Source: Sphingobacteriales bacterium 16-39-50 (GTDB taxonomy: Bacteria; Bacteroidota; Bacteroidia; Sphingobacteriales; Sphingobacteriaceae). From it: DNA of 64,000 bases. Positions within the stretch are counted from its first letter, which is position 1. Each line of letters starts with the position of its first letter. Positions 1 to 64,000 of the stretch are shown piece after piece. The stretch spans positions 62,001 through 126,000 of the forward strand of contig NCHA01000002.1 in the NCBI GenBank assembly GCA_002257025.1, written 5' to 3'. The notes beneath the pieces are model-generated. The model made no database searches and was not told the origin of the DNA. It was given only the letters and a program-made list of their open reading frames with translations. Both the position numbers and the translations under genes were made by a program.

Positions 1-41
1 TTGCCGACCAAATTCGTGAATTAGAAAAGAAAGTAAATTAA
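1..41 (+). CDS. C-terminal end of an unidentified protein (partial)
   Basis: An open frame enters from the left edge and stops with TAA at 39-41. It encodes only the last 12 residues, a charged helix-like tail ending in RELEKKVN. It stops five bases before the secG start, so it is probably the upstream member of the same operon. Too little is present to name a family. Confidence 0.5.
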   Translation, partial: ADQIRELEKKVN

Positions 42-46
42 TAGAT

Positions 47-382
47 ATGTTATATACAGTTATTATCCTGGCGATCATTGTTTGTGTTTTATTGGTTCTG
101 ATCATTTTGATCCAAAACCCTAAAGGAGGTGGTTTATCCTCCGGATTTGCGGGCTCAAATAATATTATGGGCGTTCAGCGCACAGGAGATTTTCTGGAAA
201 AAAGTACCTGGATTCTTGCAGTTTCATTAATGGTTTTGGCACTAATGGTAAATGTAGTGGTTCCACGTGGTGGAGTAGTTGACCAGGAAATGAATGACAT
301 TCAAAACCAGATCAATAAGCCTGCTGCTCCTGTTGCCGCACCATCAGGTCTTTCTTTACCAACAGACAGTACTAAAAAATAA
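47..382 (+). CDS. secG: Preprotein translocase subunit SecG
   Basis: SecG is the small accessory subunit of the SecYEG channel in the inner membrane. The 111-residue product has the family layout: a first membrane helix (about residues 3-23), the conserved cytoplasmic loop QNPKGGGLSSGF followed by an FLEKSTW segment, and a second membrane helix (about 55-73). A Pro/Ala-rich tail follows, as is usual in Bacteroidota. It lies directly behind an upstream partial gene and ends before a clear terminator at 403-429. Identification is firm. Confidence 0.96.
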   Translation: MLYTVIILAIIVCVLLVLIILIQNPKGGGLSSGFAGSNNIMGVQRTGDFLEKSTWILAVSLMVLALMVNVVVPRGGVVDQEMNDIQNQINKPAAPVAAPSGLSLPTDSTKK

Positions 383-402
383 AAAAGTATTTTAGAAAAA
401 AT

Positions 403-429
403 AGCCACCTGAACGGTGGCTTTTTTTTT
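403..429 (+). terminator. Intrinsic terminator after secG
   Basis: A 7-bp stem AGCCACC/GGTGGCT with a five-base loop is followed by nine T residues. It separates secG from groES-groEL, which must therefore have its own promoter. Confidence 0.9.
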
Positions 430-437
430 GCATCAAA

Positions 438-553
438 CTGACATTTTACTGACAGCTTGACACCGATGTATTGACAAGAAAGAAGCCTGGCTTATCAAAT
501 AATGAAAATTTGACAAGAAATGTACCCTAAGGCTATTTGGCATAATTCGTGTC
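438..553 (+). promoter_or_regulatory. groES upstream region: five YTGACA repeats and a TGGCATA element
   Basis: Five same-strand copies of (C/T)TGACA occur at 438-443, 449-454, 457-462, 471-476 and 510-515. The last two are extended to TTGACAAGAAA. A TGGCATA box at 538-544 follows, about 60 bp before the groES ATG. TGGCAYR is the -24 half of a sigma-54 promoter, but the matching -12 half here (GTGTC instead of TTGCW) is poor. An alternative Bacteroidota-type reading is TTTG at 509-512 with GCTATTTG at 532-539. The repeats look like activator or repressor sites; the promoter class is unresolved. Confidence 0.4.
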
Positions 554-599
554 AACAAAACAGTACAAACATTCAATCAATTTAATTTATTATATCAAT

Positions 600-893
600 A
601 TGGCATTAAATATCAAACCTAGCGCAGACCGGGTAGTTATAGAAGCTGCACCGGCTGAAGAAAAAACGGCTTCCGGACTTTACATTCCTGATACTGCAAA
701 AGAAAAACCTCAAAAAGGTACTGTTGTAGCTGTTGGACCGGGCAAATATGCAGAACAAACCGGCAATTTAATTCCTATGGCTTATAAAGTAGGAGATGTT
801 GTATTATACGGTAAGTATGCAGGAACAGAGATCTCTCATGAAGGTAAAGAATATCTTATCATGCGTGAATCTGATATTTTTGCAACACTATAA
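600..893 (+). CDS. groES: Co-chaperonin GroES
   Basis: This 97-residue protein is the heptameric lid of the GroEL folding chamber. The ATG at 600 gives [15 protein letters not shown], matching family N-termini; an in-frame GTG at 549 would add 17 atypical residues and is not used. The mobile-loop segment ([18 protein letters not shown]) and the core GTVVAVGPG and [11 protein letters not shown] are present. It is followed by groEL after a 135-bp spacer, the normal operon order. Expression is likely heat-shock controlled, given the repeat array upstream. Confidence 0.96.
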
Positions 894-895
894 TG

Positions 896-942
896 AAGTC
901 AGAGGTCGGAGGTCAGACATCGGACTTCAGACATCAGACCTC
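896..942 (+). repeat. Short GTCAGA/GTCGGA repeat cluster between groES and groEL
   Basis: The spacer contains iterated GAAGTC, GAGGTC, GGAGGTC, TCAGACATC and GACTTC units that can also pair with one another (GAAGTC with GACTTC, GAGGTC with GACCTC). It has no coding potential. An 11-mer of it (CATCAGACCTC, 932-942) recurs inverted at 19112-19122 behind the CvfB gene. It resembles the short dispersed repeats common in intergenic DNA of this phylum. Confidence 0.6.
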
Positions 943-1028
943 ATACCCCGAATTGAAATTAAATTAAAAACCAGAGTTTGATAAAAACAATAGTTTGAAT
1001 TAACTCCAACATCTAAAATCTTTAAACA

Positions 1029-2669
<1,641 letters not shown>

Positions 2670-2686
2670 TATCATTCTCATCGCAC

Positions 2687-2719
2687 AAAAAAGCTCCGGA
2701 TTTTATTCGGAGCTTTTTT
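2687..2719 (+). terminator. Intrinsic terminator after groEL
   Basis: A 12-bp perfect stem AAAAAAGCTCCG/CGGAGCTTTTTT with a nine-base loop ends in a T-rich run, 18 bp after the groEL stop codon. Confidence 0.93.
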
Positions 2720-2836
2720 GTTTTAATTTGGGAAGACATGAATTATCTGATGTCAGTTGTCTGTTACCAGGAATTTAGTAGTTAATGGAGAATGTATAAT
2801 CTTGATCTGAATTTTCCACCCGATAGCTATCAGGTA

Positions 2837-2870
2837 TCAATTCTCAACTCTCCATTCTCAACTCTCAACA
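2837..2870. repeat. Low-complexity TTCTCAACTC repeat
   Basis: TTCTCAACTC occurs at 2841-2850 and again at 2855-2864, followed by a shortened third unit that runs into the 3' end of lipB. It is a small tandem repeat in the convergent groEL/lipB spacer with no evident function. Confidence 0.4.
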
Positions 2871-3563
2871 GAGTTCCATCTCAAACAAGCTCGCGATATG
2901 CCCCTTCAATTTCTGCTTTACTTCTTCAATATCCGGCTTAAAACCAAGCTCCCTTTCCATTGAAGTAACATCCTTGTCATCTATTCCACAGGGAACAATA
3001 CTTTTAAAATAAGACAGATCTGTATTGACATTGAATGCCAGTCCGTGCATGGTTACCCAGCGGCTACACCTAACACCCATTGCGCAGATCTTTCTCGCAC
3101 GCTCATTATCCGCGTCCAGCCAGACTCCGGTATAACCTTCATACCTGCCGCCTGGTATTCCATAATCTGCCAGTGTCATTATCACAGCCTCCTCAAGAGT
3201 GCGCAAATACAGGTGGATATCAGTAAAGAAATTATCAAGATCAAGTATTGGATAAGCAACGATCTGTCCCGGACCATGATAAGTAATATCCCCGCCCCGG
3301 TTAATTTTATAAAAAGTAGCCCGTTTATTCGCTAATCCGGTTTCATCAAGGAGTAAATTCTCGGGCTTACCACTTTTTCCGAGTGTATAAACATGAGGAT
3401 GTTCGACGAAAACGAGATGGTTATTAACCGGATAATCAGTATTGTTATTTCTATTCTGTGTTTTTGCCTGAACCGTTTCTGCAAAAACCTGCTCCTGCCT
3501 GTCCCATGCCTGTTGGTAATCAAGCAAACCCCAGTCCTGAAATATAACCTTCTTATTCTTCAT
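2865..3563 (-). CDS. lipB: Octanoyltransferase LipB
   Basis: LipB moves octanoate from acyl carrier protein to the lipoyl domains of 2-oxoacid dehydrogenases and GcvH. The signature RGGDITYHGPGQ is present, and the catalytic pair is recognisable: Lys in RKICAMG and Cys in VPCGI. The ATG at 3563 (MKNKKVIFQDWG) fits the family; a TTG five codons earlier is less likely. The start lies inside the last codons of the phosphopantetheinyl transferase gene, so the two are probably translationally coupled. Both enzymes deal with acyl carrier protein, which makes the pairing sensible. Confidence 0.95.
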   Translation of the reverse strand: MKNKKVIFQDWGLLDYQQAWDRQEQVFAETVQAKTQNRNNNTDYPVNNHLVFVEHPHVYTLGKSGKPENLLLDETGLANKRATFYKINRGGDITYHGPGQIVAYPILDLDNFFTDIHLYLRTLEEAVIMTLADYGIPGGRYEGYTGVWLDADNERARKICAMGVRCSRWVTMHGLAFNVNTDLSYFKSIVPCGIDDKDVTSMERELGFKPDIEEVKQKLKGHIASLFEMELC

Positions 3564-4203
3564 TATCATCTGCAACAAATCCGATCATATACCCATCAAA
3601 CTTTTCGTAATGCACTTTGAACTTACTGTGCCGCGTACCCGTATTTAGCATGGCATCAAAAGAGCCACTACCTTCATATTCAAAGGGCTCAAGTTTTATA
3701 TGCCCCAGAAAACTAATGTTCTTTTTACCATGAAGTTTATAAATTGCCTCCTTTGCACACCAGGCTACATATAACTGATCAATCCGATTTTTATCCTGAA
3801 TAAAATCAAGCTCCTCCTTACTCAGGAACTTGTGGGCAATTCGTTCGATCTTGTCTTTAACAAGCTCTATGTCTATTCCCACAGCCTTACTCTTACTCAC
3901 CATCACGGCAGCATAATCATAAGAATGACTTAATGAAATATGGTGGGGAAAATTACTTAAATAGGGTTTACCACTTGAATCTACCTTGCAGTCAATATAA
4001 TTATCGGTATCCATCATTCTCCGCAGCAGGACACGCGTACTGAGCCAATGCATATTGCGCTTGCCACTAATCAGCGTATCCAGATAAGATAATTCATGTT
4101 CCTTTAACTGTAATTGAGCCAGTAATTCATCTGCACTTTCTTCGATCTTCCAGATTGCAAAAGATGTATTGCGGTCAATTTCCCGGTGGTAAGCAAGAGC
4201 CAT
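3553..4203 (-). CDS. 4'-phosphopantetheinyl transferase, Sfp type
   Basis: This enzyme attaches the phosphopantetheine arm of CoA to a serine on carrier proteins. The 216-residue protein shows the Sfp signatures: HISLSHS (about 88-94), the metal-binding GIDIE (109-113) and WCAKEAIYK (148-156). No separate AcpS or biosynthetic cluster is visible nearby, so it may serve fatty-acid acyl carrier protein. Its 3' end overlaps lipB by 11 bases. Substrate carrier specificity cannot be read from sequence. Confidence 0.9.
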   Translation of the reverse strand: MALAYHREIDRNTSFAIWKIEESADELLAQLQLKEHELSYLDTLISGKRNMHWLSTRVLLRRMMDTDNYIDCKVDSSGKPYLSNFPHHISLSHSYDYAAVMVSKSKAVGIDIELVKDKIERIAHKFLSKEELDFIQDKNRIDQLYVAWCAKEAIYKLHGKKNISFLGHIKLEPFEYEGSGSFDAMLNTGTRHSKFKVHYEKFDGYMIGFVADDNEE

Positions 4204-4273
4204 TCTTAAAATTAAAATACCTGCAAAACTATCTCAAATTAATCATAATTTAGACCAAATCTTATGCTTATTT

Positions 4274-4810
4274 ATGATACTTTCTGATAAACTCATTCTG
4301 GAAGAAATTGAAAGAGGAAATATAATTATTGAACCCTTTAAAAAGGAGTGCTTAGGTACCAATTCGTATGATGTTCATCTGGGAAAATACCTGGCAACAT
4401 ACAGAAACAGGGTTCTGGATGCTAAACTTCATAATGAGATTGACCATTTCGAGATTCCAAAAGATGGTTTTGTACTTCAACCCAATACCCTGTACCTTGG
4501 CGTTACCCTCGAATATACTGAAACTCACAGGCATGTGCCATTTCTCGAAGGAAAATCAAGTACCGGCAGACTTGGAATAGACATCCATGCAACCGCCGGA
4601 AAGGGAGATGTGGGTTTCTGTAATACCTGGACCCTGGAAATATCATGTACACAACCGGTAAAGATATATGCCGGTATGCCTATCGGGCAATTAATCTATT
4701 TTGTAGTTGATGGTGATGTGGAGACCATGTACAATACAAAACTCAATGCCAAATACAACAATAAGACCACAAAACCCGTTGAAAGTATGATGTGGAAGAA
4801 TTCATTCTGA
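4274..4810 (+). CDS. dcd: dCTP deaminase
   Basis: The enzyme deaminates dCTP to dUTP in pyrimidine nucleotide synthesis. The 178-residue trimeric-fold protein contains the family block EGKSSTGRLGID, then HATAGKGDVGF and WTLEIS with the catalytic glutamate, and the C-terminal GMPIGQLIYF. Whether it is monofunctional or also hydrolyses dUTP cannot be decided from sequence. It is divergent from the phosphopantetheinyl transferase gene and ends before a terminator at 4847-4883. Confidence 0.92.
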   Translation: MILSDKLILEEIERGNIIIEPFKKECLGTNSYDVHLGKYLATYRNRVLDAKLHNEIDHFEIPKDGFVLQPNTLYLGVTLEYTETHRHVPFLEGKSSTGRLGIDIHATAGKGDVGFCNTWTLEISCTQPVKIYAGMPIGQLIYFVVDGDVETMYNTKLNAKYNNKTTKPVESMMWKNSF

Positions 4811-4846
4811 GCATCAGAAGGAAAATAAATCGTATATTATAAATAG

Positions 4847-4883
4847 TTAAGCCTCAATTTAAAAAACTGAGGCTTAAATTTTT
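4847..4883 (+). terminator. Intrinsic terminator after dcd
   Basis: A perfect 10-bp stem TTAAGCCTCA/TGAGGCTTAA with an 11-base loop is followed by ATTTTT, 36 bp downstream of the dcd stop. Confidence 0.85.
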
Positions 4884-4958
4884 ACTGACACCAATTTTTT
4901 GGGCTGAACCTGGATTACAAGTATACCGGCATTAGATTTTTTATTCAGTACAATCTTT

Positions 4959-7670
4959 ATGAAAAAATATTTCATTATCATATTTTCTATATTATTCTCA
5001 GCAACAATTCTGGGATTTATTATTGATGATGAGCCCCTGAAGAAAATTCTTACTCAGATAGAAAAATACAGACTGCAATACCCGCAGGAGAAGGTTCATT
5101 TGCATCTTGATAAACCTTATTATGCAATTGGCGATAATATCTGGTTTAAGGCATATGTAGTTAATGCTGAGAAAAATGAATTATCTACACTGAGCAGGAT
5201 TTTATATGTAGAATTGATCAACGACAAGGATTCAATTAAAAAATCTCTGAAAATTCCATTGGAATTGGGATTAACCTGGGGAGATTTTACGCTCAGCGAT
5301 TCACTTAGAGAAGGTAATTACCGAATACGGGCCTATACTACATGGATGCGAAATTTTGGAGAAGAATACTTCTTTGATAAAACCATTACCATAGGCAATT
5401 CTATTTCTAATACTGTTCTAACCCAGGTTGATTACTCGTACACTAAAGACCCACGCGGACAAAAAGTATTAGCCAAAATTAATTATAGTGATATGGCTGG
5501 TCAACCGCTCGCTAATAAAGAGGTTAGCTACCATGTTGAACTGGATTTCAGAAGTATTCTGAAAGGAAAAGGCATTACTGATGCAATGGGAAATCTTCAG
5601 GTCAGTTTTGTAAACAATCAGCCCTTTGTATTAAAATCTGGAAGAATCAGTACAACTATCCGTCTGGATGATAAGAACAGCGCAAATAAAAACTTCCCTG
5701 TTAAATCAACATCCAATGAATCTGTTGTTCAGTTTTTCCCCGAAAGCGGGGATCTGGTCAATGGAATCAGTTCAAGAATTGGATTTAAGGCTGTGAATTC
5801 AGACGGGCTTGGAATCAATGTCAGTGGTTATATCAGCAATCAAAACAATGTCCGTTTGGCTGATTTTAAATCAGAACATGCAGGAATGGGACACTTTAGG
5901 TTAATACCTGAAGCTACCGATAACTATACTGCTCATATTACTTTTGAAGATGGATCAGAGAAAGCATATCCACTGCCAAAGGTAAAAGCGAGTGGTTATG
6001 TTTTATCTGTTAGTAACACTGATATGGATGATCTCAAAATCAGGGTATCAACAACTGAAACTGCCAAACCGGATGAAGAAATCACCCTTATTGCGCAAAG
6101 CAACGGACAGGTACATTTTGTATCAAAAAATAAACTCACTTCGAAAACCTTCAATGCAAGTATCCCTAAAAAACGTTTCCCAACCGGGATACTTCAGCTA
6201 ACACTCTTTTCTGCTCAAAATGAGCCCGTTGCAGAGCGGCTTGTATTTATAAATCATTCTGACTTTTTACAGATTGACCTGAGCGCCGACAAGCCGGAGT
6301 ATAAAAAAAGAGAGAAAGTCAAACTGACCCTTGAGACAAAAGATCCGGAGGGTAAACCTACACTCGGGAGTTTTTCTATTGCGATTCTGGATGAATCAAA
6401 AGTGCCATTTAATGAGGCCGATGAAACCACTATTATGTCCAACCTTCTGCTCAGTTCAGATTTAAAAGGCTTTATTGAACAGCCCAATTATTATTTCGAT
6501 GAAATAAGTGAAGATAAAATCAGGCAGCTTGATATCCTATTACTGACTCAGGGATGGCGGCGGTTTGAGTGGAAAAACATACTGACAGACAATTATCCAA
6601 CATTGGTATATCAACCCGAAACCAATTTGCAGGTAAGTGGCAAGGTAACTACAATAACAGGCAAGCCTGTGATCGGTGGAAAGGTTACCTTATTCTCTGC
6701 GTCAGGAGACGTTTTTATGCTTGACACAATTACAAATGTAAACGGAGAATTCAGATTTGATAACCTGATTTTTAATGATAGCACGAAATTCGTAATCCAG
6801 GCAAGAAATGAAAAAGACCGAAAAAATGTAGAAATTTTACTTGACAGGATTCCACCACAATTAGTTACAAAGAACAAAAATGAGGCTATGCTGGAGGTAA
6901 ATGTTAACCGCTCCATGCTTCCCTACCTGAAGAATAGTCGCACCCAGTTCGATGAACTCAGGAGATATGGTGTAATTGGCAGAAATATCCTTCTTGATGA
7001 GGTGAAAATAGTAGAGCGAAAACAGGAAGTAAAATACTCCTCAAATTTGAATGGGCCGGGAAGGGCTGATGCGATAATCAAGGCTGATCAGCTTCAGAAT
7101 TGTTTTGATCTTGCGATATGCCTTCAGGGAAGAGTTGCAGGTTTAATTATCAGGGATGGCATGGCCTATCTGATGAGAAATATGGGTTCATCATTCAGAG
7201 GGCCGGTACCGATGCAGGTAGTTGTGGATGGTGCTTTTTTGGGTCCTGAATTTCTATCGGTCGTTAATGTTCAGGATGTGGAAACTGTCGAAGTCCTGAA
7301 AAGCGGTGCAAACAGTGCTATTTATGGCTCAATGGGAGGAGGTGGTGTACTCATCATAACTACCAAACGGGGTGATAATAACAATAATTACAGGTCGTTT
7401 TCACCCGGAATAATGAGTTATAAACCTCAGGGATTTTTTAAGGCAAGGGAATTTTATTCACCCAACTATGAAGATCCTGCAATTAATGCAAAGATTCCTG
7501 ATCTGCGGACTACCATTTACTGGAATCCAAATGTTATAAGTGATACTACCGGTAAAGCAAATATTGAATTCTTCAATTCTGATGGAACAGGTAATTATAA
7601 AGCAATTGTTGAAGGGATAAATATCAATGGATCGATAGGAAGAAAGGTTTTCAGATATAGTGTCAAATAG
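4959..7670 (+). CDS. MG2-domain and TonB-plug surface protein without a barrel
   Basis: A 903-residue exported protein with an N-terminal hydrophobic signal. Near residues 45-72 it has the MG2-like segment HLHLDKPYY...WFKAYVVNA known from alpha-2-macroglobulin-like Bacteroidota proteins. Around 550-610 there is a carboxypeptidase-regulatory-like beta domain (SGKVTTITGKPVIGGKV). Near 700-800 there is a TonB receptor plug domain (GRVAGLIIRDG, VVVDG, VEVLKSG, GGGGVLIITTKRG). No 22-strand barrel follows the plug, so it is not a complete receptor. It may be a periplasmic or surface partner of an envelope machine. Function is unknown. Confidence 0.75.
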   Translation: MKKYFIIIFSILFSATILGFIIDDEPLKKILTQIEKYRLQYPQEKVHLHLDKPYYAIGDNIWFKAYVVNAEKNELSTLSRILYVELINDKDSIKKSLKIPLELGLTWGDFTLSDSLREGNYRIRAYTTWMRNFGEEYFFDKTITIGNSISNTVLTQVDYSYTKDPRGQKVLAKINYSDMAGQPLANKEVSYHVELDFRSILKGKGITDAMGNLQVSFVNNQPFVLKSGRISTTIRLDDKNSANKNFPVKSTSNESVVQFFPESGDLVNGISSRIGFKAVNSDGLGINVSGYISNQNNVRLADFKSEHAGMGHFRLIPEATDNYTAHITFEDGSEKAYPLPKVKASGYVLSVSNTDMDDLKIRVSTTETAKPDEEITLIAQSNGQVHFVSKNKLTSKTFNASIPKKRFPTGILQLTLFSAQNEPVAERLVFINHSDFLQIDLSADKPEYKKREKVKLTLETKDPEGKPTLGSFSIAILDESKVPFNEADETTIMSNLLLSSDLKGFIEQPNYYFDEISEDKIRQLDILLLTQGWRRFEWKNILTDNYPTLVYQPETNLQVSGKVTTITGKPVIGGKVTLFSASGDVFMLDTITNVNGEFRFDNLIFNDSTKFVIQARNEKDRKNVEILLDRIPPQLVTKNKNEAMLEVNVNRSMLPYLKNSRTQFDELRRYGVIGRNILLDEVKIVERKQEVKYSSNLNGPGRADAIIKADQLQNCFDLAICLQGRVAGLIIRDGMAYLMRNMGSSFRGPVPMQVVVDGAFLGPEFLSVVNVQDVETVEVLKSGANSAIYGSMGGGGVLIITTKRGDNNNNYRSFSPGIMSYKPQGFFKAREFYSPNYEDPAINAKIPDLRTTIYWNPNVISDTTGKANIEFFNSDGTGNYKAIVEGININGSIGRKVFRYSVK

Positions 7671-7674
7671 AAAG

Positions 7675-8442
7675 ATGAATACAATAAAAGTCAGGATAAA
7701 AGATAAAATTGCCGTGCTTTCTCTGGATCGCGGTCGTTCAAATGCTATAAATTCAGAAATGGTTTCTGAACTGCATCAAATGATAATAAATATCGAAAAT
7801 GATGATTCTATTGCCGGACTTATTCTAACCGGAAAAGATGGTTTCTTTTCAGCAGGGCTGGATCTTATCGAATTATATGGTTATGATGAAGATCAGATCA
7901 AAGAATTTTGGATAGAATTTTTAAGCCTGGTTACCTCGATGGTTTCATTTAAGAAACCTATGGTCGCTGCAATCAGCGGACATAGCCCGGCAGGTGGCTG
8001 TGTTCTTGCAATTTGCTGTGATTACCGGGTAATGGCCGAAGGAAAATTTATCATCGGATTGAATGAAGTTCCTGTAGGTATCATTGTCCCTGAAAGTATT
8101 TTCCATCTTTATGCTTTCTGGCTTGGAAATGCTCCTGCTTACCGTGCATTACTTGAAGGCAAATTGATGAATACTCAGGAAGCATTAAGTGCCGGGCTGG
8201 TCGATGAGATTGTAAGCCCTGAAAGTATCCTGCACGCCGCTGAGCGTAAAATGTTAACTTACATACAGCTTGAACGTAAAACCTGGCAACAAAGCAAAAT
8301 GAATATTCGCGAAGAACTCCTCAAAAAGGTAAGCGCTGATCAGACTGAAATGCTTGGGCATATGCTTGAACAATGGTGGTCACCATCAACACGTTCCATA
8401 TTAAAGACAATCATTCAAAATCTTCAACAAAAATCTTCCTGA
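7675..8442 (+). CDS. Delta3-Delta2-enoyl-CoA isomerase, ECI1-like crotonase
   Basis: A crotonase-fold protein of about 255 residues. Residues FFSAGLDL (about 57-64) and SPAGGC (about 104-109) form the oxyanion hole. The block IGLNEVPVGI carries a single catalytic glutamate (about E131), as in mitochondrial ECI1, which has the near-identical IGLNETQLGI. It is therefore better called a 3,2-trans-enoyl-CoA isomerase than a hydratase. The ATG at 7675 is preferred over an in-frame GTG at 7660 that would overlap the previous gene. It sits one base before a dienoyl-CoA reductase gene, which supports a role in degrading unsaturated fatty acids. Confidence 0.82.
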   Translation: MNTIKVRIKDKIAVLSLDRGRSNAINSEMVSELHQMIINIENDDSIAGLILTGKDGFFSAGLDLIELYGYDEDQIKEFWIEFLSLVTSMVSFKKPMVAAISGHSPAGGCVLAICCDYRVMAEGKFIIGLNEVPVGIIVPESIFHLYAFWLGNAPAYRALLEGKLMNTQEALSAGLVDEIVSPESILHAAERKMLTYIQLERKTWQQSKMNIREELLKKVSADQTEMLGHMLEQWWSPSTRSILKTIIQNLQQKSS

Positions 8443-8443
8443 T

Positions 8444-9340
8444 ATGTATAATGAACCCATGTTACGTGATAATGCCCTGAGTGGAAAAACAATCATCGTT
8501 ACCGGTGGTGGAACTGGTTTAGGCAGGGCGATGAGCACTTATTTTCTTAAACTCGGTGCTAATGTGGTTATCACAAGCCGCAAGATGGACGTTCTTGAAA
8601 AGACCGCTGCTGAGATGCAGGAAGAAGCATCTGCTGATGGCATAGAACTTAGAGCAAAAGTAATTCCCCTGCAATGTGATGTTCGTAAACCTGAAGAGGT
8701 TGATGAAGTACTCAAGAAAACCCTCGATACTTTTGGCCAGGTAAATGGTTTGCTGAATAATGCAGCAGGAAACTTTATTTCTCCGACAGAAAGACTATCT
8801 CCAAATGCATTTTCAACTATCATTGATATTGTTTTAAAGGGTACAGCTAATTGCACAATGGCCTTAGGGAAACACTGGATTAAAGAGAAACAAGCCGGAA
8901 CAATATTAAATATTGTAACAACCTACGCATTCACAGGCTCAGGATATGTAGTTCCATCGGCCTGCGCAAAAGGAGGTGTTTTAGCCATGACCCGTTCTCT
9001 TGCAGCAGAATGGGGAAAATATGGTATCCGCAATAATGCAATTGCCCCAGGTCCTTTCCCAACAAAAGGAGCGTGGGATAGATTACTTCCCGGTGATATG
9101 GCAAAAAAATTCGATTTCAAAAACAGGGTACCTCTAAAGCGGGTTGGTGACCATCAGGAGCTGGCAAACCTGGCTGCATTTATGATGTCCGATTTTTCGG
9201 GATATATCAACGGAGAGGTGATTACTATTGATGGAGGAGAATGGTTACAGGGAGCGGGGCAATTCAACGGACTTGAAGCAATTACACCCGAAATGTGGGA
9301 TATGCTAGAAATGATGACCCGATCGGCCAAAGGAAGTTAA
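8444..9340 (+). CDS. 2,4-dienoyl-CoA reductase, DECR1-type SDR
   Basis: A 298-residue NADPH-dependent short-chain dehydrogenase. TGGGTGLG (about 20-27) binds the cofactor. NNAAGNFISPTERLSPNA matches mitochondrial DECR1 almost exactly. The usual YxxxK pair is absent. Instead Tyr161, Ser172 and Lys176 reproduce the DECR1 spacing (Tyr199, Ser210, Lys214). The product even ends in KGS like the animal enzyme. With the isomerase in front it forms a cassette for beta-oxidation of polyunsaturated acyl-CoAs. An ATG at 8459 is an alternative start. Confidence 0.88.
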   Translation: MYNEPMLRDNALSGKTIIVTGGGTGLGRAMSTYFLKLGANVVITSRKMDVLEKTAAEMQEEASADGIELRAKVIPLQCDVRKPEEVDEVLKKTLDTFGQVNGLLNNAAGNFISPTERLSPNAFSTIIDIVLKGTANCTMALGKHWIKEKQAGTILNIVTTYAFTGSGYVVPSACAKGGVLAMTRSLAAEWGKYGIRNNAIAPGPFPTKGAWDRLLPGDMAKKFDFKNRVPLKRVGDHQELANLAAFMMSDFSGYINGEVITIDGGEWLQGAGQFNGLEAITPEMWDMLEMMTRSAKGS

Positions 9341-9356
9341 TTTCAATCCAAAATAT

Positions 9357-9743
9357 ATGCAGAAACGTGTTAATATTTCTTCCGGGGCCATTTGGGAGGA
9401 TCTGGTAGGCTATAGCAGAGCCGTACAAATTGGAAACATCATTGAAGTTTCAGGAACTACCTCAGTCGATGGAGATATGCTGATCGGAAAAGATGACCTG
9501 TACGCCCAGACAAAATTTATTCTCCTTAAAGTTGAAAAAGCTTTACATGAGGCTGGTGCACAAATGACTGATGTAGTACGAACACGCATGTATGTAACCG
9601 ACATAAGCAAATGGGAAGAAGCAGGTAAAGCCCATGCTGAGTTTTTCAGAGATATAAAACCTGCAACAACTATGGTTGAGGTAAGCCGCCTGATCCATCC
9701 TGATCTACTCATAGAAATTGAGGTATCGGCATTAATTCAATAA
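9357..9743 (+). CDS. RidA/YjgF-family protein
   Basis: A 128-residue trimeric-fold protein. The classic members hydrolyse reactive 2-aminoacrylate-type imines; other subfamilies are less clear. Conserved features are TRMYVTD in the middle, the Arg in EVSRL and the terminal PDLLIEIEVSAL block. It follows the dienoyl-CoA reductase by 16 bp, so it may be cotranscribed with the fatty-acid genes. It departs from the canonical archetype at the N-terminus, so enamine deaminase activity is plausible but unproven. Confidence 0.8.
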   Translation: MQKRVNISSGAIWEDLVGYSRAVQIGNIIEVSGTTSVDGDMLIGKDDLYAQTKFILLKVEKALHEAGAQMTDVVRTRMYVTDISKWEEAGKAHAEFFRDIKPATTMVEVSRLIHPDLLIEIEVSALIQ

Positions 9744-9786
9744 CATACTTATTAAAATATTCATTCTGTAATCGGTATCCATTCTG

Positions 9787-9794
9787 TATTTTTG
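9787..9794 (+). promoter_or_regulatory. Bacteroidota -7 promoter element before clpS
   Basis: TATTTTTG is a perfect TAnnTTTG element. It ends only four bases before the clpS ATG, which would place the transcription start at or within a few bases of the start codon. The transcript may thus be leaderless or nearly so. No convincing -33 TTTG partner is seen. Confidence 0.5.
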
Positions 9795-9798
9795 TAAA

Positions 9799-10080
9799 AT
9801 GGGAACACAGGTAGAGGAAGAAACACTAACGCTTGAGGAGGTTTTAGCAGCGTTAAAAGTTAATCATCGCCTGATTCTTTGGAATGATGATACCAATACA
9901 TTCGAACACGTTATTCACTGCCTCGTAAAATACCTCGACTACACTGAAAAACAGGCCGATAGAATCGCCTGGACTGTCCATAATGATGGGAAATGCACAA
10001 TCCTTGAAGGTTCATTTACTGAAGTTGAGGTTTACCGTAAAATACTTCAGCAGGAAGGCCTGACTGTTAGTGTAGAATAG
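9799..10080 (+). CDS. clpS: ATP-dependent Clp protease adaptor ClpS
   Basis: ClpS delivers N-degron substrates to ClpAP or ClpCP. The 93-residue protein has the N-end residue pocket: N29-D30-D31 and the conserved His in TVHNDGK (about H61). The gate position equivalent to E. coli Met40 is Phe35 (NDDTNTFEHV). That could alter selectivity for the first residue. The N-terminal extension is short. It stands alone between the RidA gene and the convergent PorP gene. Confidence 0.9.
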   Translation: MGTQVEEETLTLEEVLAALKVNHRLILWNDDTNTFEHVIHCLVKYLDYTEKQADRIAWTVHNDGKCTILEGSFTEVEVYRKILQQEGLTVSVE

Positions 10081-10133
10081 AAAACAGGATTTTTACGCTA
10101 ACTGAGTAAAAGCTTCCATTCCTATCGGGCTTT

Positions 10134-11069
10134 TTAAAAATAACATTTTGGGGTTGAGCTTGAATTCCTGGTAGAAAATCTGAAATTAAGAACAATTTCA
10201 TGCGATCCCCTTTCAACAGCTGCCAGTCTTGAGGTTGTAAAATCATATGAATATCCCAGCTGTAGATTTGGACTTAACTGTATCTCAGCAAGCAGATCCA
10301 CTGAATCCATAGAGCGTAATGAAGCCCCAAGCCAGATTGTTTCCTTAAAAAGAAAATTCGCATTCAAATCTATCTGAACTGGAGAACCGTTTACATATTT
10401 AATAAGCATATTTGGCTTGAACTTAATATCGGCTCCCATATCCATCAGGTATCCACCCTGTAGTAAATAATGCGGTTTGTAAGCCGTGGCAGATTGCTTT
10501 GCTGTACCCAAATCCCTGTAATAAAAAAAAGGTGATGAAAGACCGGCATAAAATTTCTGCGAAAACAGCATTAATCCAAATCCAAGATTCGCCCTCAGGG
10601 AATTTTGATCAGCAAAAACAGGATCCTGAGCTGCTGCAGGACTCCCGGACAGGCTGTATTGTCCCACATACTTTCCCAGTCCACCATTCAATCCCAGAGA
10701 AAAGTAAGTATTATCCCCAACAGCAACCTTATGAGCTACTGTACCCAAAAAGCCATTCTCGCTAATTACTTCACCAATCTGATCTCTCATAAATATTATG
10801 CCTGCTGATGTTCCTGATTGATTTATCGGGCTATGAACAGATATGGTTTGTGTATTGGGAGCACCTTTAAATCCTACCCACTGCTGCCTGGCGAGTGCCG
10901 TGACATTAATTGCATCATCTATTGAGGAGTATGCCGGATTGATCATTAATCCGTTAAACATATATTGTGTAAACATCGCCTTCTGCTGAGCAAAAACAGA
11001 AATTATACCACTGATGAAAAGCAGCAATGCAAGTAAAACAACTCTAATCTCCTGCGACTGGAATTTCAT
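10134..11069 (-). CDS. PorP/SprF family type IX secretion membrane protein
   Basis: PorP/SprF proteins are outer-membrane beta-barrels linked to type IX secretion or gliding, and many bacteria hold several paralogues. The 311-residue protein has a signal peptide ending near FAQQKA. The diagnostic N-terminal block of the family follows: FTQYMFNGLMINPAY, then RQQWVGFKGAP. The rest is beta-strand rich with aromatic ends. It is a single gene here, divergent from the ElyC-like gene. It is a good taxonomic marker for Bacteroidota; its specific secretion partner is not visible. Confidence 0.88.
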   Translation of the reverse strand: MKFQSQEIRVVLLALLLFISGIISVFAQQKAMFTQYMFNGLMINPAYSSIDDAINVTALARQQWVGFKGAPNTQTISVHSPINQSGTSAGIIFMRDQIGEVISENGFLGTVAHKVAVGDNTYFSLGLNGGLGKYVGQYSLSGSPAAAQDPVFADQNSLRANLGFGLMLFSQKFYAGLSSPFFYYRDLGTAKQSATAYKPHYLLQGGYLMDMGADIKFKPNMLIKYVNGSPVQIDLNANFLFKETIWLGASLRSMDSVDLLAEIQLSPNLQLGYSYDFTTSRLAAVERGSHEIVLNFRFSTRNSSSTPKCYF

Positions 11070-11342
11070 TAATTTGAACGATTGCGACTATTATTATTCT
11101 GATCCGGGTAATTACTATACCATTTCAACAATTGGAAGAAAATGATTCCTTCAAACTCAATCCCTATTAAAATCAAGCCTGAACTATTGTTCTTTTACGT
11201 TAAGAAAGGTGAAATAGTTACGATTTACGAATATAAATGGCATTCAGCACTAAATTTTAACCCTGACTTAATTCCTTAAATTTTTCCTTAATTTGTCTAC
11301 CTGAGTCGAAAATCTCATTGGTTACTATTTAATTTCAAAGAC

Positions 11343-12098
11343 ATGTTTTTCTACTTATCAAAGGTCCTTACCTTCCTGATCTCGCCAACAGTCATTATCC
11401 TGGGTATTTTGATTCTGGCTTTGACTGTTAATAAACCAGCCCTGCGAAGAAATTTGCTCATCGCTTCTTTGGGCTTACTTCTGTTCTTCAGCAACCCATT
11501 TATAATTAATCAATTATTGAAATACTGGGAACCAAAAAGTAATATGAATAAAAGTGAAGTTTATGATACAGGAATAATACTCAGTGGGTTCATGGGCCGG
11601 GATAAAGAAAGTGGCAGGCTTAGCTTTGGAGAAGGTGCAGACAGGCTGACCGAGGGTTTAATACAATATAGAAAGGGCCGGATAAAAACAATAATAATTA
11701 GTGGGGGTAGTGGAAGTCTGGTAGATGACACGCGTGAATCAGTCCTTGCTAAATCATTTTTAACAGAAAATTGCAATGTGCCTGACTCAGTAGTTATTAT
11801 TGACACCATATCGAGGAATACCTATGAAAATGCTGTTGAATCTAAAAAAATAATGAATGCAGCAGGACTAAGAACCGCAATCATGATCACTTCTGCATGG
11901 CATATGAGACGCGCAGAAGGATGTTTCAAGAAAGTTGGTTTGGAAGTTGATATACATCCAGTTGATGGGATGTACCATGGCCAGGGTTCTACTCCATCTG
12001 ATCTATTTATCCCGCATACCCGGAATATAGTTCGATGGGAAAACCTAATGCATGAGATTGCAGGGATTATAATCTATAAATTACAGGGATATAATTAA
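11343..12098 (+). CDS. ElyC/SanA/YdcF-family (DUF218) membrane protein
   Basis: A 251-residue protein with two N-terminal membrane helices (about 5-27 and 35-52) and a soluble DUF218 domain. Conserved segments are GIILSG, TIIISGGSG, SRNTYENAVESKKI and ITSAWHMRRA. The layout (two helices plus domain) resembles ElyC, which is involved in envelope precursor metabolism in E. coli. The active role here is not known. It is preceded by a 273-bp divergent spacer in which I see no strong signal. Confidence 0.8.
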   Translation: MFFYLSKVLTFLISPTVIILGILILALTVNKPALRRNLLIASLGLLLFFSNPFIINQLLKYWEPKSNMNKSEVYDTGIILSGFMGRDKESGRLSFGEGADRLTEGLIQYRKGRIKTIIISGGSGSLVDDTRESVLAKSFLTENCNVPDSVVIIDTISRNTYENAVESKKIMNAAGLRTAIMITSAWHMRRAEGCFKKVGLEVDIHPVDGMYHGQGSTPSDLFIPHTRNIVRWENLMHEIAGIIIYKLQGYN

Positions 12099-12118
12099 TT
12101 TGCAGGGATAGGAAGTTA

Positions 12119-13258
12119 TTATTTAGACGTCCGTTTCCTCAATTGTATCAGCCCCTCGTTATTTACACTGTAAACCTGCTCATCACTGCTGATAAAGACC
12201 ATAAACTGATGTGTACCTGCTTCCATCCAAAGCTTGTTTTCTTTCCCTTCAACAGGAAATATTAGTTGAGTGACCCCTAATTTACCCAGATCGGATGCAT
12301 AGGCCTTATGTTTCTGATAATAATCCTGCTGCAAATAGTATACATACCATAGATACTTCTTTTGCTCTTCACTGTAAGGGATAGTAAATGAATTTTTAGA
12401 ATCTCCGGATAGTTGTTTGCTGAAATGAAGATAAGCCCAGCGCTCAGGAAAATGCATATTTATTACACCTTGCGACGACCAGACCCAATTAAATTCTGGT
12501 AGATTCCTGCCATCAGCTCCTTTCAATTTGATATATTTTCCATCTTTGATTTCAGTTTTCCATTGCACTCTCGAAAAATTGATTCTCCAGAAATCACCAT
12601 CAACGGGAACTTTAGCAGAATTAGCGATGCTTACTGCCCAAAACGGGATAAATAACTCAACAGTCCAGCCCTTATCAATATCTGATGGATTGTTTAGGGT
12701 CCCCTGAACGTCCACTGCCCATTTCATACCGGGAGCATTATACGTGATCATTGCTCCGCTGCCATTACGGTATGGTTTAGTCATGAACAAATCGAACATA
12801 GTATTTAAGGCATTTACCTCGAACTCATAATAACGGTGAGTATCATTGTCGGGATCAATAAATACTTCAAAATCATTGTCATAAAAAACGATATCATCAT
12901 AATTCTTTAAATATGCCCAAACATGAGGATCCAGGAGTTCAGCTGCAATATATAATCCTTTGTTATCCCAGGTCATCTTTGCTCTGGTATTCCAGATCGG
13001 CAGAGGTTTTCGTTCAGCTTCAATATCCCTGAAATTTTCTGTCCATTCCACATTTTTCCAAACCTCATCATCCAGTTTACCATCGATTTTTGGTGACTCG
13101 GAATTAAAAAATACGGTATATTTCCTTGGAGTAGATAATAAATCCTCTTTACCTGAAAATTTTGGCTGTGCCTTAACAGAAGATATAGTCATTAAAGTCA
13201 GAAGACCTGAAAACAGCAAATAAATTTTTTTTTTAGGATAAAAAATTTTGATGTCCAT
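12119..13258 (-). CDS. Secreted carbohydrate-binding (CBM9-like) protein
   Basis: A 379-residue exported protein with a signal peptide ending near SSVKAQ. It contains the CBM9/DOMON-like signature PKIDGKLDDEVWKNVEW followed by AKMTWDNKGLYIAAELLDP and the FIDPDNDTHRYYEFEVNA block. Such proteins are frequent in Bacteroidota, often with degradative genes. Here it is isolated, convergent with the ElyC-like gene and without a SusC/SusD pair. The ligand is unknown. Confidence 0.75.
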   Translation of the reverse strand: MDIKIFYPKKKIYLLFSGLLTLMTISSVKAQPKFSGKEDLLSTPRKYTVFFNSESPKIDGKLDDEVWKNVEWTENFRDIEAERKPLPIWNTRAKMTWDNKGLYIAAELLDPHVWAYLKNYDDIVFYDNDFEVFIDPDNDTHRYYEFEVNALNTMFDLFMTKPYRNGSGAMITYNAPGMKWAVDVQGTLNNPSDIDKGWTVELFIPFWAVSIANSAKVPVDGDFWRINFSRVQWKTEIKDGKYIKLKGADGRNLPEFNWVWSSQGVINMHFPERWAYLHFSKQLSGDSKNSFTIPYSEEQKKYLWYVYYLQQDYYQKHKAYASDLGKLGVTQLIFPVEGKENKLWMEAGTHQFMVFISSDEQVYSVNNEGLIQLRKRTSK

Positions 13259-13488
13259 ATTTTAACTCTACAAATTTGAGAATTGGAAATTAAGAAGATT
13301 TTTGATGATTCAGAACTATCAACGAAATATATAAATCATTCTAAACAATTGTGGGTATCCAATTAATAAGAACAAAATACCTGAACCAAAGCTGCCAAAA
13401 AACTGATGTTCAAGCCTGTATAATTTTCATTCTTCTTGCTTTTTAATATCTTCGCAGTTCAGAACCAATTTTAAACAACCTTAAATTC

Positions 13489-15042
13489 ATGAAAAAATCA
13501 ATTAAGCTTTTAGCTATAGTTCTATTATTTTCAGGTAGCATAACATACGCCCAGAATAATGATCCGGTTGTACAAGGGATTATTAAAGAAGCCAGTCAAA
13601 ACTCACAATTAAAAAAACTTGCCCACGATCTTACCGATGGAATTGGCCCAAGGCTTGTTGGAACACCGCAAATGAAACAAGCCCACGATTGGGCGGTTGC
13701 AAAATATGAAAGCTGGGGAATTCCTGCAAAAAATGAGAAATGGGGAGAATGGCGAGGATGGGAACGAGGTATAACTCACATTGATATGATTCACCCACGT
13801 ACTGAATCGCTTGAGGGCATGCAGCTGGCATGGAGTGCTTCAACCCATGGTAAAACTGTTACTGCAGAAACAATTATTCTGGCAGACCTTCCCGACTCTA
13901 TTGCATTTCAAAACTGGTTACCTAATGTAAAAGGTAAATTCGTAATGATTTCTATGCAGCAGCCTACTGGAAGAGATGACAGAAACTGGGAAGAGTTCGC
14001 AACTAAAGAATCACTCGAAAAAATGAAGACTGAGCGCACTGCTGCAGTAAATGCATGGCGCAACCGTCTTAGCAAAACCGGACTTAGTCCGAAAGCATTG
14101 GCAATAGCCCTTGAAGATGCAGGAGCCGCAGGTATTTTTGCCTCAAACTGGTCTGCAGGATTTGGTGTAAATAAAATATTTGGTGCTCAAAGTACAAAGA
14201 TCCCAACCATTGATCTTTCTCTTGAAGATTACGGAATGCTATATCGTCTCACCGAATCAGGAGTTAATCCAAAGATTAATTTACGTGCAGATTCAAAACA
14301 ACTGGGTATGGTGCCCGTACTCAATACCATAGCTGAAATCAAGGGTACTGAGAAACCAGATGAGTATGTAGTCCTCTCTGCGCATTTCGATTCATGGGAT
14401 GGCGGCACAGGCGCTACAGATAATGCTACGGGAACAATAACCATGCTTGAAGCAATGAGAATCCTCAAAAAAGTTTATCCAAATCCAAAGAGGACTATTC
14501 TTGTTGGTCATTGGGGTAGTGAAGAACAAGGATTAAATGGATCCAGAGCATTCGTTGAGGACCACCCGGATATCGTCCGGAATATTCAGGCTTTGTTCAA
14601 TCAGGATAACGGAACCGGAAGGGTTGTTGATCTTTCGGGTCAGGGATTTTTACATGCTTACAGTTATTTGGGTAAATGGTTACAGGCTGTTCCTGATGAA
14701 ATCAGGTCAGAGATTAAAACCAACTTCCCCGGCACTCCTGCTAGTGGTGGATCTGACTACGCATCTTTTGTAGCTGCAGGTGTTCCTGCATTTTCATTAA
14801 GCTCATTAAGCTGGGCTTATGGAACTTATACATGGCATACCAACCGTGATACTTACGATAAGATTGTATTTGATGATGTTCAGAAAAATGCAATTCTAAC
14901 AGCAATCATGGCCTACAAAGCAAGTGAAGATCCAACACCTGCATCCCGCGAAAAAAGCATTCTCCCTGTTAGTCAAAGCACCGGCCAGCCAATGTCATGG
15001 CCTGCACAACGCAGCCCTATTCGCAAAGGTGGTGTGAATTAA
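13489..15042 (+). CDS. Secreted M28-family zinc aminopeptidase/carboxypeptidase
   Basis: A 517-residue protein with a signal peptide ending TYAQNN. The two-zinc M28 ligand set is complete: H299 and D311 (SAHFD, TDNATG), E345/E346 (GSEEQGLNGS), D373 (FNQDNG) and H450 (TWHTNRD). The N-terminal half contains a PA-like insertion region. It resembles the plasma glutamate carboxypeptidase group more than leucine aminopeptidases. A TATCTTCG element at 13447-13454 could be its -7 box. It is probably a periplasmic or secreted scavenging peptidase. Confidence 0.88.
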   Translation: MKKSIKLLAIVLLFSGSITYAQNNDPVVQGIIKEASQNSQLKKLAHDLTDGIGPRLVGTPQMKQAHDWAVAKYESWGIPAKNEKWGEWRGWERGITHIDMIHPRTESLEGMQLAWSASTHGKTVTAETIILADLPDSIAFQNWLPNVKGKFVMISMQQPTGRDDRNWEEFATKESLEKMKTERTAAVNAWRNRLSKTGLSPKALAIALEDAGAAGIFASNWSAGFGVNKIFGAQSTKIPTIDLSLEDYGMLYRLTESGVNPKINLRADSKQLGMVPVLNTIAEIKGTEKPDEYVVLSAHFDSWDGGTGATDNATGTITMLEAMRILKKVYPNPKRTILVGHWGSEEQGLNGSRAFVEDHPDIVRNIQALFNQDNGTGRVVDLSGQGFLHAYSYLGKWLQAVPDEIRSEIKTNFPGTPASGGSDYASFVAAGVPAFSLSSLSWAYGTYTWHTNRDTYDKIVFDDVQKNAILTAIMAYKASEDPTPASREKSILPVSQSTGQPMSWPAQRSPIRKGGVN

Positions 15043-15051
15043 AATAAATAT

Positions 15052-15087
15052 GCTGTTCGACATGTTCCGCAGGGCATGTCGAACAGC
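15052..15087. terminator. 13-bp perfect hairpin between convergent genes
   Basis: GCTGTTCGACATG at 15052-15064 pairs perfectly with CATGTCGAACAGC at 15075-15087 around a ten-base loop. It lies between the convergent peptidase and radical SAM genes. It lacks a T-run on the + strand, so it may be a bidirectional terminator or a dispersed palindromic element rather than a classic intrinsic terminator. Confidence 0.6.
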
Positions 15088-15097
15088 TAATTAGCGA

Positions 15098-17293
15098 TTA
15101 TATTACCAGTAAACCGTTTTGCCTCAAACTATTTATTGCCTTTCCATACCAAAATGGTTCAAAATCTACTTCTAGGAAAGTTTCAAAATCTATTTTTGCC
15201 TTTTTAAAGGTCATCATTTCTGCATTTTCAGGACCTGCAAGAGTCAAGAATTTAATCAGCCAATCAGCCTGGGCTTTTTCGACCTGAATGTTAAAACTCC
15301 CTTTCTTATCAAAGAATTTTAACTCGGCCATTTCCCACTGCCTGCCTTTTTTACTTTTGGTAAAATAATCGATTACAGGCTTTGTCCCGAGCCATACTAT
15401 TTTTGCATCGGGTTTAAGCAGGAATGACTCTTCCTTAGAAAGAGACTTCATAATAAATTCAGGATCAACCTTAGTCTTTGGTACCTTATGTTCAAACCAT
15501 TCCTGCAAAGGGTAATCAAAACAGATTCCATGCATATAATTAAACAAGGATTTCTTTAAACCATAACTAAAGAGTTCATGGTCAGTTCCACTTTTATCAA
15601 TGTGAACTATATCATTATTTGCAAAGCTGCCACTTGTACTGCATGCTTTTTCAACTTTGAACTTTTCGGGATACATCCCCACCGGACTATGAGCTGTCAT
15701 TGCAAACTGATGCCAGAATGCCGACTGAAGAACTCCTGCCTCAAACATTTGTCTTACCATTTCCAGTGAATCGATGGTCTCCTGAGCAGTTTGGGTAGGG
15801 AAGCCATACATCAGATAAGCATGAACCATAATGCCTGCTTCAGTAAAATTATGACAGACATTGGCTACCTGTTCAACTGTTACACCTTTTTGGATCAATT
15901 CCAGCAGGCGATCGGATGCCACTTCGAGTCCGCCGGATATTGCGATACAGCCTGATGCTTTTAACAGTAAACAAAGATCCCTTGTAAAACTCTTCTCAAA
16001 TCGAATGTTAGTCCACCATGTTACAGTCAGCTTTCTCCTGATAATCTCTAAAGCAAGTGATCTCATTAAGGCGGGTGGTGCAGCTTCATCAACAAAATGA
16101 AACCCACGCTCCCCCGTTTGTGCTATCATTTCCTCCATCCTGTCGCAGAGCAGACCGGCCGCAACAGGCTCATAAACCTTAATATAGTCAAGTGAAATAT
16201 CGCAAAAAGTACATTTCCCCCAATAGCAGCCATGAGCCATCGTCAGCTTGTTCCACCTACCGTCGCTCCACATGCGGTGCATTGGGTTGACCACCTCAAT
16301 AACCGAAATATATTTATCAAGCAGCAGGTCACTATAATCAGGTGTACCTACATCAAACTGCTTGTAATCAGGAGAAATACTACCATTGCAATACTTCAGC
16401 TTTGAATCAACCATTGCGAAAGTCCGTTTCAGCTCATTCAAACTACGTTTTCCATCTAAATATTCACAAAGATGCTCCATTGGAGCTTCCCCGTCATCCA
16501 GGCAGATAAAATCAAGGAATTCAAATACCCTGACATCCGACACCGAGCGCAATTCAGTATTCGGGAAACCACCCCCCATTGCGACCTTAACTTCAGGATA
16601 GTGCAACTTCAGCCATTGTGCAATCCGAAAAGCAGAATAAAGGTTTCCGGGAAATGGAACTGCGAGCGACACAAGCTCAGGTTTCAACTTTTTCATCTTC
16701 TCTTCCAGAACAAGCAAAAGCATGTTATCGATAAATGTCTTATCAAGTTGTAAGGCTCCGTATAATTCATCAAAACTGGATGCAGAACGTCCCAAACGCT
16801 CAGCATATCTGCTGAATCCAAAATGGGGATCGATGCACTCAACAATAAGATCGGAAATATCCTCAAGGTATAGGGTCGCCAGGTGTTTTGCTTTATCCTG
16901 GGTACCCATAGTACCAAATGCCCAGTCGAGATCGTCCAGCTGTTCAAATCGTGAAGCTTCCGGCAGAAAATCCTCCTGACAAATCAGATGTGAAAGCGTT
17001 GGATTATGACCCTGCAGGAATGATATAACCGCATCAATAGTATTAATGTAATGTGATTTGAGAGCTATTATTCGCCTTGAATTTTCTGAAAAAGTATCTG
17101 TGTGTATGATGTGATTGAACAAGTCTTCCAATCCGGATCTGGAAAACAGCCTCAAAATGACTTCAATTCCAAGATCAGCCTGATATGATGAAATGTTTTT
17201 CGTGTTAAGGAATCCCTTTAGATATGCCGTAGCGGGGTATGGCGTATTCAACTGCGTAAAGGGTGGGGTTAGTAAAAATACCTTTGTTGCCAA
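15098..17293 (-). CDS. B12-binding-type radical SAM protein with CX4CX2C motif
   Basis: A 731-residue protein with an N-terminal region like the B12-binding radical SAM family (FLLTPPFTQLNTPYPATAYLKGFL; later VAMGGGFPNTE) and a radical SAM core starting near residue 350. The cluster motif reads C356-YWGK-C361-TF-C364, one residue longer than the canonical CX3CX2C. The GGLEVAS and LMYGFPTQT segments fit the SAM barrel. A roughly 200-residue C-terminal domain follows. Substrate is unknown; methyltransfer or bond rearrangement is typical for the family. It is a single gene with no obvious partner. Confidence 0.8.
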   Translation of the reverse strand: MATKVFLLTPPFTQLNTPYPATAYLKGFLNTKNISSYQADLGIEVILRLFSRSGLEDLFNHIIHTDTFSENSRRIIALKSHYINTIDAVISFLQGHNPTLSHLICQEDFLPEASRFEQLDDLDWAFGTMGTQDKAKHLATLYLEDISDLIVECIDPHFGFSRYAERLGRSASSFDELYGALQLDKTFIDNMLLLVLEEKMKKLKPELVSLAVPFPGNLYSAFRIAQWLKLHYPEVKVAMGGGFPNTELRSVSDVRVFEFLDFICLDDGEAPMEHLCEYLDGKRSLNELKRTFAMVDSKLKYCNGSISPDYKQFDVGTPDYSDLLLDKYISVIEVVNPMHRMWSDGRWNKLTMAHGCYWGKCTFCDISLDYIKVYEPVAAGLLCDRMEEMIAQTGERGFHFVDEAAPPALMRSLALEIIRRKLTVTWWTNIRFEKSFTRDLCLLLKASGCIAISGGLEVASDRLLELIQKGVTVEQVANVCHNFTEAGIMVHAYLMYGFPTQTAQETIDSLEMVRQMFEAGVLQSAFWHQFAMTAHSPVGMYPEKFKVEKACSTSGSFANNDIVHIDKSGTDHELFSYGLKKSLFNYMHGICFDYPLQEWFEHKVPKTKVDPEFIMKSLSKEESFLLKPDAKIVWLGTKPVIDYFTKSKKGRQWEMAELKFFDKKGSFNIQVEKAQADWLIKFLTLAGPENAEMMTFKKAKIDFETFLEVDFEPFWYGKAINSLRQNGLLVI

Positions 17294-17330
17294 ATCCTGA
17301 AATTTTAAACCCTAATATTTTGCACAAAAA

Positions 17331-18092
17331 TTAATGATACAACTTTAGGCTATGATTGATCCCTAGACTTGCAATATTACGATTTAAATACTCGACTCCC
17401 GAAATACGTTGCTGATAGAGGTTAATATAACCCAGCTCGACCGTCAGATTTTTGACCAATTGATAATTTAGTCCGGCATAAAACCGGTTCTGATCAAACG
17501 AATTAAAAAGTATGCCATTATGGGTATTGACATAAATCCCATCACTTAGTTTTAAAAATATATCATGCTTATGATTTTTCGAATTGATTAATTTACATTC
17601 AAGAGCTAACATATAAGAAATCCTTTCCACAAATCTGTATCCATCAATCAATGAATCATCCTGCTTCTTGTGGATAAACCGCTCTTCCATCCGGTAGCGG
17701 TGAATTAATTCAATAGATCTAAACTTGTGACCAAAAGCAAAATCGTGATTGAGCCGTATCTCAGGAACTATTAACGTACTTAAAAACTCTGGATCACTTG
17801 GAGAATTTAAATAATAGGCAATTCCATTCCTAAAATTAAAATTTTCAAATGGCTCAAAACCTATCTGTGATTTCAAGAACATCTGTGATTGCCTGACAGG
17901 ATCAGTATAAATGCGTTCCTGAACTTCAAGGTTTAAAGTCCATTTTGGCGAAAGTTCAAAATCAGATGAAAAAGATGCAACAGCAAGGCTTTGCCGGATA
18001 ACATCTTTCCGGAAATCCTGAGCATATACAGAATACGAGACTAACAGGAAGGATATAATCTTAAAAAGGATCCCAGCAGATCTCAGAAACAT
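17331..18092 (-). CDS. DUF2490-family outer-membrane beta-barrel protein
   Basis: A 253-residue exported protein with a signal peptide ending SVYAQDF. The alternating polar/aromatic strands and the segment SPKWTLNLEVQERIYTD followed by FRNGIAYYL are as in DUF2490. Family members are predicted small barrels of unknown function. It lies 37 bp upstream of the radical SAM gene on the same strand. Confidence 0.72.
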   Translation of the reverse strand: MFLRSAGILFKIISFLLVSYSVYAQDFRKDVIRQSLAVASFSSDFELSPKWTLNLEVQERIYTDPVRQSQMFLKSQIGFEPFENFNFRNGIAYYLNSPSDPEFLSTLIVPEIRLNHDFAFGHKFRSIELIHRYRMEERFIHKKQDDSLIDGYRFVERISYMLALECKLINSKNHKHDIFLKLSDGIYVNTHNGILFNSFDQNRFYAGLNYQLVKNLTVELGYINLYQQRISGVEYLNRNIASLGINHSLKLYH

Positions 18093-18235
18093 AGCAACAA
18101 ATATTGTCTGAAAATAATCATTGGTTTTGAAAATTGAATAGGATAAGTATCAGATAACAAATAAATTACCTGAAATCAGCTAAGGTTAAATAACTAATCA
18201 AGCCTGACATCAGGATTCAATAGTTAACAGTTTAG

Positions 18236-18243
18236 TATCTTTG
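18236..18243 (+). promoter_or_regulatory. Bacteroidota -7 promoter element before the CvfB gene
   Basis: TATCTTTG matches TAnnTTTG perfectly and lies 20 bp before the start codon at 18264, giving a short leader. No clear -33 element is seen. Confidence 0.55.
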
Positions 18244-18263
18244 TAAAATATTAAATTACAATC

Positions 18264-19106
18264 ATGGTAGAGATCGGCAAATTCAATGAGCTAAGGTTTA
18301 TAAAAAAGACTGAAAATGGTCTCATCTTGACTGAAGGGGAGAAAGAAGTTCTGCTACCCTACGTCTATGCTCCGGAAGGCGCAGAGATTGGCGACAACCT
18401 TCATGTTTTTGTTTATATCCACAGTGATGGCCGTTTAATGGCTACCACAGAAACTCCTATAGCCCAGGTTGATGAATTTGCTTTTCTGGAGGTTGTTGAT
18501 GAAAATGAAAATGGTGCGTTCATGGATATGGGCATAGGTAAGGATGTTTTTGTGCCTAACAAAGAGCAAAAGCGCCCAATGAAGATTGGACAGAAATATG
18601 TTGTGTTCCTTTACAATGATGAGAAAACCGAACGCATTACAGCCTCTTCATATCTGAGTGATTTTATTAATCAGGATGAACATGATTTTGAAGAGGGAGA
18701 TGAGGTAAGGCTGCTGATTACGGATGAAAGTGACCTCGGATTCAGTGCCATTATCAACCAACGATTCATGGGACTTCTTTACCGGAATGAAGTTTTTGAA
18801 GACCTGAAACCCGGTGATCAGAAACGTGGATTTATAAAAAAGATTCGGGAAGGAAATAAAATCGATCTTAGTCTGCAGGTAATCGGCTTCAAACATATTC
18901 TTGATCTGAAAGATAGCCTAATGATTGATCTTGAGGAAAGTAATGGATCTATTCTCTTAGGTGATAAAAGCTCACCTGAAGATATTTACAATCGGTTAAA
19001 GATTAGTAAAAAGGCATTCAAAAAAGCTATTGGGAGCCTTTATAAGGAACGTCTAATCACAATATCTGACCATGAGATAAAACTAGTCCCGAAAGAGAAG
19101 GTCTGA
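18264..19106 (+). CDS. CvfB-family S1-like RNA-binding protein
   Basis: A 280-residue protein with the CvfB arrangement: several S1-type OB folds (N-terminal about 1-60, then FLEVVDENENGAFMDMGIGKDVFVP near 75-100, and a third near 145-210), closed by a winged-helix domain (SPEDIYNRLKISKKAFKKAIGSLYKERLI). CvfB affects RNA stability and virulence in staphylococci; its role in Bacteroidota is unknown. It has its own -7 element. Confidence 0.85.
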   Translation: MVEIGKFNELRFIKKTENGLILTEGEKEVLLPYVYAPEGAEIGDNLHVFVYIHSDGRLMATTETPIAQVDEFAFLEVVDENENGAFMDMGIGKDVFVPNKEQKRPMKIGQKYVVFLYNDEKTERITASSYLSDFINQDEHDFEEGDEVRLLITDESDLGFSAIINQRFMGLLYRNEVFEDLKPGDQKRGFIKKIREGNKIDLSLQVIGFKHILDLKDSLMIDLEESNGSILLGDKSSPEDIYNRLKISKKAFKKAIGSLYKERLITISDHEIKLVPKEKV

Positions 19107-19189
19107 TTATGGAGGTCTGATGCTTGTTTTTCTCAGAAAAAAGTCTTATCATTAGTAGGTATATCCAATATCTATTAAAAAATAATCCA

Positions 19190-19783
19190 ATGAAAAGAAC
19201 GCTTTTTGCCATTGTTCTAATAAGTCTGGGACTTACTGTAAGGGCACAAAACACTATTCCTGCTGCCGCAATACAAATTCAAACAGCCGAACTGGCTGCT
19301 CCTGCCGACAAGCGTGGGGCTTCAAGTGTTTATGGCTATTCTGCAAAAGGAGAGTTCATTCTGCTCAGAAAAGGCACCAATGAAATGATCTGTTTGGCGG
19401 ATGACCCGAAAATTCCCGGCTTAAATGTAGCCTGTTATCATAAAGATCTGGAACCATTTATGAAAAGGGGACGTGATTTAAAAGCTGAAGGTAAGACTCC
19501 TAAAGAAGTGGCTGATATCCGCGATCATGAGGCAAAAAGCGGGTGGATTCCTATGCCAAAACAACCTGCAAGCTTATTTGTTTATACCGCGAAGGCTGAA
19601 AATTTCGATCCTGTGACCGGAACTGTAAAAGATGGATATCTGAGATATGTGGTTTACATCCCTTATGCTACTGCAGAAAGTACCGGGCTTCCACTAAAAC
19701 CGGATGCTCCGGGTATGCCCTGGCTTATGGATCCCGGAACACACCGGGCGCATATCATGATCAGCCCACCTCAGAAAAACTGA
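19190..19783 (+). CDS. Secreted protein of unknown function
   Basis: The ATG at 19190 opens a standard signal peptide (MKRTLFAIVLISLGLTVRAQ) giving 197 residues; an earlier in-frame ATG at 19124 would bury that signal. The mature part has no motif I recognise. It contains ASSVYGYSAKGEFILLRKGTN and a C-terminal PGMPWLMDPGTHRAHIMISP segment. It follows the CvfB gene by 83 bp and may be independently expressed. Confidence 0.6.
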   Translation: MKRTLFAIVLISLGLTVRAQNTIPAAAIQIQTAELAAPADKRGASSVYGYSAKGEFILLRKGTNEMICLADDPKIPGLNVACYHKDLEPFMKRGRDLKAEGKTPKEVADIRDHEAKSGWIPMPKQPASLFVYTAKAENFDPVTGTVKDGYLRYVVYIPYATAESTGLPLKPDAPGMPWLMDPGTHRAHIMISPPQKN

Positions 19784-19804
19784 TCGGTTCCTTAATTTAA
19801 ATAT

Positions 19805-21067
19805 TTATTGAACCGGGTTTATTGGTTCTTTGTCATGAATAGTCTTTCTGTTCAGAAAGGCTTCTTTTTTCATGCTTCTTGCGGCAACTACGGCACTAAT
19901 CAGCATCAGTATTGCTCCGGCAAAGAATGGGGCACCCGCAAATTTAATATCCCCTTCGGGTCTTGTAAACCAGGCAAATAAATTAGTCATGAGTAAAGGC
20001 CCGACGATAGAAGTTGCGCTCATTAAACTGGTTAATGCCCCCTGTAATTCCCCCTGCTCATTTCTGGGAACATTGCCTGAAATGATTGATTGCAGTGCCG
20101 GACCAGCGATACCCCCCAGACAGTAGGGAATTAAAAAAACAAACATCATCCAGCCTTCGGTAGCGAAAGAAAATAGAAAGAGACCAAGAGAATATAACCC
20201 TAATCCAACGTAGATACTTTTCTCATCACCCAACCTTGGATTAATATATCGAATCAATCCTCCTTGTACTATCGCAATAAGCAAACCAATGACTGTTAAT
20301 GAAATACCCATCAAGGTATTACTCCATTGAAATTTTTCTATGTTGAAAAAGGTCCATGTACTTTGAACAGCATGACCTGCGATATAGACAAAAATCAGGG
20401 AAACTATTAAGCCCCCGACACCTTTGTATTTCTTTAATTGTATCAGAGAGCCTAGTGGATTGGCACGTTTCCATTCAAAAGGTCTTCGATGCTCCTTTGC
20501 CAGTGATTCAGGAAGTACAAAATAGCCATAGATCAAGTTCAGGAACGTCAGAATTGCCGCTGCCATGAATGGAACTCTGGGACCAAACTCACCTAAAAGT
20601 CCGCCTATTCCGGGACCAATAATAAATCCCAAACCGAATGCAGCCCCAATCATCCCAAAGTTTTTAGCCCGGTTTTCAGGAGTACTGATATCAGCGATAT
20701 AAGCAGTAGCAGTTGTGAAACTAGCACCAAATAGTCCGGCAATTAGCCTTCCGACAAAAAGCCACCAGATTGTTGGAGCCATCGAAAGAAAAATATAATC
20801 TATTCCAAAGCCCAGGAGAGACAATAGTAAAACCGGCCTACGCCCATACTTGTCACTAAGATTACCGACGATTGGCGCACAAATAAACTGCATGATTGCA
20901 TAGGCAAAAGTTAATAAACCTGCCCACTGTGAAGCCTCACTAATGTTTCCCTGAATCAGTTCCTCTATTAATTGAGGGAAAACCGGGATAATCAAACCAA
21001 GCCCGATGACATCCAGCAAGAGGGTAACAAAAATAAAACTGACAGCAGCTTTACGGGATTTAGGCAT
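19805..21067 (-). CDS. MFS efflux transporter, TetA-like
   Basis: A 420-residue major-facilitator protein with about 12 membrane helices. The first cytoplasmic loop has motif A ([19 protein letters not shown]), and helix 5 has the antiporter-type motif C ([14 protein letters not shown]). It groups with the TCR/Tet efflux family, but chromosomal members often export other compounds, so drug resistance should not be assumed. It is convergent with the secreted-protein gene. Confidence 0.8.
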
Positions 21068-21141
21068 GATTTCCTGATCAGATTGTTAGGCGGCGAACTT
21101 AGTCATAATTCAGGGAATTTATAAACGTTACGCAAAAGGGA

Positions 21142-21603
21142 TTAGTCAATAAAATGGTAAAGGAATACTACATCACCTTTAAAAGCAGGTTTATTCTGCC
21201 CCTGAATCTCAAGTTCAACGCCCAGAACAGCCTTTGTTACTCCCCTGAGGTTGGCAATCGAAACCAATTTTGCTCTTAATCTGACCTCAGAGTCCACAAC
21301 AACTGCCTGTGCAAATTTGAGGTTCTCAATACCATAATTAATCTCCATTTTGAGATTTTTAATATCGGTAATCTGTTTCCATAAGTATGGAATCAGTGAT
21401 AAGGTAAGATAACCATGAGCAATAGTTGCCTTAAAAGGGCCCTCAGTGGCCGCCCGCTCAGTATCAATATGTATCCATTGATGGTCCAGGGTAGCATCTG
21501 CGAATTTTCCAATCTGATCCTGAGTAATTTTATGCCATGCAGAAACACCGAGTTCCTGGCCAAGAAAAGATTCAAATTCAGTATAATTATTAATTATAAG
21601 CAT
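21142..21603 (-). CDS. MaoC-family (R)-specific enoyl-CoA hydratase
   Basis: A 153-residue single hot-dog-fold protein. The catalytic Asp40 and His45 are in the hydratase-2 motif FADATLDHQWIHID, and AHGYLTLSL follows. Members hydrate trans-2-enoyl-CoA to (R)-3-hydroxyacyl-CoA. There are no PHA genes around it. It lies 74 bp upstream of the Tet-like transporter on the same strand. Confidence 0.85.
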   Translation of the reverse strand: MLIINNYTEFESFLGQELGVSAWHKITQDQIGKFADATLDHQWIHIDTERAATEGPFKATIAHGYLTLSLIPYLWKQITDIKNLKMEINYGIENLKFAQAVVVDSEVRLRAKLVSIANLRGVTKAVLGVELEIQGQNKPAFKGDVVFLYHFID

Positions 21604-21733
21604 AGTAAAGAGGTATTTATGGGCAAAATGGTTCTTATTTAATCAATTATTGCAAAGTTAACGTTTATTAAGTGATGGCCTCCCTGTTTGAATCAAGGAA
21701 TTTGCTTCACAATATAAATTGCATATTTAAGCT

Positions 21734-22837
21734 ATGATTCAGAAAAATTCAGATAGAATTCCAAAGCTAAAATTATTCAGCAGCATTTTTCTGCTCTCAC
21801 TGATCATACTCATTTTCCAACAAAAATCTCAGCCTGAGCTGGTTGAAAAATACTATTCAATTGGCATCTATCCGCGGATACGCAGCGGACTTCAATTCAT
21901 TTTCAATAATATCCCATTTAGTTTGGGTGATATTCTTTATTTGATTCTAAGCATCGCCATATTGATTTCCATTTTTAAGTTTTTAAAGATCTTTTTCTTT
22001 CAGAAAAGACACCTTGATGGAGCAAAAATTGGGCTCAATATGATTATATCCCTTGAAGTAATCATCCTTATTTTCTATTCGTTCTGGGGACTGAATTATT
22101 TCCGGCAGCCGGCATCAGAAAGATTGAAACTAAGCGGCATGGAATATTCAAAGGAGGAACTATACAAAATAACCGGAATTCTGATTGATTCTGCTAATTC
22201 CATCCGCTCGAAAATCAATCCGGTGCAATGGCCGCAAAATGACCCTGAGCTTTACTCGGAATCAGCCCAGGCGATAAAAAACCTTCATCCGCCATATGAT
22301 GCAGCTGTATATCCAATTCCAAAAATAAAGAACTCTCTGATCGGCACGCTCATGAATTATTTTGGGACTGCCGGATACTTCAATCCATTTACCGGTGAAG
22401 CACAGATCAATTCGGGCATGCCGATTTATCTTAAACCCTTTGTTGCATGTCATGAGACAGCACATTCTATGGGATATGGTGCCGAGGATGAGGCTAATTT
22501 TATTGGTTTTATAAGCGCCAGTGAATCGGATAATCAGATGCTCAGATATTCTGCTTATTATCTTGCAGCTCAGGAATTTATGTTTGAAACCGGCAGATTG
22601 GATACAATGGTATTTCAATCACTTAAAAGCCGGATCTCAGAACCTTTTTTGGCTGATCTGAAGAGTGAAAGAGCCTATTGGGAAGAATACAGAGGTGTTA
22701 GCAGGAGATTCAGCAGCATCTTTTACGATAACTACCTGAAGGCCAATAAACAACCGGATGGAATGAAAAGTTATAACCGGATGATCATACTGACCATGGC
22801 CTATTATAAAAAAAGGGGGCTTTTAATGGCCCCCTGA
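21734..22837 (+). CDS. DUF3810 membrane metallopeptidase-like protein
   Basis: A 367-residue protein with about three N-terminal membrane helices (18-30, 62-84, 102-120) and a periplasmic domain. H240-E-T-A-H244 is a zinc HExxH motif, and the following EDEANF supplies a candidate third ligand. DUF3810 is a Bacteroidota-type family with no assigned substrate. The last codons (GLLMAP-stop) lie inside a terminator hairpin that serves the opposite strand. Confidence 0.78.
   Translation: MIQKNSDRIPKLKLFSSIFLLSLIILIFQQKSQPELVEKYYSIGIYPRIRSGLQFIFNNIPFSLGDILYLILSIAILISIFKFLKIFFFQKRHLDGAKIGLNMIISLEVIILIFYSFWGLNYFRQPASERLKLSGMEYSKEELYKITGILIDSANSIRSKINPVQWPQNDPELYSESAQAIKNLHPPYDAAVYPIPKIKNSLIGTLMNYFGTAGYFNPFTGEAQINSGMPIYLKPFVACHETAHSMGYGAEDEANFIGFISASESDNQMLRYSAYYLAAQEFMFETGRLDTMVFQSLKSRISEPFLADLKSERAYWEEYRGVSRRFSSIFYDNYLKANKQPDGMKSYNRMIILTMAYYKKRGLLMAP
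22808..22835 (-). terminator. Intrinsic terminator of the sugar-acid block, inside the DUF3810 3' end
   Basis: Read on the minus strand, AGGGGGC and GCCCCCT form a 7-bp GC stem around an eight-base loop and are followed directly by a run of T. It lies just after the stop of the 22842-24233 gene. The same bases encode the last residues of the convergent DUF3810 protein. Confidence 0.85.
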
Positions 22838-22841
22838 AGAA

Positions 22842-24233
22842 TTATTTTGCTAATGCCACTTCCCTGGCTTTGGTTGTAGTATAATATTTCGCGAGCATAT
22901 TTGGAACTTCCCATGCCGGCAACTTTCCATCTCTCAAATACTGAAAGTACGCTTTGGCTACCTGTGCAAAATGATCTTCGTGTCCAACTTTATATTTATC
23001 GGGAATAATTACTTCCCAGCCTTTTGAATTTTTCTTCAGTTCAACTCCCGGATACTTGTCGTTAATCTGTTTCAGATCATCCATAATTGCACTCTCAAAT
23101 GCTTTCATATCGGTACCTGCAGCAGGCTCGATGTATAATACAGGCTTAAAATTCTGCTCCTTCCCCTGCTTAATTATGACACTCGCCTTAGTACCACGCA
23201 TTACCGAAAAATGGGTATCCCCGGTTCCTTCAGGCGCCTGGAAATCCCATGTCACAGAAACTTTTGCATGAATTCCTTTCAGACGATAGTTTATTTCTCC
23301 ATTTGAATAAGGATTCAATACGCCATCTTTAACATCAGCCTTCAGATATTCAGGAAATTCCTTTTTGAGGGTAACCTTTTCAAACTGCTGGGCTGTTAAT
23401 TTAGTACTCCATCGTTTAGCTGAAACAATCTCGATATCCTTTTTATAGTCAAGCACCTGATCAGGAAAACATTCCCATTGTACCAAATCAACCAGGTGGG
23501 TTGTAATATCAGTGATTCCCTCTCCCTGCTGCTTAACATCAAAGAACCAGGCCGGTCTGACAAGCGGTTTGCCTGAAACATTCTTGAAGAAATAATGAAC
23601 ACTTATTTTTGTAACCGACGGGTTTTCGGGACTACCCTTATCCAGCTCACCAAAAGCCGGAAGATGCGCAAACTCCTTTTGAAGGATACTATTGATCTCA
23701 TAACGCTCAGTCATGATATCATAAAGTAGCACTTTATTTTTTTCTGCCGATTCAAAAGCCTGAACCAGGGTATTAAATCCCTCGGTATCAATTGCCATTG
23801 GCTTATCTGCCAGAACATTCAAGCCCGAATCAACCGAAGCCTTGATGTAGTTTGTCTTAAACTTATTGTTTCCGGCAATAACAACCACATTCCCTGCCTT
23901 TTCCTGAAACATCCTTGTCAGGTAATCATCACCTGTATATACCTTTTGATTCCATTTTGTTGGATTCTCTGCCCTCTTGTTATAAGAACTGATCAGATTA
24001 AGATGAGATTTGACCTCATCTCCATATGGAGCATAAACATGTACCACCGAATCAATTTCGGGATACATCGACTTCTGTATCAGCGCAGAGTGAAAATGTC
24101 CCGGATCAAGGGTTATCAAACGAATTTGAGGTTCTTGTATTTTTTCAGATTTATCCGCACATGATGTTCCAAAAAGAATCATACAGTTAATTAACAGAAG
24201 GTGTTTAAGGTTTTTAAAGTTAGATTTTATCAT
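22842..24233 (-). CDS. Lipoprotein Gfo/Idh/MocA-like oxidoreductase
   Basis: A 463-residue protein with a lipoprotein-type signal (LFGTSC, cysteine near residue 25). An altered Rossmann N-terminus (IRLITLDPGHFHSALI) is followed by VVVIAGNNKFK and VLADKPMAI, the latter matching the EKP block of the family. A distinct C-terminal domain follows that is typical of a Bacteroidota oxidoreductase subgroup. Lipid anchoring puts a sugar oxidoreductase fold in the envelope. It is the last gene of the minus-strand block. Confidence 0.75.
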   Translation of the reverse strand: MIKSNFKNLKHLLLINCMILFGTSCADKSEKIQEPQIRLITLDPGHFHSALIQKSMYPEIDSVVHVYAPYGDEVKSHLNLISSYNKRAENPTKWNQKVYTGDDYLTRMFQEKAGNVVVIAGNNKFKTNYIKASVDSGLNVLADKPMAIDTEGFNTLVQAFESAEKNKVLLYDIMTERYEINSILQKEFAHLPAFGELDKGSPENPSVTKISVHYFFKNVSGKPLVRPAWFFDVKQQGEGITDITTHLVDLVQWECFPDQVLDYKKDIEIVSAKRWSTKLTAQQFEKVTLKKEFPEYLKADVKDGVLNPYSNGEINYRLKGIHAKVSVTWDFQAPEGTGDTHFSVMRGTKASVIIKQGKEQNFKPVLYIEPAAGTDMKAFESAIMDDLKQINDKYPGVELKKNSKGWEVIIPDKYKVGHEDHFAQVAKAYFQYLRDGKLPAWEVPNMLAKYYTTTKAREVALAK

Positions 24234-24307
24234 ATGAATAGATTGAAATTAAATTTATCTCAATTATTTGAATTTCAGATAGAAGATCAGAAAATCTATA
24301 CTAAATA

Positions 24308-25582
24308 TTAAATTATTTTCTCTAAAGTTATAGATTTTAATTTTGGTGAAAGCAATTGTATTCCTGTAAATGCGATGAGGTAGGCACATCCGGCGAAAAT
24401 AAACAATGAAACATAGCTTCCGGTTGTTTGCAAAAGGAAGCCACCGACCGTTGCACCGAACATACCCCCAACAGCGCCAAGCATACTGCCAATACCAACA
24501 ACAGAACCCACTACCTGTCGTGGAAACATATCGGTAGTGAGCGTAAACAAGTTAGCAGACCATGCGGAGTGTGCTGCTAAAGCCAGCCCAATCAGGCCTA
24601 CAGCGAGCCATAATTCCGTCGTCTGTGCTGCAAAGTAAACCGGAACAACACATAATGCCGATGCAAACATCGTAGTTTTACGGCTTTTATTTACAGACCA
24701 TCCGCGCTTAATTAAAGCAGATGAAGCCCATCCGCCAATAATACTACCAAAATCAGACATCAGGTAAATTATGATCAGTATTGGGCCGATTTTAGCAATA
24801 CCTATCCCATAATTACTGAAAAAGAACTTAGGTAGAAAGAAGAGGAAGAATGAAAAGATAGGATGTGTCATGAACGCGCCAAATGCGAATGCCCAGGTCT
24901 GTCTGAATTTTAACAGGTGCAGCCAGGGTATTTTGATCTGAGGTTCCATTGGATCACTTGTTATGTATTCCAGTTCTGCTTTTCCAAGTTTTGGATGATC
25001 CTGAGGTAAGCGGTACATCATCATCCAGAAAACAATCCAGATAAAACCTATTGCTCCGGTAATGACGAAGGCCATCTGCCATCCATAATTAATAGCAATA
25101 AAAGGAACGGTCAGAGGAGCAACTATTGCTCCAACACTTGCTCCGGATACAAAAATACCTGTAGCCAATGCCCGCTCTTTTCTTGGGAACCATTCTGAAA
25201 CAGCTTTTAAAGCTGAAGGAAAGTTCCCTGCTTCACCCAATCCAAGGAGAAAACGAACAGCTGCAAATCCAAAAAGAGAAGCAACCAGTGCATGCATCAT
25301 TGTGGCTATACTCCAGAATCCAATAGCGATTGTAGCTCCCATACGGGTTCCAATCTTATCAAGAAGATGGCCCATAATGAGGAATCCCAGAGCATAGGCA
25401 GCCTGAAAAGAGGAGACAATAAATCCATACTCTGAATCAGACCAGGCGAACTCCTTTTGAAGCTGCGGAGCCAGAATACCGAGAACCTGCCGGTCAACAA
25501 AATTAATTGTCGTAGCCAGGAACAGCATTGCACAAATCTTCCAGCGGTAATTACCGACTCCTGATTTTGAAGCTATCAGCAT
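24308..25582 (-). CDS. MFS sugar-acid transporter, ExuT-like (first copy)
   Basis: A 424-residue transporter with about 12 helices. The opening segment CAMLFLATTINFVDRQVLGILAPQLQKEF and GLGEAGNFPSALKAVSEWFPRKERA are typical of the anion:cation symporter group that takes up hexuronates and related sugar acids. It is similar to the second copy at 29515-30837. Both lie in the block with uronate isomerase, so a galacturonate- or glucuronate-type substrate is likely. Confidence 0.82.
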   Translation of the reverse strand: MLIASKSGVGNYRWKICAMLFLATTINFVDRQVLGILAPQLQKEFAWSDSEYGFIVSSFQAAYALGFLIMGHLLDKIGTRMGATIAIGFWSIATMMHALVASLFGFAAVRFLLGLGEAGNFPSALKAVSEWFPRKERALATGIFVSGASVGAIVAPLTVPFIAINYGWQMAFVITGAIGFIWIVFWMMMYRLPQDHPKLGKAELEYITSDPMEPQIKIPWLHLLKFRQTWAFAFGAFMTHPIFSFFLFFLPKFFFSNYGIGIAKIGPILIIIYLMSDFGSIIGGWASSALIKRGWSVNKSRKTTMFASALCVVPVYFAAQTTELWLAVGLIGLALAAHSAWSANLFTLTTDMFPRQVVGSVVGIGSMLGAVGGMFGATVGGFLLQTTGSYVSLFIFAGCAYLIAFTGIQLLSPKLKSITLEKII

Positions 25583-25709
25583 TATTTCCTCATTTCTATT
25601 AATATATCATTGCATTTACATGCAATTGGGAACAGATATAAAATCATGGTTCGCCACAATCAAACATTGAGGAATTCAGCCCCGTTTTTAAAATGACAGT
25701 ATTTTCAGC

Positions 25710-27059
25710 TTAAACTTTTGGTTCCCAGCCTTTTTGGTACTCTCTTGTCCAGAGTTTCATCGCACCCTTATCATTTAAAATATGACCATTTTTAGGATCA
25801 ATATTCAGGGTTCTTCCGGTACGCTGAGCAATATTACCAAGCTGACACAACAAGGTACTTTGATGTCCGCCATAAATATCTGCTGCCAAAGGAGTTCCGC
25901 TTTTTATTCCACCAAAAAAGTTTTGAATATGAAAAGCATCCAATTGTTGCGATGGACTAGTAAGGCTGGCAGTATCAACTTTGATTTCATTTTTAGCTTC
26001 TTTAATAATATTGTTCTTCAAATCAAAAGCCTTGTAGGCATTTCCCCCACCTATGAATAAAGTACCATTTTCTCCATAGAAAATCACACCTACAGTACTT
26101 CCTTCAATTGGAAAATTATTACAACTTCTGCCTTCCCATGAAATGGTTGACTTATTATCAAATTCAATATTAATGTTTTGAGTATCTGGAGTTTCCCAGT
26201 CATCCTGATATCTGTACCTTCCACCAGCAGATGTAACTTTTGTAGGATAATCTACCTGAAGACCCCAGCGAGCCAAATCGACCATATGTGTTCCATTATT
26301 CAGTGCTTCTCCTGTACCCCAATTCCAGAACCAGTGCCAGTTATAATGAATTACATTATCTTTAAATTCACGACGAGGGGCAGGTCCTTGCCAAAGATCA
26401 TAATTAAGCCATTCAGGAACGGGAGTAGCTTTACCAATTCCAATGGCAGGTCTGTTATTAGTGTACCAGGTTTTTGCAAAATACGGGCGACCAATGATTC
26501 CCCCGTGCAATTCAGCGATACCGGCAGCTACATTCGGCCAGGAACGTCGCTGATTACCCATCTGAATTACATTTTTATATTTTTTGGCTGCCGCCACAAG
26601 AAGTTCTCCTTCATGAGGATTATGGCTACATGGTTTTTCAAGGTAAACGTGTTTACCTGCTGCTGATGCAAGTAAAGCTGCGGGAGCATGCCAATGGTCG
26701 GGAGCTGCAACAACCAATGCATCGAGTTGTTTATCCTCAAGAGCCTTTCTAAAGTCGGGCTGATCCATAGGCTTCGAATTTTGTATCTTGGTAACTGTAC
26801 CGATACATTTTTCGGTTGCACGCTTATCTACATCACAGACATAACGAATTTCACAATTCTTTTGTGCAGCAAAATTTGACGCAAGTGCTAGTCCGCGACT
26901 ATTCACACCCATCATAGCAACCTGAATGCGCTCATTTGCTCCCAAAATTTTTGAATAGCTGCTTGCGCTAAAACCAGGCAGAACACCTCCAAATGAAATT
27001 GCGGCAGCGCCAGTAACTGTCTTTTTAATAAAATCCCGGCGGGAATCTGAATTTTTCAT
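25710..27059 (-). CDS. Tat-exported Gfo/Idh/MocA oxidoreductase (A)
   Basis: A 449-residue protein starting with a twin-arginine signal (SRRDFIKKTVTG). It then has a Rossmann fold (QVAMMGVNSRGLALASNF), the EKP motif (VYLEKPCSHNP) and the conserved GTHMVDLARW region of the sugar-binding half. The NAD(P) domain is complete. Export of a nucleotide-dependent oxidoreductase suggests a tightly bound cofactor that is recycled in place. It is flanked by another family member and the ExuT-like gene. Confidence 0.85.
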   Translation of the reverse strand: MKNSDSRRDFIKKTVTGAAAISFGGVLPGFSASSYSKILGANERIQVAMMGVNSRGLALASNFAAQKNCEIRYVCDVDKRATEKCIGTVTKIQNSKPMDQPDFRKALEDKQLDALVVAAPDHWHAPAALLASAAGKHVYLEKPCSHNPHEGELLVAAAKKYKNVIQMGNQRRSWPNVAAGIAELHGGIIGRPYFAKTWYTNNRPAIGIGKATPVPEWLNYDLWQGPAPRREFKDNVIHYNWHWFWNWGTGEALNNGTHMVDLARWGLQVDYPTKVTSAGGRYRYQDDWETPDTQNINIEFDNKSTISWEGRSCNNFPIEGSTVGVIFYGENGTLFIGGGNAYKAFDLKNNIIKEAKNEIKVDTASLTSPSQQLDAFHIQNFFGGIKSGTPLAADIYGGHQSTLLCQLGNIAQRTGRTLNIDPKNGHILNDKGAMKLWTREYQKGWEPKV

Positions 27060-27121
27060 GTGTATTATTAATTTATGGCGTTTAAGCCTTTGTTTAATTT
27101 TATTTTAATTCTCAGGAAAGC

Positions 27122-28336
27122 TCAAATATCATATTCACTTTTCCAGTATTGGGTTGTCTCAGTTTCGGCGGCTTTATTTCCCATATGTACAGCGATAGCC
27201 ACGTCCTTACCGGTTCTAACATTGGAAGCAGGTTGCTTTCCCGTTAAGATACATTCTGCAAAATCGCGAAGGGCGTAAACAGTCGGGTCAAGCACCGGAC
27301 TATCTTTATGAAAAACTATAGGCTCTCCGGCACCTCCGGGTGAAACTTCTACCGTAGCCCCTGTAACCCCATCAACCGTTCCTTTGGTCTTGTTTTTTGC
27401 TTCGGGATAAATAAAGGCCCTATCCCTTAATATTTCAATTGTACCCTTGGTTCCAAGAATACGAATGGAATAACCCTTATACTCATTTGTAAGAATAGAA
27501 GTAACACTGGATTTTACTCCACCGGGATACTCATAAACCAGACGGATATTATCAAAATTATCTCTTCCATCCTTCCAGAAATCAATTCCACCAAATCCTG
27601 CAACTTTAATCGGATGACTGCCCTGAATCATATTCACCATGTCAATTTCATGAGCGCTGAGTTCAGACAGAAGGCCCCCGCAGTATTCCTTATACATCTT
27701 CCAGTTAATAGCACGCTCGGTTTTAGGGTCTGTCACTGGTTGACGCCAGTCGGAATTTCGATTATACTGACATTCATAATGAAATACCTTTCCAATCCAA
27801 CCCTTTTCAATAATCTCTTTGACTTTATGATACATTGCATAGTACCTGTATTGATGGCCCACCTGAAATACAAGCTTTGAGCTATCAACCAATTTCACCA
27901 GATGAAGAGTCTGTGGTATATCATAAGCCATCGTTTTCTCCACATAAACATGCTTACCGGCTTTAAGAGCGGCTACAGCCATTGGAAAATGTAAATAAAG
28001 AGGTGTAGCAATGATTACCGCACGTACGTTTGGATCATCTATAAGTTTCTGATAATCATAATATCCTTTGGCATCTTTATCAGCAAGCCTCAGACCAGCT
28101 TTCAAATGATCTTCTACAATATCACAGCAGGCAACAAGCTCAATATTACGAACATTTGCAAGAGTTTGAGCGAGACCCAGACCGCGGCTGCCCGAGCCAA
28201 TCAGCCCGACACGAACCTTTTCAGTTTGGCCCGGCTGAAGGAAGTCAAGCCCCTGGGATCCGAAAGCAGTAAGACCTGTCAATGCTAGTGCACCGGTACT
28301 TATAAACTTTCTTCTTGATTGCTCCATATTTTTCAT
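27122..28336 (-). CDS. Tat-exported Gfo/Idh/MocA oxidoreductase (B)
   Basis: About 404 residues with an RRKFISTGAL Tat signal, a VRVGLIGSGSRGLG nucleotide motif, VYVEKTMAYDIP in place of a strict EKP, and LSAHEIDMVNMIQG in the catalytic half. The ATG at 28336 follows the stop of the preceding gene by 11 bp; a TTG two codons earlier is less likely. The lysine of the EK motif is kept, so activity is plausible. Confidence 0.83.
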   Translation of the reverse strand: MKNMEQSRRKFISTGALALTGLTAFGSQGLDFLQPGQTEKVRVGLIGSGSRGLGLAQTLANVRNIELVACCDIVEDHLKAGLRLADKDAKGYYDYQKLIDDPNVRAVIIATPLYLHFPMAVAALKAGKHVYVEKTMAYDIPQTLHLVKLVDSSKLVFQVGHQYRYYAMYHKVKEIIEKGWIGKVFHYECQYNRNSDWRQPVTDPKTERAINWKMYKEYCGGLLSELSAHEIDMVNMIQGSHPIKVAGFGGIDFWKDGRDNFDNIRLVYEYPGGVKSSVTSILTNEYKGYSIRILGTKGTIEILRDRAFIYPEAKNKTKGTVDGVTGATVEVSPGGAGEPIVFHKDSPVLDPTVYALRDFAECILTGKQPASNVRTGKDVAIAVHMGNKAAETETTQYWKSEYDI

Positions 28337-28347
28337 GAACAATTAAC

Positions 28348-29391
28348 TTATCTGTTTTTCCTGGCCGCTCTGGCATAAATATCAGCCAAACTAACAGGAA
28401 CCCCACCTTTGCGTTTACTCTCATCAGCAGCCTCCATAAATGCACACATATCAAGAGTATCTTCAGAACTTACAGGAACTACGCCTGTTTTGAAAAAATC
28501 TGTAATCTGCTTTAAAAGAGGATTATAACCTCCATATTCACCAATCTGAACAGTGGCCTTTTCAGTGAAAACAGTCCCCCCATATCCAAGTTTTCCGGAA
28601 CGAAGTCCACGGAAAGTACCAACTCTGCCGTCATTCCATGTTCCAACAACGACGTCCACCTCAGGTGAACTGATTCTCACCACCTGCTTGCAACCCGGAC
28701 CCATTACTGTAAACAGTGATTCCACACCATGTATACCATACCAGAAAAGATCAGGATGGGTGCTTTCCAAATGACATGGACTAAAAGTTTCAGCACCGAG
28801 TACTTTACCGTACTTACCACCTGCAATTTCTTGTGCCCCAACAGAATATCTTAGTGAAGAAGCAGAAAATACTCCCACATTAGCCTTTTTAGCCGCAGAA
28901 AATATGGCAGAAGCATCAGCAAGTGAAGCTGCTATCGGTTTATCAATGAAGAAGCGCTTACCCGCTTTAATAACCTGCAAAGCCTGTTCAAGATGTAAAC
29001 GTCCATCATTGGTCTCCAGCAGAACAAAATCAACTTTATCTAAAAGACTATCTATTGAGTCGGTAATTTCAACACCCAATTTTTTTACATCTTCAATGTA
29101 ACCGGGTATACGCTCATAACTACTTTTAATATCCTTGCTACCATAAGGATAAGCTGCTACTATCTTAAACCCGCTATAATCCGGACTGGAATTAGGACCA
29201 TTAAGTGCTTTAGCGAAAGCAATTGAGTGAGAGGTATCTAATCCGATGATTCCAACTCTGGTACCGGCAGCAGCACTGAATTTTGATGAGGGGTAAAGGC
29301 TTTCAGCAAAGCTGTTTGCACCAATTCCTATACCTGCAGCAGCAAGAGCTGTTGTTTTGATGAACGTTCTACGATTCTGTTCTGTTTTCAT
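28348..29391 (-). CDS. Tat-exported Gfo/Idh/MocA oxidoreductase (C)
   Basis: A 347-residue protein with a Tat-like signal (NRRTFIKTTALAAAG), a RVGIIGLDTSHS nucleotide segment in which the glycine-rich loop is replaced by DTSHS, and FFIDKPIAA as the EKP equivalent (D for E). The altered loop suggests divergent cofactor use. It leads an 11-bp-spaced pair with oxidoreductase B. Confidence 0.8.
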   Translation of the reverse strand: MKTEQNRRTFIKTTALAAAGIGIGANSFAESLYPSSKFSAAAGTRVGIIGLDTSHSIAFAKALNGPNSSPDYSGFKIVAAYPYGSKDIKSSYERIPGYIEDVKKLGVEITDSIDSLLDKVDFVLLETNDGRLHLEQALQVIKAGKRFFIDKPIAASLADASAIFSAAKKANVGVFSASSLRYSVGAQEIAGGKYGKVLGAETFSPCHLESTHPDLFWYGIHGVESLFTVMGPGCKQVVRISSPEVDVVVGTWNDGRVGTFRGLRSGKLGYGGTVFTEKATVQIGEYGGYNPLLKQITDFFKTGVVPVSSEDTLDMCAFMEAADESKRKGGVPVSLADIYARAARKNR

Positions 29392-29514
29392 ATTAATGAT
29401 AAATGTGATTAAGATTCAAGCCAGTTTTTAGCTGGTAAATATCCCGATATGCATGTCGAAAAGTAAAATAAATAGCTCAATAATGCAAATAATGTGCATA
29501 GGGGAGGTATATTG

Positions 29515-30837
29515 TTACTCTATCTTCTTCATATGAGGCTTAATAGGAGTCATTTTGGGAACCAAAACCCTAAACATTAAAAACCAGGCCAGTAAATAAG
29601 CAGTTCCGCAAAAAAGAAACAACATATAATATCCGGTTTGGATATGTCCGGCAGCCTTATAATGATCAAGTAAATACCCTGCACTCTTTGCAACAGTAAT
29701 ATTTCCAAAACCTCCGAACATTCCCCCAATTCCAATAACTGCACCTATGGAAGTTTTGGGAAACATATCTGAAACTGTGGTCATAATATTAGCCGACCAG
29801 GCCTGATGTGCCGACATTCCAATTCCAATAATGATTACCGCATACCACATATTAAATGATCCAGCCCATTGCGAGAACATAACCATTAATGGGATTGCGG
29901 CATAAATAAGCATAGATGTTTTACGGGATCTCACCATAGTCCAGCCCTTATTTTTGCTGAACCACATTGGCAACCATCCTCCGGCAATACTCCCTATTCC
30001 AGCGATCAAATAGACCACTGCAACTGGGAAGCTCACCTCAAGGCCGACTAATCCATATTCTGAAATTAGAAATGCCGGAAGCCAGAAAAGGAAAAACCAC
30101 CATACACCATCGGAAAGAAATTTTCCTACAGCATAGGCCCAGGTTTGTTTATAGGTTAAAAGTTGCCTCCATGGAATTACAGCCTCAGTTTCTCCTTCAT
30201 TTAGACTTGTTGTGGTTTCCTCATCACTATTTATATGTGCAAGCTCAGAAGCTGAAATGCGTTTATGCCGCTCCGGGGTTTCATAAAGCAGGAACCAGAA
30301 AATCAGCCATAGAAATCCAACAGCCCCCGTAAGTATGAAAGCCATTTGCCAGCTATAGGTTACCGCCAGCCATGGAACGAGCAGCGGAGCAATAACAGCC
30401 CCTATATTGGTTCCGCTGTTAAAAATACCTGTTGCAAAAGCTCTTTCACGTTTTGGGAACCATTCTGCGACAACTTTAATAGCCGCAGGAAAGTTTCCTG
30501 CTTCAGTTACACCTAAAAATGCCCTCACCACTCCAAATCCAAAAGTGGTCTTTACAAATGCATGCATAACTGCGGCTATACTCCATAAAATAAGGGATAC
30601 TGCATAGCCCATTTTGCTCCCAACCCTGTCTATAATACTTCCAACACCCAGCATTCCAAGAGCATAGGCCAGTTGAAATGCAGCTACAACGTTAGAATAA
30701 TCAGTTTCAGACCAATTAAATTCCTTTTCTAAATAAGGTTTCAACAGACTGATTACCTGACGGTCAAGATAATTGATTGTTGTGGCGAAGAACACCAGTG
30801 AGCATATCGTCCAGCGATAATTAGTCATTTTTTGCAT
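29515..30837 (-). CDS. MFS sugar-acid transporter, ExuT-like (second copy)
   Basis: About 440 residues and 12 helices, with TNYRWTICSLVFFATTINYLDRQVISLL at the start and the TEAGNFPAAIKVVAEWFPKRERAFATGIF block shared with the first copy. It sits 45 bp downstream of uronate isomerase on the same strand, so hexuronate uptake is the best guess. The ATG at 30837 is chosen over a TTG nine bases upstream; an ATG at 30828 is equally possible. Confidence 0.84.
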   Translation of the reverse strand: MQKMTNYRWTICSLVFFATTINYLDRQVISLLKPYLEKEFNWSETDYSNVVAAFQLAYALGMLGVGSIIDRVGSKMGYAVSLILWSIAAVMHAFVKTTFGFGVVRAFLGVTEAGNFPAAIKVVAEWFPKRERAFATGIFNSGTNIGAVIAPLLVPWLAVTYSWQMAFILTGAVGFLWLIFWFLLYETPERHKRISASELAHINSDEETTTSLNEGETEAVIPWRQLLTYKQTWAYAVGKFLSDGVWWFFLFWLPAFLISEYGLVGLEVSFPVAVVYLIAGIGSIAGGWLPMWFSKNKGWTMVRSRKTSMLIYAAIPLMVMFSQWAGSFNMWYAVIIIGIGMSAHQAWSANIMTTVSDMFPKTSIGAVIGIGGMFGGFGNITVAKSAGYLLDHYKAAGHIQTGYYMLFLFCGTAYLLAWFLMFRVLVPKMTPIKPHMKKIE

Positions 30838-30882
30838 GCAGATCAATAATTAAGCTCTTTCCATTCAGAGTGCCCGGAAAGC

Positions 30883-32283
30883 TTATGATTTAAAGTAATT
30901 CTTAGCGTTAAAGTAACAAATATTCTGAACCATTTGCCCCAGCCATTGAATATCGTTTGGCAATTCCCCGCTTTCAACATCATTACCAATCAGATTACAC
31001 AAAATTCTTCTGAAATATTCATGCCTTGGATAGGACATAAAGCTTCTGGAATCGGTAATCATCCCAACAAAACGGCTTAACAAACCCATACTTGATAGTG
31101 CGTTAATCTGATTGACCATCCCGAATTTCTGATCCAGAAACCACCAGGCTGACCCGAACTGGATTTTACCAGGCACGGTTCCGTCATTAAAATTCCCCGC
31201 CATGGTAGCAAACATTTCATTATCAGCAGGATTGAGATTATAAATTATAGTTTTTGCAAGCCTGTTGGTGGAGTCCAGTTTATTTAAAAATTTAGACATG
31301 CCCCGCGACTGTAGGAAATCGCCCATAGAGTCAAAGCCGGTATCGGGGCCAAGATCAGTAAGTAACCTTGAATTATTGTTTCGGATAGCACCGAGGTGAT
31401 ATTGCTGAACCCAGCCTTTTTCATGATCCCAATGTGCCAGATTGAGCAGCATACAAGATTTAAACCTGAGAATTTCGATTGAACTCAGAGTCTCATGATT
31501 TAGGATTTTGATAAATATTTGATCTATTTCAGCATCTGTATATTCTTCATAGCAGAGCTGCTCAAGGCCATGATCTGAAACTATACAGCCATTATTTGCA
31601 AAATGATTATGCCGGCTCTTTAAGGCAGACAAATACTGCCCGAATGTTTTAATCTCCTGTCCGGAAACAGACGACAGTTTATGTATATAAGTATGAAGCT
31701 CTGGTAAATTATCTGCATTCATCGCCTTATCTGGTCTGAATGATGGGCGAACAAGTACAGAAAAGCCATCGGCCTTAATCTTCTGGTGGAATGAAAGATC
31801 GTCCAGCGGATCATCTGTTGTACCAATACTTTCAACATTCATTCTTTCGATCATCCTTTGAATTGAGAACTCCGGTGATTGAAGTTTTGCACTGCACTCA
31901 TCATAAATTTTTCTTGCAGTTGCGGGCGAAAGAATGTCGTAGATATCAAAATAGCGCTGTAATTCCAGATGAGTCCAGTGATAAAGGGGGTTCCGAAAAG
32001 TAAAAGGAACTGTTTCAGCCCATTTTTCAAATTTTTCCCAATCGCTGGCATTACCAGTTATATACTTTTCAGAGATGCCATTTGCCCTCATCGCACGCCA
32101 TTTATAATGATCGCCATAGAGCCAGATTTGTGTCAGATTTTCAAAATTTGAATCAGCAGCAATCTGATCAGGGGGAAGATGACAATGGTAATCTATAATT
32201 GGTAAACCTGCAGCATAATCATGAAACAATGTCTGCGCAGTTTTCGTCTCCAGCAAAAAATTTTGATCTAAAAAATCTTTCAT
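30883..32283 (-). CDS. uxaC: Uronate isomerase UxaC
   Basis: The enzyme interconverts glucuronate with fructuronate and galacturonate with tagaturonate in the cytoplasm. The 466-residue amidohydrolase-fold protein has the metal-binding IIDYHCHLPP near residue 30, the family segment LYGDHYKWRAMRANG and the C-terminal FVGMITDSRSFMSYPRHEYFRRIL. It is the first gene of the seven-gene minus-strand block. The usual partners UxaB, UxuA and KdgK are not in the window. Confidence 0.95.
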   Translation of the reverse strand: MKDFLDQNFLLETKTAQTLFHDYAAGLPIIDYHCHLPPDQIAADSNFENLTQIWLYGDHYKWRAMRANGISEKYITGNASDWEKFEKWAETVPFTFRNPLYHWTHLELQRYFDIYDILSPATARKIYDECSAKLQSPEFSIQRMIERMNVESIGTTDDPLDDLSFHQKIKADGFSVLVRPSFRPDKAMNADNLPELHTYIHKLSSVSGQEIKTFGQYLSALKSRHNHFANNGCIVSDHGLEQLCYEEYTDAEIDQIFIKILNHETLSSIEILRFKSCMLLNLAHWDHEKGWVQQYHLGAIRNNNSRLLTDLGPDTGFDSMGDFLQSRGMSKFLNKLDSTNRLAKTIIYNLNPADNEMFATMAGNFNDGTVPGKIQFGSAWWFLDQKFGMVNQINALSSMGLLSRFVGMITDSRSFMSYPRHEYFRRILCNLIGNDVESGELPNDIQWLGQMVQNICYFNAKNYFKS

Positions 32284-32413
32284 TTATCCAGATAAGTAAT
32301 TTAATATCGATTAGCAATATCTGAAATAAAATTCTGAAAATATAGGCTTAATAAATAGAATATCATAATTTGGCTTCTATTCATAAATAATATCATTTAA
32401 AGAAGAATAGCTG

Positions 32414-33427
32414 TTGAATCCAATTATACTGACATTAGGCGGATTTATATCTTGTGCCCTATTAATCGTCTTTTCAGGGGTAAGACTGTCAAAATATGGG
32501 GATATAATTGCAGATCTAAGCGGGCTGGGAAAAGCCTGGATCGGATTAATACTAATGGCAGCCGTAACCTCGCTTCCTGAATTATTTTCAGGATTCAGCT
32601 CTATTCTGATCCTAAAAAAGCCGGACATTGCTGTTGGAGCCGTGTTTGGAAGTTGTTCATTTAATCTGGCAATCCTTGCCCTCCTGGATTATTTTGTTCC
32701 CGGAAAACCTATCTCTTCAGTAGTTACCAAAAGTCAGATTCTGGCAGGTTTCCTTGGTATGATTCTGATTATTTTATCAGTTATAGAAATCCACTTCGGC
32801 AAACTATTTCCTGAGAAAGGATGGTTTGGCCTTTTTCCCGGCCTTATTATCTTTATTTACCTGATTTCTATACGAATCATCTTTGAAAATGACAGGCAGG
32901 CACAAAAGGCAATCGAAAATCTGGCAAGTCAAGCCCATAAAATGGAGATAAAAATTTCATTAAAAAATGCGATAATCAAATTTTTGATTTACTCGGTCCT
33001 GATTGTTACTGCGGCTCTTGCTCTTCCTTATTTCGCTGAAAAATTAGCTCAGGAAACAGGAATAAAGGAGTCGTTTGTGGGAACATTGTTAGTTGCTGCG
33101 TCAACCTCATTACCAGAAATGGTCGTTTCCATTGCCGCTGTCAGAATGGGAAGTATTGATCTTGCTGTTGGAAATTTATTGGGCAGTAATATATTCAACA
33201 TGTTTATTCTTGCGATCGATGATCTCATTTATACTGATGGACCGATCCTTCTTGCCACAAATCCTAATCATGCACTAAGTGCACTGGTTACATTATTGAT
33301 GACCTGTGTGATTAGTATCAGCATCTTATTTGGTTCACCAAAAAAACGATTTGCTTTAGGCGTAGATGCGATCATAATGATTCTGCTCTATTCTGCCTTA
33401 TTGTTTGCACTTTACTATTTGGAATAA
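32414..33427 (+). CDS. Sodium/calcium exchanger-type cation antiporter (CaCA family)
   Basis: A 337-residue integral membrane protein with two inverted alpha-repeats: LMAAVTSLPELFSGFSSI (about 50-70) and VAASTSLPEMVVSIAA (about 220-240), followed by GNLLGSNIFNM. These carry the acidic ion-binding residues of the family. No ATG fits the start; TTG at 32414 is the likely start codon. It is divergent from uxaC and ends three bases before the convergent Crp/Fnr gene. The transported cation is not certain. Confidence 0.83.
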   Translation: MNPIILTLGGFISCALLIVFSGVRLSKYGDIIADLSGLGKAWIGLILMAAVTSLPELFSGFSSILILKKPDIAVGAVFGSCSFNLAILALLDYFVPGKPISSVVTKSQILAGFLGMILIILSVIEIHFGKLFPEKGWFGLFPGLIIFIYLISIRIIFENDRQAQKAIENLASQAHKMEIKISLKNAIIKFLIYSVLIVTAALALPYFAEKLAQETGIKESFVGTLLVAASTSLPEMVVSIAAVRMGSIDLAVGNLLGSNIFNMFILAIDDLIYTDGPILLATNPNHALSALVTLLMTCVISISILFGSPKKRFALGVDAIIMILLYSALLFALYYLE

Positions 33428-33430
33428 TTA

Positions 33431-34066
33431 TCAGCTAAACGAAGCAAGCAATTTAATCTCATTACGGTAAAGAATAATTTTTTTATCTTTCTCAAGCTGC
33501 TTCAGGAGACGTGAAATCACTACCCTGCTGGTGGCCAATTCATCTGCAATCAGTCCGTGGGATGCCTTAATTACACTTGAACCGCTCAAACGCTGTTTCT
33601 CTTTCAGATATCCAATAAGCCGTTCGTCAAGCTTGTGAAAAGCAATGCTTTCAATCGATTTTAACAGCTCAATAAAGCGTTCATTGAAGCTGCGCATGAT
33701 ATAGTTCTTCCAGCTTGGATAGGTACAAAGCCAGTCATCAAGTTTAACATGCGGAATCGCAATCAGCTCCACATTATCCTCGGCAACAGCTTTGACTTCG
33801 CTCTTTTTTGCCTCAAGGCAACAACTGTAAGCCATGGAACAACTCTCGTTACTCGACAGATAATAGAGCAAAATCTCATTTTCTTTCTCATCCAAACGAT
33901 AAACCTTTACTGTGCCCTTTAAGACGATAGGCATCATCCGGACATATTTACCATAATCCATTATCAAATCACCTTCTTTGAAGGTTTGAAGGATCCCGAA
34001 CTGCTGCATTTCCTGTATTAGCTGAGGTTCGAAAATACTTTTGAATATATCCAGATTTGCGTTCAT
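33431..34066 (-). CDS. Crp/Fnr-family regulator with a cysteine-bearing sensor domain
   Basis: A 211-residue regulator with an N-terminal cyclic-nucleotide-type beta roll, a dimer helix (about 115-140) and a C-terminal helix-turn-helix ending ATSRVVISRLLKQLEK. The sensor half carries Cys76, Cys82 and Cys83 (ESCSMAYSCC) and Cys114 (DWLCTY). It lacks the N-terminal cysteine cluster of FNR. The start overlaps the porin stop (TAATG). It is the only Crp/Fnr gene in the window and lies at the end of the sulfur island, whose promoters hold GTAAC-N4-GTTAC palindromes. I infer a sulfane-sulfur or redox sensor. Confidence 0.85.
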   Translation of the reverse strand: MNANLDIFKSIFEPQLIQEMQQFGILQTFKEGDLIMDYGKYVRMMPIVLKGTVKVYRLDEKENEILLYYLSSNESCSMAYSCCLEAKKSEVKAVAEDNVELIAIPHVKLDDWLCTYPSWKNYIMRSFNERFIELLKSIESIAFHKLDERLIGYLKEKQRLSGSSVIKASHGLIADELATSRVVISRLLKQLEKDKKIILYRNEIKLLASFS

Positions 34067-35496
34067 TAAAAATGAAAGTTTAGAACAAAATTAGACTGTA
34101 CCATATTTACTTTATTAATAATTAGTCTGCTGTTGCCATAGGTTTCACCATTATTTAATTTGGCAACGAGCAGGAGCTGAGCTTCAAGCCCCTTTAAATT
34201 ATTTGTAAAGGTATATCTAATATCCGTATTTATCTGAGTATATGAAGGCATTCCATACTTATTCAACGCATAATTCTTTGTATCAGGTAAATGATAATAG
34301 CCGGCTGCAAGAGAAGTTTTGAATCCCGATTTTGGGAAGCTATAGTTCACTTTAGCCATTATTGCATCCAGATCTCCGAATCCTTCATTTCGTTCGCGCG
34401 GTAGAAAAGTAAAGAAGGGATCCCTGCCCCATTCCCGTGGGACTAAATAACGCCCCTGCGCTGTGATTCGGTTATAATTTAGAGAAGTCCCCCATTCTTT
34501 ATTTTTCCAGGCTAACTTTGCCCCGAAGCTCAATGAACCTGCTCCTTTTGAAAAATACGTTTCCGATTGATTTACATTACCTCCATTATTTATAGCATCT
34601 TGTTTAATAACCTGTGCCGAAGCCATCAGACTTGAATTGCCTTTGAGAGGAAAAGAGATGTCAGTCTGTAACATAGCCGTATTAAAGACATTCTCTGTGA
34701 GCATATTCCAGGCCTGAAGCTTTACCCTTTTGTTTATTGCCTTAGTAACACCTAATAATGCTACTCCCTTACTATGTATTTGTCCGCTATAAAGTGATGG
34801 ACTACCATCAGGATTCAGACCGGCAGAATAAATACCTATTGTTTCTCCTACGTCAAACCATTTGGTAGTACTTCTTGGAGAAATACTGTATAACCAACCT
34901 GCTTCAATTTTAGTACCTTTAATTTCATTTATCTCTGCCCATAGCCCCTCCACTCCGGTTGGTCGCATCCGGCCGTCCTGAAGATTTATAAATGGAGTGT
35001 TCAGCAACTGCCTCCCAAAGATTAGGGAAGATTTCTTATAATTATATTTCAGGTAAAGCTCTTCTAAACGATCTATATCTTTCTTATTAGAGGCATCTTC
35101 AAGATCAAAAAGGCCTATTTCATAACGATTATACTGCCCGCTTTGAGGATCAGGAATAGTCATGTCGGAAGAACCAATATTGAAAATATAAAAGCCACTG
35201 ATTCCGAACTGGAAATTATGAAATTTTGCCGTTTCAAACCGCAATCCCCCACCTGCAGCATTTGCATAATAATCAGTTAAATCTTTCTCATTCAGGGTTA
35301 TCATATTGAAATACCTGAAATGACCCTGTACACTTCCGTTTTTGAAAGCTCCTAATACAGACTTGCTGTCTGCAGAGTCCTTCCCTTTGCCTTTATACAT
35401 TTCAGGACGTTCAGAAACTTCCTGATGCTGAGCTAAAACACTAGTTGGAATCAGGAAAAATAAGAGCAAAAGAATTCTATATATGAAATTTTTCAT
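34066..35496 (-). CDS. Outer-membrane porin of the sulfur island
   Basis: About 476 residues: a signal peptide ending TSVLAQHQ, then a strand-rich barrel resembling OprD/DcaP-type substrate-specific porins (SLIFGRQLLNTPFINLQDGRMRPTGVEGLW). The last residues end in aromatic FVLNFHF, a barrel C-terminal signal. ATG at 35496 is preferred to TTG at 35502. It overlaps the Crp/Fnr start by one base. The context suggests passage of thiosulfate or another sulfur anion, but the substrate is inference. Confidence 0.72.
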   Translation of the reverse strand: MKNFIYRILLLLFFLIPTSVLAQHQEVSERPEMYKGKGKDSADSKSVLGAFKNGSVQGHFRYFNMITLNEKDLTDYYANAAGGGLRFETAKFHNFQFGISGFYIFNIGSSDMTIPDPQSGQYNRYEIGLFDLEDASNKKDIDRLEELYLKYNYKKSSLIFGRQLLNTPFINLQDGRMRPTGVEGLWAEINEIKGTKIEAGWLYSISPRSTTKWFDVGETIGIYSAGLNPDGSPSLYSGQIHSKGVALLGVTKAINKRVKLQAWNMLTENVFNTAMLQTDISFPLKGNSSLMASAQVIKQDAINNGGNVNQSETYFSKGAGSLSFGAKLAWKNKEWGTSLNYNRITAQGRYLVPREWGRDPFFTFLPRERNEGFGDLDAIMAKVNYSFPKSGFKTSLAAGYYHLPDTKNYALNKYGMPSYTQINTDIRYTFTNNLKGLEAQLLLVAKLNNGETYGNSRLIINKVNMVQSNFVLNFHF

Positions 35497-35532
35497 ATTC
35501 AAAACGTTGAAATAAGATGATTTAAAGGGGTT

Positions 35533-35967
35533 TTAGAGTTTGATATAGCTCCAGCCTTCCTGCTGTTTTTTAGCTATTTCCATTACACCTGAAATAACGG
35601 ACCCTGCACCGGCAACTAACTGCTCATGTGTAACTTTTCTTTTTTTCATTGCAAATTCACAGGCAACAAAACTAACTCCTTTATCTGCAAAAGCCTTGAT
35701 CTCCTTTTGAACCACAGAAGTACTTTTTATCAGCATTCCTAATCCACCACCATGACAAACTACCTCTACCTGCATATCAGGTGCCACTCCAAGATAGTTT
35801 TTCAATTGAGACATCAGGGTTTGATGAATAACTGTATCGGCTGAAGTAAGCTGGAATACAATCTTAAGTCCTTTATAGGCATCGGCACGTGGATCCTTAG
35901 AAACACTCTGAGCGTTGATATTATTTGAGAATGCAAAGAAGACCAGGATAAAAAGAAGTTTTTTCAT
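35533..35967 (-). CDS. Secreted DsrE-family protein
   Basis: A 144-residue protein with a signal peptide (MKKLLFILVFFAFSNNINAQ) and a DsrE-like fold. DsrE/TusD proteins accept persulfide sulfur on a conserved cysteine. Cys103 in SFVACEFAMKK fits that position, and Cys71 is a second cysteine. Most sulfur-relay DsrE proteins are cytoplasmic, so the export signal is notable. It lies between the porin and the SoxB-like gene and may be a periplasmic sulfane-sulfur carrier. Confidence 0.78.
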   Translation of the reverse strand: MKKLLFILVFFAFSNNINAQSVSKDPRADAYKGLKIVFQLTSADTVIHQTLMSQLKNYLGVAPDMQVEVVCHGGGLGMLIKSTSVVQKEIKAFADKGVSFVACEFAMKKRKVTHEQLVAGAGSVISGVMEIAKKQQEGWSYIKL

Positions 35968-36023
35968 TTGTTAGAAATTAATTTTTAGATGAGATTAAAA
36001 TATTTTCTTAAATATTAAATTTA

Positions 36024-37712
36024 TTAACGAAATTGATAATCAACTCCAGTAACCTGAGTCAGAAGTGTTTGAGATGCATCTAAAACCTTTGCAGACATTG
36101 GTGGATTCGGTGTCACGGGTGAATTTACAATTAAATATTCTTTTAAAACAGAATGTAATGTAAATGTGGTATTCTTCGGGTTGACTACACCTCTCATCCG
36201 ACAGAGCATATCCTCTGGATCTCCTTCACGTTCGCATGCACAGATCCTATAAATCTTAGCCAGATCGAGTGGCATGCCGTTAACTTCCACATCTTTAACT
36301 CTCCGGCCATTTTCCTCAAAAGCCTTAAAGCTCATTTTCATCCCTTTAAACTTGATTACCCATCCACCAAGCCGCTGTGATGCATCTTTTGCGAAAACAT
36401 TATTCAGTTCCCTTTCAAGCCAGTCAAAAATTTGCTTCCCTGTAACCGAACCGGTTCTTACCACACTGTCAACAGGAAGCATATCAAAAATATATCCATT
36501 TGTAATTGGGATATTCCCCGTTTTATCAGGACTTGCATTAGGCGGACAAAATCTAAAACCGTTGGATAAAACAATATCAGCTTCTTTGATTTTCCACTTT
36601 AAGGCATCAAGTATTAAGGTATCAATTGTGTTTTCAATCACAAAATAACGATATAGTGGTAAAGTACTGTAACCGGCAATATGATTGATATCGTCCTCAA
36701 AAGGCTCCTCATGAATTTCTATCAATTTTGAAATTTCTTTATCGGCTTTATACTTTTTTGAATCAATTTCAACCAGTGAATAGGTATCCTGAATAACCTT
36801 TCCATCCTTTATCCGTAGCTCAAGTTTTCCAACAAAAGAACCAAAAGCTCCCGGTTCAACTACTTTTGAATAGCGACACTGAATCGGTTTTCTTACTCTT
36901 TCGTGCGTATCACCACCAAGGATATAATCAACACCCTCACATTCGGGCAGATTAGCCAGGTGTATCTGTTGCGATAATCCCAGGTGAGAAAGCAATAAAA
37001 CATAGGCACATTGCTCCTGATTGCGCAAAACGTCGATAAAATGAGCCAGATTTTCTTCAGGCTTGGTATAAATAATTCCTTTGCTGTAACCTGGCGACTG
37101 ACGGATAGGAACCAATGGATCAGTATATCCGAGGAATCCAATTTTTACACCTCCTACATTCCAGATATGGTAAGGCTGAAAAATCAATTCCCCCCTTTTA
37201 CCATTCCCAAGATCATGATACATATTTGCACAAACTTTCGGAGCATTTAATGATCCCAATAAAGTCTGCATGGCCTTTTTGTAATATATAACCTCCCAGT
37301 TACCCGGCAAATAAAGATCATAACCCAGTTCATTTAAGACCGGAACCATCGCTTTACCGGAGGTCTTTACTGATAGCTCACTACCCTGAAACATATCTCC
37401 GGTATCGATGATAAAGGTATTCGGATTCTTTTTCTTCTCTTTTCTTAGATAAGTTGCAAGATGAGCATAGCCTCCTGTCTTACGAAATACAGCCTGATCA
37501 TTTTCCCAGAAAAGCTCATCATGCGGATGAACCTGACAATGAACATCGGTAGTTTGCAATATTGAAAGGGTAAATTCACCTTGATTCTCTGTAACTGGAA
37601 AATTCTCTGAAGCTTCGTTTGCAATCGCTAGAAGCGGGTTTGCAGAAACCAGAGCGGCACCCGCACCCATGGCACCCATTTTTCTTAAAAAGCCTCTTCT
37701 GTTATTTTCCAT
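36024..37712 (-). CDS. SoxB-like Tat-exported thiosulfohydrolase/5'-nucleotidase family
   Basis: The ATG at 37712 gives a 562-residue protein that opens with a Tat signal (NNRRGFLRKMGA). The metallophosphatase core is complete: D56-x-H58, D103/D106, GNWE (137-140), H243 and GGDTH (266-270). GNW instead of the nucleotidase GNH is the mark of SoxB, which cleaves sulfate from SoxYZ-bound intermediates in the periplasm. The C-terminal 5'-nucleotidase domain follows. GGDTH replaces the usual GGHTH. No SoxYZ is in the window, so either another carrier is used or the activity differs. Confidence 0.8.
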   Translation of the reverse strand: MENNRRGFLRKMGAMGAGAALVSANPLLAIANEASENFPVTENQGEFTLSILQTTDVHCQVHPHDELFWENDQAVFRKTGGYAHLATYLRKEKKKNPNTFIIDTGDMFQGSELSVKTSGKAMVPVLNELGYDLYLPGNWEVIYYKKAMQTLLGSLNAPKVCANMYHDLGNGKRGELIFQPYHIWNVGGVKIGFLGYTDPLVPIRQSPGYSKGIIYTKPEENLAHFIDVLRNQEQCAYVLLLSHLGLSQQIHLANLPECEGVDYILGGDTHERVRKPIQCRYSKVVEPGAFGSFVGKLELRIKDGKVIQDTYSLVEIDSKKYKADKEISKLIEIHEEPFEDDINHIAGYSTLPLYRYFVIENTIDTLILDALKWKIKEADIVLSNGFRFCPPNASPDKTGNIPITNGYIFDMLPVDSVVRTGSVTGKQIFDWLERELNNVFAKDASQRLGGWVIKFKGMKMSFKAFEENGRRVKDVEVNGMPLDLAKIYRICACEREGDPEDMLCRMRGVVNPKNTTFTLHSVLKEYLIVNSPVTPNPPMSAKVLDASQTLLTQVTGVDYQFR

Positions 37713-37749
37713 ATTGCCTGATTCGGGAATAGTATTGTTCTTATTAAAT

Positions 37750-38832
37750 TTATATGGCGGTATTCTTTTTTGCAGCTTCCGCACTCTTTTTTTGTTCTTC
37801 TGCTATAGGTTTGAATGGACCGAACTTATGTTGTTCCTCACTAAACTTATCTGAATACGGTCCGAAAGGATGATCTATCGGTTTTTTTGATTTATCGGGC
37901 CAATCTTTTGGAACATTAATGTGCGGACGTGTTTGTGAATTAATATAGGCAGCAACATCCCAGGCCTCTTCATCACTCAATATCGGGTTTTCATAAGTGG
38001 CACCCTGCGGCATATTGTCCCTCACATATTTAGCGAAGTTTGAAATGCGGTATAAACCTGCTCCATCATTATAACTGTTCTTACCCCATAGCGGTGGAAA
38101 CATATACTCGGTTTTATCCTGATTCAACATTCCTGAACCGTCAGGTTGATGACAGCTCTGACATTTTGAAGTATAAACGGCCTTCCCTTTATCAGGATCT
38201 GCGGCTCTGTCGAGATATGCCAGTTCTCCAAAGCCAGAACCGGCAGCCTTTTCACCTTTTTTTACATTAGTACCCAGAAAGTTAATGTAAGCAACAATCG
38301 CCTTCATTTCTTTACTGTCCGTTTCTAATGCTGAACCGTTTAAACTTCTCTCGAAGCAATCATTCACACGTTTTTCAATACCTTCTTCTGTTCCGCTTCT
38401 TGCTCTGAACTTTGGATATAATGAGGCTACAGAACCATAGTTATTTCCAAATACTGCTGTCCCAGCCTTTAAATGGCAGTTCTGGCAGTTCATACCGTTA
38501 CTAATCTGCATTACAGAGCCATTAGGCCCTAGGTACTTAGCTGTATGTGCAACGAGATCCTTTCCATACTCCACCTCCGATTTTTGTTCAACATCAATGA
38601 TCGTGCTGACCTCTGGTGCAATCCAAAATTCCTGAACGACTGATTTAGCTTCTGCTATTACAGCCTGGGTATCCTCCAGTTTAACTTTTGGTCTTTTTGG
38701 CAGATTGATCAGATAATAGCCCAATGGGAGAGCAACTATAATAACAATCAATAATACCATTAAGTTGATCAGCTTTCTTATAACTGAAAGCAGATCCTTA
38801 GATACATCGCCATCATCATGCTTCTGAGACAT
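37750..38832 (-). CDS. Membrane-anchored TsdA-like dihaem cytochrome c
   Basis: A 360-residue protein with one N-terminal membrane helix (about 22-44) and two haem c motifs, C116QNCH and C224QSCH. Between them, RVNDC159FERSLNG matches the TsdA segment whose cysteine ligates the active-site haem of thiosulfate dehydrogenase. Met274 (RDNMPQGA) is a candidate ligand for the second haem. It likely oxidises thiosulfate to tetrathionate or the reverse. The charged Lys/Ala-rich C-terminal tail is unusual. It lies 11 bp after the YeeE/YedE half gene and 37 bp before the SoxB-like gene. Confidence 0.83.
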   Translation of the reverse strand: MSQKHDDGDVSKDLLSVIRKLINLMVLLIVIIVALPLGYYLINLPKRPKVKLEDTQAVIAEAKSVVQEFWIAPEVSTIIDVEQKSEVEYGKDLVAHTAKYLGPNGSVMQISNGMNCQNCHLKAGTAVFGNNYGSVASLYPKFRARSGTEEGIEKRVNDCFERSLNGSALETDSKEMKAIVAYINFLGTNVKKGEKAAGSGFGELAYLDRAADPDKGKAVYTSKCQSCHQPDGSGMLNQDKTEYMFPPLWGKNSYNDGAGLYRISNFAKYVRDNMPQGATYENPILSDEEAWDVAAYINSQTRPHINVPKDWPDKSKKPIDHPFGPYSDKFSEEQHKFGPFKPIAEEQKKSAEAAKKNTAI

Positions 38833-38843
38833 ACGCCTAATTT

Positions 38844-39257
38844 TTAGTGAGGTAATTTATTCTTGATTAGTCCGTAAAGATAGGTTCCAACTATTGCAAA
38901 GAAAAATACAATTGCCATAGCCCAATAACCATATCCAATATTCACTACCATTGGCCCCGGACAAGCACCACTCAATGCCCAGCCGAGTCCGAAGATCGAG
39001 CCTCCAATAAGGTAACGCGCAACAGATTTTTCTTTCGGATTAAACATAATTGGGTTACCATGATAATCTCTCATACGAAACCTTTTGATTAAAGCTACAC
39101 CCGCTACACCCAGGGTAACAGCAGTTCCAATAATTCCGTACATATGAAAAGCCTGAAATCGGAACATTTCCTGAATCCTGTACCAGGAAACCGCCTCAGA
39201 TTTCGTCATTACGATACCGAAAACTATACCCAGCAATAAAAATTTTATAAATTTCAT
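38844..39257 (-). CDS. YeeE/YedE transporter, C-terminal half (split gene)
   Basis: A 137-residue membrane protein with four helices and the ALSGACPGPM motif, whose cysteine lies in the thiosulfate pathway of fused YeeE. Fused homologues carry both halves in one polypeptide; here the halves are separate genes three bases apart. It most likely forms a thiosulfate or sulfur-compound channel with its neighbour. Confidence 0.85.
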   Translation of the reverse strand: MKFIKFLLLGIVFGIVMTKSEAVSWYRIQEMFRFQAFHMYGIIGTAVTLGVAGVALIKRFRMRDYHGNPIMFNPKEKSVARYLIGGSIFGLGWALSGACPGPMVVNIGYGYWAMAIVFFFAIVGTYLYGLIKNKLPH

Positions 39258-39260
39258 ATC

Positions 39261-39815
39261 TTAAAATATTAAAGGAAAAAATAAATAGGTCATCAGTAAC
39301 CCCCCGATAAAAAAGCCCATTACTGCTATTAATGATGGAACCTGAAGATCTGATAAACCGCTGATTGCGTGACCAGAAGTACATCCCCCGGCATAACGGG
39401 ATCCAAATCCAACCATTAAACCTCCAAAAGCAAGAAGAAGGAATCCTTTGATGGATAAAACCGCATCAAGTCCGAAAAGTTCAGCAGGTTGCAGGGATTC
39501 AGGAGCAGCAATGCCCAATTTTGATAAATCCTGAATCGTTGCTTCAGAAATAAGAACCGGAGCATCTGTAGACAAAAATTCTCTGGCGATAAAACCTCCT
39601 AAAATTGCTCCTACAAGAAATACCAGATTCCAGGTTTGTGCTTTCCAGTTAAAATCAAAAAATTTAGCTGATTTGCCAAGACCTGCAGCTCCACAGATCG
39701 TTCTTAAATTTGAAGAAAATCCGAAGGACTGTCCGAAATACAATAAAAAGAACATGATAGCTGCTATCATTATCCCGGAGAACCACCAGGACCATGGTTG
39801 TAATATAAATTCCAT
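39261..39815 (-). CDS. YeeE/YedE transporter, N-terminal half (split gene)
   Basis: A 184-residue membrane protein with about five helices. LRTICGA and YAGGCTSGHAISG hold the conserved cysteines of the YeeE/YedE family. It is translated just before the second half and probably assembles with it. Position beside TsdA-like and SoxB-like genes supports thiosulfate as substrate. Confidence 0.87.
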   Translation of the reverse strand: MEFILQPWSWWFSGIMIAAIMFFLLYFGQSFGFSSNLRTICGAAGLGKSAKFFDFNWKAQTWNLVFLVGAILGGFIAREFLSTDAPVLISEATIQDLSKLGIAAPESLQPAELFGLDAVLSIKGFLLLAFGGLMVGFGSRYAGGCTSGHAISGLSDLQVPSLIAVMGFFIGGLLMTYLFFPLIF

Positions 39816-39824
39816 TATCTATTT

Positions 39825-40661
39825 TTAGTTGTTTAGGTGAAAGGAAATAATCGGCTTGAAGAGATGATTAATCAATTTTTCTGTTGCACTCTGATGGAAT
39901 AATCCACCTTTACCATGTGTACCAATACAAACGATATCCATATTGATCATCTGGTTGAAATGTACAACTCCATTCTCTACATCTTTATCATTGATCAGGT
40001 GACACTGAAAATTTGAAATACCATTTAATTCAGCGAACTGAATCATTTGAGCTTCAACTTTTGCCTTCTCCGCATCTACACTTCCTGAAGTGATTTGAAG
40101 CAGGTGCATTTTAGGATCAAATGCCTTTATCAGTTTCTGCATTAATACAAGATTTTCTTTTGCCGGCTGACTAAAGTTATGTACCAGCAGAATATTCCGG
40201 ATCTGAAGGTCAGAGCGATCACACATCAAAGAAAGTAATGGTGTCTTAGATTTACGAGCTATGATCTGTGTTTCTGAACCCGAAAGCTTTTCCTTCAAAC
40301 CGCTGGCGCCTTTGGTTCCCATCACGATCAGATCGAAATGATTAGATTCTGTAAACTTTAAAATCGCATCGGTAGTTTTACCAAGTACAAGGTGGGTATT
40401 TATATGATCGCCATACAATACTTTCAGATTTGCAAGCTTTCTTTCCGCAATATCTTTCTGTTTTGTTACGTAATTAACATCTATTTCACCACAGGTTTGA
40501 ATATTTCCGGCTGAATCCAATGTCACGGTATCAGGCACATTCAAGACATGCAAAAAATGAATATCAATTGCAGTTTTCTCTTCAAGTCTCTGGACCATCA
40601 GGTAAGCAAATTCTGCCTGAACAGAAAAATCTGTTGGAATTATGATTTTTAGTGTCTCCAT
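39825..40661 (-). CDS. Tandem universal stress protein (UspA family)
   Basis: About 278 residues holding two Usp domains. The first ends with VMGTKGASGLKEKLSGSETQII, the G-2x-G-9x-G(S/T) ATP-binding pattern. The second has IGTHGKGGLFHQSATEKLI. The start is the ATG at 40661 (METLKIIIPTDFS). It is 9 bp before the YeeE-type genes in the same run. Usp proteins are common beside sulfur-transfer genes in this phylum; the role here is not known. Confidence 0.83.
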   Translation of the reverse strand: METLKIIIPTDFSVQAEFAYLMVQRLEEKTAIDIHFLHVLNVPDTVTLDSAGNIQTCGEIDVNYVTKQKDIAERKLANLKVLYGDHINTHLVLGKTTDAILKFTESNHFDLIVMGTKGASGLKEKLSGSETQIIARKSKTPLLSLMCDRSDLQIRNILLVHNFSQPAKENLVLMQKLIKAFDPKMHLLQITSGSVDAEKAKVEAQMIQFAELNGISNFQCHLINDKDVENGVVHFNQMINMDIVCIGTHGKGGLFHQSATEKLINHLFKPIISFHLNN

Positions 40662-40678
40662 TTTGATCAAATATTAAA

Positions 40679-40924
40679 TTAATTCATTGAAACATTCTGC
40701 CAGGCACCCTGATTCTCAATATTTGAAATACCCGCTTGTAAAAGGATACTTCTGGCAATATTGGCTCTGTTACCACTTCTGCATACCAAAATAACCTTAT
40801 CAAATTGACGCAGGCTATCAATATAGTTTTCAATTTTATCAAGAGGATAATTTACACTGCCTTCTGCATGTCCATCCAGATTGAACTCATCTGTTGTTCT
40901 TACATCTACTACTATTGTCTTCAT
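40679..40924 (-). CDS. Single-domain rhodanese (sulfurtransferase)
   Basis: An 81-residue cytoplasmic rhodanese domain that is short for the family. The active-site loop is CRSGNR, with a catalytic cysteine that carries a persulfide. The substrate loop begins DVRTTDEFNLDGH. It lies 17 bp upstream of the Usp gene. Likely sulfur acceptor or donor in the persulfide relay. Confidence 0.88.
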   Translation of the reverse strand: MKTIVVDVRTTDEFNLDGHAEGSVNYPLDKIENYIDSLRQFDKVILVCRSGNRANIARSILLQAGISNIENQGAWQNVSMN

Positions 40925-40999
40925 TTTTAATTTTTTATTGTGCTCGAATTAATTCAGTCCGGTGTTTAAAACATTAAACCGATACTTTAATACTCAAAA

Positions 41000-41311
41000 T
41001 TAACTTACAAACTGATTCACAATTTCTACAGTACCTCCATTCACAACATTTGCAAATCCGTTTTGCTCCAGAAAAGATTTTGCCTGTGAGCTTCTGTTAC
41101 CGCTCCTGCAAAAAACAATGATGTGCTTCTTGTTTTTGAATTTTGCCAATTGCGATGGTATGCTGTCAAGAGGAATATTTACAGAACCCTTTACATGGTT
41201 CTGAGAAAATTCACGTGGAGATCTGACATCAACCAAATATGCTCCATCATTTATAATTCCGGTAAGATCCTGCTTTGCAGAACTTCCAAATAACCAAGTC
41301 AATATGCCCAT
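41000..41311 (-). CDS. Single-domain rhodanese (sulfurtransferase)
   Basis: A 103-residue rhodanese with the loop CRSGNRSSQ and DVRSPREFSQNHVKGSVNIPL. It is spaced 9 bp from thioredoxin, so sulfane sulfur loaded on its cysteine could be released by thioredoxin as sulfide. It is similar to but clearly distinct from the next rhodanese. Confidence 0.9.
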   Translation of the reverse strand: MGILTWLFGSSAKQDLTGIINDGAYLVDVRSPREFSQNHVKGSVNIPLDSIPSQLAKFKNKKHIIVFCRSGNRSSQAKSFLEQNGFANVVNGGTVEIVNQFVS

Positions 41312-41320
41312 GATCTTAAT

Positions 41321-41617
41321 TTAAACTGTAAATTTTTTAATCACACCAACTAATCCGTTCTTCTGAACGACACCACTTTGCCGCCACAATACTTTTCCCT
41401 GTTTAAATAATATCAGGGTTGGAACGCCCTGAACCTGGTATGCTGCAGCGGCCTGGGGATTTTTATCGACGTCAACTTTCAGGATACTGACAGCATCCCC
41501 TACTTCTTGTTTAACATCTTTTAATATTGGTGCCATAACCTTACATGGTCCGCACCATTCTGCAAAAAAATCAACAAGCACCGGCTTGTCCGATTCTATT
41601 AATTCATTGAATGTCAT
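41321..41617 (-). CDS. trxA: Thioredoxin
   Basis: A 98-residue canonical thioredoxin with WCGPC at 21-25 and the cis-proline in GVPTLILFK. It is the second gene of the operon whose promoter has a Crp/Fnr-type palindrome. It can reduce persulfides on the adjacent rhodanese and protein disulfides generally. It is probably a pathway-specific copy rather than the only housekeeping thioredoxin. Confidence 0.92.
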   Translation of the reverse strand: MTFNELIESDKPVLVDFFAEWCGPCKVMAPILKDVKQEVGDAVSILKVDVDKNPQAAAAYQVQGVPTLILFKQGKVLWRQSGVVQKNGLVGVIKKFTV

Positions 41618-41623
41618 AGCTGT

Positions 41624-41860
41624 TTATTTAACTTCTTCATAGCTTATTTCTTTCGATTCGGTATCGTTTTTGGCAGGAGGAGCAGCACATGCACCAGCAC
41701 CGCAGCAAGAGGCATTAAAAACAGCCATTCCTGTAAAAAGTAAACCTATCAAACCAAACAATATATCCGCAGCCATCACAGCCTGAACCAGAATCACTAG
41801 TCCAATTCCCAAACGAAGAAATCTGATAATGTTCCAGTTGCTAAAAATTAACTCTTTCAT
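41624..41860 (-). CDS. DUF2892/YgaP-type membrane protein with Cys-rich tail
   Basis: A 78-residue membrane protein with two helices of the inner-membrane rhodanese YgaP anchor type, here without its own rhodanese domain. Behind the second helix comes NASCCGAGACAAP, with three cysteines that could bind a metal or carry sulfur. It is first in the operon DUF2892-trxA-rhodanese. It may recruit the separate rhodanese to the membrane. Confidence 0.72.
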   Translation of the reverse strand: MKELIFSNWNIIRFLRLGIGLVILVQAVMAADILFGLIGLLFTGMAVFNASCCGAGACAAPPAKNDTESKEISYEEVK

Positions 41861-41890
41861 GTGAATATGTTGTTATGCTAAATTATATAA

Positions 41891-41934
41891 CAAAAATAAG
41901 GACTGCTACCTGCGATCTGAGTAACAAAGGTTAC
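41891..41934 (-). promoter_or_regulatory. Crp/Fnr-type promoter of the thioredoxin/rhodanese operon
   Basis: The perfect palindrome GTAAC-AAAG-GTTAC lies at 41921-41934. On the minus strand the -7 element TATTTTTG (41898-41891) is a perfect TAnnTTTG. The centres are 33 bp apart, so the palindrome is centred about 41 bp before the inferred start, a class II activator position. The operon start codon is at 41860. Confidence 0.75.
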
Positions 41935-41951
41935 AAATGAAATTTTCAGAT

Positions 41952-42257
41952 TCAGCTGTTGTCATCCGGGATATAATTCCCGATATGCTTGCGGTTATTC
42001 CTGAGTTTCCGTTTTTGATGGTAAAACCTGTAAAGGCCGATAAAAAATATCAGCAAAGCGATTACCCAGAAAGCGATTTCCAGATACCATCCATAGCTGA
42101 GGTTTAACAGGCTGTTTAGCGTCATGCCCGCGATAGCAAAATATAAAGAGGTTCTCACAAAAGCCAGCAGGGTTCTGTCAATTGCCATATCAGTCCTCTC
42201 TATCGCCAGATTTTCACGGAGGATAAGATCCTTATTTAGAACTTCATTTGATTTCAT
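41952..42257 (-). CDS. DUF202/YidH-family membrane protein
   Basis: A 101-residue protein with the family block LAIERTDMAIDRTLLAFVRTSLYFAIAGMTL and two membrane helices. Function is unknown. It follows the MFS gene by 9 bp and is probably cotranscribed with it. Confidence 0.78.
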   Translation of the reverse strand: MKSNEVLNKDLILRENLAIERTDMAIDRTLLAFVRTSLYFAIAGMTLNSLLNLSYGWYLEIAFWVIALLIFFIGLYRFYHQKRKLRNNRKHIGNYIPDDNS

Positions 42258-42266
42258 AGGCCTTTT

Positions 42267-43499
42267 TCAATATACCGGGACGCAATAATCACTTTTCCAG
42301 AATAGTTTATTTGTACAGCACATCCGCCGGTTAGCTATCACTCCTGCTGTAGCTGTTATGGCAGCCACGATGAAAAGGGCGTTAACAATTCCAAAGGCAT
42401 CTGCTAATATCCCACTTAAAATGGCTCCAAAAACATAACCACTATCTCTCCAAAGTCTGAATATGCTCAGGCTTTCGGCGCGTTGTGTAGGATGTGTCCA
42501 TTCAGCTATAACTGATAAAAAATTAGGATAGACCAAAGCTGTTCCGAATCCAAGCAGTACTGATGCGAGTATTAAGAAGGGCAAAGAACTTGTCAGTGCA
42601 ATAATAATTATGGCAAGAGCCTGCAACAACATTCCTGAAGTGATAATCTGTTTTTTACAGTGACTGTCCCCCAGCTTTCCGGTAAATAATTGCGAAATCC
42701 CCCAAACAGCAGGGTAAATTCCTGCAATAATTCCAATCTGGCCTATTCCAAAACCTTTTTGCATAAGCAATACAGGCAATAGACCCCAGACTACCCCGTC
42801 GTTCAGATTATTCACCAGACCATTTAAAGTTACCGAACCCAAATTTTGATGTTTCCAGCTTGTTTCCCTCCATACATTCTGCAGTAAAGGGACTTTGCTC
42901 GTCAGACTTTCTGCATTTACGAAATGGGTGGTGTCCTTAACCAGGAAAATTGTGGTCAATAAGCCAGCTATTGAAAATATAACGCCGGGAATAAAGGGAA
43001 AAAATGCGTAACCATAATCGAGTGCGATTGAACTTGCCAGCCAGGCAGCCAAACCTACCGAAAGGTATCCCGCAAATTCATTGATTCCCATCGCAAGGCC
43101 CCGGTTCTTTGATCCAACGAGATCAATTTTCATAATTACAGTTGCACTCCAGGCCAGACCCTGGTTTATCCCTAGTAAAATATTAGCCGCGATAACCCAG
43201 TTCCAGTTTGGTGCGTACATTAATAAGAAAGGCACCGGAATTGCAGCAATCCAGCCAATAATCAGGATAGTTTTACGACTTAGTTTTTTGGAAAGCTGAG
43301 CAACAGCATAATTACTCAGGGATTTACTGATACCGAATGCAATAATGAAAGACATTAAGGCAGTGTTGGCATTGATACCGAACTCCAGTTTCCCGAAATT
43401 AGGCATGATCGACCGTTCCAGGCCAACCATCGCACCGACAAAGGCATTCACCAATACCAGCAATGCAAATTGATATCTGTTTTTATGTAAACCCTGCAT
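42267..43499 (-). CDS. MFS transporter of the sulfur island
   Basis: A 410-residue protein with about 12 helices, including ANILLGINQGLAWSATVIMKIDLVG and the ILLGFGTALVYPNFLSVIAEW helix. It does not carry clear drug-efflux motifs and resembles uncharacterised MFS proteins. It lies between a CstB-like gene and the DUF202 gene. A sulfur compound or metabolite export role is possible by context only. Confidence 0.7.
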   Translation of the reverse strand: MQGLHKNRYQFALLVLVNAFVGAMVGLERSIMPNFGKLEFGINANTALMSFIIAFGISKSLSNYAVAQLSKKLSRKTILIIGWIAAIPVPFLLMYAPNWNWVIAANILLGINQGLAWSATVIMKIDLVGSKNRGLAMGINEFAGYLSVGLAAWLASSIALDYGYAFFPFIPGVIFSIAGLLTTIFLVKDTTHFVNAESLTSKVPLLQNVWRETSWKHQNLGSVTLNGLVNNLNDGVVWGLLPVLLMQKGFGIGQIGIIAGIYPAVWGISQLFTGKLGDSHCKKQIITSGMLLQALAIIIIALTSSLPFLILASVLLGFGTALVYPNFLSVIAEWTHPTQRAESLSIFRLWRDSGYVFGAILSGILADAFGIVNALFIVAAITATAGVIANRRMCCTNKLFWKSDYCVPVY

Positions 43500-43543
43500 A
43501 ATTCAATTTAAGCATAAATCAAGAACTCAGAAGTATTATTAAT

Positions 43544-43575
43544 CAAAAGGAGGTATTTAAAAACACCTCCCTTTG
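43544..43575 (-). terminator. Probable terminator after the CstB-like gene 1
   Basis: On the minus strand, CAAAGGGAGGT pairs with ACCTCCTTTTG (10 of 11 bp) around a ten-base loop and ends in CTTTTG. It lies between the stop at 43602 and the MFS start at 43499, so part of the transcripts may stop before the MFS gene. Confidence 0.55.
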
Positions 43576-43601
43576 AAAATTCAGAAAGATATATCAGCAG
43601 A

Positions 43602-45017
43602 TCAGGCAGGCATCACCTTACTCTGGCAAACAAAATCTGTTTTTGGAATATTGGTACTACTGATTGCTCCAAATCCGCCGGCTATTTCTGTGAAGTTTCT
43701 ATAACCTCTTGCCTGAAGAATTGATGCAGCCATCATACTGCGGTAACCACCGGCACAATGTAAGAAGAAATGCTGCTTAGGATTTACATCTTTAATCCAT
43801 TCATTTATATAGGCAAGAGGTCTGTTGTAAGCATTTTCGACATGTTCGGCTGCATATTCACTTTCTCTGCGTACATCAAGTACCATGTCCTTTTCAGGTC
43901 TGAATTCCTTCGCAAACTGCTCAGCAGTAATACGATCAACTACATCAGCTTCTTTACCTGAATCTAACCAGGCTTTAAATCCACCTTTTAAGTGTCCCAG
44001 AATATTGTCAAAACCTACACGGCTTAGACGGGTAACTGCTTCTTGCTCATTTCCTTCATCAGTTACCAATAAAATGGCTTGTTTTACATCGACTATCAGT
44101 GCTCCAACCCATGGTGCAAAATCACCACCAAGGCCAATATTTACCGATTGCGGGATAAATCCTTTGTAGAAAATTGTATTATCTCTGGTATCCAGGATCA
44201 GTGCATCCGTGTTTTCAGCTGCTGCTTCAAACTCATCAGGGCTCAGAGCTCTCATACCATTGTTTAAGACGGTATCAAAACTTTCGTATCCTTTCTTATT
44301 CATGGCAACATTTAATCCAAAATAAGCAGGAGGCGGTAGAAGGCCTTCTGTAACAGCTTTCACAAAAGATTCTTTATCCGGCTGATTCAATGCATAATTT
44401 ACCCGCTTTTGGTTACCCAAAGTATCTACGGTTTCTTTCATCATATTTTTACCACAGGCACTGCCGGCACCATGAGCAGGGTATACTATCACATCATCTG
44501 CCAAAGGCATTATTTTAGTATTAAGGCTTTCATAGAGTAAACCGGCAAGTTCATCCTGTGTCATATGTGCTGCCTTCTGGGCAAGGTCCGGACGACCTAC
44601 ATCACCCAAAAACAAAGTATCGCCACTAAAAATACAATGGTCTTTTCCTGTTTCATCTTTCAATAAGAAAGTTGTGCTTTCCATCGTATGACCCGGAGTA
44701 TGCAAAACTTTGATCGTAATATCACCTATCTTAAATTCCTGTCCGTCGCTTGCAGAAATACATTCAAATTCGCAGGCTGCATTGGGACCATAAACAATTG
44801 GAGCTCCTGTTTTCCTGCTCAGATCAACGTGACCGCTGACAAAATCGGCATGAAAGTGAGTTTCAAAAATGTATTTTAGTTTAACCCCATCTTTGTTAAG
44901 TCTGCTAAGATAAGGCTCCACCTCACGAAGTGGATCTATAATGGCAGCTTCGCCATTGCTGGTGATGTAATACGCACCTTGTGCCAAACATCCGGTGTAA
45001 ATTTGCTCTACATTCAT
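43602..45017 (-). CDS. CstB-like persulfide dioxygenase/pseudo-rhodanese/rhodanese fusion 1
   Basis: About 471 residues. The metallo-beta-lactamase domain has ETHFHADF and HTPGHT motifs plus FSGDTLFLGDVGRPDL of persulfide dioxygenases. A first rhodanese domain lacks the active cysteine; the second keeps it (LHCAGGYRS). This is the CstB layout, an enzyme that turns persulfide into thiosulfate. The ATG at 45017 (MNVEQIYTG) fits paralogue 2 and its promoter; a longer in-frame start at 45062 would remove the spacing between gene and promoter. Confidence 0.9.
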   Translation of the reverse strand: MNVEQIYTGCLAQGAYYITSNGEAAIIDPLREVEPYLSRLNKDGVKLKYIFETHFHADFVSGHVDLSRKTGAPIVYGPNAACEFECISASDGQEFKIGDITIKVLHTPGHTMESTTFLLKDETGKDHCIFSGDTLFLGDVGRPDLAQKAAHMTQDELAGLLYESLNTKIMPLADDVIVYPAHGAGSACGKNMMKETVDTLGNQKRVNYALNQPDKESFVKAVTEGLLPPPAYFGLNVAMNKKGYESFDTVLNNGMRALSPDEFEAAAENTDALILDTRDNTIFYKGFIPQSVNIGLGGDFAPWVGALIVDVKQAILLVTDEGNEQEAVTRLSRVGFDNILGHLKGGFKAWLDSGKEADVVDRITAEQFAKEFRPEKDMVLDVRRESEYAAEHVENAYNRPLAYINEWIKDVNPKQHFFLHCAGGYRSMMAASILQARGYRNFTEIAGGFGAISSTNIPKTDFVCQSKVMPA

Positions 45018-45036
45018 TTTGTTAATTTTGATACTA

Positions 45037-45080
45037 CAAAAATCGTGAATATTAGCAGTCATAACGGTAACATTTGTTGC
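45037..45080 (-). promoter_or_regulatory. Crp/Fnr-type promoter of CstB-like gene 1
   Basis: GTAAC-ATTT-GTTGC at 45067-45080 differs from the palindrome by one base. The minus-strand -7 element is GATTTTTG (45044-45037). The centres are 33 bp apart, and the start codon is at 45017. Confidence 0.7.
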
Positions 45081-45083
45081 AAA

Positions 45084-45115
45084 TAAAAAATTCGCCGGAA
45101 ATGAATCCGGCGAAT
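45084..45115 (-). terminator. Intrinsic terminator after CstB-like gene 2
   Basis: A perfect 10-bp stem ATTCGCCGGA/TCCGGCGAAT with a six-base loop is followed, on the minus strand, by a run of T. It lies 28 bp after the gene-2 stop and immediately before the promoter of gene 1. The two paralogues are therefore separate transcription units. Confidence 0.9.
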
Positions 45116-45143
45116 CCTAACACTCACCTTAAAGAACCCGATG

Positions 45144-46541
45144 TTATGAAACTAATGGTTCCCCTCTATTCACCCACTCATTAATACCACCTGAATAGTT
45201 GGCGATATTAGTAAAGCCATTTTTCACTAGAATTGAGTAGCCAATTGCGGCTCTGTCTCCACTCTGACAGTGAATCACCACCTTTTTATCTTTGCTGATC
45301 TTATCTAAGTTTTGAGGCAAAGTACCCACAAATACATTGTCAGCATTCGCTATGTGACCTGCATTAAATTCAGCAACACCCCTCAGATCTACGATCTGTA
45401 TATCTTCCTGCATCAGCTTTTTAGCTTCCTCAATCGATATCACATTTGCCTTTTCAAGTTTCCCGCCAGACTCGGTCCATACTGAAGTTGAAGGAACATA
45501 TCCATAGATATTGTCCAGTCCAATACGCATTAATTTTCTGGTCAGGTCATCAAGCTTTGATTCATCAGCAAGGATGATAAACTGCTCATCATATTTCAGG
45601 AACCAACCTGCCCATGTAGCAAAAGAGTTATTACCCTGTATATTCATGCTGCCCGGAATAAATCCTGCAGCAAAGTCAACTTTATCCCTTGCATCAAGTA
45701 CTTTCATACCTTTATCCATCGCTTCTTTTAAATCTGAAGCCGATAATTTCTGCAATGCAGGCACCTCTGTCAACAATGGACGATCAACTTTATTAAGTTT
45801 CTTCATCATTGCGAAATACTTAGGTGGCTCTGGCTGATCTGCTAAAAGATACTGAACGAATCCCTGCTCATCATTGTCGTACTGCAATGCCCAGTTTCTT
45901 ACCTTTTCATAACCAACTGTTGTACTTGGAACAGCTCCTAAAGCTTTTCCACATGCTGATCCTGCACCATGGCCCGGCCATACCTGAATAAAATCCGGCA
46001 ATGCTGAGAACTTATTGATCGACTTATACATTTCTTTGGCTCCGGCATTCATTGTACCTACTATACCCGCAGCTTTTTCGAGCAAATCAGGACGACCGAT
46101 ATCCCCTACGAATACAAAGTCGCCGGTAAATAACATCACAGGTTCCTTTGATGCAGGAGTATCTGTTAGAAGGAAGCTGATACTTTCGGGAGTATGCCCC
46201 GGAGTATGCATAACCTCAAAAATCAAATTACCCAGTTTCACTATCTGACCATCCTTTAAACCGATATGATCAAACTCGTACTCCCAACCTTCACCACCTT
46301 CATCTGAAAGATACATATCAGCACCTGTTAATTTGGCCAGCTCACGTGAACCGGAAAGGAAATCAGCGTGGATATGTGTTTCGAAGATATGAGTGATCTT
46401 CATATTGTTTGCCTGAGCAATTTCCAGGTAAGTATCCACATCACGCTTCGGATCAATAACTGCGGCTACTCCAGCTTTCTGACAGCCGATGAAATAACTT
46501 GCCTGTGCAAGGCTCTTATCATAAATGTGTTGAAAAAACAT
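45144..46541 (-). CDS. CstB-like persulfide dioxygenase/pseudo-rhodanese/rhodanese fusion 2
   Basis: A 465-residue paralogue of the neighbouring gene. It has FETHIHADFLSG, HTPGHTPES and GDFVFVGDIGRPDL in the metallo-beta-lactamase domain, an inactive central rhodanese without cysteine, and a C-terminal rhodanese with HCQSGDR. Both copies keep HxHxDF, in which the last metal-motif His of HxHxDH is replaced by Phe, as in persulfide dioxygenases of this type. The two copies have different catalytic loops (HCAGGYR versus HCQSGDR), which suggests different sulfur acceptors. Confidence 0.9.
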   Translation of the reverse strand: MFFQHIYDKSLAQASYFIGCQKAGVAAVIDPKRDVDTYLEIAQANNMKITHIFETHIHADFLSGSRELAKLTGADMYLSDEGGEGWEYEFDHIGLKDGQIVKLGNLIFEVMHTPGHTPESISFLLTDTPASKEPVMLFTGDFVFVGDIGRPDLLEKAAGIVGTMNAGAKEMYKSINKFSALPDFIQVWPGHGAGSACGKALGAVPSTTVGYEKVRNWALQYDNDEQGFVQYLLADQPEPPKYFAMMKKLNKVDRPLLTEVPALQKLSASDLKEAMDKGMKVLDARDKVDFAAGFIPGSMNIQGNNSFATWAGWFLKYDEQFIILADESKLDDLTRKLMRIGLDNIYGYVPSTSVWTESGGKLEKANVISIEEAKKLMQEDIQIVDLRGVAEFNAGHIANADNVFVGTLPQNLDKISKDKKVVIHCQSGDRAAIGYSILVKNGFTNIANYSGGINEWVNRGEPLVS

Positions 46542-46601
46542 ATTTTCTAATTTTTAGTTTTGAATTTATAGGTTAATTATTTTGTCTTTGAATTTCTTAT
46601 A

Positions 46602-46645
46602 CAAAGATCAGGACTAATCTGACAGTAGTCGGTAACATTGGTTAC
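46602..46645 (-). promoter_or_regulatory. Crp/Fnr-type promoter of CstB-like gene 2
   Basis: The perfect palindrome GTAAC-ATTG-GTTAC is at 46632-46645 and the minus-strand -7 element GATCTTTG is at 46609-46602. The centres are 33 bp apart. The start codon is at 46541, leaving a leader of roughly 55 bases. Confidence 0.72.
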
Positions 46646-46667
46646 AATCAACAAAAACAGAACAGCT

Positions 46668-47282
46668 TTATTTTTTCTCCAGAATTACAAATAATTCTGA
46701 ATCAGCACGTTTGGAGAAAGAATTATAGCAAGGCTCAAAAATTTTGAAATTAAAGGCATCTCCAAATAGTGTCAGATATTCAGTATCTGTTCCTCCAAAT
46801 GGTGGCCCCTGCGTTTCAAACTCTTTATTAAATAATACTCCTGCAATTTTTCCGCCCTCTACAAGAAGGCCTTTCATTGCATCTGCATAATTTTTACGCA
46901 GCTTCGGGTCGAGAGCACAAAAAAAGGTTTGTTCCAGAATCAGATCATACTCAGCTCTGTGAGTAAAGAAATCACCCAAAATTATCTTGATATTCTTGCT
47001 TGATTGAAATTTAGATCTTAATCCTTTAACCAGTTCAGGAGCGATATCAATGATAGTGATGTTCGTAAATCCTTTCTCCAATAGATATTCTGCCTCATAT
47101 GAGTTGCCGCATCCCGGAATTAGAATCCTCAGATTTTTATCAGTTAACTGATCTATGTAGTCCTTTATTGGAGGAGAAACCTGACCCAGATCCCAGCCGG
47201 TTTGGTTTGATCTGTAGCGTTCATTCCAAAAGTTCTTGTCCAGATCAGGCTCCCTGTTCATTTGAGCAGATTTACTTAACAT
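46668..47282 (-). CDS. TPMT-family thiol S-methyltransferase
   Basis: A 204-residue SAM methyltransferase with the TPMT signatures FWNERYRSNQTGWDLGQVSPP and LIPGCGNSYEAEYLLEKGF, and FFCALDP in the active region. Family members methylate sulfide, thiols, halides or thiopurines. Here, one base behind the TauE-type exporter gene, methylation of excess hydrogen sulfide or a small thiol is the likely job. It shares the Crp/Fnr-type promoter of the exporter. Confidence 0.85.
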   Translation of the reverse strand: MLSKSAQMNREPDLDKNFWNERYRSNQTGWDLGQVSPPIKDYIDQLTDKNLRILIPGCGNSYEAEYLLEKGFTNITIIDIAPELVKGLRSKFQSSKNIKIILGDFFTHRAEYDLILEQTFFCALDPKLRKNYADAMKGLLVEGGKIAGVLFNKEFETQGPPFGGTDTEYLTLFGDAFNFKIFEPCYNSFSKRADSELFVILEKK

Positions 47283-47283
47283 C

Positions 47284-48102
47284 CTAATGTCCTCCTCCGG
47301 CTGTAGGGAAGAATAATTCTTTCACAAAAATGTAAATACCCATAACCAGAACGAACCATCCAAAAGATTTTTTCAGTTTTTCGCCACTGATTTTCTTAGC
47401 CAGGTAAATACCAATGAATATTCCAACTACCGCCAGACCTGTAAATGTTCCAAGCAGCTTCCAGTCGATCAGCTGTCCACCCTGAATATCTCCAATAAAG
47501 CCAATTAATGATTTTGCAGCAATGATAAATAGAGAGGTTCCTACTGCAAGTTTCATTGGCATACGAGCCAGAAGCACTAATGCAGGAATAATTAAAAATC
47601 CACCACCGGCACCTACCAAACCTGTAAGTAAACCTACCAAAGCACCCTCAAGAAGGATCATTGGATAGTTATATTGCAGGGGTTCATCATCTGCTTTATC
47701 ACAATCAATACAAGGCCTGATCATACTTACAGAGGCCAGAATCATGACAATGGCAAACAGAACCATGATACCGATGGATTTGGTAATAACCAATGATCCG
47801 ATTGTGAATAGTTCAGATGGAATTAATGGTACCAGCCACATGCGGGTCAGATACACTGCTGCAATGGATGGAATTCCAAAGATCAGAACAGTTTTAAAAT
47901 CCGCCTTTTTCTGGAGCGCACTTTGAATACCTCCAACAAAGGCAGTTGAACCGACAATAAACAGAGAATAAGCGGTAGCGAGAATAGGATTAACCCCCAT
48001 TACATAAACCAGAATTGGTACTGTAAGTATAGATCCTCCGCTTCCAATTAAGCCTAATGAAACTCCAACGAGTACTGCCAATATATAACCTAAAATTTCC
48101 AT
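47284..48102 (-). CDS. TauE/SafE (TSUP) sulfur-anion exporter
   Basis: A 272-residue membrane protein with about eight helices and the paired TSUP motifs GLIGSGGSILTVPILVY and GLLTGLVGAGGGFLIIPALVL. TSUP proteins move sulfite, thiosulfate or sulfonates. It leads the pair with the thiol methyltransferase. A TauE protein is also the first gene of the staphylococcal cst operon, which supports a role in removing products of persulfide oxidation. Confidence 0.87.
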   Translation of the reverse strand: MEILGYILAVLVGVSLGLIGSGGSILTVPILVYVMGVNPILATAYSLFIVGSTAFVGGIQSALQKKADFKTVLIFGIPSIAAVYLTRMWLVPLIPSELFTIGSLVITKSIGIMVLFAIVMILASVSMIRPCIDCDKADDEPLQYNYPMILLEGALVGLLTGLVGAGGGFLIIPALVLLARMPMKLAVGTSLFIIAAKSLIGFIGDIQGGQLIDWKLLGTFTGLAVVGIFIGIYLAKKISGEKLKKSFGWFVLVMGIYIFVKELFFPTAGGGH

Positions 48103-48122
48103 AATGTCTTTTTATTTGAACA

Positions 48123-48166
48123 CAAAGGTCACAATAGCAAACCCGCTTTATGGTTACAAAAGTTAC
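48123..48166 (-). promoter_or_regulatory. Crp/Fnr-type promoter of the TauE/TPMT operon
   Basis: GTAAC-TTTT-GTAAC (minus strand of 48153-48166) differs from the palindrome by one base. The minus-strand -7 element GACCTTTG lies at 48130-48123. The centres are again 33 bp apart. The start codon is at 48102. Confidence 0.65.
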
Positions 48167-48233
48167 ATTTAGCAATAATAGTAAATTTTAATCTTGCAGT
48201 CTGAATTGATCAAAATCTGAACCAAGACCCTGC

Positions 48234-49331
48234 TTAGCCAAGAGATACACCTATGATCGTACCTATTCCATAGGTTATTGCAGCTGCAGCCAGGCCAAAA
48301 AAGACTTGTCTGAAACCTGAAAACCAGATACTTTTTCCTGTAAACAAGGTAATAGCCGCGCCGATTAAGAATAGTCCCATGGCACTAAAACCAGCGCTAA
48401 GCAATACAGCATTTATACCGCTTAGAAAGAAAAAAGGAATAACCGGAATAATCGCACCAATAGCGAACAAAAGGAAAGAGGTAATTGCTGCCTCCATAGC
48501 TGAACCCTTCAAATCTTCCACATTTATGCCCAACTCTTCCTGTATCAACATTTCATGAGCCCGGTCTTTATCAGAGATAATGTCCTTTGCCATAGACCTA
48601 GCCTGCGATTCAGGAATCCCTTTTGAAATATAAATCAAAGCCAGCTCTTTTTCTTCACCCTCGGGATTTGTTTCCAGTTCTTCCATTTCAAGTTGTATTT
48701 GATTTTCATAGAGTTCCTGGGAGCTTTTTACCGAAATCCACTCTCCAAGAGCCATGGAAAGTGCTCCAGCCATCAGTCCGGCAAGACCGGTTAACAAGAC
48801 CTCGCTTTGTCCGCTGGTTGCCCCAGCTATTCCCATCACCAGACTAAAATTTGAAACCAGTCCGTCATTCCCACCAAGAACTGCTGCTCTAAGCGCATTT
48901 CCACCGACAGACCTATGCCTCTTTTCAAACCTGGCAAGATTAGAACCTGAAATATCCTGATGATTATTTAAGATATTTTTAAGAATTGTTACATGCGATG
49001 TATCCGATAGTGAAGGAGTTGAATTACTTTTCCTCTTAACCTTGACAATAGACGATGAAATGCTCTTTTCGGTATCCAGTAATACCCCAAGTATATAATC
49101 ATACCCGAATATTTTACCAATAAGCCTTAACACCCTTGCCCGCCCTGAGGGAGCTGGTAAATGAGAAATATCCAGATTGTTCTTCTTCAAAAAAGCCAGT
49201 GCATGACTGTGCTCAATTTCACTCATTTCAGTGAAAACCCGGGCAACATTGGGATCCTTTTCGTTTTCTGAAAGGATTTTATACAGAAAGCCGGTATCGA
49301 CCTCTGTCTGAATATTTTTCAGATTGACCAT
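48234..49331 (-). CDS. Ferritin-like/VIT1 fusion (MbfA-like metal transporter)
   Basis: A 365-residue protein. The N-terminal 60 residues have a shortened ferritin-like pattern with acidic residues and FTEMSEIEHSH (ExxH). After a linker come the VIT1/CCC1 membrane domain segments AAVLGGNDGLVSNFSLVMGIAGA and MAGALSMALGEWISVKSSQ. Similar fusions (MbfA) export iron in alphaproteobacteria. It lies just outside the palindrome-controlled units. Iron or manganese is the likely cargo. Confidence 0.82.
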   Translation of the reverse strand: MVNLKNIQTEVDTGFLYKILSENEKDPNVARVFTEMSEIEHSHALAFLKKNNLDISHLPAPSGRARVLRLIGKIFGYDYILGVLLDTEKSISSSIVKVKRKSNSTPSLSDTSHVTILKNILNNHQDISGSNLARFEKRHRSVGGNALRAAVLGGNDGLVSNFSLVMGIAGATSGQSEVLLTGLAGLMAGALSMALGEWISVKSSQELYENQIQLEMEELETNPEGEEKELALIYISKGIPESQARSMAKDIISDKDRAHEMLIQEELGINVEDLKGSAMEAAITSFLLFAIGAIIPVIPFFFLSGINAVLLSAGFSAMGLFLIGAAITLFTGKSIWFSGFRQVFFGLAAAAITYGIGTIIGVSLG

Positions 49332-49442
49332 AAGATATTCAAAGCTGATTGAAATTGATAATTAAAACTAATAAGACAATTTATAGAAAATAATGGGGGT
49401 TTAATCAGATTATCTTAATAGGAATTTCAAAATGAATCAGTT

Positions 49443-50411
49443 TTACTTCTGAGCTAAATATCTTTTTGGAATTTCGGCTCCAGCCACATAATTCAGCTTG
49501 CCGATCTTACACATCTGATATACATTGATCCTAAAATCAGGGCAGGTACTGACAAAGCAATACGCCTCTACCTGGGTAAAACCATATGTACTTACCAGCC
49601 AATCCATCATATAAACTGTTGCCTGATGGACTGCATCTTCAAGCGGTCTGAAAGCATGAATCGCAATAATTGAATCTGGTGTTTCGATTCGAATACCCGG
49701 GGATCTTTTACCCTTAATCACCTCAAAAGAAAGCCTGACAGTTGCCTGTGTTTCTGCAGCAGTTCCGGTGAATTCTGTATCCCCCTGACTGGCATGTACA
49801 TCGCCCAGATAGAAAAGCCCGCCGGGATGATAAACCGGAAGAAAAATCTTATTCCCGGGCTTGAAATCACGAATATCCAGGTTTCCACCCCAATCACCCT
49901 GTCCATCCAGGCTGTTTGCCACATCCCGGTCGGGAGCTACGCCCAAAGTACCGATAAAGGGGGTAATTGGCCAGGAGATCCTATCATTAAAATGAAGTGT
50001 TCCATCAACTGTAGTCCCGCTTGGACCCGGACTATGATCAAAAACCATTGTACTGTATTCACCTGAGATTTCGTTCCAGCGTGAGGATTCACCCAGTGGC
50101 CCGCGATTTGGCCCTACAGCAATCCAGGAAGTCTTTTCAACCTCAATCTGATGAATATTTACAACCAGGGTATCACCACGGTCGAGCCCTTCAATAAAAA
50201 TCGGTCCGGCGATTGGATTTACCAGGGGTGGTGTACGGTCAAAACCAGGACGATTTGCAGGAATAGCCTTATCTGCCGAACTTTTAAAAAATCCAATTCC
50301 AGCATCCCAGGTTTCAATTTCAAATTCTTCACCAGGTATAACATGAATTAAGGGGGTATCTGAATAATTGAAAGCAAATTTTTTCGCCTGTTCACGGAGG
50401 ATCTTTTTCAT
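49443..50411 (-). CDS. Acetamidase/formamidase family amidohydrolase
   Basis: A 322-residue FmdA/AmdA-family protein that hydrolyses short-chain amides to ammonia and acid. Typical segments are the opening SDTPLIHVIPGEEFEIET, the GGNLDIRDFKPGNKIFLPV block, LGDVHASQGDTEFTG and the C-terminal CPDFRINVYQM. It is complete and intact. A decayed fragment homologous to its residues 35-74 lies at 58914-59036, beyond the three-kinase block and in the same orientation. Confidence 0.88.
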   Translation of the reverse strand: MKKILREQAKKFAFNYSDTPLIHVIPGEEFEIETWDAGIGFFKSSADKAIPANRPGFDRTPPLVNPIAGPIFIEGLDRGDTLVVNIHQIEVEKTSWIAVGPNRGPLGESSRWNEISGEYSTMVFDHSPGPSGTTVDGTLHFNDRISWPITPFIGTLGVAPDRDVANSLDGQGDWGGNLDIRDFKPGNKIFLPVYHPGGLFYLGDVHASQGDTEFTGTAAETQATVRLSFEVIKGKRSPGIRIETPDSIIAIHAFRPLEDAVHQATVYMMDWLVSTYGFTQVEAYCFVSTCPDFRINVYQMCKIGKLNYVAGAEIPKRYLAQK

Positions 50412-50998
50412 AGCCTTAAATTTTCAGTAAATTAAATGAAATATCATTAAATCTAAGTAGTAAAGAATGAATTCAGGAATTTGAATGTGAAAGACTAAAA
50501 GATTTCAACAAAAAGGCGGAGTGGTCAAACTAATTTAATTGAAATATTGTCCAATAAGAAACACTTCACTTTCTTTTTATTGTGCTAAAGGATTTTAATA
50601 GATTATTTCTATAATAAGTATTGGAAATACCAAACTTCGTAGCATTAGTAATTTAATTCTTAGATGGATAGATTTATTAGTTGTTTTAATTAATAGTTAA
50701 TGTATATTTATTTGGGGTTTATACGCTGAGTAATCTGATTAATTTTTTTTCTGCAAGTATTATAATTCATTCGTTTACTTCTATGATTTGATGCCTGGCC
50801 TTGATCTGGCACTCGCAGACAGGGAAAGGGTCTCAGGTTTAATATTTATCTGAGATAATTATGAGCAGATTGTGCCCAAACATGAGTGGAAACCAAGGAG
50901 CCCGCCCGCCCGCCCGTGCCGGTTCGGACGGGGATGACCTAGTCGGACGGGGTGAAGGCTTGAATTTATCATTGAATTACCCTTAAATAAATAGGATA
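50412..50998. other. 587-bp gene-free spacer, AT-rich then GC-rich
   Basis: The first 450 bp are AT-rich with no convincing ORF. A weak 6-bp inverted repeat TCTCAG/CTGAGA around 50832-50856 is the only structure I see there. The last 100 bp hold a GC-rich insertion (50901-50952), then the leader of the kinase operon. I found no RNA gene in it. Confidence 0.5.
50901..50952. repeat. GC-rich element with (CCCG)4 and two TCGGACGGGG copies
   Basis: Four tandem CCCG units at 50901-50916 are followed by TCGGACGGGG at 50924-50933 and 50943-50952. CCCGT and ACGGG can pair to a hairpin. Composition is far from the surrounding AT-rich DNA, so it looks like an inserted repeat element. It lies about 45 bp before the first kinase start. 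Confidence 0.6.
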
Positions 50999-53008
50999 AT
51001 GAAAAAAATTGCAGGTCTGTTCCTTTTATGCTTTTTGTCACAGCAGGCATTTGCACAGAGCAATCATCAATCCATTATTGACAGTTTAAAGCAGGAACTT
51101 TCCATAAGCAATATTGATACAACTACCGTCCTTTCTATGGTAGAACTGGCTGACCAGTATAAGTTCTCAAATGTTGACTCTGCTTTGTTTTACGGACAGA
51201 AGGCCCTTGAGGTATCACGAAAACTGAAATTTTACGAAGGTGAATATAGATCCCTTTTTATATTGGGATATACACTTTCGATGGCAGGTAATAGCTCAAG
51301 GGCTTTGGAACTGGAGTTGAAGGCCTTGCGGATCACTGAAAAATACAATTTTATGATTGGCAGTGGACAAATACTTAACAGGCTTGGCATAATATACAGG
51401 TCAGCAGGAGATTTTTCCTCAGCACTATTATATCATAAACAGTCATTGCAGCTGTTCAAATCAACCCGTAATTACGAAATGGCGATACCCGCAGAAGTAT
51501 ACCTTGGGATGACCTATCGCGCGTTGAATGAACCAGACTCGGCTTTAGTTTATAGCCTCAGGGCAGACAAAAAAATTAAACAATATGGTGATGAGACAAT
51601 GAGTTGTCCCAATTTAATTACGCTGGGGAGAATTCAACTTGATAAAGGTAATGTAAAGACTGCACTCAATTATTTTCAACAAGCCCTGTCAGATGGTTAT
51701 TTAATAGATCAATATTTTTTTACTTCTACCGCAAACCTTGAAATTGCAGAGATATATCAACAGGCTGGGCAACGTGATTCTTGTATCTATTATGCGCAAA
51801 GGGCACTCGATGATGCGCAAAAAAACGGCAGTGGCCTTTCAATTGCTAGAGTCAGTATTTTTTTGTCTTCTCTGTACGAAAAGAACAATCCGAAACTTGC
51901 ACTTTCTTACCACAAAATGGCAGTGGCGGCTTTAGAGAAAATAAATGAACTAGACAATCTAAATGCCATTCAGAACCTAATGGCATTTGATGAAGAAGAG
52001 CGACAATTCGAAATGGCAACTACACAGGCTGCCTATCAAAATCAGGTTAGACAATATGCATTACTAACCGGTTTAGGTATGTTCCTTTTGATTGCGTTTT
52101 TTCTATACCGTAATAACAAGCAAAAACAAAATGCGAATGCATTGTTGCATCATCAAAAAGAAGAGGTCAATACACAAAAACTTAAAGCTGAAAAAGCACT
52201 TTCCGAACTTAAATCGACCCAAGCCCAACTCATCCAATCAGAAAAGATGGCCAGCCTCGGAGAACTTACCGCAGGCATCGCCCATGAGATACAGAACCCG
52301 TTGAACTTTGTGAATAACTTTTCGGAAGTGAGCATGGAGTTAGTAGATGAAATGGAAACTGAGCTGGCCAATGGCGACAAAGAGCAAGCTATCGCGATAG
52401 CAGGCGACATTAAACAAAACCTTCAGAAAATATCCCACCACGGCAAACGGGCAGATTTTATTGTAAAAGGTATGCTCCAGCACAGTCGCACAAGCACTGG
52501 CGAAAAACAAGCCACCAACATCAATACGCTGGCAGATGAATTTTTGAAGCTTTCTTACCACGGGCTTCGTGCAAAAGATAAATCGTTCAACGCGGAATTG
52601 GTAACCAGTTTTGATCCGGACCTACCTAAAGTAAATATCGTACAGCAGGATATTGGGCGGGTGCTTCTAAATCTGTTTAACAACGCCTTTTACGCGGTGA
52701 ATCAAAAGCAAAAAGCCGCAGCAAAAGATTATAAGCCAACAGTCGAAATCAGCACAATGTCTATAGGTGCATTTATCGAGATACGCGTTAAAGACAACGG
52801 CAACGGTATCCCCGAAGGGATAAAAGACAAGATCATGCAGCCGTTTTTTACTACCAAGCCAACAGGTGAAGGAACGGGATTGGGTTTGAGCTTAAGTTAT
52901 GATATTATTAAGGCACATGGCGGCGAAATAAAAGTGGAAACCAAAGAGGGGGAAGGCAGTAAATTTATTATTCTTTTACCACACTCAGAAAACAAAAATG
53001 AGAAATGA
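50999..53008 (+). CDS. TPR sensor histidine kinase (kinase 1 of 3)
   Basis: A 669-residue kinase with signal peptide [20 protein letters not shown]. About 300 residues of TPR-like repeats form the periplasmic sensor. One membrane helix (about 353-372), a coiled coil and the catalytic core follow: phospho-acceptor H429 in [12 protein letters not shown], an N-box NNAFYAV, DNGNGIP and [12 protein letters not shown] motifs. Its stop overlaps the next kinase start (ATGA), so translation is coupled. Partner regulators lie downstream. Confidence 0.88.
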
Positions 53009-55212
53009 TGAAATTTAGCGTAATACTCTGTCTGTTTTATTTTTTAACCATTGTGCCGGCTGAGGGGCAATCATTGTTACCGCCCGTATACGAGATAAAA
53101 TCAGATACCGGATTTACGCAGCTTGGGGATGCTTACTGGCAAATGCTGGAAGACAGTGCCGGGGTTTACACCCTCGAGCAAGTTATGAAATCACCAATTC
53201 AGGAAAAATTTCATGCCAACCCATCCAAGGTACAAGGCTGGGGGTATATCCCTGTTGTCCATTACTGGCAAAGGGCGCGGTTAAAGAACAATACCGGTAA
53301 GGATATCAGAATTGTTTTTACCACATTCCAACAGCAGGTAGACCTGTATGTAATTTATCCGGATGGAAAACAGGAACATAGTTTAACTGGCTGGTTTGTA
53401 CCTGAGAGCAAAAAGGATAGGCCATTCCATAGCAAGAATGCAATAGATCTAAAAATCAGAAATGGCCAGGAACTTACGATTTATAAAAAGGCAAAGATTG
53501 ATATCAGGCGAATGCTGATTAATTATTCTTTCTCTTTTTATGGCTATGAAGATTTTATTGAGAATTCCTATGTAGTAGAACCTAAGTTTTCAGGCGATAC
53601 CAGAGGCGCATTTGTTGCCGGCATGTTGATACTGGCTTTTTTTATCAACTTGTTTTTTTTCAGTATCGTCAGGGAAAAAATCTATATCTATTATGCAATT
53701 TTCCTCTTATTTGAAGGGCTTTGGTATTTGGGTCAGAGCACCCCTTATTTGTCAACAATAGATCCGGCGACTTATGAGTACATGGATTACATGCTATTCA
53801 ATACCGCCTGCTTCTTTGCTATTACTCAATTTGTAAGGCATTTCCTTAAAACCTTTCAGTACTATCCCTTCTTAGACAAAGCCATAATTGTTTTCCTGAT
53901 TGCCCATATACTCTTTTTCAACAGCCTTATGTTTATTAACTTCTTCGATTCTTATGAATTGAGGGGTATAACAGAACTGGTACAAGGAACCATATTTGGT
54001 CTTTTGATGCTGAGCTTATTACTGGCTTTTTTATTACCCCAAAAAGAAAGGGATAAATTCACTACGCTGTCCATAATCGCTGCACTTCCCGCCTTCCTGG
54101 TTTGGACCTGCCTGTATACATTAGGCAGTGTTGGCAGGTTTATGTTCATTCGCAATCCAGAAATACTGAAGATACAGAAGATACCGAACTTTCTTCAGTC
54201 CCTTGCTTCAAATGTAACCTTTATCGAAATGGTTTGCGTTGCATGGTTTGTACTATTGTTTTCATGGATACTACTGCAAAAATATGCCCTGTTACGGAAA
54301 CAGCTAACCCTTCAGGCATTGGAAAAAGAACGAGAGAGAAGTGAATTAATGAAGGAACAAAAAATTATTCTCGAAAAGCAGGTAGAGGAACGTACTGCAG
54401 CACTAACCCAATCGATAGAGGACCTGAAGTCAACACAAAAACAACTTATTGAATCTGAAAAAATGGCTTCATTGGGAGAATTAACCGCAGGCATTGCTCA
54501 CGAGATACAGAACCCATTAAACTTTGTAAATAATTTCTCTGATCTTAATGCTGAATTGCTTGATGAATTGAAAAATGAACTTACATCAGGTAACCATAAT
54601 GAAGCACTATTAATAGCAGATGATATAAAACAAAATGAGCAGAAAATTAATCATCATGGAAAAAGAGCCGATGCAATTGTAAAAGGAATGCTTCAACATT
54701 CCCGCAGCAGCTCAGGTAAAACAGAAGCGACAGATATTAATGCTTTGGCAAATGAATACCTCAATTTAAGTTATCACGGACTTCGGGCAAAGGACAAATC
54801 GTTCAATGCAACTTTAAAAACTGATTTTGATCAGAACATCGGACAAATAACCATCGTTCCTCAAGATATTGGACGAGTGATCCTGAATTTGATTACAAAT
54901 GCGTTCTACGCTGTAAAGGATAAGAAGATTCAGAATGCTGAGGGATACGAACCAACTGTTACAGTAAGTACCAAAAAAATAAATGATGCAGTTGAAATTA
55001 GTGTAAGCGACAACGGCAAGGGCATTCCGCAAAAAGTATTAGATAAGATTTTCCAACCCTTTTTTACCACCAAGCCAGCTGGCGAAGGAACGGGCCTTGG
55101 ATTAAGCCTGAGCTACGACATTGTGAAAGCGCATGGCGGCGAAATAAAAGTGGAAACCAAAGAAGGTGAAGGCACAACGTTTTTCATCCTTTTACCCAAA
55201 TCAAGCAAATGA
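53005..55212 (+). CDS. 7TM-type sensor histidine kinase (kinase 2 of 3)
   Basis: A 735-residue kinase. A signal peptide and a periplasmic jelly-roll-like domain (7TMR-DISM extracellular type, to about residue 195) are followed by about seven membrane helices, a coiled coil and a core with H499 in [12 protein letters not shown]. The ATG overlaps the kinase-1 stop by four bases. The core closely matches kinase 1, including almost identical DNA near the 3' end (around 55133-55172 and 52915-52950), which suggests recent duplication or gene conversion. Confidence 0.87.
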   Translation: MMKFSVILCLFYFLTIVPAEGQSLLPPVYEIKSDTGFTQLGDAYWQMLEDSAGVYTLEQVMKSPIQEKFHANPSKVQGWGYIPVVHYWQRARLKNNTGKDIRIVFTTFQQQVDLYVIYPDGKQEHSLTGWFVPESKKDRPFHSKNAIDLKIRNGQELTIYKKAKIDIRRMLINYSFSFYGYEDFIENSYVVEPKFSGDTRGAFVAGMLILAFFINLFFFSIVREKIYIYYAIFLLFEGLWYLGQSTPYLSTIDPATYEYMDYMLFNTACFFAITQFVRHFLKTFQYYPFLDKAIIVFLIAHILFFNSLMFINFFDSYELRGITELVQGTIFGLLMLSLLLAFLLPQKERDKFTTLSIIAALPAFLVWTCLYTLGSVGRFMFIRNPEILKIQKIPNFLQSLASNVTFIEMVCVAWFVLLFSWILLQKYALLRKQLTLQALEKERERSELMKEQKIILEKQVEERTAALTQSIEDLKSTQKQLIESEKMASLGELTAGIAHEIQNPLNFVNNFSDLNAELLDELKNELTSGNHNEALLIADDIKQNEQKINHHGKRADAIVKGMLQHSRSSSGKTEATDINALANEYLNLSYHGLRAKDKSFNATLKTDFDQNIGQITIVPQDIGRVILNLITNAFYAVKDKKIQNAEGYEPTVTVSTKKINDAVEISVSDNGKGIPQKVLDKIFQPFFTTKPAGEGTGLGLSLSYDIVKAHGGEIKVETKEGEGTTFFILLPKSSK

Positions 55213-57401
55213 AATCGATCCTTAATAAACGAATGGCTTTCATGCTATTATTGCTTATTCAATGTGGCACTACGTGGTCGCAGGATACTCTTTCAACATA
55301 TTTGATCACATCTGACACTACGATCGAATACAAATTCAGCAAAGCGCAATATCAGATTCTTCCTGATAAAACCGGTGAGCTAAGCATCGATGAAGTAAAA
55401 AGTGACATATACGCCAAACAGTTTTTTACTAAAGGTAAATCACCAACCAATATCGATACCAATGTCAATACGAACTGGTATAGGTACACTGTGAAAAATA
55501 CGTTGGCGAAAGAATTCAGTGTTATGCTTCATACAAATCAGGATTATTCAGATTTCTATGTAATCCGGGATGGCCAAAAGCAAACTCATTACAAAAATGG
55601 ATGGCTGATACCCTGGAAGGATAAAGATGGTTTAGAAGGAGATAATCTAATTCCACTGACTTTAGCAGCAGGCGAACAGGCAGTTATATACAACCGGATT
55701 GAGAACCGTCGACCGGATACTCAGTACTCCTTCGAAGTTAAACTGTTCAACGCAGAAAGATATGTTTTCAAACTATTTAAAGAAAGGCAGGGTTATTTTG
55801 ATTTTCCATTTATAATACTTTCCATTTTTGCAGGCTTCTGCTTATTAGGGGGGCTTTTTAATTCCTTCCTTTTTATAATCGACAGGCAAAAAGTACACTT
55901 ATACTTTTCGTTGTTTATTTTAGACATCGCATTCATAATAAGTCCTTTATACTCAGTAGTGGTATTGAGAAATTATCCCTTTACAACTCCTGTCGTGGTT
56001 ATAATTTCGGGTGCTGGACTGGCTATATTTTTTATTCAGTTTACCAGGTATTATTTTCAAACCTTTATAAATACACCTAAATGGGATAAGGTTCTGATAG
56101 GGCTCATACTGATTCAATGTGTACCTCTCCTGATGTTGTTTAATATCGTTCCTGAAGGAACTTTGAATTGGGTCATGTTCAGTGCTATTCTTATCAGCTG
56201 CCTGGGTACGCTCATTCTTTTCCTTTCCCTGAGACATAAAACTGTCAAGTCGTTTGCTATAGCCCTATTACCTTTTGGAGTGACATTGATTATCACCTTT
56301 CTATTAGTTTTTGCGGCAAAATTTAAAGTGGTCATTCCTGAAATTATAGAAGTAATTTCGGCTATTTCATTTTACTCATCTATTGCCTGGCCGGTCCTAT
56401 ATTTCACCTGGGTTTTATTTAAACAATATGACTGGCAGAAAAGAGAGATTATACAGCATGCTTTAGATGCAGAGCGCTTACAGAAAGAAAAGGAAATTGA
56501 ACGAAACGCCCTCATCGAACAACAAAAGGTTGAACTGGAAATAACTGTGCAGGAACGCACTGCCGAATTGAGACAATCCATTGCGGATTTACAGTCAACA
56601 CAAAAGCAACTTATCCAGTCTGAAAAGATGGCGAGCCTGGGAGAACTAACCGCGGGCATCGCCCACGAAATTCAAAACCCTATGAATTTTGTAAACAATT
56701 TTAGTGAGGTAAGTAACGAGCTCATAGACGAAATGACCGAGGAACTGGAGAAGGGAGATGTTGAAGAGGCCAAAGCTATAGCAAGCAGCATCAGGCAAAA
56801 CCTTCAGAAAATAGCCCATCACGGTAAACGTGCAGATTCAATTGTTAAGGGTATGCTGCAGCATAGTCGCGCTAGCAGCCATCAAAAAGAACCTACAGAT
56901 GTTAATAAGCTGGCCGACGAGTATCTGCGTTTGGCTTACCATGGACTCAGGGCTAAAGACAAATCGTTTAATGCAGAACTGATAACTGATTTTGACCCTA
57001 ATCTTCCCATAGCCAGCATAGTGCCTCAGGATATTGGCCGGGTATTTTTGAACCTGTTAACCAATGCATTTTATGCTGTCCAGGATAGGAAAAAGAAAGA
57101 AAAAGTCAGCGGTACCCCCTTTAAGCCCACAGTAAAATTGTCTACTTCAACTGATCAAGAATTTATAACCATCAAGGTTGAAGACAATGGCTCGGGTATC
57201 CCGGAACAAATAAAGGAAAAGGTAATGCAGCCATTTTTTACTACCAAGCCCACAGGCGAAGGTACCGGACTTGGCTTGTCTATGAGTTACGATATCGTAG
57301 TTGAAGCCCATGGCGGTACCATAAAAATTAACAGTGAAGAAGGTGAATTTACCGAGTTTACCATCACTATTCCAATTGAACCTAAAACCATAATTAGCTG
57401 A
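55209..57401 (+). CDS. 7TM-type sensor histidine kinase (kinase 3 of 3)
   Basis: A 730-residue kinase with the same plan as kinase 2: signal, periplasmic domain, seven membrane helices (about residues 197-405), coiled coil, H486 in [12 protein letters not shown] and the G1/G2 ATP motifs DNGSGIP and GTGLGLSMS. Start and previous stop overlap (ATGA). The sensor half differs from kinase 2, so the two probably sense different ligands and feed common regulators. Confidence 0.87.
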
Positions 57402-57410
57402 TATGAAACC

Positions 57411-57455
57411 ATCATGAGCATACCGCTTACAAGAAGAAATGAATATGCTCATGAT
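57411..57455 (+). repeat. 12-bp perfect inverted repeat between kinase 3 and its regulator
   Basis: ATCATGAGCATA at 57411-57422 pairs with TATGCTCATGAT at 57444-57455 around a 21-base loop. There is no T-run after it. It may be a transcript processing site, an attenuator or an operator that sets the ratio of kinases to regulators. Confidence 0.6.
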
Positions 57456-57486
57456 AGCTTCATCTCCATTAAAAAACAAATATATT

Positions 57487-57867
57487 ATGATGAAAATTTT
57501 AGTAGTTGACGACGAAGCAGATGTTCATCCTCTTTTTATCCAACGCTTCCGCAAGGAAATCCGCAGCCATGAATTTGAATTTAATTTTGCGCTCTCAGGA
57601 GAAGAGGCCTTGAAATATTTGGAAGATAACCATTCTGAAGTAGTATTGATACTTTCGGATATTAACATGCCTGGCATGAGCGGAATAGAATTGCTTTCAA
57701 AAATCAGGCAGGAATATGATGCTCCACCACCAGTGGTAATGATGATAACCGCCTATGGCGACGATGAAAACTATCGGCAGGCGATGCAAAAAGGGGCTAA
57801 TGATTTTCTTACAAAACCTCTTGATTTCAATCTGCTTAAAGAGAAACTAAACCAAATTACTCAATAA
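57487..57867 (+). CDS. Response regulator, receiver domain only
   Basis: A CheY-like receiver of 126 residues from the ATG at 57487 (an ATG at 57490 would also serve). Key residues are D8/D9, phospho-acceptor D58 in LSDINMPG, the MITAY Thr and the TKPLD Lys. It has no output domain. Its stop overlaps the start of the next gene (TAATG). It is the natural partner of the three kinases upstream. Longer in-frame starts lack the receiver pattern. Confidence 0.88.
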   Translation: MMKILVVDDEADVHPLFIQRFRKEIRSHEFEFNFALSGEEALKYLEDNHSEVVLILSDINMPGMSGIELLSKIRQEYDAPPPVVMMITAYGDDENYRQAMQKGANDFLTKPLDFNLLKEKLNQITQ

Positions 57868-58910
57868 TGGCAAAGATATTAGTTGTAGATGATGAAGCGG
57901 ATCTGGAATTGCTGGTAAAACAGAAATTTCGCCGCAAAATACGGGAGAATATTTATGAATTTGTCTTTGCACAAAACGGCGAAGAAGCGCTTGAAAAAGT
58001 AAAAGAACATCCTGATCTGGATATTATTCTGAGTGATATTAATATGCCCGTTATGGATGGGCTTACGCTGCTCAGCCGCCTTCCCGAAGCTAACCCCATG
58101 TTAAAAGCTGTAATGGTTTCGGCCTATGGTGATATGCAAAACATACGGACTGCTATGAACCGCGGGGCCTTTGATTTTGTTTGTAAGCCTGTTGATTTTG
58201 AAGATCTGGATCTTACCATGGAGAAAACAATCGTTCACGTGAAGCAGTTGCAGGAAACTATTCAGGCTATAAAGGAAAATAACATCCTGAAAATGTATGT
58301 GGACGAGAATGTGCTTAACTTTATGAACCACAAGGAATTTGAAACCAGCCTGCTTAAAAATGAGCTGCTTGAAGCCAGTGTTATGTTTATTGATGTTTGT
58401 GGCTTCACGACTATAACAGAACAAATTCCTGCAAATACGGTGGTTAATTTGCTCAATGGACTATTTGATAAGATTGTGAAGGAGATAATAGCACAGGGAG
58501 GGCACGTTGATAAATTTATGGGCGATGCAGTAATGGCAGTTTTTAGAGGTAAATATCATCTCGACCGTGCAATTGATGCCGCTCTGGCTATTAAAGAGGT
58601 GTTGAGCAAGAGCGAGGAAATAGACACAGGCAATAAAATGTATAAGGCTGAGATTTCCATCGGTATCAATTCTGGTGAAATGGTTTCGGGAAATATTGGT
58701 TCAGAAACAATTAAGCGCCTTGATTATACGGTAATTGGTGATTCAGTGAATTTAGCTCAGCGATTGCAAACTGTGGCACAGGCTGGGCAAATTATTATTT
58801 CCGAAGAGGTGTATCAAACTGCAAAAGAATCCTTTAACTGTGAAAAGATTGGTGAAGTAAAGCTTAAAAATAAATCGCATCCGGTGGTGATTTATCAGGT
58901 GTTAGAATAG
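57867..58910 (+). CDS. Receiver domain fused to class III adenylate cyclase
   Basis: A 347-residue protein: receiver with D57 in LSDINMPVMDG and KPVDF (to about 120), a helical linker, then a class III cyclase catalytic domain. Metal-binding aspartates are in FIDVCGFT and GDAVMA. The substrate-binding Lys is in DKFMGD and the Asp in DYTVIGD, the pair typical of ATP rather than GTP. NLAQRL supplies the transition-state Asn and Arg. It probably makes cAMP on phosphorylation by the kinases in front. Confidence 0.9.
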   Translation: MAKILVVDDEADLELLVKQKFRRKIRENIYEFVFAQNGEEALEKVKEHPDLDIILSDINMPVMDGLTLLSRLPEANPMLKAVMVSAYGDMQNIRTAMNRGAFDFVCKPVDFEDLDLTMEKTIVHVKQLQETIQAIKENNILKMYVDENVLNFMNHKEFETSLLKNELLEASVMFIDVCGFTTITEQIPANTVVNLLNGLFDKIVKEIIAQGGHVDKFMGDAVMAVFRGKYHLDRAIDAALAIKEVLSKSEEIDTGNKMYKAEISIGINSGEMVSGNIGSETIKRLDYTVIGDSVNLAQRLQTVAQAGQIIISEEVYQTAKESFNCEKIGEVKLKNKSHPVVIYQVLE

Positions 58911-58913
58911 TGT

Positions 58914-59036
58914 TTCCTGCTAAAAATTAGTCCGGAATTTTGGGTATACCTATGACGGTGTTCGGTCGAATCAGGGGCAATTTCCATTAACGGCTTTATC
59001 TGCAGAACTTTTAGATAAACCAATTTCTGCTTTCAG
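58914..59036 (-). pseudogene. Decayed acetamidase/formamidase fragment
   Basis: Translated on the minus strand in one frame, this spacer gives KAEIGLSKSSADKAV, then NGNCP-stop-FDRTP and further broken codons. It aligns without gaps to residues 35-74 of the intact acetamidase at 49443-50411 (WDAGIGFFKSSADKAI, PANRPGFDRTP). I count about 19 identities in 31 positions over the best part. In-frame stop codons show it is not expressed. It fills the whole gap between the two cyclase genes. Confidence 0.85.
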
Positions 59037-59042
59037 GCTATG

Positions 59043-60719
59043 TCACTTAGTCCTCATTTCCAATACACCTGTCCAGTTTTCAGGAGTACCATTCTTCATA
59101 AAATCCTTGGCATTGGATAAGAAGAATTCAGCAGTTCTATCACCTGGATGAACTTCAACCACTGAATTAAAGGCCTGGACCGAGGCTGCGAATGAAGAGT
59201 TTAAATAATTATAAATTCCCATATTGAAAGTAGAAAGCGTCCTTTGCTTTTTAAATATATCTTCTTCAGAATTACCGTTAAAGCACTCATGAATATTAAT
59301 ACTTCTATGTTTTCCTTTTAATTGAACAAGACCAATGTTTCTTAAATGAAATTTTTCCTTTTGAACAATTTGTTCTGCACATGCATCACTTAAAATAATG
59401 TCTGCTTTATACTGTTTGGTTAGGCTCTCGAGTCTGGAAGCAGTGTTTACCGTGTCAGAAATAGTAGTAGCATCCAGACGATCTGCATCTCCTGTAATTC
59501 CCATGATCAAAGGACCAGTATGCATACCTACCCCGATTTTTATAGGTGACTGGCCATTTGCACTCCTTTCAGTATTGAGTATGCCAACTTGTTTTTGCAT
59601 TTCAATTGCAGCACACAAGGCATCCGAAGCATTTCCCGGAAAAATAGCCATTATCGCATCGCCCAGATATTGATTGATAAATCCTTTGTTTTTACAAATC
59701 GCAGGACCCATTCGTTCATTAAAGGAGCAAACGAATTTAAAATTATCCTCAGGAGTCATTTCCTCGGATAGGGCCGTATAATCCCTGATATCTGAAAATA
59801 ATACCGTTACAACTTTCTCCACCTGATCTCCAAGCTTAACATCAGTAAGAACAGTATGCCCCAGGGCACCTATAAATTCATAAGGAACAAATTTCCCTGA
59901 TATCTCATTGATCAACCGCATAGCATCTTCTCTTTCTTTGGCCTCCCTGATATTTTTATCATACAATAAAGCACTTTCAATTGCAGCAGAAGATTGCAAT
60001 GCCAGTGTTGTAAGTAATTTCAGATCAGCAGCGGTATAAAGAATATCTTCATTACTGCCAAGTACAATTACTCCCATTACCCGATGGTTAACTTTCAAAG
60101 CAGAATAAATAAGAGACTTTACTTCGGGCATAACAATGCCTGCATCTATCAGAAAAGTTGTGTCTGAAATAATCTCTGATTGTATTCCCCATATAATCTT
60201 AAGAAGAAGATCCGTCTGTTTATTGATTGTTTCCTGATTAAAAAACTCATCCCCTGATGATGTAATCACCCCTAGTTTCCTGGTTTTCTCATCCCATAAA
60301 ATAATCACTCCATTATCGGATCTGATTTCTCGCCTGGCTTCATTCAGAGTAATTGCACAGATCGCAGGAGCATCTATAGTTTGAGCAAGCTTCTCTGAAA
60401 AATTATAAATCATGTTTATTTCGAGGTATAAATTCAATACCTCTGAGCCGAGCTTCTTTTTCTCAGCTTCCTTCCGTGCCAAATGAATAAGAAGATCGGC
60501 GATCAGTGCCGCATTTTCATCACCTTTAACAAATCCGATAACCTGATCTTCAAGAATAACCGGATAAGAAAATTTAGTATAGGGCTCATGATTACCCAAC
60601 AACAGGTTACCCGACTCATCTTCAACCCACGATTCTGTTTTTAAACCAAGCAATAAGGAAAGGATCAATGCCCCTGTCTCATTCTTCTTTACTACAGCCT
60701 TTAAGCTAATTCTTGCCAT
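59043..60719 (-). CDS. GAF-domain class III nucleotide cyclase
   Basis: A 558-residue soluble protein with an N-terminal region resembling a roadblock-like module, a GAF domain (about 95-260) and a cyclase domain (about 285-470). Metal aspartates are in LFSDIRDYT and GDAIMAIF. The substrate-specifying positions read Gln (INQYLGD) and Thr (DATTISD) instead of Lys and Asp, so it belongs to a divergent ATP- or GTP-using class. A C-terminal helical tail follows. Substrate is uncertain. Confidence 0.82.
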   Translation of the reverse strand: MARISLKAVVKKNETGALILSLLLGLKTESWVEDESGNLLLGNHEPYTKFSYPVILEDQVIGFVKGDENAALIADLLIHLARKEAEKKKLGSEVLNLYLEINMIYNFSEKLAQTIDAPAICAITLNEARREIRSDNGVIILWDEKTRKLGVITSSGDEFFNQETINKQTDLLLKIIWGIQSEIISDTTFLIDAGIVMPEVKSLIYSALKVNHRVMGVIVLGSNEDILYTAADLKLLTTLALQSSAAIESALLYDKNIREAKEREDAMRLINEISGKFVPYEFIGALGHTVLTDVKLGDQVEKVVTVLFSDIRDYTALSEEMTPEDNFKFVCSFNERMGPAICKNKGFINQYLGDAIMAIFPGNASDALCAAIEMQKQVGILNTERSANGQSPIKIGVGMHTGPLIMGITGDADRLDATTISDTVNTASRLESLTKQYKADIILSDACAEQIVQKEKFHLRNIGLVQLKGKHRSINIHECFNGNSEEDIFKKQRTLSTFNMGIYNYLNSSFAASVQAFNSVVEVHPGDRTAEFFLSNAKDFMKNGTPENWTGVLEMRTK

Positions 60720-60747
60720 TACAATTGTATTTTATGACTTGCTGATT

Positions 60748-61125
60748 CTACAAATCCAATACTTCCCTTGCCTTTGCCAAAATTACTTCCGGATCAAAGG
60801 GTTTGGTCATATATACATCAGCGCCTACTTCCTGACCCTTGAGACGGTCGAGTTCCTGACCTTTGGCTGTGAGTAAAACAATAAATACATTATTCATGTT
60901 AAGTTCCTTTTTTACCCGGCGGCACACTTCCATGCCATTCAATTTGGGCATCATCACGTCAAGATAAACGAGCTGTGGATTTTCCGCCTGAATAATTTCC
61001 AGAGCCTGTTCTCCATTTTCGGCAGTTAGAAAATCAACACCCTCATCTTCCAATTCTTCTAAAGTTTGTTCAATAAGCATTCTGATGTGTGCTTCATCAT
61101 CAACGATCAAAATTTTTTTTGCCAT
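60748..61125 (-). CDS. CheY-like response regulator
   Basis: A 125-residue stand-alone receiver with D9/D10/E11, phospho-acceptor D56 in YLDVMMP and TAKGQ/TKPFD switch residues. It lies 28 bp upstream of the cyclase gene and downstream of the hybrid kinase, so all three probably form one operon on the minus strand. Confidence 0.9.
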   Translation of the reverse strand: MAKKILIVDDEAHIRMLIEQTLEELEDEGVDFLTAENGEQALEIIQAENPQLVYLDVMMPKLNGMEVCRRVKKELNMNNVFIVLLTAKGQELDRLKGQEVGADVYMTKPFDPEVILAKAREVLDL

Positions 61126-61199
61126 GATTTTCGTTTTTAATAAACTATTGCATTCATCAAATCAAGATGAACAATTTATAATGTTGTGCCAGTCTCTTA

Positions 61200-64000
61200 C
61201 TATTGATAGACCAGAAAAAATACATTTTCAAGACCTTTTTCAAACCTCAGTGTTTGTACAATATCCTGTTTTTCTGATTGTACTGAATTAAGAATAATAA
61301 TATCGGGCTGAGCAGCAATTGCATTCTCCAATAATTGCTCACTGTCAGATTCTACCACATGGTACCCTTTAGCCTCCAGCACTTCTGTTAATGAACGTAC
61401 TGCAGCTGAATCTTCATCAACAACCATGACCTTTTTCTTCGACTTACCTTGTTCCAGTAAAGCCCCTACTTCATTAAATAATTGTACTGTGTCTATAGGC
61501 TTAGTTAAATATCTATCCACTCCAATTCGGTAACCTCTGATTTTATCCTGAACGATGGAAAGAATAATTATGGGAATATCCATCGTTTGGGGATCATTTT
61601 TAAGAATAGCTGCTGCATCAAACCCATTCATTTCGGGCATCATCACATCTAAAATAATAAGATCGGGCTTATTCCTTCGTACTGCTTCCAGAGCTTCCTT
61701 ACCGTTACGTGCCTGTTCAATCAGATAGCCGGCATCACTCAGTTCCTGGTCCAATAAAGATCGTATAGAATCATCATCATCCACCACCAAAATGGAAGCA
61801 TTCTTCGAAATTCCATTAAATGGTGATTTTGAAATCTGATCTTTCAATTGCATTACCAATTGATCGAGATAAAGTGGTTTCAGAACAGGTTCAGACCTGA
61901 TTATAGGTAAGGCAAATGAAAATGTACTACCTTTTCCCGGCTTGCTTTCCAGCCAAATTCTCCCTCCATGATGCTCCACGATCTCTTTACAAATTGGCAG
62001 GCCCAAACCAGTCCCTTTGGGTTTATCAGTAAGGGTATCACCTCCAACTTGTTTAAATTGCTCAAATACTGCAACATAATCTTCTGCAGCAATGCCAATT
62101 CCGGTATCGGTAATCCCAACAATCAATTCATCCCCATCCCTGTAAACCTTACATAATACAGATCCTTTGTCAGTAAATTTCACTGCATTTGAAATCAGAT
62201 TAATAATTACCTGGATCAATTTATCACGATCGCCGGCAATGGGTGGCAGATCTGCTTCTATTTGTCTTTCAAGTTTGAGGGATTTTTGATTAAAAAGTGA
62301 AGCAGTTGCAGAAATCGCTCTCTCCGCCACTTCTGACAGCGAGACATCTTCCACATTCCACTCCATTTTTCCTGCTTCAATTTTGGCGAGATCAAGAACG
62401 TCATTGATCAAATGGGTTAGCCTTTCTCCTTCTGAGATGACGACCCCAAGATTTTCAACAATTTGGTTGACCACTTTATCTGTTTTAGGATCAGTGCGGT
62501 CTACAGTTGGAAATATTTTTTCATCCAATCGCTTTCGTATGATCTTTGCAAATCCCAGTACAGAAGTAAGCGGGGTTCTCAGTTCGTGACTTACGGTAGA
62601 AAGAAAAGCACTTTTGGCATCGTTTGCTTTTTCTGCAGCTTTACTTGCCGCTTCGGCCTCCATCTTCGCTTGCTTAACATCTTCAAATAAGGTAGCATTG
62701 TTCAAAGCAACTCCAACAGATGCAGCTATAGTTGATAACAATCGTTGATCGTCTTCGTTAAATCGATTTTCCTGCTCTGTACTCTGAACACTCAAAACTC
62801 CGACAATATCATCTCCAACAGGTATTGGGACTCCCAGGTAAGATGCAGCAGGAAGTCCCATTTGTTGAATACCCATTTCTACCGTTCTTTCCTGAATATC
62901 TTTATTTATCAGTAAAGCCTCTCCAGTGAGGATTATGTTTGAAGTCAAACCATCCCCAATTAACCGTGAGGGCATTACTTCTCCATATTGATATACAAAG
63001 TTTATTACCCCGGTTTTCTGATTCAATAAGGCCAGATAAACAATGTTTGCATTGAAAAGCTGTTTCATTTGGTCGCCAACAAATTGTATCAGCTCATCTG
63101 TATTTAATTGTGAAGCAAGGGCTTTACTAATATTATTTACTGTACTTAACTCTGTTGCCCTTTGCTTGGCTTCTGAAAGCAAATGTGTGGTTTCATCAAA
63201 TAATCTGGCGTTTTCAAGAGCCACACTCATACTATTGGTCAGTGTAGTTAGCAATCTCAGATCGGGTTCTGAAAATGCATCTTCACGATCAACGTTTTGC
63301 AGACTAACTGACCCTTTTACAACGTCTCCCACGACCATGGGAACAAAAACCGCAGATTTTGGTGGCTGACCCATACTTACTCCTGATCCTCCATATTTTT
63401 TGGCAGTTTCCAGATAATCCTTGTTAATAAGTAAGGCTTTTTTTGTCTTAATTATTTGTTTGTTTGCCCAAATAATTGGCCTTGGATCAGTATAATGACG
63501 TTCACCTTTTTCTATAGCATATCTCCAATGCTCATTACCGGTTTTATGGTCAAAAGTGCGGATCAAAACAGTTTGTATATCGAATAAATCACAAATACGA
63601 TTTCCTACAATTTCATAGATTGCCTGTATGTCCATTTCCCTAACCAGACCTTCCTGAACACTGTTTATCACCGCGAGTTCAGCAGTCCGCTGTTCTGTTT
63701 CTTTTAACAAGCGATTGGTTTCATCAAATAATCTGGCGTTCTCAAGCGCTACGCTCATACTATTGGTTAAGGTCGTAAGCAGACGTACATCAGACTCTCC
63801 AAAAGCATGTTCCTTATCAACATTTTGTAAACTCACTGAACCCCTCACAACATCTCCTACCATCATCGGAACAAATAAGGCAGATTTTGGTGGCTGACCA
63901 GCTGTAACGCCCGAACCTCCATGTTTAAGCGACGTTTCTACATAATTTTCTTCAATATCTAAAGGCTTCTTTGTCAATATTAGTTGACGGCTGTTCCAGT
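61200..64000 (-). CDS. GAF-rich hybrid histidine kinase with two receivers (5' end cut)
   Basis: The frame is open to the right edge, so the N-terminus is missing; residues just upstream of an apparent TTG start still match the repeat unit. At least 933 residues remain. There are three or more GAF modules, then a HisKA domain (VSHELRTPL), an ATPase domain (DTGIGI, GTGLGLPI), a receiver with Asp in IILDVMMPEMNG, and a shorter terminal receiver with Asn in place of the phospho-acceptor (IIILNS). GAF modules suggest cytoplasmic small-molecule or redox sensing. Confidence 0.88.
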   Translation of the reverse strand, partial: WNSRQLILTKKPLDIEENYVETSLKHGGSGVTAGQPPKSALFVPMMVGDVVRGSVSLQNVDKEHAFGESDVRLLTTLTNSMSVALENARLFDETNRLLKETEQRTAELAVINSVQEGLVREMDIQAIYEIVGNRICDLFDIQTVLIRTFDHKTGNEHWRYAIEKGERHYTDPRPIIWANKQIIKTKKALLINKDYLETAKKYGGSGVSMGQPPKSAVFVPMVVGDVVKGSVSLQNVDREDAFSEPDLRLLTTLTNSMSVALENARLFDETTHLLSEAKQRATELSTVNNISKALASQLNTDELIQFVGDQMKQLFNANIVYLALLNQKTGVINFVYQYGEVMPSRLIGDGLTSNIILTGEALLINKDIQERTVEMGIQQMGLPAASYLGVPIPVGDDIVGVLSVQSTEQENRFNEDDQRLLSTIAASVGVALNNATLFEDVKQAKMEAEAASKAAEKANDAKSAFLSTVSHELRTPLTSVLGFAKIIRKRLDEKIFPTVDRTDPKTDKVVNQIVENLGVVISEGERLTHLINDVLDLAKIEAGKMEWNVEDVSLSEVAERAISATASLFNQKSLKLERQIEADLPPIAGDRDKLIQVIINLISNAVKFTDKGSVLCKVYRDGDELIVGITDTGIGIAAEDYVAVFEQFKQVGGDTLTDKPKGTGLGLPICKEIVEHHGGRIWLESKPGKGSTFSFALPIIRSEPVLKPLYLDQLVMQLKDQISKSPFNGISKNASILVVDDDDSIRSLLDQELSDAGYLIEQARNGKEALEAVRRNKPDLIILDVMMPEMNGFDAAAILKNDPQTMDIPIIILSIVQDKIRGYRIGVDRYLTKPIDTVQLFNEVGALLEQGKSKKKVMVVDEDSAAVRSLTEVLEAKGYHVVESDSEQLLENAIAAQPDIIILNSVQSEKQDIVQTLRFEKGLENVFFLVYQ
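63189..63913 (-). repeat. Tandem duplication of a GAF module inside the hybrid kinase
   Basis: GGTTTCATCAAATAATCTGG occurs at about 63189 and 63717, and the flanking sequence stays similar for about 200 bases. The offset is 528 bp, or 176 codons, so the reading frame is kept. The protein copies share GQPPKSA, FVPM, GSVSLQNVD and LLTTLTNSMSVALENARLFDET. Confidence 0.8.

Follow-up and report, generated by a model that had tools for sequence, protein, structure and literature searches.

Bacteroidota are prominent in the microbial communities of the gut, of soil and of the sea. The genes groESL, dnaK, grpE, clpB and htpG are known to be controlled by the HrcA/CIRCE system and by RpoH (sigma-32). 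Promoters of the sigma-54 type are silent without an activator, and bacteria frequently encode several sigma-54 activators. One of these, the phage-shock activator PspF, combines an AAA+ domain with a Fis-type helix-turn-helix (HTH), has no N-terminal regulatory domain and serves a stress output; the sites of NorR/GlrR-type activators are dyads that resemble TGTC...GACA.

Chaperone genes of Bacteroidota have been described before as having sigma-54 promoters (PMC9723704, PMC12316311). According to the consulted parts of the first paper, promoters of this kind (termed SM4) were located by mapping of transcription start sites (TSS) in F. psychrophilum upstream of groES-groEL, lon, dnaK, grpE-dnaJ, htpG, skp and clpB; induction was seen on blood agar and under other conditions, not after a heat shift, and the chaperone genes fall into three co-expression clusters (B254, B258 and B415), which might reflect distinct activators (PMC9723704). 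The F. psychrophilum genome resembles the one considered here in that a sigma-54 regulator-lptE unit (THC0290_0733-0732) has locus tags near that of groES (THC0290_0729). It differs in that the promoter of this regulator is of the SM5 type and not the dyad-marked promoter that we find before miaB; the paper mentions three PF00158 proteins and leaves the activator open, and its consulted parts describe no upstream operator (PMC9723704). According to the consulted parts of the second paper, the predicted sigma-54 targets of Bacteroidota are enriched in GroEL, GroES, DnaK, DnaJ, GrpE and IbpA, and sigma-54-dependent GroES in B. thetaiotaomicron and GrpE both there and in F. psychrophilum are cited through its reference 80, whereas neither an activator nor an enhancer site is named for the chaperone genes (PMC12316311).

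The window, i.e., the whole 64-kb stretch of DNA analysed here (C28:62001-126000 of G000), comes from a genome whose genus is probably Daejeonella (Sphingobacteriaceae). We consider it very probable, judging from sequence, that positions 438-552 of the window constitute the enhancer and the core promoter of groESL, which would belong to a sigma-54 chaperone regulon of Bacteroidota and would be driven, through dyad sites, by a linked sigma-54 activator, P0001. The activator, the dyad operator, its phasing and the autoregulation of the activator gene appear to be new, as they were not found in the open-access literature searched.

Repeats, dyads and the promoter element upstream of groES

The regulatory region follows secG (47..382, + strand), and a secG-like ORF was, as judged by reading, the immediate 5' neighbour of groES in 13/20 loci. 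The intrinsic terminator of secG is a hairpin at 403..421 (+ strand; 7 pairs, 5 of them G-C) followed by a run of T; terminator-like sites numbered 2 (one place, both strands) against 0.6 in shuffles. The groES gene (600..893, + strand; PF00166 match with an E value of 1.5e-32) begins at ATG 600 and has 98 codons including the stop; the ORF list starts its ORF at an upstream GTG, at 549. The groEL gene (1029..2669, + strand; a 546-aa ORF) is presumed to share the transcript, and the spacer between the two genes contains, at 896-945 and by eye, imperfect short repeats of the GTCAGAGGTC / CAGACATC type.

An earlier note on this DNA had reported five YTGACA repeats between the secG terminator and groES, and they are indeed present there, on the + strand at 438, 449, 457, 471 and 510, with start-to-start steps of 11, 8, 14 and 39 bp. 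The + strand of the window holds 36 copies of YTGACA, which predict 0.044 in 78 bp, so the cluster of five is not due to chance (P for five or more is 1.3e-9, uncorrected for how many places were inspected); no second cluster of at least three copies within 78 bp was found on the + strand of the 64-kb window. Repeats 2 and 3 pair into a 13-bp dyad of the form TGNCA-N3-TGNCA (dyad 1, the distal one; TGACAGCTTGACA, 450..462), which is two-fold symmetric because the pattern TGNCA equals its own reverse complement, and at which a dimer of the groESL-linked activator is predicted to bind. Repeat 5, together with a degenerate left half, forms a looser dyad with one mismatch (dyad 2, the proximal one; TGAAAATTTGACA, 503..515). 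The recognition helices of Fis-type dimers are close-set, a geometry that half-sites following each other at a step of 8 bp (about 27 Å) would fit. An exact TGNCA-N3-TGNCA occurs in the 64-kb window at dyad 1 alone.

The genus alignment compares 18 genomes with the window, leaving out G017, where the contig ends, and G011, which has no groES match. In this alignment the mean identity is 0.94 at each of repeat 1, dyad 1 and dyad 2, 1.00 at TTGGCAT (537-543) and at the -12 TG, and 0.49 and 0.58 in two spacers. Repeat 1 (CTGACA, 438..443, + strand, 11 bp 5' of repeat 2) retains YTGACA in 14/18 genomes and is an often-kept upstream half-site, dyad 1 is exact in all 18, dyad 2 has at most one mismatch in 17/18, with YTGACA at 510 in 16/18, and TTGGCA is present in 18/18. 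Repeat 4 (TTGACA, 471..476, + strand) has a mean identity of 0.42 and keeps YTGACA in 3/18 genomes, from which it is judged a chance copy. Repeats 1, 2, 3 and 5 are conserved, and repeat 4 looks like a local accident. The sites upstream of groES are thus kept in relatives, as the earlier note had supposed: four of the five repeats in the genus, and the dyad beyond it. Its proposal of multiple activator sites stands as far as the presence of upstream sites is concerned, but the unit is the 13-bp dyad and not five single repeats. The single TGACA repeat was rejected as the unit since it is TGNCA-N3-TGNCA that recurs at groES, dnaK, htpG and grpE, and since repeat 4 is unconserved. On the whole, what the note observed was right and its interpretation, largely right, is partly supported and needs re-drawing.

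In three genomes of other families the TGTCA/TGACA half-sites are, by eye, the arms of the apparent secG terminator hairpin (L149 in G040, L151 in G045 and L004 in G042), and terminator and operator seem to be fused there. It could be argued from such hairpin arms before a T run, and from the unconserved repeat 4, that the repeats are chance occurrences or terminator remnants without function. Given the footprint, the enrichment and the phasing described below, we find this scarcely credible, and for dyad 1, which is conserved across genera and families, chance is refuted.

The promoter element, TTGGCAT...GTGT, occupies 537..552 on the + strand (GG at 539-540, N10, GT at 551-552), and the sequence from 537 onward reads TTGGCATAATTCGTGTC. 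It contains the TGGCATA box of the earlier note (538-544), and TTGGCAYAATTNNTG in its exact form has a single occurrence in the whole genome, at groES. The -24 half, TTGGCAT at 537-543 followed by A, agrees with TTGGCAYR including its GG. In the -12 half, ten bases after the GG, the G is in place and the C is replaced by T (GTGT, not TTGC). The weakness of this half had been seen before, and the form turns out to be the usual one, the position being A or T at most of the chaperone promoters of relatives that were examined. The groES element is sigma-54-like, i.e., it has the appearance of a sigma-54-dependent promoter, as previously proposed. From the known geometry of sigma-54 promoters, transcription is predicted to start at 564 (+ strand), 12 bp 3' of the -12 element.

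The RpoN protein of this genome has 489 aa, with the AID, CBD and DBD domains all present, and RpoN was found in 58/60 relatives, G053 and G027 being the two of the 60 searched genomes with no match. One of these, G053 (C152, C196), listed as 100% complete, keeps the activator orthologue, the miaB operator and the groES TGGCAC element despite having no RpoN match. The absence of a CIRCE element that the earlier note had pointed out is borne out, with 0 matches at up to three mismatches in the window and 0 matches to HrcA in 60 relatives; in contrast to HrcA/CIRCE control, we propose positive control at a sigma-54 promoter.

Alternatively, TTGGCAT...TG might belong to another sigma factor, either sigma-A, with TGGCATAAT as an extended -10, or an ECF sigma. 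To the eye TGgCATAAT is similar to an extended -10, the C of the sigma-54 consensus -12 is mostly A or T here, and G053 has the TGGCAC element yet no RpoN match. On the other hand, a sigma-70 promoter for groES was sought and rejected, no sigma-70-type pair being found on the + strand of 300-1030, and the + strand from secG to the start of groES is free of TAnnTTTG promoters, the kind that would have told against the earlier reading. The succession TTGG, A, TG recurs with equal spacing at dnaK and htpG, and the 10.5-bp phasing of the upstream dyads fits an activator-dependent promoter. In F. psychrophilum the consulted parts of the TSS-mapping study report -24/-12 promoters at the same genes (PMC9723704). 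We therefore regard another sigma factor as very unlikely and describe the groES element below as a sigma-54-type one.

The dyad and the element at other chaperone genes and their helical phasing

For groES, which was matched in 59 genomes, 51 upstream sequences were read, the dyad being sought within 220 bp upstream; for dnaK and clpB, 30 upstream regions were read of 41 genomes searched, and for htpG and grpE 24 each. The exact dyad is present upstream of groES in 36/51 genomes, of dnaK in 24/30 and of htpG in 16/24, where one mismatch brings the count to 24/24. Upstream of grpE it is exact in 1/24 and within one mismatch in 22/24, the typical form in the genus being TGACAGCTTGACT, and upstream of clpB these numbers are 2/30 and 13/30. 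In dinucleotide shuffles the dyad is found in 0.2-0.6% of cases when exact (0.6% for the groES set) and in 8-12% at one mismatch. No dyad was seen upstream of groES in G050, G052, G053 and G054, even with one mismatch.

The -24/-12 element was found upstream of groES in 49/51 regions, of dnaK in 30/30, of htpG in 24/24, of grpE in 22/24 and of clpB in 24/30, by a pattern written after the sequences had been seen, which makes the invariance of its fixed letters (e.g., GG) a matter of construction. In G046 and G057 the groES region has TTGGCA and the expected TG is absent. The -12 half is mostly TGA at groES and TTGA or TTGT at dnaK, htpG, grpE and clpB; at the -12 position grpE most often has T and the other four genes most often have A, with C in the minority at all five. 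Among the loci of named relatives, groES was recognised by pattern in 59 of 80, and these have the element in 59/59 cases and the exact dyad in 57/59; the named loci and the 60-genome set overlap, and counts from both are not independent.

The upstream regions of dnaK and htpG, with which a comparison had been suggested, thus carry both dyad and element, and clpB is less clear. We conclude from these sequences that groES, dnaK, htpG and grpE share the dyad and the element and likely form a chaperone regulon, to which clpB is weakly attached; since clpB has the element in 24/30 regions and the dyad is rare there, the gene may depend on a different site or activator. Genome-wide, TTGGCAYAATTNNTG with one mismatch allowed gave 27 matches against 19 in the control, groES alone being exact. 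The pattern TGACA-N8-38-TTGGNA-N6-TTG gave 10 matches against 2 in the control, of which htpG and grpE are real. The other eight were rejected as targets: within 250 bp an ORF start (counting ORFs of 60 aa or more) is found for L322 alone, and it is apparently internal to a larger gene. The regulon list obtained in this way is incomplete, as the pattern misses the TGTCA orientation and non-TTG -12 halves, and with them groES itself.

The distances between dyads and promoter elements were examined for helical phasing in a set in which the window's genus was collapsed, every other genus was represented by one genome, each distance was counted once per gene and only sites upstream of the element were taken. 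For exact dyads within 130 bp (n=38) a period of 10.5 bp was the best of those tried (8-14 bp), with R=0.93, and none of 20,000 uniform draws was as high; these p-values refer to a uniform null and to genera that are related. The dyads start 23-25, 34-35, 55, 66, 76-78, 86-88, 96-98, 107 and 117 bp before TTGG. The phasing is seen with groES alone (n=19, R=0.93) and with dnaK alone (n=9, R=0.89), and with one-mismatch dyads included R is 0.81 (n=100). Because the genera share ancestry, the nine cluster centres, picked by eye, were also treated as single observations, which gave R=0.94 and p of about 1e-5. In the 51 groES regions, 22 one-mismatch dyads are placed 34 bp before TTGG and 4 are placed 45 bp before it. 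The sites have shifted by whole helical turns from lineage to lineage, as expected if the bound protein has to make contact with the polymerase.

The linked activator and its own operon

The earlier note had advised looking for a sigma-54 activator gene just left of the window, and such a gene is found 2 kb away (C28:58786-60021). Its product, P0001, is a 411-aa AAA+ protein with a Sigma54_activat domain (PF00158) at 12-178, an AAA lid at 184-261 and a Fis-type HTH at 373-409; no receiver, PAS or GAF domain was found in it. The gene order, miaB-activator-lptE-hypothetical-secG-groES-groEL, is a recurrent one. The nearest named record of P0001 is from Daejeonella sp. (98% identity). Activators 81-97% identical to that of the window occur in five further records (L194, L199, L200, L203 and L217) entitled Sphingobacterium thalpophilum, Pedobacter schmidteae or Flavihumibacter soli, and some of these titles may be misassigned. 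All 60 relatives have a best match to P0001, with identities of 50-100%; in G041 and G027 this match is partial. The orthologue lies within 6 kb of groES in 49/59 genomes and away from it in 10/59 (G017, G023, G027, G037, G042, G043, G046, G051, G053 and G057).

P0001 resembles PspF in being an AAA+ protein with a Fis-type HTH and no N-terminal regulatory domain. It differs from PspF in its longer linker with a conserved block and in its target genes, and its score of 268.2 bits against the TIGR02974 cut-off of 443.55 means that it is not a PspF equivalog. The groES dyads have half-sites of the TGTCA/TGACA kind, as NorR/GlrR-type sites do, while spacing, protein and genes differ, and P0001 scores 302 with the NorR model PRK05022, whose cut-off is 476. 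Unlike NtrC-type response regulators, P0001 is without a receiver domain, which its two paralogues in this genome have. At least 25 NCBIfam families were matched, and among the matches listed none was over its own cut-off.

The GAFTGA loop has the form GSFTGA in P0001 and in 20/25 orthologues and the form GAFTGA in G037, G047, G053, G057 and G058. In 25 orthologues drawn from across the class, every position of the recognition-helix segment of the HTH, LGISERTLYRKI, is conserved to 95% or more, in keeping with the near constancy of the operator. Between the ATPase and the HTH, the linker is variable save for a block at about 276-301, which is largely invariant in the 25 closer orthologues and well kept across the class, and which we consider, from this conservation, a candidate contact for a regulator. 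In the AlphaFold model of an orthologue the mean pLDDT is 50.8, the HTH alone being near 83 and the linker helix at 279-306 low, and matches in a PDB comparison are confined to the AAA+ part (one extends to residue 313).

It is conceivable that the promoter is a sigma-54 one and that the dyads are bound by a protein other than P0001, either a two-component activator or an unrelated regulator, with the linked activator serving other genes. Several such activators are often present in a bacterium, and PF00158 matches of more than 100 bits number three in this genome: P0001 and two paralogues of more than 200 bits, both of which have a receiver domain, as two-component regulators do. One of the two, a response regulator (L332:655-2034; G000 C1), carries GSFTSA in place of GSFTGA at the sigma-54 contact loop and, to judge from this substitution, may no longer activate sigma-54. 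A PF00158 scan was made in 14 genomes, mostly picked for few activator-like matches in the P0001 search, and in four of them (G010, G013, G017 and G024) exactly one match of more than 100 bits was found, the linked activator, which is there the sole strong candidate. G013 and G024 (100% and 99% complete) have RpoN, and their groES and dnaK have retained exact dyads; with a single PF00158 match of more than 100 bits, they have a sigma-54 promoter and, as far as the search shows, no other activator. As the dyad moreover marks the operon of the linked protein in nearly all named loci, we consider binding by another protein unlikely and P0001 the probable ligand of the dyads.

In the genome of the window the dyad before miaB lies at L143:7062-7074 (C28:57061-57073), 56 bp before the miaB start. 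An exact dyad is found in this place in 73/74 named loci that contain the miaB start and 200 bp upstream, L218 having a near-dyad, and 72/73 of these dyads have a TAnnTTTG or TAnnTTG box after them, i.e., a sigma-A-like promoter, whose TA is 30-34 bp from the start of the dyad in 70 loci and 22-23 bp in 2. Outside the family the miaB dyad is present in 13/16 assessed genomes and in its exact form absent from G042, G043 and G058; the sequence of G056 stops at a contig end, and no miaB was found in the stretch read of G049 or G054. The presence of the dyad at the activator's own operon is, at the level of sequence, the strongest link that we see between P0001 and the dyad.

In 1.0 Mb of named loci there are 150 exact dyads, 73 at groES promoters, 73 at the miaB-activator operon and 4 elsewhere, and 3 of these 4 (L203, L204 and L211) are miaB operators by position and context. 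A set of 93 dyads outside groES, which had resembled a high background, consists almost wholly of miaB operators or unrecognised groES promoters. Besides the groES and miaB promoters a single exact dyad (L221:9879) seems to be left in the 1.0 Mb of L193-L272, against about 13 predicted by composition, a scarcity that perhaps reflects counter-selection.

Since the miaB dyad covers the -33 region of the sigma-A-like promoter, autorepression of the miaB operon is its natural reading, and the activator probably represses its own operon. The same repressor-like position might suggest that the dyads at chaperone genes, too, are operators of a repressor that holds these genes off and not activator sites. 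This appears highly improbable to us: the chaperone dyads counted (upstream sites alone were counted) lie in phase 23-117 bp before the -24 element, no HrcA match was found in 60 genomes, and sigma-54 promoters are silent without an activator. The chaperone dyads are accordingly treated here as predicted activator sites.

A proposed circuit for chaperone control

From the sites, their conservation and phasing and the presence and linkage of the activator gene, all of which were read from sequence, we infer binding, activation, repression, the transcription start, heat induction and sensing along the following lines. RNA polymerase with sigma-54 would wait on TTGGCAT...GTGT at 537-552. Dimers of P0001 would bind through their C-terminal Fis-type HTH to the two dyads (450-462 and 503-515), which share one face of the helix with respect to the promoter, and would assemble there, and their ATPase would open the sigma-54 polymerase complex. 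P0001 would also bind the dyad over the sigma-A promoter of the miaB operon and probably repress it, so that its own level would be held constant. As neither a receiver nor a PAS or GAF domain was found in P0001, it must be controlled from outside. HrcA and sigma-32 are under chaperone-titration control, and, as a guess by analogy with them, the likeliest signal would be free chaperone, perhaps acting via the conserved helix between the ATPase and the HTH. In its fullest form, which we advance tentatively and as a possibility on the doubtful side, P0001 would be a class-wide master heat-shock regulator that turns on groESL, dnaK, grpE and htpG via sigma-54 from dyads on a single helical face, represses its own operon through the same dyad, is kept inactive by free chaperone bound to the linker helix at about 276-301 and is released by unfolded protein.

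In the literature searched no protein appears to be established as the switch for the chaperones of Bacteroidota; the evidence presented here singles out one gene, together with one 13-bp operator and a simple feedback circuit. Such a circuit would explain how chaperones are controlled in bacteria that have no HrcA repressor. If the proposal is true, P0001 is a sigma-54 activator with a housekeeping role in protein quality that occurs in all relatives searched and is apparently the sole strong activator in some of them, and in its fullest form the circuit would represent a positive-acting, chaperone-titrated counterpart to HrcA and sigma-32.
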